A stretch of DNA of 46,461 nucleotides from an uncultured Clostridia bacterium (GTDB lineage: Bacteria > Bacillota > Peptococcia > Peptococcales > Peptococcaceae): the NCBI GenBank assembly GCA_944391285.1, contig CALXSY010000014.1, positions 1 through 46,461 on the forward strand. Direction: 5' to 3'. How positions within the stretch are numbered: position 1 is the stretch's first letter; every line of letters begins with the position of its first letter. Position numbers and translations under genes: made by a program. Below, one piece after another: positions 1 to 46,461 of the stretch. Under the pieces are notes generated by a model. The model was given only the letters and a program-made list of their open reading frames with translations, was not told the DNA's origin and did no database searches.

Positions 1-46
1 CTTTTTTTCTCTATTTTTTTCGGTATCAACTTTTGGCAGCTTGTTT

Positions 47-75
47 ATATTACCACTTCCTGCATTCCTTGTCAA
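47..75 (-). promoter_or_regulatory. Strong sigma-A promoter firing off the left edge
   Basis: On the minus strand a perfect TTGACA (-35) is followed after 17 bp by TAATAT (-10). Transcription would start near position 40 and run out of the window to the left. It therefore belongs to a gene or leader that is not visible here. It lies just beyond the terminator of the SH3b gene, which supports a new transcription unit starting here. Confidence 0.6.
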
Positions 76-98
76 GCGTTATTTTAAAAGACAAAATA

Positions 99-120
99 AA
101 AAAGCCGCAAGCGGCTTTTT
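99..120 (-). terminator. Intrinsic terminator of the SH3b gene
   Basis: Arms AAAAAGCCG and CGGCTTTTT enclose a 4-nt loop, with a T-rich tail on the minus strand. It sits seven bases past the stop codon of the SH3b-domain gene. Confidence 0.75.
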
Positions 121-126
121 AATGAT

Positions 127-636
127 TTATTCAATTATTGTTACATAATCAGCAGAAACCCAAGCTTCTACTCCGTCATAGGTCTGCACCTTATACCAAC
201 CGTTTTGCTCTTCCAAGATATCCAGCTGATCACCGCGGTAAACCTGCCCCAGCCTTTCATAATTAGTACCGGGTCCTTTGCGCAAACTAAGAGCACTGTC
301 TTCTTTAACATTAACCTCGCCTACTTTGTGCTCGGTTGTTTGATTATTTTCTTCATTGGTGGTTTGATTATTGTTTTCCTCATTAGTTACATTATTGTTC
401 TCAGCGCCGGACTGATTTTGCTCGTCGGCATTTTCATCAATATTTTGATTTTGCTCGCCGTTTTCATCTTCATTTTTATTTTCATCATCATTGTTTTGAA
501 ACTCGTCGTAGCTGCTGACCGGTAAATCTTCATTTGCCGAAGGAGTGTTGGCACTCAAGACAGCATAAAGCGCGCCTATTGCTCCGCCTAATAAAAAAAT
601 TACTACTGCTAATATTACTATAGTTTTTGCTCGCAT
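127..636 (-). CDS. Membrane-anchored SH3b-domain protein
   Basis: The 169-residue product has an N-terminal hydrophobic segment (about residues 5-28) that would act as a signal anchor. A roughly 65-residue linker very rich in Asn, Glu, Gln and Asp follows, then a C-terminal bacterial SH3 domain with the typical signature of SLRKGPGTNYE, a GDQLDILEE strand and a closing WVSADYV. SH3b domains commonly bind cell-wall peptides or glycans, so an extracytoplasmic wall-associated role is inferred. The ATG at 636 is chosen because AGGGAGG lies just upstream. A longer reading frame back to 678 would overlap the 3' end of the glycosyltransferase gene and lacks a comparable ribosome site. The gene follows wecA by 13 bp, so the two are probably co-transcribed. 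The specific ligand is unknown. Confidence 0.8.
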   Translation of the reverse strand: MRAKTIVILAVVIFLLGGAIGALYAVLSANTPSANEDLPVSSYDEFQNNDDENKNEDENGEQNQNIDENADEQNQSGAENNNVTNEENNNQTTNEENNQTTEHKVGEVNVKEDSALSLRKGPGTNYERLGQVYRGDQLDILEEQNGWYKVQTYDGVEAWVSADYVTIIE

Positions 637-649
637 AATTATCCTCCCT

Positions 650-1717
650 TTATGCTCCTTTGTTTTGCTCGATTTCATCAGCCGGCTTGCATTCCTTCGG
701 TCTGCTGAAGGCTATGACGCCCAGCTTTCTGGCACCTAAAATGATTATCGCCAAAATCAGCGCTACTACTGCCACTGCTTCTGCTGTCGATAGATAGGTG
801 ATTAACACCGCTGTTGCCGCTAAGCAGAAACTGATAAAATATATGATTAACACCGTCATCCGGTGAGAGAAGCCCATATTTAAAAGCCGATGATGCAAAT
901 GTTCCTTATCCGCAGCAAAAATTGGCTTGTGATTCATCTTGCGGCGCAAAATGGCAAAAAAAGTATCAAAAATCGGCACCCCTAAGACCAATATCGGCGC
1001 TGCCAAAGAAATAAAGGTGATACTTTTTGCCACACCCATAATAGCCAGCACACTTAAGTTAAAGCCTAAAAACAGCGAACCGGTATCGCCCATAAAAACT
1101 TTGGCTGGGTGAAAGTTGTAGCACAAAAAGCCCAAAGTAGCGCCCATTAAAATAATCGCCATGCTTGCCATCAGATATTGCCCGTGCAGCCAGCCCACCA
1201 CTGCCATGCACGCTGCCGCAATAGCGGCAATGCCGCTGGCTAAACCGTCTAAGCCGTCAATCAAATTGATAGCATTGGTAATGCCAACTATCCAAATAAG
1301 GGTGATAGGCAAAGAAAGGATATCCAAATAAATAGCCCCTCCGCCGAAGACATTGGTCATAAACTCAATACGCACACCAAAGCCAATAGCAATCACCGCC
1401 GCTAAAATCTGCACCAAAAGCTTAAACTTAGCGTTCAAATCCTTAATATCATCAAAAATCCCCAAAACAACCAGCACACTGCTGCCCAATAATAAGCCAA
1501 CCAGTTGGCTGTTAAGCTCTTGTGTTGCCAAAACTACTATTATATATGCTAAATAGATGCCCAATCCGCCCATGCGCGGCATGATTTTGTGATGAACCTT
1601 GCGCGCATTAGGCTTATCGATCGCTCCAACCTTAAATGCCAGTTTCATTGCTATCGGCACAAAAATCACTGCCAATAAAAATGCTCCAAGCCCTAAACAA
1701 ATATCGTGAACCAACAT
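650..1717 (-). CDS. tagO: WecA/TagO-type undecaprenyl-phosphate glycosyl-1-phosphate transferase
   Basis: This polytopic membrane enzyme (355 residues, about 10-11 hydrophobic segments) would transfer a sugar-1-phosphate, usually GlcNAc-1-P, from UDP-sugar to undecaprenyl phosphate. That is the first step of teichoic-acid or secondary wall polymer synthesis. Family hallmarks are visible in order: the Asp-Asp pair at 89-90 (GIFDD), NLIDGLDGLASG at about 151-162, MGDTGS at 209-214 and the HLHH motif at 273-276. The start has a GGAGG site upstream and its own promoter. The nearby csaB gene fits a pyruvylated wall polymer pathway. The sugar donor cannot be determined from sequence. The WecA/TagO family call is secure, the choice of symbol less so. 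Confidence 0.9.
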   Translation of the reverse strand: MLVHDICLGLGAFLLAVIFVPIAMKLAFKVGAIDKPNARKVHHKIMPRMGGLGIYLAYIIVVLATQELNSQLVGLLLGSSVLVVLGIFDDIKDLNAKFKLLVQILAAVIAIGFGVRIEFMTNVFGGGAIYLDILSLPITLIWIVGITNAINLIDGLDGLASGIAAIAAACMAVVGWLHGQYLMASMAIILMGATLGFLCYNFHPAKVFMGDTGSLFLGFNLSVLAIMGVAKSITFISLAAPILVLGVPIFDTFFAILRRKMNHKPIFAADKEHLHHRLLNMGFSHRMTVLIIYFISFCLAATAVLITYLSTAEAVAVVALILAIIILGARKLGVIAFSRPKECKPADEIEQNKGA

Positions 1718-1789
1718 TTCTTTTCCTCCAAAAATTTTATCTTCATCGGGAAAATATTTATTTTTTTTAATAAAATTTTGTCTTTACCT

Positions 1790-1818
1790 ATTGTACTACT
1801 TTTGTTTCTGAAGCACAA
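1790..1818 (-). promoter_or_regulatory. Promoter for tagO-SH3b unit
   Basis: Minus-strand TTGTGC, 17-bp spacer and TACAAT lie about 70 bp upstream of the tagO start. This gives the glycosyltransferase and SH3b genes a promoter separate from the csaB unit. Confidence 0.5.
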
Positions 1819-1856
1819 GAGCTAATCATTCTTAAATGTGGTATTTTTAACCTAAT

Positions 1857-2948
1857 TTATATTGCCAAAATTTCCTTTGCCAGATACGCCGGATATACAG
1901 CCCGTTCAATCATATCATCATTGACACCAAGGGCTTCACTATCAACGGCTGCCAGCATATATTCCAGCAGATTATCCGCCTGAACATCATAAAGCGGCTC
2001 ATAAGCTGTATTTTTAATGCTTTCCATAAAAGCCGAAATTTTAGGGTCATACTCCAAACCCACTACCGGTTTGCCTAAAGCCGCACCGATAATTAAGGCA
2101 TGCAGCCGCATTCCCAAAACCATATCCGCATTTTGCAATATAGATATTACTTCCACAGGCATCAGCTGCTCTTTAATAACTATCGGCATTTCGCCGTTTA
2201 ATTCTCTGATTTTCAGCGCAGTTTCCTCATTGATGCGATCGTCTTGGCTTTGCTGCATGGGCACAAAGACCAACTGCCAGCCTTCTCTTTGCATTTGAGC
2301 GCAGGCTATAGCTACCTGCTCTACAAATTTATGCTCATTTGCCCAAGGACGCAAAGCAACCATCAAAGTCTTTTTCTCCTCATTCCAGCCATAATGCCCC
2401 AAAATCTCTTTGCCTGCTGTAGGATCGGCGCCATAACGTCCTACACTCAAAACAGGATCCGCCGTGACAACTATCGCCTTATTGACCCCCATGGCCTGCA
2501 GTTCTTCTGCCGATTCTTTATCCCGCACGGTGATTGCCGAGACTTTATTTAAAAGTTTTGCCGTCAGGAAGCGGTTGCGTGCCGAATTAATCGGACCGAT
2601 GCCTTGAGCATAAATAAGCACCGGTTTTTTATAATATTTAGCTGCGGCAATTAAGCCTAAGTAATACAAAATACCGTTTTTGCTGGTCACATCCTGCAAA
2701 AGGCTGCCGCCGCCGCTGATAAATAAATCGCAATTTTTAACGGCGTCCAAAAGCCCTCTCTTGCCCCAGCGGTTAACCGCTTTGACTTTGTAGCGCTCTT
2801 GGGTTGTTTCCACATCATTGGACAACACCGTAATTTCTATGTCTTCTCCTAAAACTGTGCGCAAATCACGCACTATCGAAAATAATACAGCCTCATCTCC
2901 GGCATTATCAAAACCATAATAACCACAGATCAATATATTTTTACTCAT
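1857..2948 (-). CDS. csaB: Polysaccharide pyruvyl transferase CsaB
   Basis: The 363-residue protein opens with the CsaB signature ILICGYYGFDNAGDEA. It carries the FISGGGSLLQD motif near residue 95, YAQGIGPI near 125 and a late segment, MRLHALIIGAALGKPVVGLEYD, that matches the polysaccharide pyruvyl transferase family. CsaB adds ketal pyruvate from phosphoenolpyruvate to secondary wall polysaccharide, which creates the anchor for S-layer-homology (SLH) proteins. Its start overlaps the end of the upstream membrane protein gene by 8 bp, so the two genes are translationally coupled. Finding CsaB next to a TagO-like enzyme suggests that this organism displays SLH-anchored surface proteins, although none is encoded in the window. 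Confidence 0.92.
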   Translation of the reverse strand: MSKNILICGYYGFDNAGDEAVLFSIVRDLRTVLGEDIEITVLSNDVETTQERYKVKAVNRWGKRGLLDAVKNCDLFISGGGSLLQDVTSKNGILYYLGLIAAAKYYKKPVLIYAQGIGPINSARNRFLTAKLLNKVSAITVRDKESAEELQAMGVNKAIVVTADPVLSVGRYGADPTAGKEILGHYGWNEEKKTLMVALRPWANEHKFVEQVAIACAQMQREGWQLVFVPMQQSQDDRINEETALKIRELNGEMPIVIKEQLMPVEVISILQNADMVLGMRLHALIIGAALGKPVVGLEYDPKISAFMESIKNTAYEPLYDVQADNLLEYMLAAVDSEALGVNDDMIERAVYPAYLAKEILAI

Positions 2949-4926
2949 GCTGATATTTCCTCCACCATATAAAGAAGAATTTAACTGCTATAACCAGCAC
3001 TATTCCCAGCACTAAGCCCAGTGCCAAACCATTGAAGCCGCGCTGCAAGGATATTAACAGCGGAGTATGGATATGGGCATAGGTATTAACCAAGGATACC
3101 TGCCCGATCACTGCCGGCAAAGTCAATACCCAATTTTGCTTGCTTGCGCCTAAGTAAAGCAAGAGCAAGAGGAAAGGATAGCCAATCAAAAATTCTTTGC
3201 TACGGGGTCTGACTCCCAGCCAATCATTGAGTGCAGTGCGCATGGTGCTTTCAGCGGTGCTTAATTCCGCAGTGGTATTGCCGGTGCGGCTGATGTAAAT
3301 ATAGCCGCAGATAGCCAAAACTCCTGCCAAAATCGCCCATTTATACGTTACAGCTTTTCCTAAAATATCTCTCGCCGCTTGGATGGGATCCTCAGTATTC
3401 CAAATATATAAAGCAAAAGGCACTGCCATGATCGGAATAATGTGCGCAATTTTTACTCCCACAAAGCTATCTAATTTCAGCATAAAAGAGGTATCGCTGA
3501 TTAACCCGACCATAAATACGGCGCCGATAAAGCTGATAAGTGACATAATCACTACCCGCCCGATGCTTACCGCTAAACTGAAGCCCTGCGGCTTTAACAT
3601 TACCAACGAAGCCACAATAGGGAAAATAATGACGCTGGCTAGAGCCATTAGCTTGCGTGCCAAAATAGGATTCAGCCAATACACTCCTCCCCAGCACACC
3701 AAAGCTAAAACAAAGCCTAAAACTGCCAGCTTTCTGAATCTTAACAGCAAAAGCATCAGCATAAATCCTGCCGCTACACCAACTCCCACAATTAAAACGG
3801 CAATTTGACTGGTGCCTACTGCCTGCGGCTTAGTATAGGTTGTACCGCCTAAAGTAAAGCCGCTGTCGCTTAAAGCTGTTTGCAAGGTTTCCAAATAATT
3901 CATATTTTTATCAAAAGAAACTGCCGGTGAATCAATATTGAAAAATCTGACCAAAAGAGCACGCATATTGCGCTCTCTGGCTGCCAGCATCCAGCGGTCC
4001 ATCGCTTCATCCAAACCGGTGGCGGTTTCAAATTTGCTCATCTCGCTGTTAGATATAGTATGCAAACGCACAACATTTTTATTAAGCAGGATACCCAAAG
4101 TATTTAATCCTGCTTGGTCATTAAACTCTATGCTGGCAATCGGTGCAATGCTTTCACCATTTTCATCACGCAGCAAATCAGCTACAGTACGCACACTTTT
4201 GGTATCTTTATAGCCGATGATTTCCTTATCATTAAATAATATGGCGTACAAGGACGGCATATTCTTGATTTCATCTGTAACAAAACGCAATGATTGGTCG
4301 CTGGCATTGTCCCAAGTCCTCACCTGCGGCATGATGCCAAAGCCCAAATCTGCCATTTGCTCGATATCGGCGTTTTCCCAGCCTAAGCCGATTTCCCCGA
4401 TTTCATTGGTCATGGTGCTTAATTCCGCCGCTGAGGAAGCAATCATGCCGGGAATTGCGATTACACTTACTTCCCCTTGATAATATTGGCAGGCTTTTAC
4501 TTTTTGCTCGATATTTGTCCAAACTTGTTCTTCCCAAGCCTTATCTAAAACAGCAACATAAACTTCTGTGTCTTTCAAGGATAGTTCTGCCGGCAGTTGC
4601 TCTGCATAGGCAGTGCTTAAGATGTTTTTGCCTACCTGCACGTCCAGTTTGCCCATGCGCTCTAAATCGGCAATGCTTCTTTCTTTAAACAGCACCACCG
4701 AAACTCCCCGTTCTTTCAATAAATCGCTCATTTCCTCGATGGAAATATTTTGGCTGTTTGCTAAAGTAGCAATATCATCCATATTTACGACTATCTGCAC
4801 ATCTTTATAAGCTGCCTCTGATTTCAAGCGTTCCTGCCAAACTACTGCTGCTGCCAATAAAGCAACTGCAATAATAACCACCGCCAAAATCATCAGTTTT
4901 TTATCTTGACTTTTAGTAATCTGCAA
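2941..4926 (-). CDS. DUF5693-type multispanning membrane protein
   Basis: The 661-residue protein has one N-terminal membrane segment (about residues 12-29), a large extracytoplasmic domain of roughly 340 residues, and a C-terminal half with about nine to ten hydrophobic segments. I recognise it as the DUF5693 family, which in many Bacillota sits beside csaB. The biochemical role is not established. It overlaps csaB by 8 bp and has a good promoter about 140 bp upstream, so it leads the csaB operon. A function in moving or modifying the wall polymer is only inference from the neighbours. The domain resembles a barrel-like periplasmic fold joined to a polytopic transporter-like half, but I see no catalytic motif. 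Confidence 0.75.
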   Translation of the reverse strand: MQITKSQDKKLMILAVVIIAVALLAAAVVWQERLKSEAAYKDVQIVVNMDDIATLANSQNISIEEMSDLLKERGVSVVLFKERSIADLERMGKLDVQVGKNILSTAYAEQLPAELSLKDTEVYVAVLDKAWEEQVWTNIEQKVKACQYYQGEVSVIAIPGMIASSAAELSTMTNEIGEIGLGWENADIEQMADLGFGIMPQVRTWDNASDQSLRFVTDEIKNMPSLYAILFNDKEIIGYKDTKSVRTVADLLRDENGESIAPIASIEFNDQAGLNTLGILLNKNVVRLHTISNSEMSKFETATGLDEAMDRWMLAARERNMRALLVRFFNIDSPAVSFDKNMNYLETLQTALSDSGFTLGGTTYTKPQAVGTSQIAVLIVGVGVAAGFMLMLLLLRFRKLAVLGFVLALVCWGGVYWLNPILARKLMALASVIIFPIVASLVMLKPQGFSLAVSIGRVVIMSLISFIGAVFMVGLISDTSFMLKLDSFVGVKIAHIIPIMAVPFALYIWNTEDPIQAARDILGKAVTYKWAILAGVLAICGYIYISRTGNTTAELSTAESTMRTALNDWLGVRPRSKEFLIGYPFLLLLLYLGASKQNWVLTLPAVIGQVSLVNTYAHIHTPLLISLQRGFNGLALGLVLGIVLVIAVKFFFIWWRKYQHE

Positions 4927-5060
4927 TATTTTTTCCTCCCTTAGCTAGTCATCGCCAATTTTATTATAGCATAAACCGCCGGCAAATTATAGATTTTTAT
5001 TAACTCTTTTTATCTGGATTTGTTAACAATTGTATCCTTTTTTATATTTTAAGCCTAACA

Positions 5061-5089
5061 AGTATACCACCATGCTTATCAATTGTCAA
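5061..5089 (-). promoter_or_regulatory. Promoter of the DUF5693-csaB operon
   Basis: Minus-strand TTGACA, 17-bp spacer and TATACT, near-consensus for sigma-A. The implied leader is about 125 nt and AT-rich. A second TATAAT (4963-4968) has no convincing -35. Confidence 0.65.
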
Positions 5090-5107
5090 TCTTTTCTTAG
5101 ATACACA

Positions 5108-5137
5108 AAAGGAGCAGAGTGATTGCTCTGCTCCTTT
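5108..5137 (-). terminator. Terminator of the efflux operon
   Basis: A 12-bp perfect stem (AAAGGAGCAGAG with its complement) around a 6-nt loop, just past the tetR stop. It is followed by a short T run on the minus strand. Confidence 0.8.
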
Positions 5138-5142
5138 AATAA

Positions 5143-5724
5143 TTATTTTGCGCATAAACCGCGAATAGCTAATTGTTTAAATTCCGCCTTGACCTTCTCT
5201 GTATCAATCAGCTGCGGTTTATGCATTACCATATGCACCATAGCACTCATCATGATGCCGATTAAATAACTGGCAAAAACCTCCTGGGAGATATCTTTGA
5301 TTTCCCCGCTTTTTACACCCTTTTGCCACATTATCTCCATGATGTGCTCTATCTCATGCTTGGAAGACTCAAACTGACTGTGATTAATATCTCCGCTATG
5401 CATCACGCTTCTAAGCATAATCCGCGAGCAGCTGACATTGTCGATATGAAAAGAAATAATCTCCCCAATCACTTCGGCAATGGTCTCTGCCGTTTCCATG
5501 AGTTCATTTACTCGTTTAATATATTCATCTTTGCCCTTTTGGTAGAGCTCCTGCAGGATATCCTGCTTGCTGGAGAAATATTGATAAATAGTGCCTTTGC
5601 CTACGCCGGCTTTTTTAGCAATTTCCTCTACTGTCGCTTGATGATAATCCTTGCTCTGGAAAATATACTCTGCCGAATTTAAAATCAATGTTTTTTTATC
5701 GTCTTGCTCAGCATTTTTGCTCAC
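5143..5724 (-). CDS. TetR-family repressor of the RND efflux operon
   Basis: About 193 residues. The N-terminal helix-turn-helix is of TetR type: the stretch ATVEEIAKKAGVGKGTIYQYF is a textbook recognition helix pair, followed by a variable helical ligand-binding domain. Two GTG starts are possible, at 5733 and 5724. The second is preferred because AGGTGA lies five bases before it. The gene overlaps the 3' end of the pump gene by 17-26 bp and is last in a three-gene operon. It probably represses its own operon by binding the palindrome at 10094-10107. The inducer is unknown and likely to be a pump substrate. Confidence 0.88.
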   Translation of the reverse strand: MSKNAEQDDKKTLILNSAEYIFQSKDYHQATVEEIAKKAGVGKGTIYQYFSSKQDILQELYQKGKDEYIKRVNELMETAETIAEVIGEIISFHIDNVSCSRIMLRSVMHSGDINHSQFESSKHEIEHIMEIMWQKGVKSGEIKDISQEVFASYLIGIMMSAMVHMVMHKPQLIDTEKVKAEFKQLAIRGLCAK

Positions 5725-8700
5725 TAATCTCACCTAATTTCTGCAAACGCTCCTCTTCATTTTTCCAGCAGTTGCTGTCGTCCACTTCCAATGTAAATTC
5801 CCGCATTTCTTCCAGCTGTTCTGCAGTTTGTTTGCCTTTTTTGTGACGGCGTTTTTCTCTGTGACGGTCAACCATTTCATAGATAATCGGCACTACAAAC
5901 AAGCTGATAATCGTTGAAAAACTCAAGCCGAAAATAACTGTCGCTGCCATGGGCTTAAAAATTTCCGAGCTTTCACCGTTGCTTAAAAGCTGTGGCAGCA
6001 TTGCTAAAACAGTAGTCAAGGTAGTAATCAAAATCGGACGCATTCTGGTTTTGCCGCTTTCTACAATAGCTTCACGGCGGCACATGCCTTCCCGGCGCAA
6101 GGTCTGCACATAATCCAAAAGCACGATAGCATTGTTAACTACTACACCGACTAAGAGCAAAATACCCATCATCGACATGATATTGATGGTCTGCCCGCTT
6201 AAAAGCAAGCCGAAGAATACACCGATAAACATTACCGGCACGCTCACCATAATAATAAGCGGCGAAATAACATTTTCAAACTGGCAAGCCATAACACCAT
6301 AAACCATGACTACCGCCAAAAGGATAATCTTGGTCATATCGGTCAAAGCTTCCACCATTTCAGCATCATTGCCGCCGAACTCAATAGTGCAGCCGTTGGG
6401 AACGGCGATTTTATTGAGTGCTGCTCTGATATCATTGGACACACTGCCCAAATCTCTGCCGTAAACATCACAGGAAATCGTCACTACCCGGCTTTGGTCC
6501 ATACGGACGATAGTAGTTTGACCGATCGTGCGCTCAATAGTAGCAACTTCTTCTAAAGGCACCTGACCGCCGCTGTTGGACGGAATTTTTAACATACGCA
6601 GGTCATCAACCGAATCAGCCATATAATCAGGCATTTTCACGACAATATTGATTTCGTCGGCGCCGCCTTTATACTTAGAAACACTGGAACCATTTAAGGC
6701 TACCTGAATAGTGCTCATGATATTTGCCGTAGAAACATTATAATAAGAAGCTCTTTCCCGGTCAATGAAAACTGTCAGCTCTTCATTGCCGTCTGCCATA
6801 CTGTTGGTGATATTGCTGGTGCCGTCAATGCTTTCCATTGCCTCTTCAATTTGTCCGGCAACCATTTCCAGGGAATCTACATCATTGCCTTTGACCTGTA
6901 CCGAAATAGCGCTGCCCATCATCTGAGAAATATCATAGGAAGAAGCCGTAACCTTTGCCCCGGCAATGAGCGAGCATTGCTCTTCGATTTGTCGAGCTAC
7001 TTCTACTGCACTGCGCTCCCGCAGATTTTTATCGGTCAAAAGCACCGTTATCGACGATTGATTAGTGGTAGAACCACCCATTGACATACCGCCGGAGGAA
7101 CCGATCGTAGTATAAACCATTTCTACTTCCGGCATTTCTCCGATTATTTGCTCGACCTCTTCCGTAGCCGTCAAGGTTTCTTCCAGCTTACTGCCGTAGG
7201 GCAATTCGATACCTACCGTCAACTGACCATAGTCGGTATTAGGAATCAGCTCTAAGCCGATCAAAGGAGTGATGGCTATAGATAAAATCAAAGCCAAGGT
7301 TACAACCAGCAAGGAAGTCTTTTTATGATTTAAGGTCCAAACCAAGGATTTGCCGTAGCGCTTGATAAAGCGGTTAAATCCGCTGTTAAACCGGCTTTCA
7401 TAACGATAGCAGCCGTTAGCGATTCTGCCTCTGACGCCTTTTTCGCCGCCTTTATACAATTTCAGCAGCCGTGAGGACAGCATCGGCACCACTGTTAAGG
7501 ATACTGCCAAGGAGGCCAAAATTGCAAAACAGATGGTAATGCCGAAAGGTTTTAAAATTTCCGCTGCCATACCGTTTAAAAATACCATCGGCAAATATAC
7601 TGCCGCCGTAGTTAAGGTAGAAGCGATAACTGCTGAAGCGATTTCCTTAGTCGCATCAACTGCCGCTCGGTAATTGCTCTTGCCCAGCATCTGATGGCGG
7701 TAAATATTTTCCAAAACAACCGTTGAGTTGTCGACAATCATACCTACCGACAGCGCTAAAGCACCCAAGGTGATAATATTCAGCGTATAGCCGCCGAAAT
7801 ACAGTAAATTAAAGGTTACGATCAGCGATAAAGGAATCGCTATGCCGATGATAATCATGCTGCGGATATTGCCTAAGAATAAGAAGATAATTAATGTCGA
7901 AATCAACGCCGCCAACAAAAGATTGCTGACTACATTATCTACCGACTGATTGATCATATCCGCGCTGCTGTAGGGTACTAACATGGTGATATCATCGTAA
8001 ACCTGCCCATCTAATTCTTCGATGGCTTTGCGTACCTCTTTGTCAATATTGACCGCATTGCCGCTGCTTTCCTTTTGAACAGAAACGGCAATTATATCCT
8101 CACCGTTTAAGTGTACATAGCTTTCACTGTCACTGTAAGCATGAGTAATTTCGGCAACATCCGACAAATGAATGATACCTCCGCTGGGCAGAGTTATCGG
8201 CGTATTGGCGATCTGAGACAAGGTTTCATATTCGCCGTCAACCCGCACCAATGTTTCCCGGGAGCCCTGCGAAATATATCCGCCGGCAGAAGTGGTATTT
8301 TCCTGGGCAATGACTCCGCCCACCGTTGCCACATTTAAGCCATAATTTGCCAATCGGTCCGGATCCAAGGTTACATGTATTTCCTCCGTATGACCGCCCA
8401 TAACCGTAGCTGCTGCTACTCCATCAATACGTTCAATGCGGGGAGCAATAGTATCATCTACTATTTTTCTAATTTCATCGATATTGCGCCCGGTCTCCGA
8501 GCTTACACCAATATACATTATCGGCATAGAGTCCATGCTCATTTTGATAATTTCGCTGTCCCCTGCCTCACCAGGCATCATCATGCTCGCCATGCTCAAT
8601 GCATCACGCACCGAGTTAGTCGCTTCATCCAGATTGGTGCCGTAATTAAACTGCAGGATAACCAGCGAAGTTCCCGCCATACTCTGCGAGGAAATAGAAT

Positions 8701-8932
8701 CAATGCCCGCTACTGAAGCGCATTGCTGCTCGATTACTTTGGTAATCTTGCTTTCCACTTCTTCCGAGCCGGCTCCATCATAGTTAGTGTATACTACCAT
8801 GATCGGCAGTTCCATTTCCGGCAATAAATCTACCGTCATCATGCTCAAAGAAACCATGCCGAACAAAAGCATGATGATGACGACCATTACAATGGTGACC
8901 GGGCGTTTAACAGAAAATTTGCCAATATTCAC
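5708..8932 (-). CDS. RND-superfamily efflux pump, HAE1 type
   Basis: The 1074-residue protein has the duplicated RND layout: a membrane segment near 12-30, a large extracytoplasmic loop, a block of membrane helices around 335-490, then the same arrangement again. It most resembles the AcrB/SwrC (HAE1) branch that exports drugs or amphipathic molecules using the proton gradient. In the fourth-helix region the sequence is VGMIVDNSTVVLEN, so the Asp-Asp pair of AcrB is Asp401-Asn402 here, a form I believe is common in this branch. The adaptor gene lies 11 bp upstream and the repressor gene overlaps downstream. No TolC-like outer-membrane gene is present, which fits a monoderm or a channel encoded elsewhere. 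The substrate is unknown. Confidence 0.93.
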   Translation of the reverse strand: MNIGKFSVKRPVTIVMVVIIMLLFGMVSLSMMTVDLLPEMELPIMVVYTNYDGAGSEEVESKITKVIEQQCASVAGIDSISSQSMAGTSLVILQFNYGTNLDEATNSVRDALSMASMMMPGEAGDSEIIKMSMDSMPIMYIGVSSETGRNIDEIRKIVDDTIAPRIERIDGVAAATVMGGHTEEIHVTLDPDRLANYGLNVATVGGVIAQENTTSAGGYISQGSRETLVRVDGEYETLSQIANTPITLPSGGIIHLSDVAEITHAYSDSESYVHLNGEDIIAVSVQKESSGNAVNIDKEVRKAIEELDGQVYDDITMLVPYSSADMINQSVDNVVSNLLLAALISTLIIFLFLGNIRSMIIIGIAIPLSLIVTFNLLYFGGYTLNIITLGALALSVGMIVDNSTVVLENIYRHQMLGKSNYRAAVDATKEIASAVIASTLTTAAVYLPMVFLNGMAAEILKPFGITICFAILASLAVSLTVVPMLSSRLLKLYKGGEKGVRGRIANGCYRYESRFNSGFNRFIKRYGKSLVWTLNHKKTSLLVVTLALILSIAITPLIGLELIPNTDYGQLTVGIELPYGSKLEETLTATEEVEQIIGEMPEVEMVYTTIGSSGGMSMGGSTTNQSSITVLLTDKNLRERSAVEVARQIEEQCSLIAGAKVTASSYDISQMMGSAISVQVKGNDVDSLEMVAGQIEEAMESIDGTSNITNSMADGNEELTVFIDRERASYYNVSTANIMSTIQVALNGSSVSKYKGGADEINIVVKMPDYMADSVDDLRMLKIPSNSGGQVPLEEVATIERTIGQTTIVRMDQSRVVTISCDVYGRDLGSVSNDIRAALNKIAVPNGCTIEFGGNDAEMVEALTDMTKIILLAVVMVYGVMACQFENVISPLIIMVSVPVMFIGVFFGLLLSGQTINIMSMMGILLLVGVVVNNAIVLLDYVQTLRREGMCRREAIVESGKTRMRPILITTLTTVLAMLPQLLSNGESSEIFKPMAATVIFGLSFSTIISLFVVPIIYEMVDRHREKRRHKKGKQTAEQLEEMREFTLEVDDSNCWKNEEERLQKLGEISEQKC

Positions 8933-8943
8933 TGCCCCTCACC

Positions 8944-10032
8944 TCAATTCTCTTCCGCAGTCTCGAGATCTAACTCATTAACAACCTTTGTTACCGTTAC
9001 TTTTTCGCCGTTAACCAAATCTACATTACCTTTAACTATAACTTCGTCGCCTGCGGCTAAGCCTTCCGTTACCACATAATAATCCCCGTCATCAACACCG
9101 GTAGTAATCACTCTTTCCTCTGCTTTGCCGTCCACTACGACCATGACCACTTTTTCATCTTCTCTGTAAGTGATAGCATCTACCGGTACTACTAAACAAT
9201 CAGTTACTCTGTCGGTGACAATGCTGACCTCAGCATACATGCCGGACAAGAAATTTCCTTCCTTATTATCCAAAGCGATTCTGACTGGATAGCTTTTGCT
9301 GGTAGTGTCCATGACCTTACCAATCTCCACAATGCGTCCTTCATACACAGCCTCGCTGGCGGTGGGAATCCGCATACTAACCGTATCTCCTACGGCAATC
9401 TTGTTGACATTGCCCTCGCTGATGCCGGCTACAATCTCCAATGTCGTAGTATCGGAAATAGTAAACATTGCCGAAGAGGCGCTGGCATAACTGCCGACTT
9501 CTGCCGAAGCGCTGACAATACTGCCGCTGATCGGAGCAGTGATAGTTAAATTATCCAAAGAAAGCTGCAAGCTCTGCAAGGAAATTTCCAAGCTTTTGAC
9601 CTGAGTTTCCAAGGATTCGTAATCGTTTTGACTGACAGCGCCCATCTCGTAGAGTGCTTTGGTGTTGTTCAAATTTTTTAACGCTTCATCATATTGGAGT
9701 TTGGTCGAATCATACTGCAATTGAGCCGACTGCTGATCCAGCTCTGCCAAAACCTGCCCTTTAGTGACCTCATCACCTACCTTGACATAAACAGCCGTGA
9801 TCTCTTCCATGCCGGCAATTTTAGGCATAACCGAAACAGTTGATTCTGCTTGCAAAAGTCCGCCGGTGATGATCACCCGATCAAAATCCTCCGCCTGCAA
9901 AACCTTAGTATAAACGGCAGTGCCCGGCTCCTCAACCACCTCATTGGTATTTTCCGCTTGCTCAGCAGCGTTGCAGGCACTTAAAGAAAGGCAAGCAACC
10001 GCCAGGAAAGTTAATGCTATTTTCTTCATCAT
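8944..10032 (-). CDS. Periplasmic adaptor (membrane fusion) lipoprotein of the RND pump
   Basis: A 362-residue membrane-fusion protein. It begins with a lipoprotein signal peptide whose lipobox LSAC ends at Cys about 20, so it would be lipid-anchored outside the membrane. A split biotinyl-lipoyl-like domain flanks a short helical hairpin (about residues 95-150), followed by beta-barrel and membrane-proximal domains, as in HlyD/AcrA adaptors. The ATG at 10032 is chosen because AAGGAG lies nine bases upstream and the signal peptide starts there. The longer frame to 10086 would translate leader and operator DNA. It is first in the operon, 11 bp before the pump gene. Confidence 0.9.
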   Translation of the reverse strand: MMKKIALTFLAVACLSLSACNAAEQAENTNEVVEEPGTAVYTKVLQAEDFDRVIITGGLLQAESTVSVMPKIAGMEEITAVYVKVGDEVTKGQVLAELDQQSAQLQYDSTKLQYDEALKNLNNTKALYEMGAVSQNDYESLETQVKSLEISLQSLQLSLDNLTITAPISGSIVSASAEVGSYASASSAMFTISDTTTLEIVAGISEGNVNKIAVGDTVSMRIPTASEAVYEGRIVEIGKVMDTTSKSYPVRIALDNKEGNFLSGMYAEVSIVTDRVTDCLVVPVDAITYREDEKVVMVVVDGKAEERVITTGVDDGDYYVVTEGLAAGDEVIVKGNVDLVNGEKVTVTKVVNELDLETAEEN

Positions 10033-10093
10033 CCGTATCTTCTCCTTATCAAGTTTTACATTATCAGCCAATCCCGCATCAATCAAAGATTTG

Positions 10094-10107
10094 ACTGACC
10101 GGTCAGT
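10094..10107. promoter_or_regulatory. TetR-type operator
   Basis: ACTGACCGGTCAGT is a perfect 14-bp palindrome of the ACCGGT-centred kind often recognised by TetR repressors of efflux operons. It covers about +3 to +16 relative to the predicted start of the operon promoter, so a bound repressor would block transcription. Confidence 0.75.
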
Positions 10108-10116
10108 TCTGCTATT

Positions 10117-10145
10117 AGTATAACAACTTTTCGTTGCTTCGTCAA
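10117..10145 (-). promoter_or_regulatory. Promoter of the RND efflux operon
   Basis: Minus-strand TTGACG, 17-bp spacer and TATACT. The expected start near 10110 places the palindromic operator immediately downstream. Confidence 0.75.
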
Positions 10146-10265
10146 CAAATTTTTTTCTTTAAAGTTCGTTCTTCATCTGGTTTTTGCTCCATTTTTCACA
10201 AATAACTTTTATCATCTCTATTAGATTTTTGTTCGTTTTTTCTTCCTTTTTTTTCACTTTTCCCC

Positions 10266-10293
10266 TTGACTTTTTTTCTTAGAGTGCTATACT
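10266..10293 (+). promoter_or_regulatory. Promoter of the Ile-type T-box leader
   Basis: TTGACT, 16-bp spacer and TATACT. Transcription would begin near 10300, at the 5' end of the T-box leader. The 120 bp between this and the efflux promoter is AT-rich, and I see nothing else in it. Confidence 0.7.
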
Positions 10294-10299
10294 ATAAAG

Positions 10300-10577
10300 C
10301 AATCGAAAATACTTTAAAAGCTATGACGAAGACGGTTGAATAATTATTTTTCACAGAGAGTTGATGGTCGGTGCAAATCAACAAAAAGTTTATTCTTTAT
10401 ACCCATCCCTTCCGAGCTGGGAGTTCCAAAGCAGGTTTTGTCAGTAGATGCTCCCCGTCAGCACGACGTCATTGGTGCAGGGCTTGATAGAGCCTGATGA
10501 GCGACGCTTTTTGCGTAATTTGAGTGGTACCGCGGATTATTATTCGTCTCAAAGTTAAACTTTGAGGCGTTTTTTTT
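10300..10577 (+). promoter_or_regulatory. T-box leader, isoleucine-type specifier (ATC)
   Basis: The leader shows the Stem I landmarks (AGAGAG near 10354 and GGTCGGTGCAAA at about 10366-10377), the specifier region and the T-box core GAGTGGTACCGCGG at 10522-10535. A terminator follows directly. Aligning its specifier region with the Met T-box in this same window (ATG, then GCTTCCGAGC) gives ATC at 10405-10407, followed by CCTTCCGAGC. ATC reads as isoleucine. The core bulge TGGT fits a tRNA ending in A73. Uncharged tRNA-Ile would stabilise the antiterminator and switch on the downstream ligase gene. The T-box call is very secure, the amino-acid assignment somewhat less so. Confidence 0.9.
10545..10577 (+). 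terminator. T-box terminator hairpin
   Basis: A 10-bp stem (CGTCTCAAAG with its partner, one G-T pair) and 5-nt loop are followed by eight Ts. It lies ten bases after the T-box core, as expected of the competing terminator. Confidence 0.9.
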
Positions 10578-10620
10578 ATGTATTTTCCCGCCCCAAAAAA
10601 TTTTTTAAGGAGTGTTTTCC

Positions 10621-12906
10621 ATGGCAATGATCAATGAGCTGAAAGAAGTAGCAGCCCGTATCAAAGAGCTGCGCGAAATCGCCGGTTTATCCCCCAGCGA
10701 AATGTCTTTAAAAACCGAAGTCACCTTAGATGAATACTTAGCCTTAGAAAAAGGCGAAACCGACTTCAGCTTTACCTTTATCTACAAATGCGCTGCTGTT
10801 TTCGGCGTAGAAATCAAAGATTTATTGGAAGGTATCAGCCCGCTCTTGGCGACCTACACCGTTACCCGAAAAGGCGAAGGTCTTCCCATCACCCGCCGCA
10901 CCGGCTTTACCTACAACAACTTAGCACCTTCTTTTAAGCACAAAACCGCTGAGCCCTTTTGGGTTAAAATCCCTTATGACGGCGAGCAAATGCATTTCAC
11001 CCAGCATGCCGGTCAGGAAATTGACATCGTTATCAAAGGCAGCTTGAAAATTCAAATTGACGACCGCGTCGAAGTCTTAAACGAAGGCGACACTATCTAT
11101 TATAACAGCGGTCACCCTCATGCTTTGTGCGCTGTGGACAATAAAGACTGCGAAATTTACGCTATCGTCTTAAAAGCCGAAGGCGAAGAAGATGAGTTCG
11201 ACATGGATATGGAAATCGAAATGGAACCGGTCGGCAAGCAGCAGCCTGCCAAACAAACCGTTGCTGACGAATTTATCGATACTGTCTGCGACGAAAACGG
11301 TGTCATCTCCTCCATCAGCTTCAAAAACGCTGACCGTTATAACTTTGGTTTCGACACCATTGACAAATTGGCAGACAAATCCCCCAACAAAGTAGCTATG
11401 GTCTGGGTCAGCAACGATAAAGAAGAGCGTTATTTCACTTTCGGTGATTTGAAGAAATATTCCGCCATGACTGCCAATTACTTCATTTCTTTAGGCATCA
11501 AAAAAGGCGACCGCGTCATGTTAGTTTTGAAAAACCATTACCAATTCTGGTACGCTATCATCGCTCTGCACAAAATGGGCGCTATCATCATCCCGGCAAC
11601 CAATCAATTAGTTGAGCACGACTTCACCTACCGCTACAAGAGCGCCGGAGTCAAAGCCATTGTTTGTACTGCTGACGGCGATGTTGCTCACCAAGCCGAG
11701 CTGGCCGCTAAAGATTATCCAGATATGATTAAAATCATCGCCAACGGTTCCCGCGAAGGCTGGCATAATTTTGATGAAGATCTGCCTAATTTCAGCGACG
11801 TCTACGAGCGCACTGCCGACACCCCCTGCGGCGACGACACCATGCTCATGCTCTTTACCTCCGGTACCAGCGGATATCCGCGGATCGCTGCTCATTCCTA
11901 TAAATACCCCTTGGGTCACTATATCACCGCTAAATACTGGCACAATGTTAACCCCGACGGACTGCATTACACCATTTCCGACACCGGCTGGGGTAAAGCA
12001 CTCTGGGGCAAACTTTATGGTCAATGGCTCTGTGAAGCCGGCATCTTCACTTATGATTATGACCGTTTCCATTCCGAGGATATCTTGCCGATGTTTGCTA
12101 AATATCATATCACTACTTTCTGTGCTCCGCCTACTATGTACAGAATGTTTATCAAAGAAGATTTAAGCAAATACGACCTCTCCAGCATTGAATATGCTAC
12201 TACTGCCGGCGAAGCGTTGAATCCGGAAGTATTCCATCAATTCTACAAAGCTACCGGCTTGAAAATCATGGAAGGCTTCGGTCAAACCGAAACCACCCTT
12301 TCCATCGGCAACTTTGTCGGTACTGCTCCCAAAATCGGTTCCATGGGTCGTCCCAGTCCGTTATATGATGTTGTTTTGCTTGATGCCGACGGCAATCCCT
12401 GCAAAACCGGTGAAGCCGGCGAAATCTGCATCCGCACCTCTGAAAGCGTTCCCTGCGGCTTATTCCAAGGCTATTATTTAGACGAAGCCCGCACCAAAGA
12501 GGCTTGGCATGACGGCTTCTATCATACCGGCGACCAGGCAACCCAAGACGAGGAAGGCTATTTCTGGTATATCGGTCGTATCGACGATGTTATCAAATCC
12601 TCCGGCTACCGCATCGGACCATTTGAAATCGAAAGCGTCATCATGGAATTGCCTTACGTTTTGGAATGTGCTGTTACTGCTGCTCCTGATCCGGTTCGCG
12701 GTCAAGTTGTTAAAGCAACCATTGTTTTGACCAAAAGCACCACTGCCAGCGATGAGCTCAAAAAAGAGATTCAGACCTACGTCAAAACTCATACTGCTCC
12801 TTACAAATATCCCCGTATCGTGGAATTTGTTGACGAGCTGCCGAAAACTATCAGCGGCAAAATCCGCCGCGTAGCTTTGCGTGAAAAAGACAACCAAAAG
12901 CAATAA
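10621..12906 (+). CDS. Fused XRE-cupin regulator and MACS-type acyl-CoA synthetase
   Basis: The 761-residue product joins three parts. Residues 8-70 form an XRE helix-turn-helix. Residues about 110-186 form a cupin with possible metal ligands His125, His129, Glu133 and His165/167. Residues about 215-761 form an AMP-forming ligase. In the ligase the phosphate loop is FTSGTSGYPR (412-421), then SDTGWGKALWGK (453-464), GFGQTETT (552-559), the YHTGD/GRIDD hinge region (634-656) and the adenylation lysine Lys747 in PKTISGK. The segment around 412-470 is typical of medium- and short-chain acyl-CoA synthetases (MACS). The ATG at 621 follows AAGGAG by eight bases; an in-frame GTG at 10612 overlaps that site. 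An isoleucine-type T-box controls it. A substrate such as 2-methylbutyrate is inference. Confidence 0.88.
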   Translation: MAMINELKEVAARIKELREIAGLSPSEMSLKTEVTLDEYLALEKGETDFSFTFIYKCAAVFGVEIKDLLEGISPLLATYTVTRKGEGLPITRRTGFTYNNLAPSFKHKTAEPFWVKIPYDGEQMHFTQHAGQEIDIVIKGSLKIQIDDRVEVLNEGDTIYYNSGHPHALCAVDNKDCEIYAIVLKAEGEEDEFDMDMEIEMEPVGKQQPAKQTVADEFIDTVCDENGVISSISFKNADRYNFGFDTIDKLADKSPNKVAMVWVSNDKEERYFTFGDLKKYSAMTANYFISLGIKKGDRVMLVLKNHYQFWYAIIALHKMGAIIIPATNQLVEHDFTYRYKSAGVKAIVCTADGDVAHQAELAAKDYPDMIKIIANGSREGWHNFDEDLPNFSDVYERTADTPCGDDTMLMLFTSGTSGYPRIAAHSYKYPLGHYITAKYWHNVNPDGLHYTISDTGWGKALWGKLYGQWLCEAGIFTYDYDRFHSEDILPMFAKYHITTFCAPPTMYRMFIKEDLSKYDLSSIEYATTAGEALNPEVFHQFYKATGLKIMEGFGQTETTLSIGNFVGTAPKIGSMGRPSPLYDVVLLDADGNPCKTGEAGEICIRTSESVPCGLFQGYYLDEARTKEAWHDGFYHTGDQATQDEEGYFWYIGRIDDVIKSSGYRIGPFEIESVIMELPYVLECAVTAAPDPVRGQVVKATIVLTKSTTASDELKKEIQTYVKTHTAPYKYPRIVEFVDELPKTISGKIRRVALREKDNQKQ

Positions 12907-12922
12907 TATCCCTAAGATTAAG

Positions 12923-12948
12923 GGCTCGTTCTCGAAAGAGAGCGAGCC
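12923..12948 (+). other. GAAA-tetraloop hairpin between ligase and amidohydrolase genes
   Basis: An 11-bp stem (one G-T pair) is closed by a C-GAAA-G tetraloop. There is no T run after it, so it is not a standard terminator. It may stabilise or help process the mRNA between the ligase and amidohydrolase genes. Confidence 0.6.
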
Positions 12949-12979
12949 TCTGGTTATACAATAGGATTTCAGAAACAAG

Positions 12980-13780
12980 GTGATTAAAATTAAGATTATT
13001 GATTGTCATTGTCATGTTTATCCCGATGCTATCAGCGAAAAGGCGGTAGTCAATATCGGGAAGTTCTATGAAATTGAGATGAGCGGCGGCGGCACTACTG
13101 AAGATTTGTTAGCTTGCGGCAAAGAAGCCGGCATCAGCCATTTTCTGATTTTTTCCGTCGCCACCTCCCCGCATCAAACTACCTCTATCAATGAGTTTAT
13201 CGCCCGCACGGTTAAATCTCATGCCGACTGCATGAGCGGTTTAGGCACTCTCCATCCGGACAGCGCCGATGCCTATGCCGACATCAAGCATTTGCAGGAA
13301 CTGGGCTTAAAGGGGGTAAAACTGCATCATGATTTTCAGGCCAGCGCTGCCGATGATCCCCGCTCAATGAAAATTTACGAAATCTGTGAAGATTTAAAAC
13401 TGCCGGTTTTACTGCATACCGGCGATTATCGTTATGATTATTCCAACCCTAACCGCATTAAAAATATTCTCAAAACCTTCCCCGCTCTTACGCTCATCGG
13501 CGCCCATTTAGGCGGCTGGTCTATCTGGAACGAAGCGGTCAAGGAACTGGCTGATTTCCCCAACTTTTACGTGGACAGCTCCTCCTCCTTTTACGCTCTG
13601 AACCCGGCTGAAGTGGAAAAAATTATCCGCGCTTACGGCACTAAACGGGTTTTATTTGGCAGCGATTATCCTATGTGGTCGCCTTCACGGGATTTAAAGG
13701 AGCTTTTGAGTTTAAACTTTACGGCGGAAGAATTAGAAGATATTCTGCACCGCAACTGCGAGCGGGTATTTGGTCTTTAA
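12980..13780 (+). CDS. Amidohydrolase-2 family metal-dependent hydrolase
   Basis: This 266-residue TIM-barrel protein belongs to the amidohydrolase 2 (aminocarboxymuconate decarboxylase-like) family. Visible metal and active-site motifs are DCHCH (His10, His12), KLHHD near 114, LLHTGD near 143, IGAHLGG near 172 and FGSDYP near 224. The reaction may be hydrolysis or decarboxylation and cannot be predicted. The GTG at 12980 is the only usual start codon, but an AAGGTG ribosome-like site overlaps it, so initiation a few codons later at ATT is possible. It follows the fused ligase gene by 73 bp with a hairpin between, so the two are probably one transcript under the T-box. A shared pathway is plausible but unproven. 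Confidence 0.82.
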   Translation: MIKIKIIDCHCHVYPDAISEKAVVNIGKFYEIEMSGGGTTEDLLACGKEAGISHFLIFSVATSPHQTTSINEFIARTVKSHADCMSGLGTLHPDSADAYADIKHLQELGLKGVKLHHDFQASAADDPRSMKIYEICEDLKLPVLLHTGDYRYDYSNPNRIKNILKTFPALTLIGAHLGGWSIWNEAVKELADFPNFYVDSSSSFYALNPAEVEKIIRAYGTKRVLFGSDYPMWSPSRDLKELLSLNFTAEELEDILHRNCERVFGL

Positions 13781-13808
13781 AAAACGCAAGTGAAAGCTTG
13801 CGTTTTTT
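13781..13808 (+). terminator. Terminator of the ligase-amidohydrolase unit
   Basis: A 10-bp stem (AAAACGCAAG with its complement) and 6-nt loop end in a run of seven Ts, directly after the amidohydrolase stop. Confidence 0.88.
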
Positions 13809-13810
13809 TA

Positions 13811-13838
13811 TTGCTAATTTTTGAAAAAGTGCTATACT
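13811..13838 (+). promoter_or_regulatory. Promoter of the CGGC-domain gene
   Basis: TTGCTA, 16-bp spacer and TATACT, about 30 bp before the AGGAGG of the next gene. Confidence 0.5.
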
Positions 13839-13868
13839 GTTAATATAACTAAACAGGAGGTAGCTTTT

Positions 13869-14201
13869 ATGAAAGTAGGAATCATCAGATGTATGCAAAC
13901 AGAAGATTATTGCCCCGGCAGCGGTGATTTTGCCGCTATCCGCAACAAAAAGGGCGGATTTGCCGGAGTTGAGGAAGAAATTCAAATTTTGGGTTTTGCC
14001 AACTGCGGCGGCTGCCCCGGCAAAAAAGCAGTCTTAAGAGCCCGCGAAATGGTCAAACGCGGTGCCGACACCATTGCCTTTGCTTCCTGCATCAGCTTAG
14101 GCAATCCGGTTGGTTTTCCCTGCCCTTATGCGGACAAGCTAAAAGAAATAGTCAAAAAAGATTTAGGCGACAAGGTTCAATTTATCGACTCCACCCATTA
14201 A
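13869..14201 (+). CDS. CGGC-domain protein
   Basis: A 110-residue protein of the CGGC-domain family, named for the motif seen here at residues 46-49 (NCGGCPG). Further cysteines lie at positions 8 and 15 and in the ASCISLGNPVGFPCPY stretch near 76-90. The conserved cysteines suggest metal or redox chemistry, and the family has been proposed to bind metal, but no reaction is established. The ATG at 13869 has AGGAGGT at ideal spacing; upstream in-frame codons from 13821 run through the promoter and are rejected. It is a single-gene unit with its own promoter and terminator. Confidence 0.85.
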   Translation: MKVGIIRCMQTEDYCPGSGDFAAIRNKKGGFAGVEEEIQILGFANCGGCPGKKAVLRAREMVKRGADTIAFASCISLGNPVGFPCPYADKLKEIVKKDLGDKVQFIDSTH

Positions 14202-14230
14202 AAAAATCCCTGAGCAATCAGGGATTTTTC
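14202..14230. terminator. Bidirectional terminator between convergent genes
   Basis: A 12-bp stem (AAAAATCCCTGA with its complement) and 4-nt loop, with T runs on both strands, separates the CGGC gene from the convergent flavoprotein gene. Confidence 0.85.
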
Positions 14231-14247
14231 TTTTAGCCAAATATTCC

Positions 14248-14868
14248 TTAACGAATAAAATTCATCTTAACCGGCGCTTCATTCTCCGCTTGTTTTATGC
14301 CCTTTTCTTCTGCTGCCTGCTGACATTGCAAAAGCCAAGCCATATTGCGTCCCAAAGTACGCATAGTTTGCAAACCTTCTAAATCCTGCAATGCCTCACC
14401 GGCAGCAGCACCATGAACCTGATTCCAATATTGGGAAGATACAACCGGCATTTGGGTGATAGTAAAATATTTATTCAGCCGGTCAAATGCCGCACTAGAG
14501 CCGCCGCGGCGGCAAGCCACTACGCAAGCACCCAATTTGCCTTTGAAATCAGCTCCGCCGGCATAAAACAAGCGGTCTAAAAAACTGCAAAATCTGCCCG
14601 ACGGCGCAGCATAATAAACCGGTGAGCCTAAAATCAAACCGTCCGCTGAATCCATTTTTTCCAATACTTCGTTTACCTCATCATTAAAAACACATTTACC
14701 CAGCTGTCTGCAGCGACCGCAGGCAATACAGCCCTGCAAAGGCTTGGTGCCTAAATAAACAATCTCTGTTTCAACGCCGTTTTCTTCTAAAGTTTTAGCT
14801 ACTTCATTTAAAGCAATGTAAGTATTGCCCTCTTTATGAGGACTGCCGTTTAATAATAAAACTTTCAT
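14248..14868 (-). CDS. Iron-sulfur flavoprotein / FMN reductase family protein
   Basis: The 206-residue protein has the flavodoxin-like FMN-binding start LLLNGSPHKEGNT and the SPVYYAAPSG loop near 81-90. A compact cysteine cluster, Cys47-x2-Cys50-x2-Cys53-x5-Cys59, matches the spacing that binds a 4Fe-4S cluster in Isf-type flavoproteins. It would be a cytosolic electron-transfer or quinone/oxygen-reducing protein in an anaerobe. The electron partner is unknown. It is the last gene of the minus-strand cluster, 13 bp after the aminotransferase gene. Confidence 0.87.
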   Translation of the reverse strand: MKVLLLNGSPHKEGNTYIALNEVAKTLEENGVETEIVYLGTKPLQGCIACGRCRQLGKCVFNDEVNEVLEKMDSADGLILGSPVYYAAPSGRFCSFLDRLFYAGGADFKGKLGACVVACRRGGSSAAFDRLNKYFTITQMPVVSSQYWNQVHGAAAGEALQDLEGLQTMRTLGRNMAWLLQCQQAAEEKGIKQAENEAPVKMNFIR

Positions 14869-14881
14869 CCGTCTCTCCTCC

Positions 14882-16069
14882 TTATTTGCCGTAAGCTTGA
14901 GCTAATTTGCGAAATGCCTCCAAGGAGCGCTCTACTTTTTCCGTCGGCACGCAATAAGCCATGCGGAAGAATCCCGGAGCACCGAAGCTGTCGCCTGGCA
15001 CTAAAACCAAGTCGTATTCCAACGCCTTTTTGCAGAAAGCTACACTATCCTCTTCCAAAGCTTTGGGGAACATATAAAAAGTTCCGCCCGGTTTGACACA
15101 CTCAAAGCCCAACTTGGTCAACTCATCATACAAAATATTCATATTGGTTTCATAAACGCTTAAATCTGCTGTATCTTCCAGCATCTCTGCCACCGCCAGC
15201 TGAATTAAGGACGAAGGGCAGTTATGCCCGATGCCGCGAGAGATTTGGGTGCACATATGGATAATGGTGTGGCTGTCTTTGCAGTTAGGATTAACAGCTA
15301 CATAGCCGATGCGCTCGCCGGGAATTGATAAGGATTTGCTGAAGGAGTAGCACATGATAGTATTGTCATAATATTGGGATACTACCGGCGCATCAGAACC
15401 TTTAAAGACGATTTCCCGGTAAGGCTCGTCGGAAATAATGTAAATATCCCGTCCGAATTGGGCTGATTTTTGCCGCAAAATCTCTGCCAGCTTTTTAATC
15501 GTTTCGGTGGAGTAGGCTACGCCGGAAGGATTGTTCGGGGTGTTAATCAAAACGGCGGCAGTTTTTTCGTTGATCAAACTTTCAAAAGCCGCAAAATTGA
15601 TTTGGAATGATTTTAAATCCGGCTCTACTAAAACCAGCTTAGCTCCCGTTTCGTTGACATACGGGAAATACTCCGGAAAACAGGGAGCAAAGGTGATAAC
15701 CTCTTCGCCCACATCAGCTACCGCTCTGACTGCATGAGCAATACTGCCTGCTGCTCCGGCGGTCATAAATATATCGTCAGCTGTGTAAGGCAAGCCGAAA
15801 CGCTTGCTTAAGGATTTGGCGACCTTATCTCTAACCTCCCAGATACCATGGCTTTCGCTGTAGCCGTGAAGCGCTACCGGCTCGCAGGTATCCAAAAGCT
15901 CTTTTATCACCTGGTTGAATTTTTCCGGCACCGGCACCGACGGATTGCCCAAGGAATAGTCAAAAACATTCTCAAAGCCGATCTCTTTGCCCCGCTCTGC
16001 CGCCTGAGCGCTCATCTCTCTGATGACCGATTTGGCAGAAAGCATATCTTTATATTTTTTTACAACCAT
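14882..16069 (-). CDS. Class I/II PLP-dependent aminotransferase
   Basis: A 395-residue fold-type I aminotransferase. Visible are the Gly-rich cofactor region (TAGAAGSI, near 103-110), NTPNNPSG near 176, SDEPYREI near 208 and the Schiff-base lysine in SFSKSLSIPGERIGY near 240. It resembles aspartate or aromatic aminotransferases of Clostridia, but the substrate cannot be fixed by eye. The start has AAGGAGGA upstream. It lies 21 bp after the hotdog gene and 13 bp before the flavoprotein gene, so it is within an operon. Confidence 0.9.
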   Translation of the reverse strand: MVVKKYKDMLSAKSVIREMSAQAAERGKEIGFENVFDYSLGNPSVPVPEKFNQVIKELLDTCEPVALHGYSESHGIWEVRDKVAKSLSKRFGLPYTADDIFMTAGAAGSIAHAVRAVADVGEEVITFAPCFPEYFPYVNETGAKLVLVEPDLKSFQINFAAFESLINEKTAAVLINTPNNPSGVAYSTETIKKLAEILRQKSAQFGRDIYIISDEPYREIVFKGSDAPVVSQYYDNTIMCYSFSKSLSIPGERIGYVAVNPNCKDSHTIIHMCTQISRGIGHNCPSSLIQLAVAEMLEDTADLSVYETNMNILYDELTKLGFECVKPGGTFYMFPKALEEDSVAFCKKALEYDLVLVPGDSFGAPGFFRMAYCVPTEKVERSLEAFRKLAQAYGK

Positions 16070-16090
16070 CTTTCTTCCTCCTTAAAATCT

Positions 16091-16585
16091 TTATTGAATC
16101 CCGATTTTCCGCAGATAATCGGCATAAGTATACACAAAATCGCTTTCAATGATAAATTTGCCCCCGGCTTTGGCTAACAATTTATCCTCTTGATTTTTAA
16201 TCTCCGCCTGAACGGTGATTTCCTTTTCGCCTTGCTCTAAAACCTTAGCCACAGCGATTAAAACCGTGCCTTTTTGTGCCTTTTCTAAAATTTCTAAATG
16301 GAAATCCGTCATGCTCCCTATTTTATCCAAAGAAAACACGCTGTAGCTCATCGCTGAGACAGCCGATGTCGCATATACAGCCTCGCCCACCAAGCCTTGC
16401 CAATTCAGATGGTCTTTGCCAATAGGCAATTCAGTCTGAGCCGTGCCCGCTCCCAGCTTAGCCAGATAAACCTCTGAGAGATCAAAAAATCCCCCTCTTT
16501 CCTCGCTGTCGCAGATATAGCCGAAAAGGCGGCAGTCTAAATTATCATTTTCCACATTGCGAAACAAATTAGCATTCTCACTCAT
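16091..16585 (-). CDS. Hotdog-fold protein, thioesterase-like
   Basis: A 164-residue protein. Its central part (LNWQGLVGEAVYATSAVSAM and later GTVLIAVAKVLEQGEKEITVQAEIKN) has the look of a single hotdog domain of the PaaI/YiiD thioesterase class, but I see no decisive catalytic residue and the match is only moderate. The start follows the stop of the 89-residue gene by 4 bp, so the two are coupled. The function could be acyl-CoA hydrolysis or binding. It is a neighbour of coaE, which makes CoA-thioester chemistry attractive but is not proof. Confidence 0.55.
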   Translation of the reverse strand: MSENANLFRNVENDNLDCRLFGYICDSEERGGFFDLSEVYLAKLGAGTAQTELPIGKDHLNWQGLVGEAVYATSAVSAMSYSVFSLDKIGSMTDFHLEILEKAQKGTVLIAVAKVLEQGEKEITVQAEIKNQEDKLLAKAGGKFIIESDFVYTYADYLRKIGIQ

Positions 16586-16589
16586 CGTT

Positions 16590-16859
16590 TTAATCCTCTT
16601 TGGTCTGATAAGGTTTAAAGGTGATATAATTTAAAGGCACTTCCTTTAAGCGGGCAGTCAAGTCGGGACGGCCGAAATATTCATACTCGCCGTTTGCCAT
16701 CTCTAAAAGCATTACAAAGGGAGTTTTGGGAAATGCGCTTTGATACTGGCGCATTTTCTGCATTTTTTCCGCTTGCTCCAGCTTTAAAAAATCCTCGCTG
16801 TCTACTGCCACAGCTACCACCATATCATCTAATTTTACTAATGCTCCGGTAAATTTCAT
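16590..16859 (-). CDS. Small unrecognised protein (89 aa)
   Basis: I do not recognise this family. The product is soluble, begins MKFTGALVKLDDMVVAVAV, has a helical charged middle and ends in LKEVPLNYITFKPYQ. There is no signal peptide or cysteine. It sits 35 bp after coaE and 4 bp before the hotdog gene, has a good ribosome site (AGGAGG), and its codon use matches its neighbours, which supports a real gene. Confidence 0.6.
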   Translation of the reverse strand: MKFTGALVKLDDMVVAVAVDSEDFLKLEQAEKMQKMRQYQSAFPKTPFVMLLEMANGEYEYFGRPDLTARLKEVPLNYITFKPYQTKED

Positions 16860-16894
16860 AAAATATTCCTCCTAATTTTTTTATTGTAACACTT

Positions 16895-17515
16895 TTAGTC
16901 TTTAGCCGCAAGCCTTTTTGCTTCATTATGTAAATTTTGCAAAGCTTGGTCTATTTGGGCTAAAAATTCCTCCTGCCCGCCGTTATTTGGCAAAAGCAGC
17001 CGGGCAAATTTTTTCTTCTCCGCTAAAGGCAGCTGGCTTTTAATGCGTTTTAAGGCGTCCTCCTCCGAAAGCTTGTCCCGCATCATCAAGCGTTTAAGCT
17101 GAGTGTCTTCCTCACACTCCACCAGCCAAATCTGCGCAAACTTATCGCTCATGCCACTTTCGATAATTGTTGCCCCATCCACAAAGACAATTTCTCCTTG
17201 GCTTTGAGCAATACGCCGGTCAATCTCCGCGTTTATCAAAGGCAGCATAATACCATTAAGCTTGTCCAGCTCCTCTTGATTGCCAAAAACATGTGCGCCC
17301 AGCTTTGCCCGGTTGAGCTCACCATTTAATAAATATTCCTCGCCAAAGGCTTGGATTACTTTTTTTAAGCCTGCCGAATCCCTTTTGACCACTTCCCGGG
17401 CGATGATATCGGCATCAAGCACCTCATAGCCCTTACTCTTTAAATAGCTGCTGGCTAAGCTTTTGCCGGCGGCAATGCCGCCGGTCAGCCCGATTACTGT
17501 TTTCATTTCTTTCAT
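16895..17515 (-). CDS. coaE: Dephospho-CoA kinase
   Basis: A 206-residue P-loop kinase for the last step of coenzyme A synthesis: ATP phosphorylates the ribose 3'-OH of dephospho-CoA. The Walker A loop GLTGGIAAGKS (residues 9-19), the DAD motif near 36 (LDADIIAREVV) and the VFVDGATIIESG core are typical. Starts at 17515 and 17506 are both possible and neither has a strong ribosome site. It lies in the conserved Bacillota order polA-mutM-ytaF-coaE, 25 bp after ytaF. It connects functionally with coaX and panT elsewhere in this window. Confidence 0.93.
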   Translation of the reverse strand: MKEMKTVIGLTGGIAAGKSLASSYLKSKGYEVLDADIIAREVVKRDSAGLKKVIQAFGEEYLLNGELNRAKLGAHVFGNQEELDKLNGIMLPLINAEIDRRIAQSQGEIVFVDGATIIESGMSDKFAQIWLVECEEDTQLKRLMMRDKLSEEDALKRIKSQLPLAEKKKFARLLLPNNGGQEEFLAQIDQALQNLHNEAKRLAAKD

Positions 17516-17540
17516 CTCGCTTATCTCGCCAAATTTTCCT

Positions 17541-18164
17541 TTATCCGCCGATGATGCGGCTTAAGCCGATACAAATTAAAATCATGCCCGGCACGGCGCG
17601 CATTTTGTCATAGCCAATTTTTTCGCCCATTTTTCCGCCTATATATAACCCCAGCGCCAAGGATAAAGCTGCGCCTATGCCTACCGCTAAGCTACCTGTG
17701 ATTAAATCAAGCTCTAACAAGGCGGCACCTATCCCGACGCCAAAGGTGTCCAAGGACAAGGCTAAACCCAAATAACAGGCCTCTTTGTTGCTTATCACGC
17801 CTGAACGGTCCAAATCGGCTTCTTTTTTATTATTGATAATCTTCACCAAGATACCGATATGTCCGATAGCTATTTCCAAAAGCATTTTATCGTGCTTGAC
17901 TGCCAGAAAGCTGGAGCGAATCAAGGCATAAATGCCCAGGGAAATCACTATCGCAGCCCCTAAAATATTCATCACTTCCGGCTCCAGAAACTGGGCTAAA
18001 ACACTGCCTAAGCCCATTGCCAACGCAAAAACAAGGGCTGAAGCCAGCCCGATTAAGCCGATAGCCGTTTCTTTTATGCCAATATTTTGTAAACCGTAAG
18101 CCAAGCCTGTTCCCCAGCTGTCCAAGCTTACGGCAATAACCAAAAATAAAAGGGTAATCATCAT
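17541..18164 (-). CDS. ytaF: Sporulation-associated membrane protein YtaF
   Basis: A 207-residue membrane protein with about six hydrophobic segments arranged as two repeats of the MntP/LysE-like type. Each repeat carries a VSLDSWGTG or LSLDTFGVGIG motif, with the acidic Asp-x-x-Gly pattern of cation exporters. YtaF is linked to sporulation in Bacillus, where it is conserved next to mutM and coaE as here, but its transported ion is unknown. Two ATGs in tandem (18164, 18161) follow GGAGGTG. That ribosome site is the 3' arm of a strong hairpin (18164-18211), so translation from long transcripts may be shut off. Confidence 0.88.
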   Translation of the reverse strand: MMITLLFLVIAVSLDSWGTGLAYGLQNIGIKETAIGLIGLASALVFALAMGLGSVLAQFLEPEVMNILGAAIVISLGIYALIRSSFLAVKHDKMLLEIAIGHIGILVKIINNKKEADLDRSGVISNKEACYLGLALSLDTFGVGIGAALLELDLITGSLAVGIGAALSLALGLYIGGKMGEKIGYDKMRAVPGMILICIGLSRIIGG

Positions 18165-18211
18165 TTCACCTCCACATATAGCTATTATTACTATATGCGC
18201 AAGAGGTGAAA
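18164..18211 (-). promoter_or_regulatory. Hairpin sequestering the ytaF ribosome-binding site
   Basis: On the mRNA strand TTTCACCTC (just after the mutM stop) can pair over nine bases with GAGGTGAAA, the ytaF Shine-Dalgarno region. Between them a second 7-bp stem (CATATAG with CTATATG) closes a 9-nt loop. The two stems are separated by a small internal loop. Any transcript reading through from mutM would hide the site, whereas one starting within the hairpin would expose it. Confidence 0.7.
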
Positions 18212-18216
18212 ATGGT

Positions 18217-19053
18217 TTAATACTTGATTTGACAATTAGGGCAATAAGTACTGCTGCGCCCTGCCGAAGTCATTTTATCCAAAATACCGCCGCACTCAAC
18301 ACATCGTTCTCCGGCTTTGGCATAAACTTTATGCAGCTTTTGAAAACTCCCCGCCTCGCCGAAGGAATTGACATAATCTTTGATTGAGCTGCCGCCGTAT
18401 TTGATGCCTTCCCTCAATCTATCCTGAATAGCGAAGTGCAAAGCCTTGATAACCTCTTCGTCGGTTATATTTTTGGCTATGCTTTCCGGATGGATTTTGG
18501 CTTGAAAGAGAATTTCGTCGGCATAGATATTGCCGATACCGGCAATTTTTGTTTGGTCCAAAAGCACCGCTTTAATTTTCTTGTTGCTGGAGTGCAATAT
18601 TTCCTTTAACACCTCAGTCGTAAACTCCTCGCTCAAAGGCTCATAGCCTAAATTAACCAAACCTTTCAGCTGCGCTAATTTAGCCTCATCGCCTAAATAT
18701 AAAATCCCAAATTTGCGGATATCCTCATAGCGCAGTTCTTGCTCGCAGTCTTCAAAGCTAAAGCGCACATGAGTGTGTTTATTGACCGGCTCGTCTTTCA
18801 GGCTTATCAATAATTTGCCGGTCATGCGCAAATGCACCACCAAAGTTTCGCCATCATCCAACAAAAGCAAAATATATTTGCCTCTTCTTTGAACATTGTT
18901 AAAACTGCGCCCGATTATTTTTTTTCTAAACTCCTCGGCAGTGGAGGATTTGATCAATTTTTTTTCGCCTATTAGACATTCGCTCACTCTTTTGCCGACG
19001 ATAAACGGCGCCAAAGAGCGGCAGACTGTTTCTACTTCCGGTAATTCTGGCAT
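18217..19053 (-). CDS. mutM: Formamidopyrimidine-DNA glycosylase (MutM/Fpg)
   Basis: A 278-residue base-excision repair enzyme that removes 8-oxoguanine and nicks the abasic site. The start MPELPEVETVCRSL holds the catalytic Pro2 and Glu3. A beta-clamp lysine lies near 60 (RRGKYILL), the helix-two-turn-helix is near 170 (AGIGNIYADEILF), and the C-terminal zinc finger has Cys pairs CVEC and CPNC. The length is normal. It lies 32 bp after polA in the conserved polA-mutM-ytaF-coaE order, so it is co-transcribed with the repair polymerase. Confidence 0.95.
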   Translation of the reverse strand: MPELPEVETVCRSLAPFIVGKRVSECLIGEKKLIKSSTAEEFRKKIIGRSFNNVQRRGKYILLLLDDGETLVVHLRMTGKLLISLKDEPVNKHTHVRFSFEDCEQELRYEDIRKFGILYLGDEAKLAQLKGLVNLGYEPLSEEFTTEVLKEILHSSNKKIKAVLLDQTKIAGIGNIYADEILFQAKIHPESIAKNITDEEVIKALHFAIQDRLREGIKYGGSSIKDYVNSFGEAGSFQKLHKVYAKAGERCVECGGILDKMTSAGRSSTYCPNCQIKY

Positions 19054-19085
19054 AATTATTGCTCCTTATTGTTGTACATTTTTTA

Positions 19086-21665
19086 TTAAGCTTTTTCCAT
19101 CTGTGCCAAATTAAAGCCTACTTTAAAATCAACCTTTAACGGCACCTGCAAAACAACTGCGCTTTCCATGGCTTCCTTAGCCAGCTTAATCAGCCTTTGT
19201 GCTTCATGGGGCGGCACTTCGAAAACTAATTCGTCGTGGATTTGCAGAATCATCTGGCTCTCCAGCTTCATTTCTTTCAGCTTTTTGTCAATCTTCAGCA
19301 TCGCAATTTTAATAATATCCGCCGCCGAGCCTTGAATAGGCGTATTGACCGCCGTGCGCTCGGCAAAGCTGCGCAGATTGAAATTTTTGCTGTTAATATC
19401 GCTGATATGGCGCAAGCGATGAGCCAAGGTTTCTACATAGCCCTTCTCTCTGGTGGCAGCAATAGTTTCATCAATCCATTTCTTTACGGTGTCATAACGG
19501 GCAAAATAGCCGTCGATATATTGCTTAGCCTCTTTGCGGCTGATGCCTAACTCATTGGCCAAGCCGAAATCACTCTGCCCGTAGATAATGCCGAAATTGA
19601 CCGCTTTGGCGTTGCGTCTTTGCTCCTTGGTCACTTCAGCAATCGGCACACCGAATACTTCCGAAGCAGTGCGGGCGTGGATATCCTCGTTATTTCTAAA
19701 ACTATCTATCAAGACCTCGTCGCCGGACATATGCGCTAAAACCCTTAATTCGATTTGCGAATAATCGCAGGCGATTAAAAGATTGCCGGGTTTTTTGGCG
19801 ACAAAGGCTTTGCGGATGCGGCGCCCTTCCTCGGTTTTAATGGGGATATTCTGCAGATTGGGCTCGGTGCTGGACAGTCTGCCGGTGGCTGTAATAGTTT
19901 GATTAAAGGAAGTATGAATGATATCCTTTTCATCAGCCAAGCTGAGTAGCCCCTCTACATAGGTGCTTTTGAGCTTAGATAATTGCCTGAAAGCTAAAAT
20001 TTCCCTCACTATTTCAAAATCCTTTAATTGGTCCAAAACCTCCGCCGAAGTGGAATATCCGGTTTTGGTTTTCTTGATGACCGGCATGCCCATTTTTTCG
20101 AAAAGAATCACGCCCATTTGCTTAGGCGAATTAATATTAAACTCCTCACCGGCCAGCTCATAGATATGCTTGCTGATTTCCTCTATGCGCCCGCTTAATT
20201 CCTCATTTAAATAATTTAAATATTCCCGGTCGATTTTGATGCCTAAATGCTCCATCTGCACCAAAATCTTTGCCAAAGGCAATTCTAAATTATAATAAAG
20301 CCCGCTTAGATTTTTCTCCTCCAATTTCTGAGGGACGATATCCTTTAAATCATTTAAAACCTGCAAAAACAAAAAGGGATAATCCTCCGCTTTTTCCTCA
20401 AGGGTTAGGCTCAAATAATCATACGCCTGCTTAGCTACCCCATGCTCTCGCTCCGGCTCCAGCAAATATCCTGCCAAATCGCCGTCATAAATAATATTAT
20501 TTAGCTCGATAGCGTGCTGATAGCATTTGTCGTATAATCCTTTAGCATCATCAGTGAAAACGGCAGTTTCTGCATTTTCCAAATAAGGCGCTAAAATTTC
20601 CAGCACCTCATGCTGCTCGCTTAAAGGCAATAGATAACCTTCGTCCTTTAAATAAAGCCCAACAGCGCCTTCTTTATCCTTCCCAGCGGCAAAAAACACC
20701 AAGCCTAAAGCAGCTAAATCCGATTTCAATATCTCCGCTAATTCCGCCGCCTGCGTCAAGCGCTTGCCCGAGACTGCTTTACGCTCCTGTTTTTCCTCCC
20801 CTTCTTCATTTTCCAGCAAGGCTTTCAATAAATTATTGAGCTCCAAGCGCTGATAAATTTCAATCAGCTCCGCGCGGTTGGGTTTTTGGCGCAAAAGCTC
20901 CTGCCAGGTGAATTCTATAGGTATATGGCAGTCGATAGTTGCCAAATCTTTGCTTAAATAAGCCATCGCCTCGCCGTTAACGATTTTTTCGCCTAATTTA
21001 CCGCTTAATTCCTCTTTATGAGCGTAGAGATTTTCGATATCGTGATATTGGCTCAAAAGCTTGAGCGCCGTTTTTTCACCGACACCGGCAATGCCGGGAA
21101 TATTATCCGAAGCATCACCCATCAAACCTTTTAAATCCTTGATCTGCTCCGGCTTTAAGCTGTAAGTTTCTAACAGAGCTGCCGTATCCATTTTATCCAG
21201 CTGACTTATGCCTTTTTTGGTCAGATAGACCACTGTGTTTTCGTTGATTAACTGCAAAGAATCCCGATCTCCGGTTAAAATTATGCTGTAAATGCCTTCT
21301 TTATTAGCTTTGCTGACTACAGTACCGATAATATCATCAGCTTCATAGCCCTCTTTTCCCAATATAACTATATTCATCGCGCGCAAAACTTCCTTTAAAA
21401 TAGGCATTTGTGCAGCCAATTCCTCGGGCATGCCTTTGCGGTTAGCTTTATAATCAGCATATTTTTCATGGCGAAAGACCTTTTTGCTTACGTCAAAGGC
21501 TACTGCCAGATACTGAGGCTTCTCCTCTTTTAAAAGATTCAGCATCATATTAAGAAAGCCATAGACCGCATTGGTCAAAACTCCCTTGCTGTTGGAAAGC
21601 ATCGGCACGCCGTAAAAGGCACGATTAATAAGACTATTGCCGTCGATAATAATCAGCTTTTCCAT
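19086..21665 (-). CDS. polA: DNA polymerase I
   Basis: An 859-residue family A polymerase. Residues 1 to about 290 are the 5' nuclease (FDVSKKVFRHEKYADYK, EADDIIGT, GDASDNIPG). Residues about 300-480 correspond to the 3'-5' exonuclease fold but lack its Asp/Glu metal-binding motifs, as in Bacillus enzymes, so no proofreading is expected. Residues about 480-859 are the polymerase, with motif A (DYSQIELRVLAHMSGDE), motif B (RRNAKAVNFGIIYG) and motif C (QIHDELVFEVP). It fills gaps in repair and Okazaki maturation. It starts one base inside the GIY-YIG gene's stop codon, so the two are coupled. Confidence 0.96.
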   Translation of the reverse strand: MEKLIIIDGNSLINRAFYGVPMLSNSKGVLTNAVYGFLNMMLNLLKEEKPQYLAVAFDVSKKVFRHEKYADYKANRKGMPEELAAQMPILKEVLRAMNIVILGKEGYEADDIIGTVVSKANKEGIYSIILTGDRDSLQLINENTVVYLTKKGISQLDKMDTAALLETYSLKPEQIKDLKGLMGDASDNIPGIAGVGEKTALKLLSQYHDIENLYAHKEELSGKLGEKIVNGEAMAYLSKDLATIDCHIPIEFTWQELLRQKPNRAELIEIYQRLELNNLLKALLENEEGEEKQERKAVSGKRLTQAAELAEILKSDLAALGLVFFAAGKDKEGAVGLYLKDEGYLLPLSEQHEVLEILAPYLENAETAVFTDDAKGLYDKCYQHAIELNNIIYDGDLAGYLLEPEREHGVAKQAYDYLSLTLEEKAEDYPFLFLQVLNDLKDIVPQKLEEKNLSGLYYNLELPLAKILVQMEHLGIKIDREYLNYLNEELSGRIEEISKHIYELAGEEFNINSPKQMGVILFEKMGMPVIKKTKTGYSTSAEVLDQLKDFEIVREILAFRQLSKLKSTYVEGLLSLADEKDIIHTSFNQTITATGRLSSTEPNLQNIPIKTEEGRRIRKAFVAKKPGNLLIACDYSQIELRVLAHMSGDEVLIDSFRNNEDIHARTASEVFGVPIAEVTKEQRRNAKAVNFGIIYGQSDFGLANELGISRKEAKQYIDGYFARYDTVKKWIDETIAATREKGYVETLAHRLRHISDINSKNFNLRSFAERTAVNTPIQGSAADIIKIAMLKIDKKLKEMKLESQMILQIHDELVFEVPPHEAQRLIKLAKEAMESAVVLQVPLKVDFKVGFNLAQMEKA

Positions 21666-21934
21666 TATATTTCATCCTTTCTGTTGTGTGAGTTGATCAA
21701 TTTCTCTTTTTCCTTGCGGGTGAGCTGTTTTATTGCGCACTCTCTTTTTAATGCCTCCGATTTATCGGCGCATTTTTCAAAATATATTAATTCCACCGGC
21801 AAGCGGGATTTTGTATATTTAGCGCCTTTGCCGCTGTTATGCATTAAAATCCGATTGTCTAAATCATTAGTCCAGCCGGTGTAGTAGCTGTTGTCCTTAC
21901 AGCGCAGGATATAAACATAAGCTTCTTCTGCCAT
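21665..21934 (-). CDS. GIY-YIG nuclease-domain protein (YhbQ-like)
   Basis: An 89-residue single-domain GIY-YIG protein. The motif pair is YVYILRCKDNSYYTGWT, followed by the RILMHNSGKGAKYTKSR stretch with the conserved Arg and the ELIYFEK strand. Its small size matches the YhbQ/UPF0213 group, whose role in DNA repair or processing is not settled. ATG 21934 is preferred because GGTGGTGA lies before it; the frame extends three codons further to GTG. Its stop overlaps the first base of polA. Confidence 0.87.
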   Translation of the reverse strand: MAEEAYVYILRCKDNSYYTGWTNDLDNRILMHNSGKGAKYTKSRLPVELIYFEKCADKSEALKRECAIKQLTRKEKEKLINSHNRKDEI

Positions 21935-22036
21935 TTTTGTCACCACCGTGTATTTTATTATATCATTCTTTTGAGAAAAACAACAGCCCTATTTTTATTT
22001 TACTTACTTATTTTTACCCGTTTCTTGAGCTTCGTA

Positions 22037-22064
22037 ATTAGTTTTTGTCATGATGAAAACTAAT
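22037..22064. repeat. Inverted repeat upstream of the channel gene
   Basis: Nine-base arms ATTAGTTTT and AAAACTAAT are separated by ten bases that contain the palindrome TCATGA. The 3' arm is followed by TTTTTC. It lies 29 bp before the ATG of the channel gene. It could be a regulator's operator or a weak AU-rich transcription attenuator. Confidence 0.55.
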
Positions 22065-22093
22065 TTTTCATAAATATGCTTTAGGTGATTACT

Positions 22094-22729
22094 ATGGCGA
22101 GTTTTATGTTTTTATTGGCGTTAGCGGTTTTGCTTTTAATCCTCTACCGCTGTTTTTTTTCTCCTTGGTGGCATAAAAATCTTATCTTTAAGCTGTTTCT
22201 TTTCTTTTTTCCCTTTATTTACGGCTGGAGCAGCGTTTTTTTATTATGCCGTCTTTTATCGGCTGAAATGTTTAATACCTACCACCATTACATCTACTTT
22301 TACACCATCGCCTCAGCTCTTTCTTTAATTCCCCAGTGGTATAAATTCATGTGGCTTTTGCTCAAAAATCTCTCGGTTAAAAAGCTGAACGAAGGAGCAA
22401 AATTAATCAGTGTAACCCTTTTCAGCGCTTTGATGATTACGATGATCGTCTTTTTCTTCACCCTTTATTATCTGTGGATTGATGCTTTAAGCGGCTATAC
22501 CCAAGGTTTGCGCTCTGGGATAACCAATCAGCCGATTCTTTTAACCTATCAAAGCGCCTTTTACTTTAGCTTTGTCACTTATTTTTCCTTAGGCTACGGC
22601 GATTTGGTGCCTTACGGCAGCTGGTTTCACCTCATGGTTTTTCTGGAATGTCTCATTTCCCTTTTAAATGCCGGCATTATCGTTATTTACGCTTATAATC
22701 TCCTTTTCAGCGGCAATTCATCAGAATAA
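22094..22729 (+). CDS. Ion channel-domain membrane protein, K+ type
   Basis: A 211-residue membrane protein with about five hydrophobic segments. The pore loop near residues 155-175 contains SLGYGDLVP, close to the K+ selectivity signature TxGYGD with Ser-Leu in place of Thr-Val/Ile. A final membrane helix follows (about 177-205). It belongs to the two-helix ion-channel superfamily (Ion_trans_2) with an extra N-terminal membrane region and no cytoplasmic RCK domain. The ATG at 22094 has AGGTGA five bases before it; a GTG at 22085 overlaps that site and is less likely. It is a monocistronic gene on the plus strand, with no recognised partner. Confidence 0.85.
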   Translation: MASFMFLLALAVLLLILYRCFFSPWWHKNLIFKLFLFFFPFIYGWSSVFLLCRLLSAEMFNTYHHYIYFYTIASALSLIPQWYKFMWLLLKNLSVKKLNEGAKLISVTLFSALMITMIVFFFTLYYLWIDALSGYTQGLRSGITNQPILLTYQSAFYFSFVTYFSLGYGDLVPYGSWFHLMVFLECLISLLNAGIIVIYAYNLLFSGNSSE

Positions 22730-22748
22730 GTAATCGCACCCATTCTTC

Positions 22749-22777
22749 TTGCGGGTAATTGTATTTTATGCTACAAT
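22749..22777 (+). promoter_or_regulatory. Promoter of the NhaC-type gene
   Basis: TTGCGG, 17-bp spacer and TACAAT, 36 bp before the ATG. Confidence 0.45.
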
Positions 22778-22813
22778 AAAGTATATTAAAAATTGTTCAA
22801 AGGAGTCCTCATC

Positions 22814-24124
22814 ATGAATCAAATCCAACCTAACGGCAAAGCGCTCTTGCCAATCGGCGTCTTTTTGCTTTTATATCTGGGCGGCGGTATTGCTTTTCAC
22901 GATTTTTATGCTATGCCCGCCTGCGTAGCCTTTTTAATCGCCCTCTTCGTGGCGTTTCTGCAAAACCGCAAAGTTTCCTATGATGCCAAAATCACCCTCA
23001 TTGCCAAAGGCTTAGCCGATGACAATATCATCACCATGTGCTTGATCTTCCTGACTGCCGGCGGCTTTTCCTCTATCGTCAGCGCTGCCGGCGGTGCCGA
23101 TGCCACCGTTTATGTAGCGTTAAACTTCCTGCCTACTTCTTTGGCAGTAGTCGGCTTATTCTTTATCGGCTGTTTTATCTCTTTAGCCATGGGTACTTCT
23201 GTCGGAACTATTACCGTTTTAGTGCCTTTTGCTATCGGTATCGCCCAGTCAACCGGCTACTCTCCGGTATTATGCGTAGCGGCTTCCGCTTCCGGTGCGA
23301 TGTTTGGCGACAATTTATCCATGATTTCCGACACCACCATTGCTTCGGTCCGCACTCAGGGCTGCCAAATGAAGGACAAGTTTAAGGCAAACTTCTTCAT
23401 CGTTTTGCCGGCAACTATTGCTGCCGCTGTTCTTTATTTTCTCTTCAGCATCAATAGCGTAACTGATCCTATCGATGTCCCGGCGATTACCGGCACTATG
23501 GTTTTGCAGACTCTGCCTTACATCCTGGTTTTAGTCGGCGCTTTAATCGGCTTTAATATTTTCCTGGTTTTGGTAGCCGGCATTGTCGCTTCGGTAGTTA
23601 TCGGTCTGGCTTTAAATATGTTTACTTTAAGCGACGTTTTCGTGCTTTTAGGAACCGGTACCAGCGGAATGTATGATATTACCGTTATTTCTATCGTCGT
23701 TTGCTGCATCAGCTCTTTGGTTAAAGAATACGGCGGTATCGCCTATGTCTTAAACTTCATCCGCAGACGCATCAAATCCAAGCGCGGCGCTCAAGCCGGT
23801 ATTGCGGCTTTGGTTGCCGGAGTTGACGTGGCAACTGCCAATAATACTATTGCCATCGTCTTAACCGGTGGTTTGGCAAAGGAAATCAGCGACGAATTCC
23901 AAATCGACCCTAAGCGCACCGCTTCTATTTTGGACATTTTTGCTTCCGTAGTCCAAGGCTTGATTCCCTACGGCGCTCAGCTTTTGTATGCCGCAGCAGG
24001 AGCGGCAACCTTATTGCCGGAGAGCGAAGTATTCAGCAGCGTGGCTATCGTGCCTTATATGTTCTATCCGATGTTAATGGCAGTTTCCGCTTTAGGCTAC
24101 ATCATCATTTTCGGCAAGAAATAA
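22814..24124 (+). CDS. NhaC-family Na+/H+ antiporter-type transporter
   Basis: A 436-residue polytopic protein (about 10-12 hydrophobic segments) of the NhaC superfamily. Typical are the MGTSVGTITVLVPFAIGIA stretch near 135 and the GAMFGDNLSMISDTTIAS motif near 165-182, which is strongly conserved in NhaC proteins. It probably exchanges Na+ (or an organic acid) for protons. The substrate cannot be settled, since relatives include malate-lactate antiporters. ATG 22814 follows AGGAG by eight bases; the frame opens seven codons earlier without a ribosome site. Confidence 0.88.
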   Translation: MNQIQPNGKALLPIGVFLLLYLGGGIAFHDFYAMPACVAFLIALFVAFLQNRKVSYDAKITLIAKGLADDNIITMCLIFLTAGGFSSIVSAAGGADATVYVALNFLPTSLAVVGLFFIGCFISLAMGTSVGTITVLVPFAIGIAQSTGYSPVLCVAASASGAMFGDNLSMISDTTIASVRTQGCQMKDKFKANFFIVLPATIAAAVLYFLFSINSVTDPIDVPAITGTMVLQTLPYILVLVGALIGFNIFLVLVAGIVASVVIGLALNMFTLSDVFVLLGTGTSGMYDITVISIVVCCISSLVKEYGGIAYVLNFIRRRIKSKRGAQAGIAALVAGVDVATANNTIAIVLTGGLAKEISDEFQIDPKRTASILDIFASVVQGLIPYGAQLLYAAAGAATLLPESEVFSSVAIVPYMFYPMLMAVSALGYIIIFGKK

Positions 24125-24137
24125 TAAAGAAATATTT

Positions 24138-24170
24138 TAACCTATCGTTAGCTCGATAGGTTAATTTTTT
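24138..24170 (+). terminator. Terminator of the NhaC-type gene
   Basis: TTAACCTATCG pairs with CGATAGGTTAA around a 6-nt loop, followed by a run of Ts. Confidence 0.85.
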
Positions 24171-24217
24171 TTATACCTCCTACAGTCCGTGTATACGATA
24201 TACTTTTCTCTTTGTTA

Positions 24218-24246
24218 TTGACAATAATCTTTTTTTAGGCGATAAT
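24218..24246 (+). promoter_or_regulatory. Promoter of lysA
   Basis: A perfect TTGACA, 17-bp spacer and GATAAT. The start would fall about 25 bp before the ATG, so there is no room for a lysine riboswitch. Confidence 0.7.
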
Positions 24247-24275
24247 AAATAAAAAGTTTTTTAGGAGGACTCATT

Positions 24276-25529
24276 ATGCCAAAAGATTTGACCTTGCCCT
24301 TTGATTTAGCCCAAATGCAAAAAATAATTGATAAATACCCCACTCCTTTTCATATTTACGACGAAAAAGGTATCCGCGATAATGTCCGCCGCTTTCTCAA
24401 AGCTTTCGCCTGGGCGCCGGAGTTTAAAGAATATTTTGCCGTCAAAGCTACTCCTAACCCCTATATCCTTAAATTATTAAAGGAAGAAGGTTTAGGGGTA
24501 GACTGCAGCTCCTTAGCTGAATTAATCTTGGCAGAAAAGGTAGGTTTTAGAGGTGAAGACATCATGCTCACCTCCAATGAAACCCCCGTCAGTGAATTTG
24601 CCAAAGCCCTGGAGCTGGGCGCTGTTTTAAATCTGGACGATATCACCCACATCGCTTATTTAGAGAAAAATTTAAGCCTGCCTAAAACCATTTCCTTCCG
24701 CTACAATCCCGGCAGCCTGCGCAGCGGCAATTCGATCATCGGCAATCCCACTGAGGCTAAATACGGCTTAACTAAAGAGCAGATTTTCCAAGCCTTAGCC
24801 CTCATGCGGGATAAAGGCTGTGAAAAATTCGGTCTGCACACCATGGTTGCTTCCAACGAATTAAACGAATCCTACTTTGTGGAGACAGCTGTGATGATGT
24901 TTAATCTCGTCAAAGAAGTCAAGGAAAAATTGGACATCACCATTTCCTTTGTTAATTTCGGCGGCGGTATCGGTATTCCTTATCGTCCCGAGCAAGAGCC
25001 GGTTAATTTAGAGCAGTTAGGTGAGGATATTCATCAAGCTTACGATGAAATTATCACCAAAGGCGGCTTAGCCCCCTTAACCCTCTGCATGGAATGCGGA
25101 CGCATGATTACCGGACCTTACGGCTATTTAGTAACTACCGCCATCCACAAAAAGGACATCTATAAGCACTATATCGGTGTTGATGCCAGCATGGCCAACC
25201 TGATGCGCCCGGGAATGTACGGCGCTTACCACCATTTGACCGTTTTGGGCAAAGAAAACGCCCCTCACGACCATGTTTATGACGTAGTGGGCAGCTTGTG
25301 CGAAAACTGCGATAAATTTGCCGTTGACCGCTCTTTGCCGGAGATCGAAACCGGCGATATTTTGGTCATTCACGATACCGGCGCTCACGGACACGCCATG
25401 GGCTTTAACTACAACGGCAAGCTGCGCTCTGCCGAAATTCTCCTCCACGAGGACGGCACCACCGATTTAATCCGCCGGGCGGAGACCTTAGATGATTTAT
25501 TTGCTACTTTAGATTTTTCCAAACTGTAA
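24276..25529 (+). CDS. lysA: Diaminopimelate decarboxylase
   Basis: A 417-residue fold-type III PLP enzyme that makes L-lysine from meso-diaminopimelate. The PLP lysine lies in YFAVKATPNP (near 56), the barrel histidine in HTMVAS (near 190), the Gly-rich phosphate loop GGGIGIPY near 231 and ECGRMITGPYGYL near 273. The second active site is GSLCENCDKF (near 345) with the catalytic Cys, and GAHGHAMGFNYNG lies near the C-terminus. AGGAGGA is placed ideally. It is monocistronic, with its own promoter and terminator. A related specificity, such as other diamine or carboxynorspermidine decarboxylases, is possible, but the motifs favour LysA. Confidence 0.88.
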   Translation: MPKDLTLPFDLAQMQKIIDKYPTPFHIYDEKGIRDNVRRFLKAFAWAPEFKEYFAVKATPNPYILKLLKEEGLGVDCSSLAELILAEKVGFRGEDIMLTSNETPVSEFAKALELGAVLNLDDITHIAYLEKNLSLPKTISFRYNPGSLRSGNSIIGNPTEAKYGLTKEQIFQALALMRDKGCEKFGLHTMVASNELNESYFVETAVMMFNLVKEVKEKLDITISFVNFGGGIGIPYRPEQEPVNLEQLGEDIHQAYDEIITKGGLAPLTLCMECGRMITGPYGYLVTTAIHKKDIYKHYIGVDASMANLMRPGMYGAYHHLTVLGKENAPHDHVYDVVGSLCENCDKFAVDRSLPEIETGDILVIHDTGAHGHAMGFNYNGKLRSAEILLHEDGTTDLIRRAETLDDLFATLDFSKL

Positions 25530-25530
25530 T

Positions 25531-25569
25531 AAAAAAAGAGGCTGTTCAGCTGAACTGCCTCTTTTTTAT
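25531..25569. terminator. Bidirectional terminator between lysA and codY
   Basis: AAAAAAGAGGC and GCCTCTTTTTT flank a GTTCAGCTGAAC palindrome, forming one long hairpin with T runs on both strands between the convergent genes. Confidence 0.88.
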
Positions 25570-25579
25570 TTAGCCTTTC

Positions 25580-26311
25580 TCAGACCTTAGCTAATTCTTC
25601 ATATAAATAATCATTGAGCACTTTGATGTAAGTACCCTTCATGCCCAAAGAGCGAGCATCGATGACGCCGGCGCTTTCCAATTTGCGCAAGGCATTGACG
25701 ATGACGGAGCGGGTAAGCTTATATTCCTCCGCCAGTTTGCTGGCAATCAAAAAGCCTTCACTGCCTTCGATTTCGCCAAAAATATATTTGACTGCCTCTA
25801 ACTCCGAGTAGGACAATACTTCCAAAGCTAACTGCACCACGTTTTTCTTGCGGGCTTCGTTTTCTGCCTTGCGGTTAATCATGCGCAAAAGCTGAACAGC
25901 GGAAATAGCAGCGCCATACTCGCCTAAGATGATTTCTTCACTGTCATACTCTTTGTTAGCCCGGCTGTAAACAACTGTGCCTAAGCGCTCACCCATGTTG
26001 GTAATCGGTACAATTAAAAGATAACGTCCGTCATGCTTAATATTGGCCGTGCTTTGGGTGTAGCGATAGATAAAGCTGACATTGTCCTCTTTGAGCTGCT
26101 TATTCATCACTTCGTCAAAGTCAAAGGCGCAGTTTTTGCTGTCGTCCTCGTAGGCTAAGATACTTCCTTTCTTGTCAATAATATATACCGCGCTGGCGAG
26201 CATATTTTGCAGATGTCCGGCAGTATAATGAAAATCGGCTGCGTCATTGGCCGCTTTCTGCAATAATAAATGCATAGACCGATTTTTCTCCATCAGATTG
26301 TTTTGTTCCAC
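25580..26311 (-). CDS. codY: CodY, global transcription regulator
   Basis: A 243-residue CodY. The N-terminal GAF domain (about 1-150) binds branched-chain amino acids in characterised homologues, and the C-terminal winged helix (about 165-243, with ASKLAEEYKLTRSVIVNALRKLES) binds the motif AATTTTCWGAAAATT. GTP is a co-effector in many species. The start is a GTG at 26311 after AAAGGAGG. It is monocistronic in appearance, downstream of dusB by 82 bp. A near-perfect CodY box lies in the accessory region of this window (44244-44258). Because CodY senses isoleucine, its presence near the Ile-type T-box unit is of physiological interest. Confidence 0.94.
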   Translation of the reverse strand: MEQNNLMEKNRSMHLLLQKAANDAADFHYTAGHLQNMLASAVYIIDKKGSILAYEDDSKNCAFDFDEVMNKQLKEDNVSFIYRYTQSTANIKHDGRYLLIVPITNMGERLGTVVYSRANKEYDSEEIILGEYGAAISAVQLLRMINRKAENEARKKNVVQLALEVLSYSELEAVKYIFGEIEGSEGFLIASKLAEEYKLTRSVIVNALRKLESAGVIDARSLGMKGTYIKVLNDYLYEELAKV

Positions 26312-26393
26312 TATGGTGACCTCCTTTAATTATCTTGTCAGCCATAGTATTTACCAATCTTTTTCACTTTATACATCATTTTACAAATATTTC

Positions 26394-27347
26394 TTAATCT
26401 AAGTATCTTTTTAATAATTCCTCTAACTCCTCCAGGCTGGCTACCGTGCTCAAAGCCTGACGGGCTTTAGCCGAATGAGGCAAGCCTTTGAGATACCACG
26501 CCAAATGATGGCGCATCTGGCACATGGCTAAATATTCGCCCTTATCGGCAATAGCTAATTTGGTGTGCTCTAAGATAACTTCTCTTTTCTCCTGCCAGGT
26601 CCATTCCTTAGGCAGGATTCCTTTTTTAAGATAATCCAGGCACTCGCCGTAAAACCACGGTCTGCCCAAAGCACCGCGCCCGATCATCACCCCATCGCAG
26701 GCAGTTTGCTCAATAATTTGCCGGCAATCTTCAACTGTATTCACATCGCCGTTAGCCAAAACCGGAATCTCCACCGCCCTTTTAACCTTGGCAATCTCCG
26801 CCCAGTTAGCTTTGCCGCTGTAATACTGGCTGCGTGTTCTGCCGTGCACCGCCAAAAGATCGGCACCGCCTTGGGCTAAATATTGGGCAAACTCCACAGC
26901 GTTAATGGATTCTTCGTCCCAGCCGATGCGCATTTTCACACTGACCGGCACCTTAACGGCATCTTTTACCGCCCGCACAATCTCTCCTGCCAGCTGGGGA
27001 TTGCGCATTAACGCACTGCCCTCACCATTGCGCACCACTTTGGGCACCGGACAGCCCATGTTGATATCTATTATTTTGGCGCCGTATTCACAGGCGATTT
27101 GCGCACCCTCTGCCATTGTCTCCGACTCCGAGCCAAAAAGCTGAATAGCGATATAATCTTCTTCACCTTCAGTATCTAAAAGCTCAAAAGTCTTTTTATT
27201 TTTATAGGTCAAGGCTTTGGCGCTGATCATCTCCGAATATTCTAATCCGCAGCCGAATTTGCGGGCTATCAAGCGAAAGGCTTTATCGGTCACCCCTGCC
27301 ATCGGCGCCTGCACGATAGGATTTGCCGCTAATAATTTTTTAAACAT
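26394..27347 (-). CDS. dusB: tRNA-dihydrouridine synthase
   Basis: A 317-residue FMN-dependent enzyme that reduces uridine in the tRNA D-loop. Typical motifs are APMAGVTDKAFR (near 15), NMGCPVPKVVRNGEGSALM (near 96) with the catalytic Cys, KMRIGWDE near 138, VHGRTRSQYYSG near 167 and ANGDV near 199. It is last in the panT-coaX-rnz-dusB operon, starting 3 bp after the rnz stop. Pairing of coaX and dusB is common in Bacillota. Confidence 0.93.
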   Translation of the reverse strand: MFKKLLAANPIVQAPMAGVTDKAFRLIARKFGCGLEYSEMISAKALTYKNKKTFELLDTEGEEDYIAIQLFGSESETMAEGAQIACEYGAKIIDINMGCPVPKVVRNGEGSALMRNPQLAGEIVRAVKDAVKVPVSVKMRIGWDEESINAVEFAQYLAQGGADLLAVHGRTRSQYYSGKANWAEIAKVKRAVEIPVLANGDVNTVEDCRQIIEQTACDGVMIGRGALGRPWFYGECLDYLKKGILPKEWTWQEKREVILEHTKLAIADKGEYLAMCQMRHHLAWYLKGLPHSAKARQALSTVASLEELEELLKRYLD

Positions 27348-27350
27348 CCC

Positions 27351-28268
27351 TTAATCCTCATCAGTAAAGCGAATAGTTTTTTCTTTTAAATTGCTGCCGC
27401 AGTGGCAGTTGGGAAAAATCAGGCGGGCGTTATCCAAAAATTCATAGGGATTAACCATCGCCGGTGAATAATGAGTAAACCACAGCTCCTTAACTTGAGC
27501 TTTCTGCGCCATCTCCGCCGCTTCTTTATAAACCATATGCCCCTTTTCCCGGGCGCTGGTCAATTTTTCATCATCACCGTAGAGCCCTTCTGCCACAAAC
27601 AAATCACTGCCCTTGGCTAATTGAACAATTTGCTCCGAAGGGCGGCAGTCGGTAGCATAGGTAATTTTTAAGCCGCTGCGAGCCGGTCCCAGTACCAAGT
27701 CGGGAGTAAAGGTTTGACCCTCGTACTCCACTGTTTCACCCTTTTGCAGCCTGCCCCAATACTGCACCGGCAGATTAAGCGCTTTAGCCTTTTCGGGGTC
27801 AAATTTGCCGCCTCGGGGCAGATATAAGCTATAGCACAAGCAAGGAATACTATGCTTAACCGGCTGAGCAGTTGCCACAAGCTCGCCTACGCCAAATTCA
27901 CTGGGCTCCTTCCAGGGCAGTTCATGGCAGATTACCTTAAAGGGCAGATACTGACAAATCACCATCAACCCCCGCACTACCTGCTCCAAACCATTGCCGC
28001 CCCATAAATGCAAATCCTCCGTGCGCATGCTGTTGCCCATCGTCATCAACAATCCCGGCAAGCCTGCAATATGATCCCCGTGAAAATGGGTAAACAAAAT
28101 ATGATCTATATCCTTGACGCTATATGATGATTGATACAAAGGCATCTGCGTCGCTTCTCCGCAGTCAATCAGCACACTTTTGCCATTGTGCCGCACCAAA
28201 AGAGAGGTCAAATATCGTTTGGGCAAGGGCATCATTCCGCCGCATCCCAGCAAACACACATCCAGCAT
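27351..28268 (-). CDS. rnz: Ribonuclease Z (tRNA 3' endonuclease)
   Basis: A 305-residue metallo-beta-lactamase-fold enzyme that removes the 3' trailer of tRNA precursors lacking an encoded CCA. The zinc motif is FTHFHGDHIAGLPG (about 58-71), with further ligands in TYATDCRP and WFTHYSP. The tRNA genes in this window lack encoded CCA, which fits its role. The start lies 1 bp after the coaX stop, so the two are co-translated. Confidence 0.93.
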   Translation of the reverse strand: MLDVCLLGCGGMMPLPKRYLTSLLVRHNGKSVLIDCGEATQMPLYQSSYSVKDIDHILFTHFHGDHIAGLPGLLMTMGNSMRTEDLHLWGGNGLEQVVRGLMVICQYLPFKVICHELPWKEPSEFGVGELVATAQPVKHSIPCLCYSLYLPRGGKFDPEKAKALNLPVQYWGRLQKGETVEYEGQTFTPDLVLGPARSGLKITYATDCRPSEQIVQLAKGSDLFVAEGLYGDDEKLTSAREKGHMVYKEAAEMAQKAQVKELWFTHYSPAMVNPYEFLDNARLIFPNCHCGSNLKEKTIRFTDED

Positions 28269-28269
28269 C

Positions 28270-29061
28270 TTATTTCTCCTTTAATTCATTATGGTTGAGC
28301 TTAGCCAACATCCTTAAGCCGTCCAAAGTCAGATAAGGGTCAATCACCTTAACTGTCTTTGACTCCTTGCAAACTATTTCTGCCAAACCTCCGGTAGCTA
28401 TTACATTAACCTTGGCTAAATCATAGCCCATTTCCCCGGCAAAGCGGCGCACCATACCGTCCACCAAATCACAATAACCGTAAATCAAGCCGGACTGAAT
28501 AGCATTAACCGTGTTGCGTCCGATATAGCTTTTAGGCGCATGGAGCTCAACTTTGGGCAGCTTGGCGGTGTTGGAAAACAGCGCCTGCATGGACAATTCC
28601 ACGCCCGGCACTATAGCTCCGCCCAAATATTCGCCCTTGTCATTGACAGCGCAGAAAGTAGTCGCCGTGCCGAAATCCACCAAAACCAGCGGCGCTCCGT
28701 ATTTTTCAATACCGGCTACGGCATTTACTATGCGGTCAGCGCCTACCTCCTTAGGATTCTCATAGCGAATCATTAAGCCTGTTTTGATACCGGCTCCGAC
28801 AATAAGGGGCTCAAGGTGCAAGTAATTGCGTACCATTTTTTCAATATTGCCGGTAATATCCGGCACTACTGAGGAAATAATCGCCTCATTAAGCCCATCT
28901 ATCTCTATTTTTACCTGCTGAAACAGCTGACAGATGATTAAGCCATATTCATCGGCGGTTTTATGTCTATCGCTGCCGATGCGCCAATGAGCCAAAGCTT
29001 CTTCATCCTGATACACTCCGATTACCGTATTAGTATTGCCAATATCAAAAGCTATCAGCAT
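28270..29061 (-). CDS. coaX: Type III pantothenate kinase
   Basis: A 263-residue CoaX that phosphorylates pantothenate, the first committed CoA step, with no CoA feedback in characterised members. Motifs visible are the phosphate loop DIGNTNTVIGVY (6-17), GADRIVNAVAG (near 103) and DFGTATTFCAV (near 122). The start overlaps the panT stop as TAATG, so translation is coupled to the putative pantothenate importer. It is regulated by the leader upstream of panT. A separate coaE is present at 16.9 kb. Confidence 0.95.
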   Translation of the reverse strand: MLIAFDIGNTNTVIGVYQDEEALAHWRIGSDRHKTADEYGLIICQLFQQVKIEIDGLNEAIISSVVPDITGNIEKMVRNYLHLEPLIVGAGIKTGLMIRYENPKEVGADRIVNAVAGIEKYGAPLVLVDFGTATTFCAVNDKGEYLGGAIVPGVELSMQALFSNTAKLPKVELHAPKSYIGRNTVNAIQSGLIYGYCDLVDGMVRRFAGEMGYDLAKVNVIATGGLAEIVCKESKTVKVIDPYLTLDGLRMLAKLNHNELKEK

Positions 29062-29588
29062 TATTTTTCCTCCTTTTTCAAGCCTCTATACAAGGCTTTG
29101 CCTAAAATAACCGTTAAAACCGTAGCGATAACCAATTCCCCTATCGCTTGCGGAGCGGCGCTTACAGCAACGCCTACATTGATATATTTAAACAAGATTG
29201 CTAAACCTAAATAACCGATAGTATTGGTCAAAGTGCCTACAATGCCAGCCAAAGCCAACCCCAAGGTCTTATGATGGCGGAATGCAAAATAGGTATAATA
29301 AGCAAAGATACCGATCAATACTCGGGGCAATATTCGCACTATCGGGTCTGCCGGTATCGCTCCGGTAGGTGTCAAGAAGCTGTACACGCCAAAGATTAAG
29401 CCGGTAAAGCCGCCTACCACCGGTCCTTCCAATACTGCTGCCAAAATTACCGGCACGTGCATAATTGTTGCCCTGCCCGTTAAATTCGGAATCGGAATCA
29501 TTCCTAAGTTCGTTACTCCCAGGACAATGGCGATAGCGCCCATCATCCCTGCTATTGCTAGCTGTCTGGTTGTCATTTTTCTTTTCAT
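29061..29588 (-). CDS. panT: ECF transporter substrate-binding subunit, probably PanT
   Basis: A 175-residue membrane protein with about five to six hydrophobic segments. The ECF S-component start KMTTRQLAIAGMMGAIAIVLG is typical, and the GGFTGLIFGVYSFLTP block near 75-90 is characteristic. The gene is coupled to coaX, so import of pantothenate (PanT) is the best guess. It needs the shared energising ECF module, which is not in this window. The ATG at 29588 follows GAGGTGA; a GTG at 29597 overlaps that site. Downstream it overlaps coaX by one base. Confidence 0.82.
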   Translation of the reverse strand: MKRKMTTRQLAIAGMMGAIAIVLGVTNLGMIPIPNLTGRATIMHVPVILAAVLEGPVVGGFTGLIFGVYSFLTPTGAIPADPIVRILPRVLIGIFAYYTYFAFRHHKTLGLALAGIVGTLTNTIGYLGLAILFKYINVGVAVSAAPQAIGELVIATVLTVILGKALYRGLKKEEK

Positions 29589-29624
29589 AAAGCTCACCTC
29601 ATTAATAGATTAGTGGCCGAAATC

Positions 29625-29650
29625 AAAAAAGCTCTGTCTTTAGACAGAGC
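29625..29650 (-). terminator. Terminator in the panT leader
   Basis: An 8-bp perfect stem (GCTCTGTC with its complement), 4-nt loop and six Ts lie between the promoter and the panT ribosome site, as in transcription-attenuation leaders. Confidence 0.85.
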
Positions 29651-29688
29651 TCGAGCGCAAGAATACCTTGCCATAAATTTTTCTCAGC

Positions 29689-29721
29689 CTGTCATATAGT
29701 GCCTTTGGCTACCATTGACAG
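29689..29721 (-). ncRNA. Candidate cis-regulatory RNA hairpin (pan-motif-like) of panT-coaX
   Basis: The mRNA strand folds into a stem with an outer 6-bp helix CTGTCA/TGACAG and an inner helix closed by an AAA loop, interrupted by one bulged A on each side. That matches how I recall the pan RNA motif (a stem with two conserved bulged adenosines in pantothenate operon leaders), but only one copy is visible and I have not matched it to a covariance model. GACAG from its 3' arm is also complementary to CTGTC of the terminator, which would allow the structures to compete. Confidence 0.55.
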
Positions 29722-29725
29722 TACT

Positions 29726-29754
29726 ATTTTAAGCTATGGACGCAAAAATTGCAA
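29726..29754 (-). promoter_or_regulatory. Promoter of the panT-coaX-rnz-dusB operon
   Basis: Minus-strand TTGCAA, 17-bp spacer and TAAAAT. Transcription would start at or next to the 5' end of the candidate leader hairpin. Confidence 0.65.
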
Positions 29755-29794
29755 GAAATTTTTCTCTTTTCCTTTTCTTAGTAAAGAAAATATT

Positions 29795-30358
29795 TTAAAT
29801 AGCTGTGTTTTGCAGCTTTTCCTCTATCAATGAACGCATTTCCTGAGGTTTAACAAAAAGGTTTTCCTTCTTTTGAAAAACGATAGGCGTAACTTTTGCT
29901 TGCTTTTTTAAGATATATTCTTCCAGAACCCGAGGAAAATAACCGTTGATAAACTCCTTGCGCACGCCGTCTTCTTCATAGGCAAATCCAGCCCAATAGC
30001 CTAAGCCTTCGTCATTTTCTATTTCTACTGTCTGGTCAAATTTCAAGTTGAATTTTTCTTGGATATCCTCTATCAGTCTCTGCCCCAAATCATCTTCTGT
30101 TTCATCCATTTTTAAATGAAAGTTATGGCTCAAGATTTGCTTTATCTGTGCCCCGTCCGCCATATAATCATAAGCTGCTTTGTTTACCGCTACTAAATCT
30201 TTGCCATACAAAAAAACCTGCTCATTATTTTTTTGGCAGATTACTCCGCACATCTCAATATTTTTACCGAAGTAACCGCTGCTTAATAAATCTCCTGCCA
30301 TCATTCCTGCTGCAATATCACGATGAACCTCAGCATATTTTTGATTGTTACTCTGCAT
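29795..30358 (-). CDS. Unrecognised soluble protein (187 aa)
   Basis: I do not recognise the family. It starts MQSNNQKYAEVHRDIAAGM and contains aromatic-rich segments GLGYWAGFAYEEDG and INGYFPRVLEEYILKK. It has no signal peptide or membrane segment. The start at 30358 is chosen because GAGAGG lies upstream; an upstream frame extension overlaps fthC. It lies 17 bp after fthC and is probably co-transcribed with it. Confidence 0.65.
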   Translation of the reverse strand: MQSNNQKYAEVHRDIAAGMMAGDLLSSGYFGKNIEMCGVICQKNNEQVFLYGKDLVAVNKAAYDYMADGAQIKQILSHNFHLKMDETEDDLGQRLIEDIQEKFNLKFDQTVEIENDEGLGYWAGFAYEEDGVRKEFINGYFPRVLEEYILKKQAKVTPIVFQKKENLFVKPQEMRSLIEEKLQNTAI

Positions 30359-30375
30359 AAATCTCAATCCTCTCT

Positions 30376-30957
30376 TTAATTTTTTATAGCCGCTTGACAG
30401 CAATTAATAATTCTTTTATCCGTGATAATATAATCCATCAGCACATCAAACTCATCAAAAGGCAAAACTTCATCTGCTATCTGCTCTTCAAAGGCTAAAG
30501 CGACTTTGCGCGTTTCTTTTTTTAAACGCGGCAAATAGCGATCGTAGCATCCTTTGCCCATGCCTAAGCGATGCCCCTCTTCATCAAAGGCAACTCCCGG
30601 CAAAATGATTAAATCAATATCTTCTGCTTTAAGCAACATTCCATTCTGCGCCAATGGCTCTTGCATGCCTAATTTTGCCTTTAAGGTAGCGCTTTGCGGT
30701 AAGATTTGATAAAACTCCATCGCAAAGCTTTCATTATCAGTAATCGGTGCAGCGATAATCTTTTTTTCCAAAAAGCCTTGCTGAACAATTTTTCCCGTAC
30801 CAACCTCCGAGCCAAAGGAAAGATACAAGGCAATCTTATTCGCTTGCTGCCAAATATCGCTTTGAATAAGCATTTCTTTAATCATTTCACTTTTAAACTC
30901 CCGATCGCTTATATTTTTACGAATACTTTTAAATTTTTGGCGCACAATATTTTTCAC
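30376..30957 (-). CDS. 5-formyltetrahydrofolate cyclo-ligase
   Basis: A 193-residue enzyme that converts 5-formyl-THF to 5,10-methenyl-THF with ATP. The N-terminal basic helix (MKNIVRQKFKSIRKNI) and the conserved phosphate loop GMGKGCYDRYL (near 132-142) are diagnostic. The gene has a promoter in front (30993-31022) and lies upstream of an unknown gene. It is divergent from groESL. Confidence 0.93.
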   Translation of the reverse strand: MKNIVRQKFKSIRKNISDREFKSEMIKEMLIQSDIWQQANKIALYLSFGSEVGTGKIVQQGFLEKKIIAAPITDNESFAMEFYQILPQSATLKAKLGMQEPLAQNGMLLKAEDIDLIILPGVAFDEEGHRLGMGKGCYDRYLPRLKKETRKVALAFEEQIADEVLPFDEFDVLMDYIITDKRIINCCQAAIKN

Positions 30958-30992
30958 CGTTTCCCTCCTAAATAATTTAATTTCTTAGCATT

Positions 30993-31022
30993 ATTATAGC
31001 ACATTCTTTCACCCCCTGACAA
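30993..31022 (-). promoter_or_regulatory. Promoter of the cyclo-ligase gene
   Basis: Minus-strand TTGTCA, 18-bp spacer and TATAAT, about 35 bp before the ATG. Confidence 0.55.
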
Positions 31023-31116
31023 GAGCATTAAGCACTTTTAACATTGTTCTTTTCTTTGCTCTTGAACAATAAATGCCCAAACCTAAAAATTTTTCAAAAA
31101 AAATGTAAAAAAAGAC

Positions 31117-31147
31117 TTGCAAAATCTCAAAAAAGGTGTATTATAAT
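31117..31147 (+). promoter_or_regulatory. groESL promoter
   Basis: TTGCAA followed by TATAAT after 19 bp, or TATTAT after 16 bp. The CIRCE element begins three bases downstream. Confidence 0.65.
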
Positions 31148-31149
31148 AA

Positions 31150-31176
31150 TTAGCACTCATATTAAAAGAGTGCTAA
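31150..31176. promoter_or_regulatory. CIRCE operator
   Basis: TTAGCACTC, nine bases, GAGTGCTAA: a perfect CIRCE inverted repeat, the HrcA binding site. It implies heat-shock repression of groESL by HrcA. Confidence 0.97.
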
Positions 31177-31224
31177 CAAATCTGTGAATATATTCTATTT
31201 TTTATATCTAAGGAGGATTTTATT

Positions 31225-31509
31225 ATGAATATCAAACCTATCGGTGACAAAGTTGTTATTAAACCTATCGCTGTTGAAGAAACTACCAAAAGCGGCATTG
31301 TTCTGCCGGGCTCTGCTCAGGAAAAACCTCAGCAAGGCGAAGTTATTGCTGTTGGCGACGGCATCTACCAAAACGGTGTTAAGATTCCTATGGAATTAAA
31401 AGTAGGCGATCGTGTTGTTTATGGCAAATTCGGCGGTATTGATGTAAAATTAAACGGTGAAGAAGTCATCATTATGGCTGAAAAAGACGTTTTGGTTGTT
31501 TTAAAATAG
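31225..31509 (+). CDS. groES: Co-chaperonin GroES
   Basis: A 94-residue Hsp10 that caps the GroEL ring. The start MNIKPIGDKVVIKP, the mobile loop around ETTKSGIVLPGSAQEKP and the strand VGDRVVYGKFGG are typical. An AGGAGG site lies upstream. CIRCE controls the operon, and groEL follows after 21 bp. Confidence 0.97.
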   Translation: MNIKPIGDKVVIKPIAVEETTKSGIVLPGSAQEKPQQGEVIAVGDGIYQNGVKIPMELKVGDRVVYGKFGGIDVKLNGEEVIIMAEKDVLVVLK

Positions 31510-33150
<1,641 letters not shown>

Positions 33151-33182
33151 GATAAGAATGTAATTTTAACGAGGTGATTTTC

Positions 33183-34037
33183 ATGTCAGATAGTTGCAAC
33201 ACCAACTCCAGCTGCTCCTCCTGCCCATCCGCTTCTTCCTGCGACGGCAAAAGCTGCAGTGCTGCTCCCACCAAAACCCAAGCCCAAGAATTAAGCAACA
33301 TCAAAAATATCATCGTTGTCATGAGCGGTAAAGGCGGCGTCGGCAAATCCTCCTTCTCCTCTTTAATCGCTGTTGCTTTGCAAAAGAAAGGCTTTAAAGT
33401 CGGCATTTTGGACGGTGATATTACCGGTCCCAGTATTCCTAAGCTTTTTGGCGTCAAAGGTTTGCCGGAAGTCAGCGAATACGGCGCTTATCCGTTAAAA
33501 TCCAAAAACGGCATCAGCATTATGTCGATGAATCTGATGTTACAAAGCGAAGAAGAACCGGTTGTTTGGCGCGGTCCGGTTATCTCCGGTGTGATCAAGC
33601 AATTTTGGGAAGAGGTTGTCTGGGGCGATTTGGATTATTTAGTTATCGACCTGCCTCCGGGAACTGGCGACGCACCTTTAACTATTTTGCAGTCCTTGCC
33701 GGTTAACGGCGTTATCGTCGTCACCTCGCCGCAGGATTTGTCCAATATGGTCGTGCGCAAAGGTATCAAAATGCTGGAAATGATGAAAATCCCCGTTTTA
33801 GGTATTGCCGAAAACATGAGCTATTTTGAATGCCCCGACTGCGGCAAGAAAATTAATATTTTCGGTGAAAGCAAAGTTAACGAAACTGCCCAGAAATATC
33901 AGGTTCCCTTGATTGGCAAATTCCCCTTGGATCCGGAAGTCAGCCGCTTAGGCGATTTAGGGCAAATCGAAGATTACAATGGCAAAGTGCTGGATATTTT
34001 AGTAGAAAATCTTCCCGATTTTCTCCCGCAAGAATAA
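33183..34037 (+). CDS. Mrp/NBP35-family iron-sulfur carrier ATPase
   Basis: A 284-residue P-loop ATPase. A Cys-rich N-terminus (seven cysteines in the first 26 residues) precedes the deviant Walker A MSGKGGVGKSS near 45-55. DLPPGTGDAPLT follows near 155-166, and CPDC in a C-terminal loop is typical of the scaffold cysteines. Family members carry and deliver Fe-S clusters. ATG 33183 follows GAGGTGA. It lies 32 bp after groEL and shares its transcript, so it may be heat-inducible. Confidence 0.9.
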   Translation: MSDSCNTNSSCSSCPSASSCDGKSCSAAPTKTQAQELSNIKNIIVVMSGKGGVGKSSFSSLIAVALQKKGFKVGILDGDITGPSIPKLFGVKGLPEVSEYGAYPLKSKNGISIMSMNLMLQSEEEPVVWRGPVISGVIKQFWEEVVWGDLDYLVIDLPPGTGDAPLTILQSLPVNGVIVVTSPQDLSNMVVRKGIKMLEMMKIPVLGIAENMSYFECPDCGKKINIFGESKVNETAQKYQVPLIGKFPLDPEVSRLGDLGQIEDYNGKVLDILVENLPDFLPQE

Positions 34038-34042
34038 AAATT

Positions 34043-34073
34043 AAAGCCTGCTGAAATTTCAGCAGGCTTTTTG
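34043..34073 (+). terminator. Terminator of groESL-mrp
   Basis: A 12-bp stem (AAAGCCTGCTGA with its complement) with an AATT loop and a run of Ts, just after the mrp stop. Confidence 0.85.
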
Positions 34074-34145
34074 TATTAGGTGTACTTTTTTCTTAGGCGT
34101 TTGCCAGATTAATATGCGCATATACTCTAAATCCGGTAAAAAGAT

Positions 34146-34796
34146 TTATTCCACTACTAAATGCTCAATAAAGACCGGTTCATCGTCTTCCAGATAATAT
34201 TTAAAGCTTTCGGTTTTGTTCACTTTTAGACCTATTTCCGCTAAATCTGTGTAGTCGCCTTTCACTATGCCCTCTTTAAATGCTTCATAATGGGGACCGT
34301 AACTGCCCAAATCGATATTATCAACATCGCCGCAGAAGTCCAAAATCACGCTGTAAATGGTTTTGCCGTCCTGCTCTTCTTCATTTAGCTCCCGCAAAAT
34401 AACTACCGGAAGGGGATTATATGAAAAAACTTGCGATACATAGACGCCGTCCTCATAATTCCAAGTTTTAATCATGCTTTGATGCTCCAGATCCGTTACC
34501 TTAAAATGCTTTTCTACCATCTCCTCGACATATTCCTTAGTCATATGACTTCTCCCGGAAGCGTCACTTTCGCTTTTTATTTCTTCTACATTGACAAGAA
34601 AAGCCCACATCAGATATTCATCGCTGGTTTTGGGTGCTTCATTTAAAGCGAAATAAGGAATATAATCCAAGCGGTAATCCATGGCAAAGTCAAAATATTC
34701 GCCTCTGAGCTCCGCCTGCTTATCCTCTTCATTTTGGCAAGCAGTTAAACACAAAACCAAACTCAAGCACAATAGCAATACCAATACTTTTTTCAT
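34146..34796 (-). CDS. Lipoprotein, tandem paralogue 1
   Basis: A 216-residue predicted lipoprotein of no recognised family. The signal peptide ends in the lipobox LTAC at Cys20, so the mature protein would be anchored to the outer face of the membrane. It has an acidic body and no transmembrane segment. It is the second of a tandem pair. The middle 430 bp is identical to the upstream copy, whereas the last 65 residues and the signal region differ by several substitutions (for example GDVDNIDL against AKADNTAL). ATG 34796 has AAAGGAGG seven bases upstream. Confidence 0.75.
   Translation of the reverse strand: MKKVLVLLLCLSLVLCLTACQNEEDKQAELRGEYFDFAMDYRLDYIPYFALNEAPKTSDEYLMWAFLVNVEEIKSESDASGRSHMTKEYVEEMVEKHFKVTDLEHQSMIKTWNYEDGVYVSQVFSYNPLPVVILRELNEEEQDGKTIYSVILDFCGDVDNIDLGSYGPHYEAFKEGIVKGDYTDLAEIGLKVNKTESFKYYLEDDEPVFIEHLVVE
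34331..34760 (-). repeat. Identical 430-bp core, copy 1
   Basis: By eye this is base-for-base the same as 35003-35432, with a constant offset of 672 and no gap. Divergence begins on both sides, in the signal region and in the C-terminal third. Confidence 0.9.
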
Positions 34797-34817
34797 TTGC
34801 TTTCCTCCTTTAACATT

Positions 34818-35468
34818 TTAATCTAATTCTAAATGCTCGATAAAAACCAGCTCATCGTCTTCCAGATAATATTTAAAGCTTTCGGTTTTATCCACTTTTA
34901 AGCCGATTTGGCTTAAATCAGTATATTCGCCATTTATGATGTCTTCTTTAAATTTCTCATACGTCGGACCATAGCTGCCCAGCGCAGTATTATCAGCCTT
35001 AGCGCAGAAGTCCAAAATCACGCTGTAAATGGTTTTGCCGTCCTGCTCTTCTTCATTTAGCTCCCGCAAAATAACTACCGGAAGGGGATTATATGAAAAA
35101 ACTTGCGATACATAGACGCCGTCCTCATAATTCCAAGTTTTAATCATGCTTTGATGCTCCAGATCCGTTACCTTAAAATGCTTTTCTACCATCTCCTCGA
35201 CATATTCCTTAGTCATATGACTTCTCCCGGAAGCGTCACTTTCGCTTTTTATTTCTTCTACATTGACAAGAAAAGCCCACATCAGATATTCATCGCTGGT
35301 TTTGGGTGCTTCATTTAAAGCGAAATAAGGAATATAATCCAAGCGGTAATCCATGGCAAAGTCAAAATATTCGCCTCTGAGCTCCGCCTGCTTATCCTCT
35401 TCATTTTGGCAAGCAGTTAAACACAAAACCAAGCTCAAGCCCAGAAGCAGAATAAGTATTTTTTTCAT
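34818..35468 (-). CDS. Lipoprotein, tandem paralogue 2
   Basis: A 216-residue predicted lipoprotein, first of the tandem pair (the ORF includes a TTG one codon before ATG 35468; ATG is preferred because AAGGAGG lies eight bases upstream). Same layout as its neighbour: lipobox LTAC, acidic globular body, no membrane helix. It ends in VFIEHLELD instead of VFIEHLVVE. The intergenic gap to copy 1 is 21 bp, so both are one operon. Function unknown; an adhesin-like or nutrient-binding role would be a guess. Confidence 0.75.
   Translation of the reverse strand: MKKILILLLGLSLVLCLTACQNEEDKQAELRGEYFDFAMDYRLDYIPYFALNEAPKTSDEYLMWAFLVNVEEIKSESDASGRSHMTKEYVEEMVEKHFKVTDLEHQSMIKTWNYEDGVYVSQVFSYNPLPVVILRELNEEEQDGKTIYSVILDFCAKADNTALGSYGPTYEKFKEDIINGEYTDLSQIGLKVDKTESFKYYLEDDELVFIEHLELD
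35003..35432 (-). repeat. Identical 430-bp core, copy 2
   Basis: Partner of 34331-34760, in the same orientation 672 bp away. Confidence 0.9.
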
Positions 35469-35558
35469 CAAAAAAACCTCCTTTTTATGGATTTCCTTAA
35501 GCTAAGTGTACCATAAAAGGGAGGTCGTTTCAATTAGTTTTTTTATATCTACTTTAAT

Positions 35559-37208
35559 TTATTTTAAGCCTTCAATAGCATTCTTAATTCTTCTGCTCAG
35601 TTCCTCAACGCCGATAATCTGCTGCACTTCCCACAAATCGGGAGCATTGGTGCGACCGGTTAAGGCGATACGAATAACGCCGCTGACATGACCGACATGA
35701 CCTTTATAAAGCTCGGGATTTTTCTTGAAATCCTTTGGCTTAGCGGCAAAGCCTAAATCCTGTGCCAGATTGCGCACCTTATTAAACCAAGCATCGTTGT
35801 CATCGCTGTAGTCGTAATTTTTCAGATACTCACTTAAAATAGTTACCGCATCTTCTTTAGTTACTTCTGCCGGATAAGGGTCGGTGATAGTGAAAGTTTC
35901 CGGGAAGATATAGGCGCTGAATTTTGCAATTTGCGCGCCGTAAATCAAATCCTTGCGGGGTTTGTCGCCGCTTCTGCCGATATCAAAGGCTTTTTTCGCT
36001 ATTTGCTCATTTTTGAGCAAAATTTGCGCATATTCCTCATCATACTCCTTCGCCCAAGCCAGCACAAAATCATAAATCTCCTCAGCGCTTAATTTTAAAA
36101 GCACAGTCTGGGAGATATCGTTCAATTTCTCCAAATCAAACAAAGCGCCGCTTCTGCCCATTTTATCAATAGAGAAAACGAACTCATCATTATCCGCCTC
36201 CGGATTATTTAAGCGCCATTCCTCATAGTTGGAGTTTAAAATGGTCAGCAGATATTCCTTAACAGCCAAAGGATGATAGCCCAAACTGCGGTAATAGTTT
36301 AAACCTAATTCGGGGTCTTTGCGTTTGGAAAGCTTGCGCTTACCCTCGCCCTCTTTTTTCATCAAATGGGCAGTATGGCAGTAAATGGGGTGTTCCCAGC
36401 CCATCGCTTTAAACAAGGCTAAATGCATCGGCAAGGTAGAAAGCCATTCCTCGCCGCGCAAAAGATGGGTTGTCCCCATCAAATGGTCGTCCACCACATG
36501 GGCAAAATGATAGGTGGGCAGTCCGTTGGTTTTTAAGATAACCAAATCCATGTCATTAGCCGGCATCACCAGCGAGCCGCGAATACCGTCCTCAATCGAC
36601 GCCATTTCGCCTTCTTTGATCATCGCCTTAAAGCGCAAAACCCAAGGTTTGCCTGCGGCTAAATATTGCTCGATCTGCTCCAAGGTCAAAAATCTGTCTC
36701 TTGCCCATTTGCCGTAATAACCGGTTTGCTCTTTCAAGACCTCCTGCTGTTTGCGGATTTCTGCCAAATCCTCTTCGGTGCAGAAGCAGGGATAAGCTAA
36801 GCCTTTTTTCACCAATTCCCGGGCGTAAACCTGATAGATCTCCTTGCGTTCACTTTGCCGATAAGGACCGTAAGCGCCCTTTTCGCCTTCGATAGTTGCG
36901 CCTTCGTCAAAATTGACGCCGAAATATTTTAAGCCGTTGATAATCTCTTCAATAGCACCGGGAACCTCTCTTTTTTCGTCAGTATCCTCGATGCGCAGAT
37001 AAAACACGCCCTTGGATTGGTTAGCCAGCTTCATATCAGCATAAGCACCGTAAAGGTTGCCTAAATGAATAAATCCTGTGGGGCTGGGAGCCAAACGAGT
37101 GACCATTGCCTCAGCCGGCAGCTGGCGGGGTGGGTATTTTTCTTCTATTTCTGCTACGGTTAAATCTAAATTGGGAAACAAAATTTGGGCTAATTTCAAA
37201 GTATCCAT
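35559..37208 (-). CDS. gltX: Glutamyl-tRNA synthetase
   Basis: A 549-residue class I aminoacyl-tRNA synthetase that charges tRNA-Glu. The HIGH-type motif is APSPTGFIHLGNL (near 41-53) and the KMSKS-type motif is KRKLSKRKD (near 294-302). The C-terminal alpha-helical part binds the anticodon. It is longer than the usual 490-residue enzyme. ATG 37208 is chosen because AAAGGAGC precedes it; the frame extends upstream through the tRNA-Glu gene, which must be spurious. tRNA-Glu lies 62 bp upstream on the same strand, with a terminator between. Confidence 0.93.
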   Translation of the reverse strand: MDTLKLAQILFPNLDLTVAEIEEKYPPRQLPAEAMVTRLAPSPTGFIHLGNLYGAYADMKLANQSKGVFYLRIEDTDEKREVPGAIEEIINGLKYFGVNFDEGATIEGEKGAYGPYRQSERKEIYQVYARELVKKGLAYPCFCTEEDLAEIRKQQEVLKEQTGYYGKWARDRFLTLEQIEQYLAAGKPWVLRFKAMIKEGEMASIEDGIRGSLVMPANDMDLVILKTNGLPTYHFAHVVDDHLMGTTHLLRGEEWLSTLPMHLALFKAMGWEHPIYCHTAHLMKKEGEGKRKLSKRKDPELGLNYYRSLGYHPLAVKEYLLTILNSNYEEWRLNNPEADNDEFVFSIDKMGRSGALFDLEKLNDISQTVLLKLSAEEIYDFVLAWAKEYDEEYAQILLKNEQIAKKAFDIGRSGDKPRKDLIYGAQIAKFSAYIFPETFTITDPYPAEVTKEDAVTILSEYLKNYDYSDDNDAWFNKVRNLAQDLGFAAKPKDFKKNPELYKGHVGHVSGVIRIALTGRTNAPDLWEVQQIIGVEELSRRIKNAIEGLK

Positions 37209-37241
37209 TTTTTTCGCTCCTTTGATTTTTGACATAAATAA

Positions 37242-37265
37242 AACGAACGCCTTCCCACGTTCGTT
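37242..37265 (-). terminator. Hairpin between tRNA-Glu and gltX
   Basis: An 8-bp perfect stem AACGAACG with its complement around an 8-nt loop, followed on the minus strand by TTTATTTAT. It lies six bases past the tRNA and would end the tRNA transcript, or reduce read-through into gltX. Confidence 0.65.
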
Positions 37266-37270
37266 AAAAA

Positions 37271-37342
37271 TAGCCCGTAGGGGAATCGAACCCCTGACTC
37301 CACCGTGAGAGGGTGGCATCTTAACCACTTGACCAACGAGCC
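37271..37342 (-). tRNA. tRNA-Glu(CTC)
   Basis: A 72-nt cloverleaf. The anticodon stem CCACC/GGTGG frames the loop CTCTCAC, giving anticodon CTC (codon GAG). The acceptor has GGCTCGT paired with ACGGGCT (one G-T at the end) and discriminator A. The T arm is GGGG TTCGATT CCCC. CCA is not encoded. Its anticodon matches the synthetase gene that follows. Confidence 0.95.
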
Positions 37343-37363
37343 ATATGCATTTGATACCTTAAT

Positions 37364-37392
37364 ATTATATTGCACCCGGAGCAATTAATCAA
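37364..37392 (-). promoter_or_regulatory. tRNA-Glu promoter
   Basis: Minus-strand TTGATT, 17-bp spacer and TATAAT, about 21 bp upstream of the tRNA 5' end. Confidence 0.7.
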
Positions 37393-37461
37393 GCTTTTTT
37401 TTGAAAATAATTGCAAAAATCACATAAAAATGCTAATTAAAGCCATAAATTATCTAAACAA

Positions 37462-37483
37462 TACCCCGGCAAAAGCCGGGGTA
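37462..37483 (-). terminator. Hairpin downstream of metA
   Basis: A perfect 9-bp GC-rich stem (TACCCCGGC with its complement) with an AAAA loop. The T tail on the minus strand is short (TATTGTTTAG), so it may act as a weak terminator or 3' stabiliser. Confidence 0.55.
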
Positions 37484-37489
37484 AAGCTT

Positions 37490-38431
37490 TTATTGATATT
37501 TTTCGCAGATTTCCTTAGAAATATTATTGAGATCATACGGAGTACTCTGATAAACGAAATAGTTGAGCCAGTTGGAGAAAAGCAAATTGGCGTGAGAGCG
37601 CCAATTAACTATCGGCTCTTTCTCGGGATCGTTATCAGGAAAATAATTTTCCGGAATCTCCGGATCGATACCGGCTTGAATATCTCTGTTATATTCATTG
37701 CGCAGGGTATCGGCGTCATATTCCGAGTGACCGCTGATAAAAATCTGATGCCCGTTTTCAGTCATTACGATATGCACTCCGGCTTGTTCGGAGTAAGAAA
37801 CAACCCGCAGCTGAGGTATTTGTTCAACCTCTTCCTTTTTTACCTCTGCATAGCGGGAATGAGGTACATAGAATTGGTCGTCAAAGCCTCTTAAAAGCAT
37901 GGTCTTCTTATCCAAAGCTCGGTGAGCATAAACTCCGGAGAGTTTTTTCGGCAAAAGATATTTCTTCACGCCGTAATGATAATACAAGCCTGCCTGCGCA
38001 CCCCAGCAGATATGAATGGTGCTGTGGACGTGAGTTTTGCTCCACTCCATGATTTGGCAGAGCTCTTCCCAATAATCAACATCTTCAAACTCCTTTTTTT
38101 CCAAAGGCGCACCGGTGATGATCATACCGTCAAATTTACGGTCTTTCACATCATCAAAATGCTGATAAAAGGCCAGCATATGCTCCTGAGGAGTGTTTTT
38201 AGAGACATAGCTTTTCATAGCGATCAAATTTAATTCCACTTGCAAAGGAGTATTACCCAAAATACGGCTTATCTGAGTTTCCGTCTCGATTTTTTTTGGC
38301 ATCAGATTGAGCAGTAAAATCTGCAACGGGCGAATATCCTGCGTAATAGCGCGGTCTTCAGTCATCACGAAAATGTTTTCTCTGGTTAAGACCTCATAAG
38401 CCGGAAGCTTGTTAGGTATTTTGATTGGCAT
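37490..38431 (-). CDS. metA: Homoserine O-acetyltransferase (MetA type)
   Basis: A 313-residue MetA-fold enzyme that acylates homoserine in methionine synthesis. The catalytic cysteine lies in HICWGAQAG at Cys142. Residue 111 is Glu (GAPLE), the position where Glu in place of Gly marks acetyl-CoA use rather than succinyl-CoA in characterised members, so acetyltransferase is the better name although the family is called MetA. It lies 56 bp after metY, whose sulfhydrylase product needs O-acetylhomoserine. The T-box upstream of metY controls both genes. Confidence 0.92.
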
Positions 38432-38487
38432 AATAAACCCTCCTTTTTAATAAAACTCTCTATTATAAATTAACAAATAAATCTTGT

Positions 38488-39768
38488 TTAAATCTGTGCT
38501 AAAGCCTGCGCCATATCCTCAATTAAATCCTGAGCATTTTCCAAACCGCAGCTCATGCGGATTAAATCAGCGGAGACACCGCTGGCTTTAAGCTCCTCAT
38601 CGCTTAATTGACGGTGAGTAGCGCTGGCAGGATGCAAACAGCAGGTGCGGGCATCTGCTACGTGGGTAGCGATCATGCCGACCTTTAAATGACCCATGAA
38701 TTCCTCAGCCGCTTGTCTACCGCCCTTAACACCAAAGCTGATTACACCGCAGGTGCCGTTAGGACAATATTTTTTCGCCAAATCATGCTGACGGTCGCCG
38801 GGCAGATCGGGATAATTAACCCAAGCGATTTTCTCATGCTTGCTCAAAAACTCAGCTACCGCATAAGCATTTTCGCAATGGCGTTTCATTCTGACTGCCA
38901 AGCTTTCCAAGCCTAAATTAAGAAGAAAAGCGCTTTGCGGCGATGGAGTAGAGCCGAAATCTCTCATCAGCTGGGCGGTTGCTTTAGTGATAAAAGCTCC
39001 AGCTAAACCAAAACGCTCGGTATAAGTGATGCCATGATAGCTTTCATCGGGAGTGGTTAAGCCGGGGAATTTATCAGCGTACTTATTCCAGTCAAATTTG
39101 CCGCTGTCAATGATAGCTCCGCCTACGGCTGAGCCGTGTCCGTCCATGTATTTGGTAGTAGAATGAGTAACGATATCGGCACCCCATTCAAAAGGACGGC
39201 AGTTAATAGGTGTAGCGAAAGTATTGTCAATGATTAACGGTACGCCGTGCGCATGAGCTGCTTTGGCAAAGCGCTCGATATCCAAAATATCCAAAGACGG
39301 ATTGGCGATAGTTTCACCAAAAACGGCTTTAGTATTAGGCTTAAAGGCTGCTTCTAACTCTTCATCACTGCAATTGGGAGTAACAAAGGTAAAGTCAATA
39401 CCCATTTTTCTCATGGTTACGTTAAAAAGATTGAAGGTTCCGCCGTAAATGGTGGAGCTGCAAACTACATGGTCGCCGTTGTTGGCGATATTGAAAATAG
39501 AGAAAAAGTTGGCTGCTTGACCGGAGCTGGTCAGCATAGCCGCTGTGCCGCCTTCCAGTTCTGCAATTTTTGCCGCTACCAAATCGCAGGTAGGATTTTG
39601 CAGGCGGGAATAAAAATAGCCGCTGGCTTCCAAATCAAAGAGCTTGCCCATCTCAGCGCTGGAATCATATTTAAAGGTTGTGCTTTGGATAATAGGAATT
39701 TGTCTCGGTTCACCATTGCCGGGAGTATAGCCTCCATGCAGGCAAATTGTTTCAATGCGTTTTGTCAT
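38488..39768 (-). CDS. metY: O-acetylhomoserine sulfhydrylase
   Basis: A 426-residue Cys/Met metabolism PLP enzyme that makes homocysteine from O-acetylhomoserine and sulfide. The PLP lysine is in VTHSTTKYMDGHG near 208, the Tyr-Ser-Arg region SGYFYSRLQNPT near 51 and the cofactor stretch SSGQAANFFSI near 82. It begins shortly after a Met-type T-box and is followed by metA, giving a two-gene methionine operon. The length is normal. MetY is favoured over MetZ/MetB by its length and ending. Confidence 0.93.
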   Translation of the reverse strand: MTKRIETICLHGGYTPGNGEPRQIPIIQSTTFKYDSSAEMGKLFDLEASGYFYSRLQNPTCDLVAAKIAELEGGTAAMLTSSGQAANFFSIFNIANNGDHVVCSSTIYGGTFNLFNVTMRKMGIDFTFVTPNCSDEELEAAFKPNTKAVFGETIANPSLDILDIERFAKAAHAHGVPLIIDNTFATPINCRPFEWGADIVTHSTTKYMDGHGSAVGGAIIDSGKFDWNKYADKFPGLTTPDESYHGITYTERFGLAGAFITKATAQLMRDFGSTPSPQSAFLLNLGLESLAVRMKRHCENAYAVAEFLSKHEKIAWVNYPDLPGDRQHDLAKKYCPNGTCGVISFGVKGGRQAAEEFMGHLKVGMIATHVADARTCCLHPASATHRQLSDEELKASGVSADLIRMSCGLENAQDLIEDMAQALAQI

Positions 39769-39807
39769 CAGTTATTTCCTCCTTAAAATAATTAACATAT
39801 AAATAAT

Positions 39808-39842
39808 AAAAAACCCGTCTCAAAGTATCACTTTGAGACGGG
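39808..39842 (-). terminator. Terminator of the Met T-box
   Basis: A 12-bp stem (CCCGTCTCAAAG with its complement) and 5-nt loop run into six Ts. It lies just after the T-box core. Confidence 0.92.
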
Positions 39843-40070
39843 ATAACCCGCGGTACCACTCAAATTGCATCTAATGATGCCACCTCTCAGACTCCATCAA
39901 GTCCTATGCCTTTACGCAGCAATCACGGAAAAGCCTACACCTATGTTTCGACCTTTCGGCTCGGAAGCCATAGACTATTGAAACAGCTCGTTATCGCTTT
40001 CCACCAACCAGCGACTCTCTTGAAACTCCTTATTTCAGCCCTCTTCGTCACAGCCTTTATTATTTATATT
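39808..40070 (-). promoter_or_regulatory. T-box leader, methionine-type specifier (ATG)
   Basis: The minus-strand leader carries the Stem I landmark AAGAGAGTCGCTGGTTGGTGG, the specifier ATG at 39969-39971 (complement CAT on the plus strand) followed by GCTTCCGAGC, the T-box core GAGTGGTACCGCGG at 39848-39861 and the terminator. The ATG specifier fits the downstream methionine genes metY and metA. Confidence 0.95.
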
Positions 40071-40076
40071 GGTGCT

Positions 40077-40105
40077 ATTCTATCATTACTTAGGGCGCTT
40101 GTCAA
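40077..40105 (-). promoter_or_regulatory. Promoter of the Met T-box operon
   Basis: Minus-strand TTGACA, 17-bp spacer and TAGAAT, a strong sigma-A match just before the T-box. Confidence 0.8.
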
Positions 40106-40136
40106 GAGTTATTTTTAAAATTTCTTTTAAAAATTT

Positions 40137-40859
40137 TTATTGTATTTTTTGCAGTTCTTTGCGCAGACGGCGGATAATTTTTTTCTCTAAACGAGAGATA
40201 TATGACTGGGATATGCCCAAGGCTTGCGCTACCTGCTTTTGCGTTTGCTCTAAGCCATTGCTCAAGCCATAGCGCATCTGGATAATTACCCGCTCTCTTT
40301 CGCTTAAAGTTGTCATGGCGTATTCCAAGAGGTTTTTATTGATATCCTTTTCAATAGTATCATAAATGATATCGCCTTCTGTGCCTACGATGTCGCTTAT
40401 CAATAATTCATTGCCGTCATGGTCGATATTAAGCGGCTCATCTAAGCTTATCTCCTGCTTGCGGCGGTTTTGGTGGCGCAAATGCATCAATATCTCATTT
40501 TCAATACAGCGGGAAGCATAAGTCGCCAGCTTGATATTTTTTTCCGGGTTATAGGTATTGATCGCCTTAATCAAGCCGATAGTGCCGATAGAAATCAAAT
40601 CCTCCGTGTTGGTTAGATTGTTAGTGCTCTCGTATTTGCGGGCAATATAGATAACCAAGCGCAGATTATGCTCGATCAAAGCTTGTTTTGCTACCGTTTC
40701 GCCCTTGGCTAAGCGCTCGATCAATTCTTGCTCTTGCTCCGGCGTTAACGGCGCCGGCAAAGTTTGGTTATTGCTTATGTAATGAATGGCTTGCGCCCAT
40801 TCTTCCTTTTGCTTAAACCTCGCCTCCAGCAGAGTTTTAATTTTTATTATCCACAGCAT
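40137..40859 (-). CDS. sigE: Sporulation sigma factor SigE
   Basis: A 240-residue sigma-70 family factor for the early mother-cell compartment. It has a pro-sequence-like N-terminus, region 2 ([20 protein letters not shown], then [18 protein letters not shown]) and region 4 ([33 protein letters not shown]). Its normal partner spoIIGA lies directly upstream by 23 bp. The usual third gene, sigG, is not here; the next unit is the metY T-box promoter in the same direction. This is strong evidence for an endospore lineage, although not proof that the strain sporulates. Confidence 0.95.
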
Positions 40860-40882
40860 CTTGCTTTCACTCCTTTTTCTTC

Positions 40883-41764
40883 TTACCTAAGCATCTGCGC
40901 CGGAATAATCAGTTCATACTCTCCCTGGCGTCCAACATCTTGGGGCGCAAATGCCAATATAGGATTGGCAAAAACATGCATATTTTTTTTATTATATACC
41001 GTTAGTTTATCCAGCCTGATTGCCAAAAGCATGCTTTGCCGGTCAATAGTCGCATAGCTTATCAGCTGCAAGCGTCTGGCATATGGCTTCTCCGCACATC
41101 CAAGCAAAATTTGGTCTGCCTCCAAAGGCGGATTTTGGCATAAAATCTCCAGCAAATCCTTCTCAAGCAACTCCTTGACTGCCTGCGGCGCTGCTAAAAT
41201 CACGCCTTTGCCTTCCGAGGAACGCAAACGGTTGCCGGTGTCTGCCAACGCTTTTAACTCTGCCGCCTTGCCTTCCAGCTCCAGCTTTACTTTAAAAAAC
41301 ACATCAGCCGGCGGCAAAGCTTTTAACTTGCGGTGATAATAGGTAAAGGCTATCAATAAACCTAAAGCCGTAAGCAAATTCAGCAAGGTAGGTTTGCTGC
41401 TGGGAACAGCTATACCGGTAGTTACCGGCACGGTGTTGGTCAAGGCATGGCAAAGCAAAGTTAAGCTGCTCATAACAGACGCCGTCAAAACCATGATAAT
41501 CAGCTGTCTGAAATACATCTGCCGGCTTTTGCTCTGATAGGCTATCTTCGCCAAAATCACACTGCTCAAAATCCTGCCGGCAGGCGTTGTCAGATACCTG
41601 CCGCCGGGGGTTAACAGGGCTAATGTTAAGCCCACTGCCAAAATCGTTGCTAAAAATAAGCGCCATTTTTTTATTTCTCCGCCGGATAAAATCCCGGCGG
41701 CATAAAATATTGCTCCATTGGTGAGCAGACTGACAAGAATCAACCAATCCAGATAGATAACCAT
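40883..41764 (-). CDS. spoIIGA: SpoIIGA, pro-sigma-E processing protease
   Basis: A 293-residue membrane protease. Five hydrophobic segments occupy the first half (about residues 3-145), and the cytoplasmic half carries the aspartic protease motif ALADTGNRL with Asp175. It cleaves the pro-region of SigE after the SpoIIR signal in Bacillus. The start is GTG-free ATG at 41764 with a GGAGGA site. It lies first in the unit with sigE and has an unusual promoter upstream with a 21-bp spacer. Confidence 0.92.
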
Positions 41765-41795
41765 ACCTTGACCCTTTCCTCCGAACGATAGGTAT

Positions 41796-41828
41796 ATTAT
41801 ACCTTGTTTGCTTTGCGTTTTTTGTCAT
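41796..41828 (-). promoter_or_regulatory. spoIIGA promoter with long spacer
   Basis: Minus-strand ATGACA and TATAAT are separated by 21 bp, longer than a normal sigma-A spacer. It recalls Bacillus spoIIG, where TTGACA and the -10 lie 22 bp apart and Spo0A is needed. I do not see a clear TGTCGAA Spo0A box. Confidence 0.5.
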
Positions 41829-41937
41829 TTTGAGGAAGTAAGACAAGGCTTTTTTCTGACTTTTTTATTTAATGTTCTTATTTACTAAGAATAAGCATAT
41901 TGTGAAAGTAAACGAAAGAGTTAAAGGCGGTGATAAT

Positions 41938-42171
41938 ATGATGCACAATCTGGCAGATCTCAGAGAAAAAGAAGCCATCAATATTTTGGACGGCCGCTGC
42001 TTAGGTGCTATTGTTGATGCGGTGATAAATTTGCAGGAAGGACAAGTGGTAGGCGTGCTTCTCCCCGGCGGTTTTTTTAACAATCACATTTTTCTGCCCT
42101 ATAAAGCAATCGTTTTGGTAGGAGTTGATGTGGTGCTGGTTAATTTAGCTCTTGCCAACGAGGAGAAATAA
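41938..42171 (+). CDS. YlmC/YmxH-family sporulation protein (PRC-barrel)
   Basis: A 77-residue PRC-barrel protein with the pattern LADLREKEAINILDGRCLGAIVDAVINL and the closing IVLVGVDVVLVNLA. The YlmC/YmxH group is found in endospore formers, often near sigE-sigG. Its mechanism is unknown. Two tandem ATGs (41938, 41941) follow GGCGGTGAT; the longer frame from 41872 is not preferred. It is divergent from spoIIGA and lies 34 bp before rnhB. Confidence 0.82.
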   Translation: MMHNLADLREKEAINILDGRCLGAIVDAVINLQEGQVVGVLLPGGFFNNHIFLPYKAIVLVGVDVVLVNLALANEEK

Positions 42172-42205
42172 ATGGTATAATTACTCTCGAAAGGGAGTGT
42201 CTGCC

Positions 42206-42979
42206 ATGGATGATAAGCTCTTGAGCATCAAGGAGCTGAAAAATATTTTTGCCCAAAGTGACGAAGAATCACAAAGGCAATTAATCAAGCAATACAAAAA
42301 CGATCCCCGCGCCGGAGTACAAGCCTTGCTTAAGCAAGCAGCAAAGCAAATTGCCCAAAGAGAGCAGGAGCTTTTGCGCTTAAAAGAAATGCAGCAATTA
42401 GAAAATGAGCTTTTGGCGGCAGGCTATCAATATATCTGCGGCTGTGACGAAGTAGGACGAGGTCCGTTAGCCGGTCCGGTGGTAGCAGCAGCAGTTATCA
42501 TGCCAAAAGATTGTCTTATCTGGGGCGTCAATGATTCAAAAAAGCTCAATGTCTCCAAAAGAAAGCAGTTAGCTCAAGAAATCAAAGAGCAGGCTTTAGC
42601 TTATGCTATAAGCGAAATTTCGCCCCGCATTATCGATGCTGTCAATATTTTGCAAGCCAGCCGCCTGGCTATGGCAGAAGCCGTCAAAAAGCTGGGACTG
42701 CCTTGCGATATGGTGATGGTGGACGGCTGGGAAAATCCGCTGTTTGAGCTTCCCCAAAAGGCGATTGTCAAAGGCGACAGCAGATGCTTTAATATCGCCT
42801 GCGCTTCTATTCTTGCCAAGGTTTACCGTGATGATTTAATGGATGAGCTCGATGAAAAATATCCTGGCTACGGCTTCAGTCAGCACAAAGGTTATCCGAC
42901 CAAGGAGCATTATGAAGCGCTTAAAGCTTTGGGACCTTGTGAAATTCACCGCATAAGTTTTGATTTAAAGCTCCAATAA
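42206..42979 (+). CDS. rnhB: Ribonuclease HII
   Basis: A 257-residue endonuclease that cuts RNA in RNA-DNA hybrids and single ribonucleotides in DNA. The metal-binding motif CGCDEVGRGPLAGPVVAAAV starts near residue 79, with a second acidic region MVDGWENP near 171 and GDSRCFNIACASILAKVYRD near 191. A helical N-terminal extension of about 70 residues precedes it, as in Bacillus. ATG 42206 has AAGGGAGTG upstream; the frame runs back into ymxH without a start. Confidence 0.94.
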   Translation: MDDKLLSIKELKNIFAQSDEESQRQLIKQYKNDPRAGVQALLKQAAKQIAQREQELLRLKEMQQLENELLAAGYQYICGCDEVGRGPLAGPVVAAAVIMPKDCLIWGVNDSKKLNVSKRKQLAQEIKEQALAYAISEISPRIIDAVNILQASRLAMAEAVKKLGLPCDMVMVDGWENPLFELPQKAIVKGDSRCFNIACASILAKVYRDDLMDELDEKYPGYGFSQHKGYPTKEHYEALKALGPCEIHRISFDLKLQ

Positions 42980-43010
42980 ATTTTTTTATGCCTTTATCCC
43001 ATTTTTTCTC

Positions 43011-43039
43011 TTGCAATCAAGGATTTACTATGGTAAAAT
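43011..43039 (+). promoter_or_regulatory. tRNA-Gly promoter
   Basis: TTGCAA, 17-bp spacer and TAAAAT, 22 bp before the tRNA 5' end. Confidence 0.65.
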
Positions 43040-43061
43040 AATGCTTGTCTTTGAGAAAGAT

Positions 43062-43133
43062 GCGGAAATAGCTCAGTGGTAGAGCATCGCCTTGCCATGG
43101 CGAGGGTCGCGAGTTCGAATCTCGTTTTCCGCT
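43062..43133 (+). tRNA. tRNA-Gly(GCC)
   Basis: A 72-nt cloverleaf. The acceptor GCGGAAA pairs with TTTCCGC, and the discriminator is T. The anticodon loop TTGCCAT between TCGCC and GGCGA gives GCC. The T loop is TTCGAAT. CCA is not encoded. Confidence 0.95.
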
Positions 43134-43175
43134 TGCGGTACAGTGGGGTGCCGCAAAGGGATGGTTGTGGTGGTG

Positions 43176-43212
43176 AAAAAGCAGTCTGCGTTCGGTTGCA
43201 GGCTGCTTTTTT
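43176..43212 (+). terminator. Terminator between tRNA-Gly and rdgB
   Basis: AAAAAGCAG pairs with CTGCTTTTT, extended by an inner CTGC/GCAG helix with a T-G pair. Six Ts follow. Confidence 0.8.
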
Positions 43213-43232
43213 CTTGAAGAAAGGTGGTCAAT

Positions 43233-43820
43233 ATGCAGATTTTTTTAGCTACGACTAATGAAGGCAAAGTACGGGAATTAAAAGATTTGTTAGGCACCGG
43301 CTTTGAGGTCTTTTGCCTCAAAGATTTTCCCGAAATAACTCCTGCGGTAGAAGACGGCTCCTCTTTTAAAGAAAATGCTGTTAAAAAAGCCGCTCACGCC
43401 GCAAGCTTGACAAAAATGTGGACTTTAGCTGATGATTCGGGGCTGGTGGTTGATGCCTTAAATGGTGCACCGGGAATATATTCTGCTCGTTTTGCCGGCG
43501 GAAATGCTGATGATGCGGCTAACAATGCCAAGCTTTTAAGCTTATTAGCCGATATTCCGGAAGCTGAGCGCACTGCTCGTTTTGTCAGTGCCGTAGCGTT
43601 GGTGTCACCAACCGGTGAAACAACAGTTTTTGAAGGCAGCTGTGAAGGCACAATCCTCTTTGCCGCCGACGGCACCGAAGGATTTGGCTATGACCCGCTT
43701 TTTTACTCTGCCGATTTGCACAAAAGTTTCGGTCAAGCCAGCGCCGATGAAAAAAACGCTGTCAGTCATCGCAGCCGCGCTATGTCAAAAGCTTGTGCTT
43801 ATTTAAAAGAGAGAAAATAA
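43233..43820 (+). CDS. rdgB: XTP/dITP pyrophosphatase (RdgB/HAM1 family)
   Basis: A 195-residue house-cleaning enzyme that hydrolyses dITP and XTP. The start FLATTNEGKVRELKDLL, the DDSGLVVDALNGAPGIYSARFAGG motif near 66-90 and the GTEGFGYDPLF motif near 145 are family signatures, as is the C-terminal SHRSRAMSKACAYL. ATG 43233 has AAAGGTGG upstream; the frame runs three codons earlier. It is independent of the tRNA-Gly unit because a terminator lies between. Confidence 0.94.
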   Translation: MQIFLATTNEGKVRELKDLLGTGFEVFCLKDFPEITPAVEDGSSFKENAVKKAAHAASLTKMWTLADDSGLVVDALNGAPGIYSARFAGGNADDAANNAKLLSLLADIPEAERTARFVSAVALVSPTGETTVFEGSCEGTILFAADGTEGFGYDPLFYSADLHKSFGQASADEKNAVSHRSRAMSKACAYLKERK

Positions 43821-43856
43821 TTTTGCAAGAAATCTTAACTTTTTCGCAAAAAAGTC

Positions 43857-43885
43857 TTTACAGATTACAATATTTAGTGTATAAT
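43857..43885 (+). promoter_or_regulatory. tRNA-Leu promoter
   Basis: TTTACA, 17-bp spacer and TATAAT, 16 bp before the tRNA 5' end. Confidence 0.75.
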
Positions 43886-43901
43886 CATTTAGTAACTTTA
43901 A

Positions 43902-43983
43902 GCGGTAGTGGCGGAATAGGCATACGCGCACGTTTGAGGGGCGTGTCCGGTCTCGGGTATGGGTTCAAGTCCCATCTACCGCA
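43902..43983 (+). tRNA. tRNA-Leu(GAG)
   Basis: An 82-nt class II tRNA with a variable arm. The acceptor GCGGTAG pairs with CTACCGC, discriminator A. The anticodon loop TTGAGGG between CACGT and GCGTG gives GAG (codon CTC). The T arm is ATGGG TTCAAGT CCCAT. It borders the accessory region, so it could serve as an integration site, but no second att copy is visible. Confidence 0.93.
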
Positions 43984-43992
43984 GAAATTAAT

Positions 43993-44042
43993 AAAAGCCT
44001 TGTTGGTCGTAATCTTCAAAGAATGCGATTAACAAGGCTTTT
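43993..44042 (+). terminator. Long hairpin after tRNA-Leu
   Basis: AAAAGCCTTGTT pairs perfectly over 12 bp with AACAAGGCTTTT around a 26-nt loop, followed by a T-rich tail. It would end the tRNA-Leu transcript. Confidence 0.7.
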
Positions 44043-44153
44043 CTTTATTTCTCTAATCCGTAAATAATTCCGCTGTTTTACAGTAAAATACGCTATAAAA
44101 TAATGCTTAGCACCACGAATGGCACCACGAAATTTTTATAAGTATCGGCTTAT

Positions 44154-44246
44154 TTATCGCTTTTGCGGCGGTGCTTTTCCATGTTTGCACCACAAATAAA
44201 AGGCATTTTTCCCAAGAGGAATTATGCCGCTTTTTGAATGGCTCAT
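44154..44246 (-). CDS. Possible small ORF (30 aa), uncertain
   Basis: An ATG-initiated 30-codon frame with a basic C-terminus (HGKAPPQKR). It has no good ribosome site, and its start overlaps the CodY-like box. It may be a remnant of a longer gene or a chance frame; I cannot identify it. Confidence 0.2.
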   Translation of the reverse strand: MSHSKSGIIPLGKNAFYLWCKHGKAPPQKR

Positions 44247-44258
44247 TTTCTGAAAATT
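44244..44258. promoter_or_regulatory. Near-consensus CodY box
   Basis: CATTTTCTGAAAATT matches the CodY consensus AATTTTCWGAAAATT at 14 of 15 positions. codY itself is in this window. No promoter is recognisable at this place, and AT-rich DNA makes a chance match possible. Confidence 0.35.
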
Positions 44259-44429
44259 CAAGCGAACAAGTATAATAAAACGGCTTTTTTAACATTGCTA
44301 ACCACGTGCGCATAGTCGAGTAAAATATATTTTTTTGTGTTACCTTTTTTTCTTTTTTTGTGCGATTTTTTGATTGTTTTTTTGGTTACTCCATTTGCCA
44401 ATGGTAGCACCAAAATAAGGCGGGCTTTT

Positions 44430-44453
44430 AAGGGTGTCGCATTTTGTTACCCC
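44430..44453 (-). repeat. 24-bp accessory repeat, copy A
   Basis: 20 of 24 bases match copy B at 44824-44847 (shared AAGGGTGTC followed by TTT and GTTAC). It lies just downstream of a small minus-strand gene. Confidence 0.5.
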
Positions 44454-44463
44454 CTTGTACTCT

Positions 44464-44763
44464 TTAACTTTTTACTTCTTCTTCGTTTTTGCTATGCACT
44501 TCAAGCGGCGGAATATTCTGCTCCTGCCATTCGTTAAAATCTATACCCATACGAAAGCCACGCAAAAAAGCTCCACTTTCTGCCGCTTGTACTTGTTTGA
44601 TGATTAGGTTTATAAGCTCATCATTTTCCGACCGGTCAAGCGGAAGCTTAGCTATAAAATTACTTAGCTCCCTTGCTGTTTTGTAGAAGTCTGCTGTCCT
44701 TTCTGCTAATATCAAAGCTTCTTGTTCTTCTTCCGGTTTATCAAAATCAAATATCTTTTCCAT
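44464..44763 (-). CDS. Small phage/ICE-type protein (99 aa)
   Basis: A highly acidic 99-residue protein, starting MEKIFDFDKPEEEQEAL, with a helical middle (ENDELINLIIKQVQAAESGAFLRGFRMG). The QVQAAESGAFLRGFRMG stretch is of a type seen in small prophage or conjugative-element proteins of Clostridia, but the function is unknown. ATG 44763 is chosen because AAAGGAGC lies before it; the frame opens nine codons earlier. It is last of the visible minus-strand accessory genes. Confidence 0.65.
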   Translation of the reverse strand: MEKIFDFDKPEEEQEALILAERTADFYKTARELSNFIAKLPLDRSENDELINLIIKQVQAAESGAFLRGFRMGIDFNEWQEQNIPPLEVHSKNEEEVKS

Positions 44764-44823
44764 TGTTTGCGCTCCTTTTAAACCATTCACCTAAATTAGG
44801 GTACTGGTTTTTCTTTGTCGTTA

Positions 44824-44847
44824 AAGGGTGTCACGTTTCGTTACTCC
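44824..44847 (-). repeat. 24-bp accessory repeat, copy B
   Basis: Partner of copy A. Its right end extends into GTTACTCCATTT (44840-44851), a 12-bp exact match to 44385-44396. It lies just downstream of the 74-residue gene's stop. Confidence 0.5.
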
Positions 44848-44849
44848 AT

Positions 44850-45074
44850 TTATAGCAAAATGGTATCTCCTTTTATTACTTTCTTGTCTGATAGCCTATC
44901 CAAAAAAGTTAAGTTTTCCGGTAAAACGGTTACAACAGATCCGCCGCATAATTCTACCAAAGCAACTGTAAAGCTACCATCTTCGCAACAGTCTATACCC
45001 CAACCAAGAAAGAATCCCTCTTTTTCCTCTCTTGTTCCTCGGGTAAGCCCTTTACATCTTCTATAACTTTGCAT
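44850..45074 (-). CDS. Small accessory protein (74 aa), unknown
   Basis: A 74-residue protein with three cysteines, one in CKG near the start and two in IDCCEDG. The rest has beta-strand character (SFTVALVELCGGSVVTVLPENLTFL). It looks like a small phage-type protein, but I cannot assign it. AAGGAGTGATAAA precedes ATG 45074. It lies 15 bp after the DUF1492-like gene. Confidence 0.6.
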   Translation of the reverse strand: MQSYRRCKGLTRGTREEKEGFFLGWGIDCCEDGSFTVALVELCGGSVVTVLPENLTFLDRLSDKKVIKGDTILL

Positions 45075-45089
45075 TTTATCACTCCTTTT

Positions 45090-45539
45090 TTAGTTTGGGA
45101 AAATATTCTTATCTCGTCCTATCTCTGCATAAGCAAGCAAAGCTTTATTGTGTAAGGTGAAAACGTGCTTTTCTGAAAAGTTTAGCTTTTTAGCAATAAT
45201 ATTCCATTGGTTAAAATTCAAATAGCGCAATTCTAATATCAAGCGCAAGTCTACATCAGCAATTAAGCTTATTTTTTCGTGTAGCTTCAGCATTAAATCC
45301 CAATAGTCATAAAATAAAGCGGTTATCTCTGCAGACAAGTCCGCCGCCAAAGCCGCCGCATTACCCGCCTTATCTCCAAAGCTTGTAGTTTTAACTTTAA
45401 GCATACTATAAGGGCTTGCGGTTATCCTGCAAGCTTTTTCATATGCTTCCAAGCGGCACGCAAGCAGATAGTCAATACTTTCTCTTATCTGGTGCAACTG
45501 CTCAAGCTCTGCTTTTGCTCTCTCTTTTTCTGTTGCCAT
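45090..45539 (-). CDS. DUF1492/ArpU-like phage transcription regulator
   Basis: A 149-residue protein with an N-terminal coiled coil (KERAKAELEQLHQIRESIDYLL). The C-terminal sigma-region-4-like helix-turn-helix has the stretch RLILELRYLNFNQWNIIAKKLNFSEKHVFTLHNKAL. This is the layout of DUF1492, RinA or ArpU proteins, which control late-gene transcription in phages of Gram-positive bacteria. ATG 45539 follows AAAGGCGG. It is downstream of the heptamer array, on the same strand as the other accessory genes. It is the best evidence that the region is prophage-derived. Confidence 0.7.
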   Translation of the reverse strand: MATEKERAKAELEQLHQIRESIDYLLACRLEAYEKACRITASPYSMLKVKTTSFGDKAGNAAALAADLSAEITALFYDYWDLMLKLHEKISLIADVDLRLILELRYLNFNQWNIIAKKLNFSEKHVFTLHNKALLAYAEIGRDKNIFPN

Positions 45540-45633
45540 TCCTGCGCCGCCTTTCCTCTCTTTTTTTATCCCTGATGACTCCCTATTTTAGGGGGTCATT
45601 TTTATTATCTGTTACTCTCTTTAAAGCCAAAAG

Positions 45634-45893
45634 TGTTACAAATGTTTCAAGATGTTACACTTTTTTACGATATTTATCGTACTTGTAGCACTTGTAACAC
45701 TGTAACACTTTTTTTGACATACACTATATATATATTAGTATATTAATATGTATATATATTAATATAAAAGGTACTTCCCTATATAGTGTATATATAGTGT
45801 TACATATGTTACAAATGTTACATATAATAATAAACGCCTTTAATAAGGGATTTTTGAATTTTAATTTGTAACACTTGTGTAACACTTGTAACA
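45634..45893. repeat. TGTTACA/TGTAACA heptamer array with AT-rich core
   Basis: Ten exact heptamers lie in 260 bp. TGTTACA is at 45634, 45653, 45798, 45807 and 45816; its reverse complement TGTAACA is at 45693, 45701, 45867, 45878 and 45887. Close copies occur at 45643 and 45684. The neighbouring copies are 8, 9 or 11 bp apart. Between the groups lies nearly pure A/T DNA, flanked by ACACTATATATA (45721) and its inverse TATATATAGTGT (45789-45800). No gene is present in this 365-bp gap (45540-45904). It resembles an iteron-type replication origin or an operator array. Confidence 0.7.
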
Positions 45894-45904
45894 TATACTA
45901 AAAA

Positions 45905-46177
45905 TTAAAAATCATCTTCGCCGCTTGCTAATCGCCTTATATCTTCCTCAATGCGCCTAAATTCTAATATTGCTTGTTGCAAGGTCATATCCTCTTTTGT
46001 AGTTAGCCTTCGTGTAAGCACCTTATAAAATCCTGCTAAGCAGTCGCTAAGGTTCATATAGTACCCAAGGACGACACTTTCTTTTTTCTTGCCGTCCTTG
46101 CTTGCTGTCTGTTCTTGTCTAAGCATGAAATTCCGCTCATCTGCCGTAATAAAAAAGCCGTCTGTTAATTTAATCAT
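45905..46177 (-). CDS. Small accessory protein (90 aa), unknown
   Basis: A 90-residue basic-then-acidic soluble protein without recognised domain, ending in RRIEEDIRRLASGEDDF. Its middle (ESVVLGYYMNLSDCLAGFYKVLTRRLTTKEDMTLQQAI) is of a type sometimes seen in phage and conjugative elements. AAGGAG lies ten bases before ATG 46177. It follows the partial gene and its in-frame extension, whose TGA lies four bases upstream of this start. Confidence 0.55.
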   Translation of the reverse strand: MIKLTDGFFITADERNFMLRQEQTASKDGKKKESVVLGYYMNLSDCLAGFYKVLTRRLTTKEDMTLQQAILEFRRIEEDIRRLASGEDDF

Positions 46178-46322
46178 CTTATCAACTCTCCTTTATTCTT
46201 ATGCGCCCGCCAAGGGCTATATTTTTTCTTAAAGGTATATTTGCCTTATCTTTTAATTTAAGCTTACTGCACCCCGCTTCAAACGCCTGTACGGCTTTTA
46301 TTTTCTCTTTGCTATGCCCAAA

Positions 46323-46461
46323 TTATAAGAACTCTTTCGGCGGCGGCTCGTTTACCTCTACAAGAAAGCTTTCTCTTTCTTCTGCGCTTATGCCTAATAC
46401 ATTCCAAATTTTTAATAATTCTATCCTGTAAACTCGGCATACTCTTTCGGCTATTCTTGCA
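46323..46461 (-). CDS. Partial accessory gene, C-terminal 45 codons
   Basis: Only the last 45 residues are in the window. The visible sequence, ARIAERVCRVYRIELLK then WNVLGISAEE and ending PPPKEFL, is charged and helical. It stops at TAA (46323-46325). The same frame then stays open for 46 further codons to a TGA at 46182-46184, so the stop may be a nonsense mutation in a longer gene, or the next 46 codons may be chance. I do not recognise the family. Confidence 0.5.
   Translation of the reverse strand, partial: ARIAERVCRVYRIELLKIWNVLGISAEERESFLVEVNEPPPKEFL

Follow-up and report, generated by a model that had tools for sequence, protein, structure and literature searches.

A symmetric array of TGTTACA iterons as a candidate origin of replication in an integrative, satellite-like phage element

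The heptamer array and its neighbouring genes

The window, by which we mean the whole stretch of DNA analyzed here (46,461 nucleotides, the entire contig C14 of an uncultured Clostridia bacterium), contains near its right end a tRNA-Leu(gag) gene, a run of small leftward genes that ends with a gene for an ArpU/RinA-like phage regulator, a non-coding region filled with heptamer repeats, a 90-aa gene, and the 3' end of a gene that is cut by the contig end (Table 1). Within the non-coding region, which lies directly upstream of the ArpU-like gene and 94 bp from its start, the heptamer TGTTACA or its reverse complement TGTAACA occurs ten times in exact form. When we shuffled positions 45540-45905 20,000 times with preservation of dinucleotides, the count averaged 0.19 and never exceeded 3. 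Two sites with a single mismatch each (TGTTTCA at 45643 and TGTAGCA at 45684) bring the array to twelve, in the order three forward and three reverse, core, three forward and three reverse, with heptamers spaced 8-11 bp apart within a group. The A/T-rich core contains the inverted repeat ATACACTATATA (45719-45730) / TATATAGTGTAT (45780-45791).

Table 1 Features at the right end of the window, in order of position
Feature	Position	Strand	Details
tRNA-Leu(gag), integration site	43902..43983	+	last 25 bp (43959-43983) = att core, repeated on contig C24
GCACCACGAA repeats near element end, candidate integrase arm sites	44110..44135	+	also by the att sites of C24, C4 and C25
108-aa gene	44464..44790	-	function unknown; common to C25
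Small phage-type gene	44850..45074	-	phrog_11000, function unknown; common to C25
ArpU/RinA-like phage regulator, 149 aa	45090..45539	-	phrog_36 transcriptional regulator, 1.1e-10; 99% identical copy in C25
TGTTACA iteron array	45634..45893		ten exact sites, both orientations
Exact forward sites	45634, 45653, 45798, 45807, 45816	+	TGTTACA match
Exact reverse sites	45693, 45701, 45867, 45878, 45887	-	TGTAACA match
Left iteron module	45634..45707		3 forward (middle TGTTTCA), 3 reverse (first TGTAGCA)
A/T-rich core, candidate melting region	45708..45797		90 bp, 82% A+T, inverted repeat
Right iteron module	45798..45893		3 forward and 3 reverse, all exact, 9-11 bp apart within groups
90-aa gene upstream of array	45905..46177	-	phrog_154 'replication initiation protein', 2.7e-9
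3' gene end cut by contig end	46323..46460	-	common to C25

A first-pass annotation of the locus had described ten heptamer copies within 260 bp, spaced about one DNA turn or less, on both sides of an AT-rich centre with an inverted repeat, and each part of this description is borne out; the limits of 45540-45904 that it gave enclose the array, whose true borders lie slightly inside them. It had also named frequent occurrence of the heptamer throughout the genome as evidence against its interpretation, and the heptamer is not common there: the 1.70 Mb contain 103 sites, of which 21 fall within the window array and its second copy, compared with 168 sites for the reversed control word. No DnaA boxes were found within 45540-45905. 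The + strand also has a terminator-like hairpin (45574-45600) in the interval from the array to the ArpU-like gene and, inside the core, a promoter-like TTGACA-16-TAGTAT (45714-45741); both match at close to the level expected there by chance.

Related elements at two tRNA genes

The second copy of the array, 97% identical to the first, is located on another contig of the assembly (G000:C25:737-1037), where it is accompanied, as in the window, by the ArpU-like gene and two more small genes. Site 45684, degenerate in the window, is an intact TGTAACA in the C25 copy, and all six right-module sites are intact in both copies. The final 77 bases of the window recur at the end of C25, and contigs C24 and C4 likewise have exactly 77 terminal bases in common, the pattern that an assembler leaves where two copies share a collapsed stretch. 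The shared interior stretch of the two elements was not found among the 36 contigs, and any initiator gene encoded there therefore cannot be seen.

The opposite ends of the elements are found on C24 and C4. On C24, an integrase gene, a repressor-type gene and a divergent HTH gene adjoin 25 bp that match the 3' end of the window tRNA-Leu, and on C4 an integrase gene adjoins a match to the tRNA-Ser of C25. The two integrases (G000:C24:23061-24367, in L206, and the C4 right end, L184:1346-2654) have open frames and identical protein sequences. We assigned attR to C24 and C4 and attL to the tRNA-Leu of the window and the tRNA-Ser of C25, and paired left with right ends by their att sequences. Judged from these sequences, two related elements are inserted at tRNA-Leu(gag) and tRNA-Ser(tga), and the mobile-element setting that the first-pass annotation had surmised from the small phage-type genes is confirmed by the integrase, the att repeats and the tRNA insertion that bound the element. 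The 3' ends of the two tRNA genes at which the same integrase is found are only partly alike.

Across the paired ends, the element order is attR, integrase, repressor, divergent early genes, the missing part, array, ArpU-like gene, two small genes and attL. The repressor regions beside the same integrase differ (L206:4734-5604 and L184:2819-4308), and the C4 copy also carries a small gene pair resembling HicA/HicB by eye; the elements are therefore mosaic. No structural genes were found in the visible ends of either element. An integrase at one end, divergent repressor and early genes, and an att site in a host gene are the layout of a phage-inducible chromosomal island (PICI), with the replication module of such a satellite represented here by the array alone. 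A PICI-type satellite fits this gene order; the element may also be a reduced prophage. Elsewhere in the assembly, contig C15 (G000:C15, L029:8235-12869) contains a separate phage packaging gene cluster with a distant ArpU-like gene (35% identity).

When we searched for an initiator, no initiator or helicase gene was found in the visible parts of the window element, a result that counts against the array being an origin. There was no PF05272 (VapE) match anywhere in the assembly, and its sole PF19263 (DUF5906) match lies on contig C1. This C1 helicase was rejected as a partner of the array because it is part of another element with its own integrase. That further element (L161:241-4485, at the G000:C1 left end) comprises the DUF5906 helicase, an excisionase-like gene and the integrase, and about 1.2 kb upstream of its helicase gene are other repeats (GTCAATCA / TTGAC) that are perhaps its own origin. 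The 90-aa gene was also rejected as the likely initiator: its PHROG label is weak, tblastn gave no match in phages, and the gene is not present beside the C25 array and hence does not belong to the unit in a fixed way. In the window and C25 elements, the first gene next to the array is the 90-aa gene or one of 68 aa; a DUF927/HTH_56 helicase gene directly upstream of the iterons was seen at other TGTTACA arrays.

The heptamer in other phages and genomes, and what the array might otherwise be

TGTTACA triples with a 9-bp step were found in at least 120 viral and at least 115 genome stretches, compared with 17 and 35 viral stretches for two control words in the same pattern; the triple was not found in the 45 other genomes of the class, and a literature search for the heptamer returned unrelated papers only. 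At least five sites in both orientations are present in 85 of the 120 viral loci listed. The same holds for 8 of the 17 loci of the reversed control word, and iteron arrays built from other words therefore exist. Host records of the heptamer arrays, among the matches listed, extend from Bacteroidota to archaea.

Removal of coding repeats and near-duplicates left 75 array groups among the matches listed, all of them sampled by TGTTACA itself. In 35 of these 75 groups no more than 200 bp separate the array from the nearest large gene, whose 3' end points toward the array in 29 of the 35, as opposed to 10 of 36 more distant large genes. Sequence clustering and scans for protein families placed 27 of the 35 adjacent genes among these matches in four helicase classes (DUF927, AAA_25, DUF5906 and VapE), the commonest array neighbour in the same set being a class that combines DUF927 with a Cch-type HTH. 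Profile comparison gave no support for a C-terminal domain common to the helicase classes. We suggest, tentatively and with the balance somewhat against it, that TGTTACA with a 9-bp period might be a widely shared origin word, used by phages and integrated elements of distant hosts with at least four helicase classes.

The arrays also take recurrent forms. Compact 54-bp TGTTACA inverted arrays (three reverse sites, about 10 bp, three forward sites) are present in L097, L231, L236, L243, L270, L277, L281, L284 and L288; where examined, arrays similar to these adjoin AAA_25 (RepA-like) helicase genes at the 3' end, and most of the records are of Bacteroidota. Other arrays, whose role is less evident, lie beside small terminase genes (L043, L048, L052, L096, L100, L115, L139, L146 and others), in many cases flanked by divergent genes; the phages concerned have an A-family DNA polymerase and no D5-type helicase nearby.

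Two settings count against an origin: many marine phages have the array next to a small terminase gene and lack such a helicase in its vicinity, and in three groups (the window element, L073/L106 and L120) it lies directly upstream of an ArpU-like gene. The latter arrangement, together with the many arrays at the start of terminase genes among the loci listed, underlies the main rival explanation, that the array is the control region of the ArpU-like late regulator and that the ArpU-like protein or a repressor acting on the heptamers controls the leftward genes. We regard this as unlikely. An ArpU-like neighbour was identified by ORF clustering in only 3 of the 75 groups, as against 27 with a helicase within 200 bp (among the matches listed), and in the closest ArpU-like relatives the repeats follow a helicase gene and are at least two genes away from arpU. 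Twelve operators flanking a 90-bp A/T core would, moreover, be unusual for a repressor. The repressor array that the first-pass annotation had offered as its alternative thus gains little support.

A Terminase_2 gene beside the array in about one third of the viral loci listed would suit a packaging (pac) or partition site for a small terminase or ParB-like protein; yet no terminase gene is present in the visible parts of the window element or its sister, and the helicase-adjacent loci do not require such a role, which we consider very improbable. Slightly less probable again is a decayed relic of a degraded prophage, with no present function. That no complete element assembles, that structural genes are nowhere visible and that 2 of the 12 window sites are degenerate are what would be said for decay, but the closeness of the two copies (97%), the intact right-module sites in both, and the open integrase frames with identical protein sequence in both elements argue against it.

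A candidate iteron origin compared with known systems

Taken together, the comparisons make it likely that an integrative, satellite-like phage element uses the array as its replication origin, and the best reading of its type is an iteron origin served by a Rep-type helicase, as in phages Sfi21 and A2 and the SaPIs. The candidate iteron origin of the first-pass annotation is supported by the anatomy of the Sfi21 and A2 origins and by the arrays at helicase 3' ends in relatives. Its proposal of a small initiator is not; the evidence points instead to an initiator helicase of the Rep type (D5/VapE/DUF927). In the proposed mechanism, the missing interior would code for such a helicase, whose DNA-binding domain would recognize the TGTTACA iterons, with one helicase assembly probably sitting on each six-site module; the A/T-rich core would then melt and the helicase would load for replication, which would start from the array after excision of the element. 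That two six-site modules suit two hexamers is only a suggestion.

As an origin, the window array would be a site of a known type, and it offers a precise candidate for a satellite-like element present twice in the genome. The most interesting part is the heptamer that is shared across different helicases and recurs at similar sites in many phages unrelated to one another. If the word is truly shared, this implies that there is a recognition factor in common, that recognition domains have been exchanged, or that one repeat was reached by convergence, and the occurrence of one heptamer beside different helicase classes poses a testable question about the co-evolution of phage origins and initiators. 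The heptamer would also be a simple search word for likely origins in uncultivated phages, in which origins are rarely annotated.

Searches of named-phage DNA gave no match to the whole region and only short, weak matches to the array alone, and no relatives of the ArpU-like protein, the integrase or the contig-end sequence were found in viral contigs. In named phages with an ArpU-like protein that matches part of that of the window, a VapE/D5 helicase gene is followed by a non-coding stretch, small genes and the ArpU-like gene, and in all three of the phages that were examined inverted repeats were recognized by eye in the stretch after the helicase gene. These repeats are made up of TGTTACA in one case. 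This is the Syntrophomonadaceae phage IMGVR 15540650 (PV036453, L383), in which the repeats come right after the VapE helicase gene and an ArpU-like gene related to that of the window lies further downstream; it differs in being a complete phage with a terminase, in having fewer exact sites, and in having two genes between the repeats and the ArpU-like gene.

Among origins annotated as such in their records, that of Sfi21 (AF115103, 34487-34784), given as 302 bp, resembles the array in being non-coding, about 300 bp long, and composed of short repeats that flank an A/T-rich core. Its GTTACT repeats, in opposite orientation, directly follow a D5/DUF5906-type gene; the repeat word is different from that of the window, and Sfi21 is a complete phage whose upstream gene is visible. 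The A2 rep_origin (AJ251789, 32208-32717) has the same layout, with inverted repeats on both sides of an A/T core and a D5-type primase-helicase gene immediately before them, but its repeat word, ACGGGAGGA, is unrelated. The iterons of the SaPI Rep helicases are located directly downstream of rep and are recognized via the C-terminal domain of the protein (PMC7581432). In the SaPI rep-ori and the SCCmec Cch2 origin the iterons adjoin the initiator helicase gene on its downstream side (PMC7581432), and the commonest neighbour of TGTTACA arrays among the matches listed is of the DUF927 class with a Cch-type HTH. Both systems use other iteron words (AAGTG for Cch2), and the helicase of the window element, unlike theirs, would lie in the missing interior.
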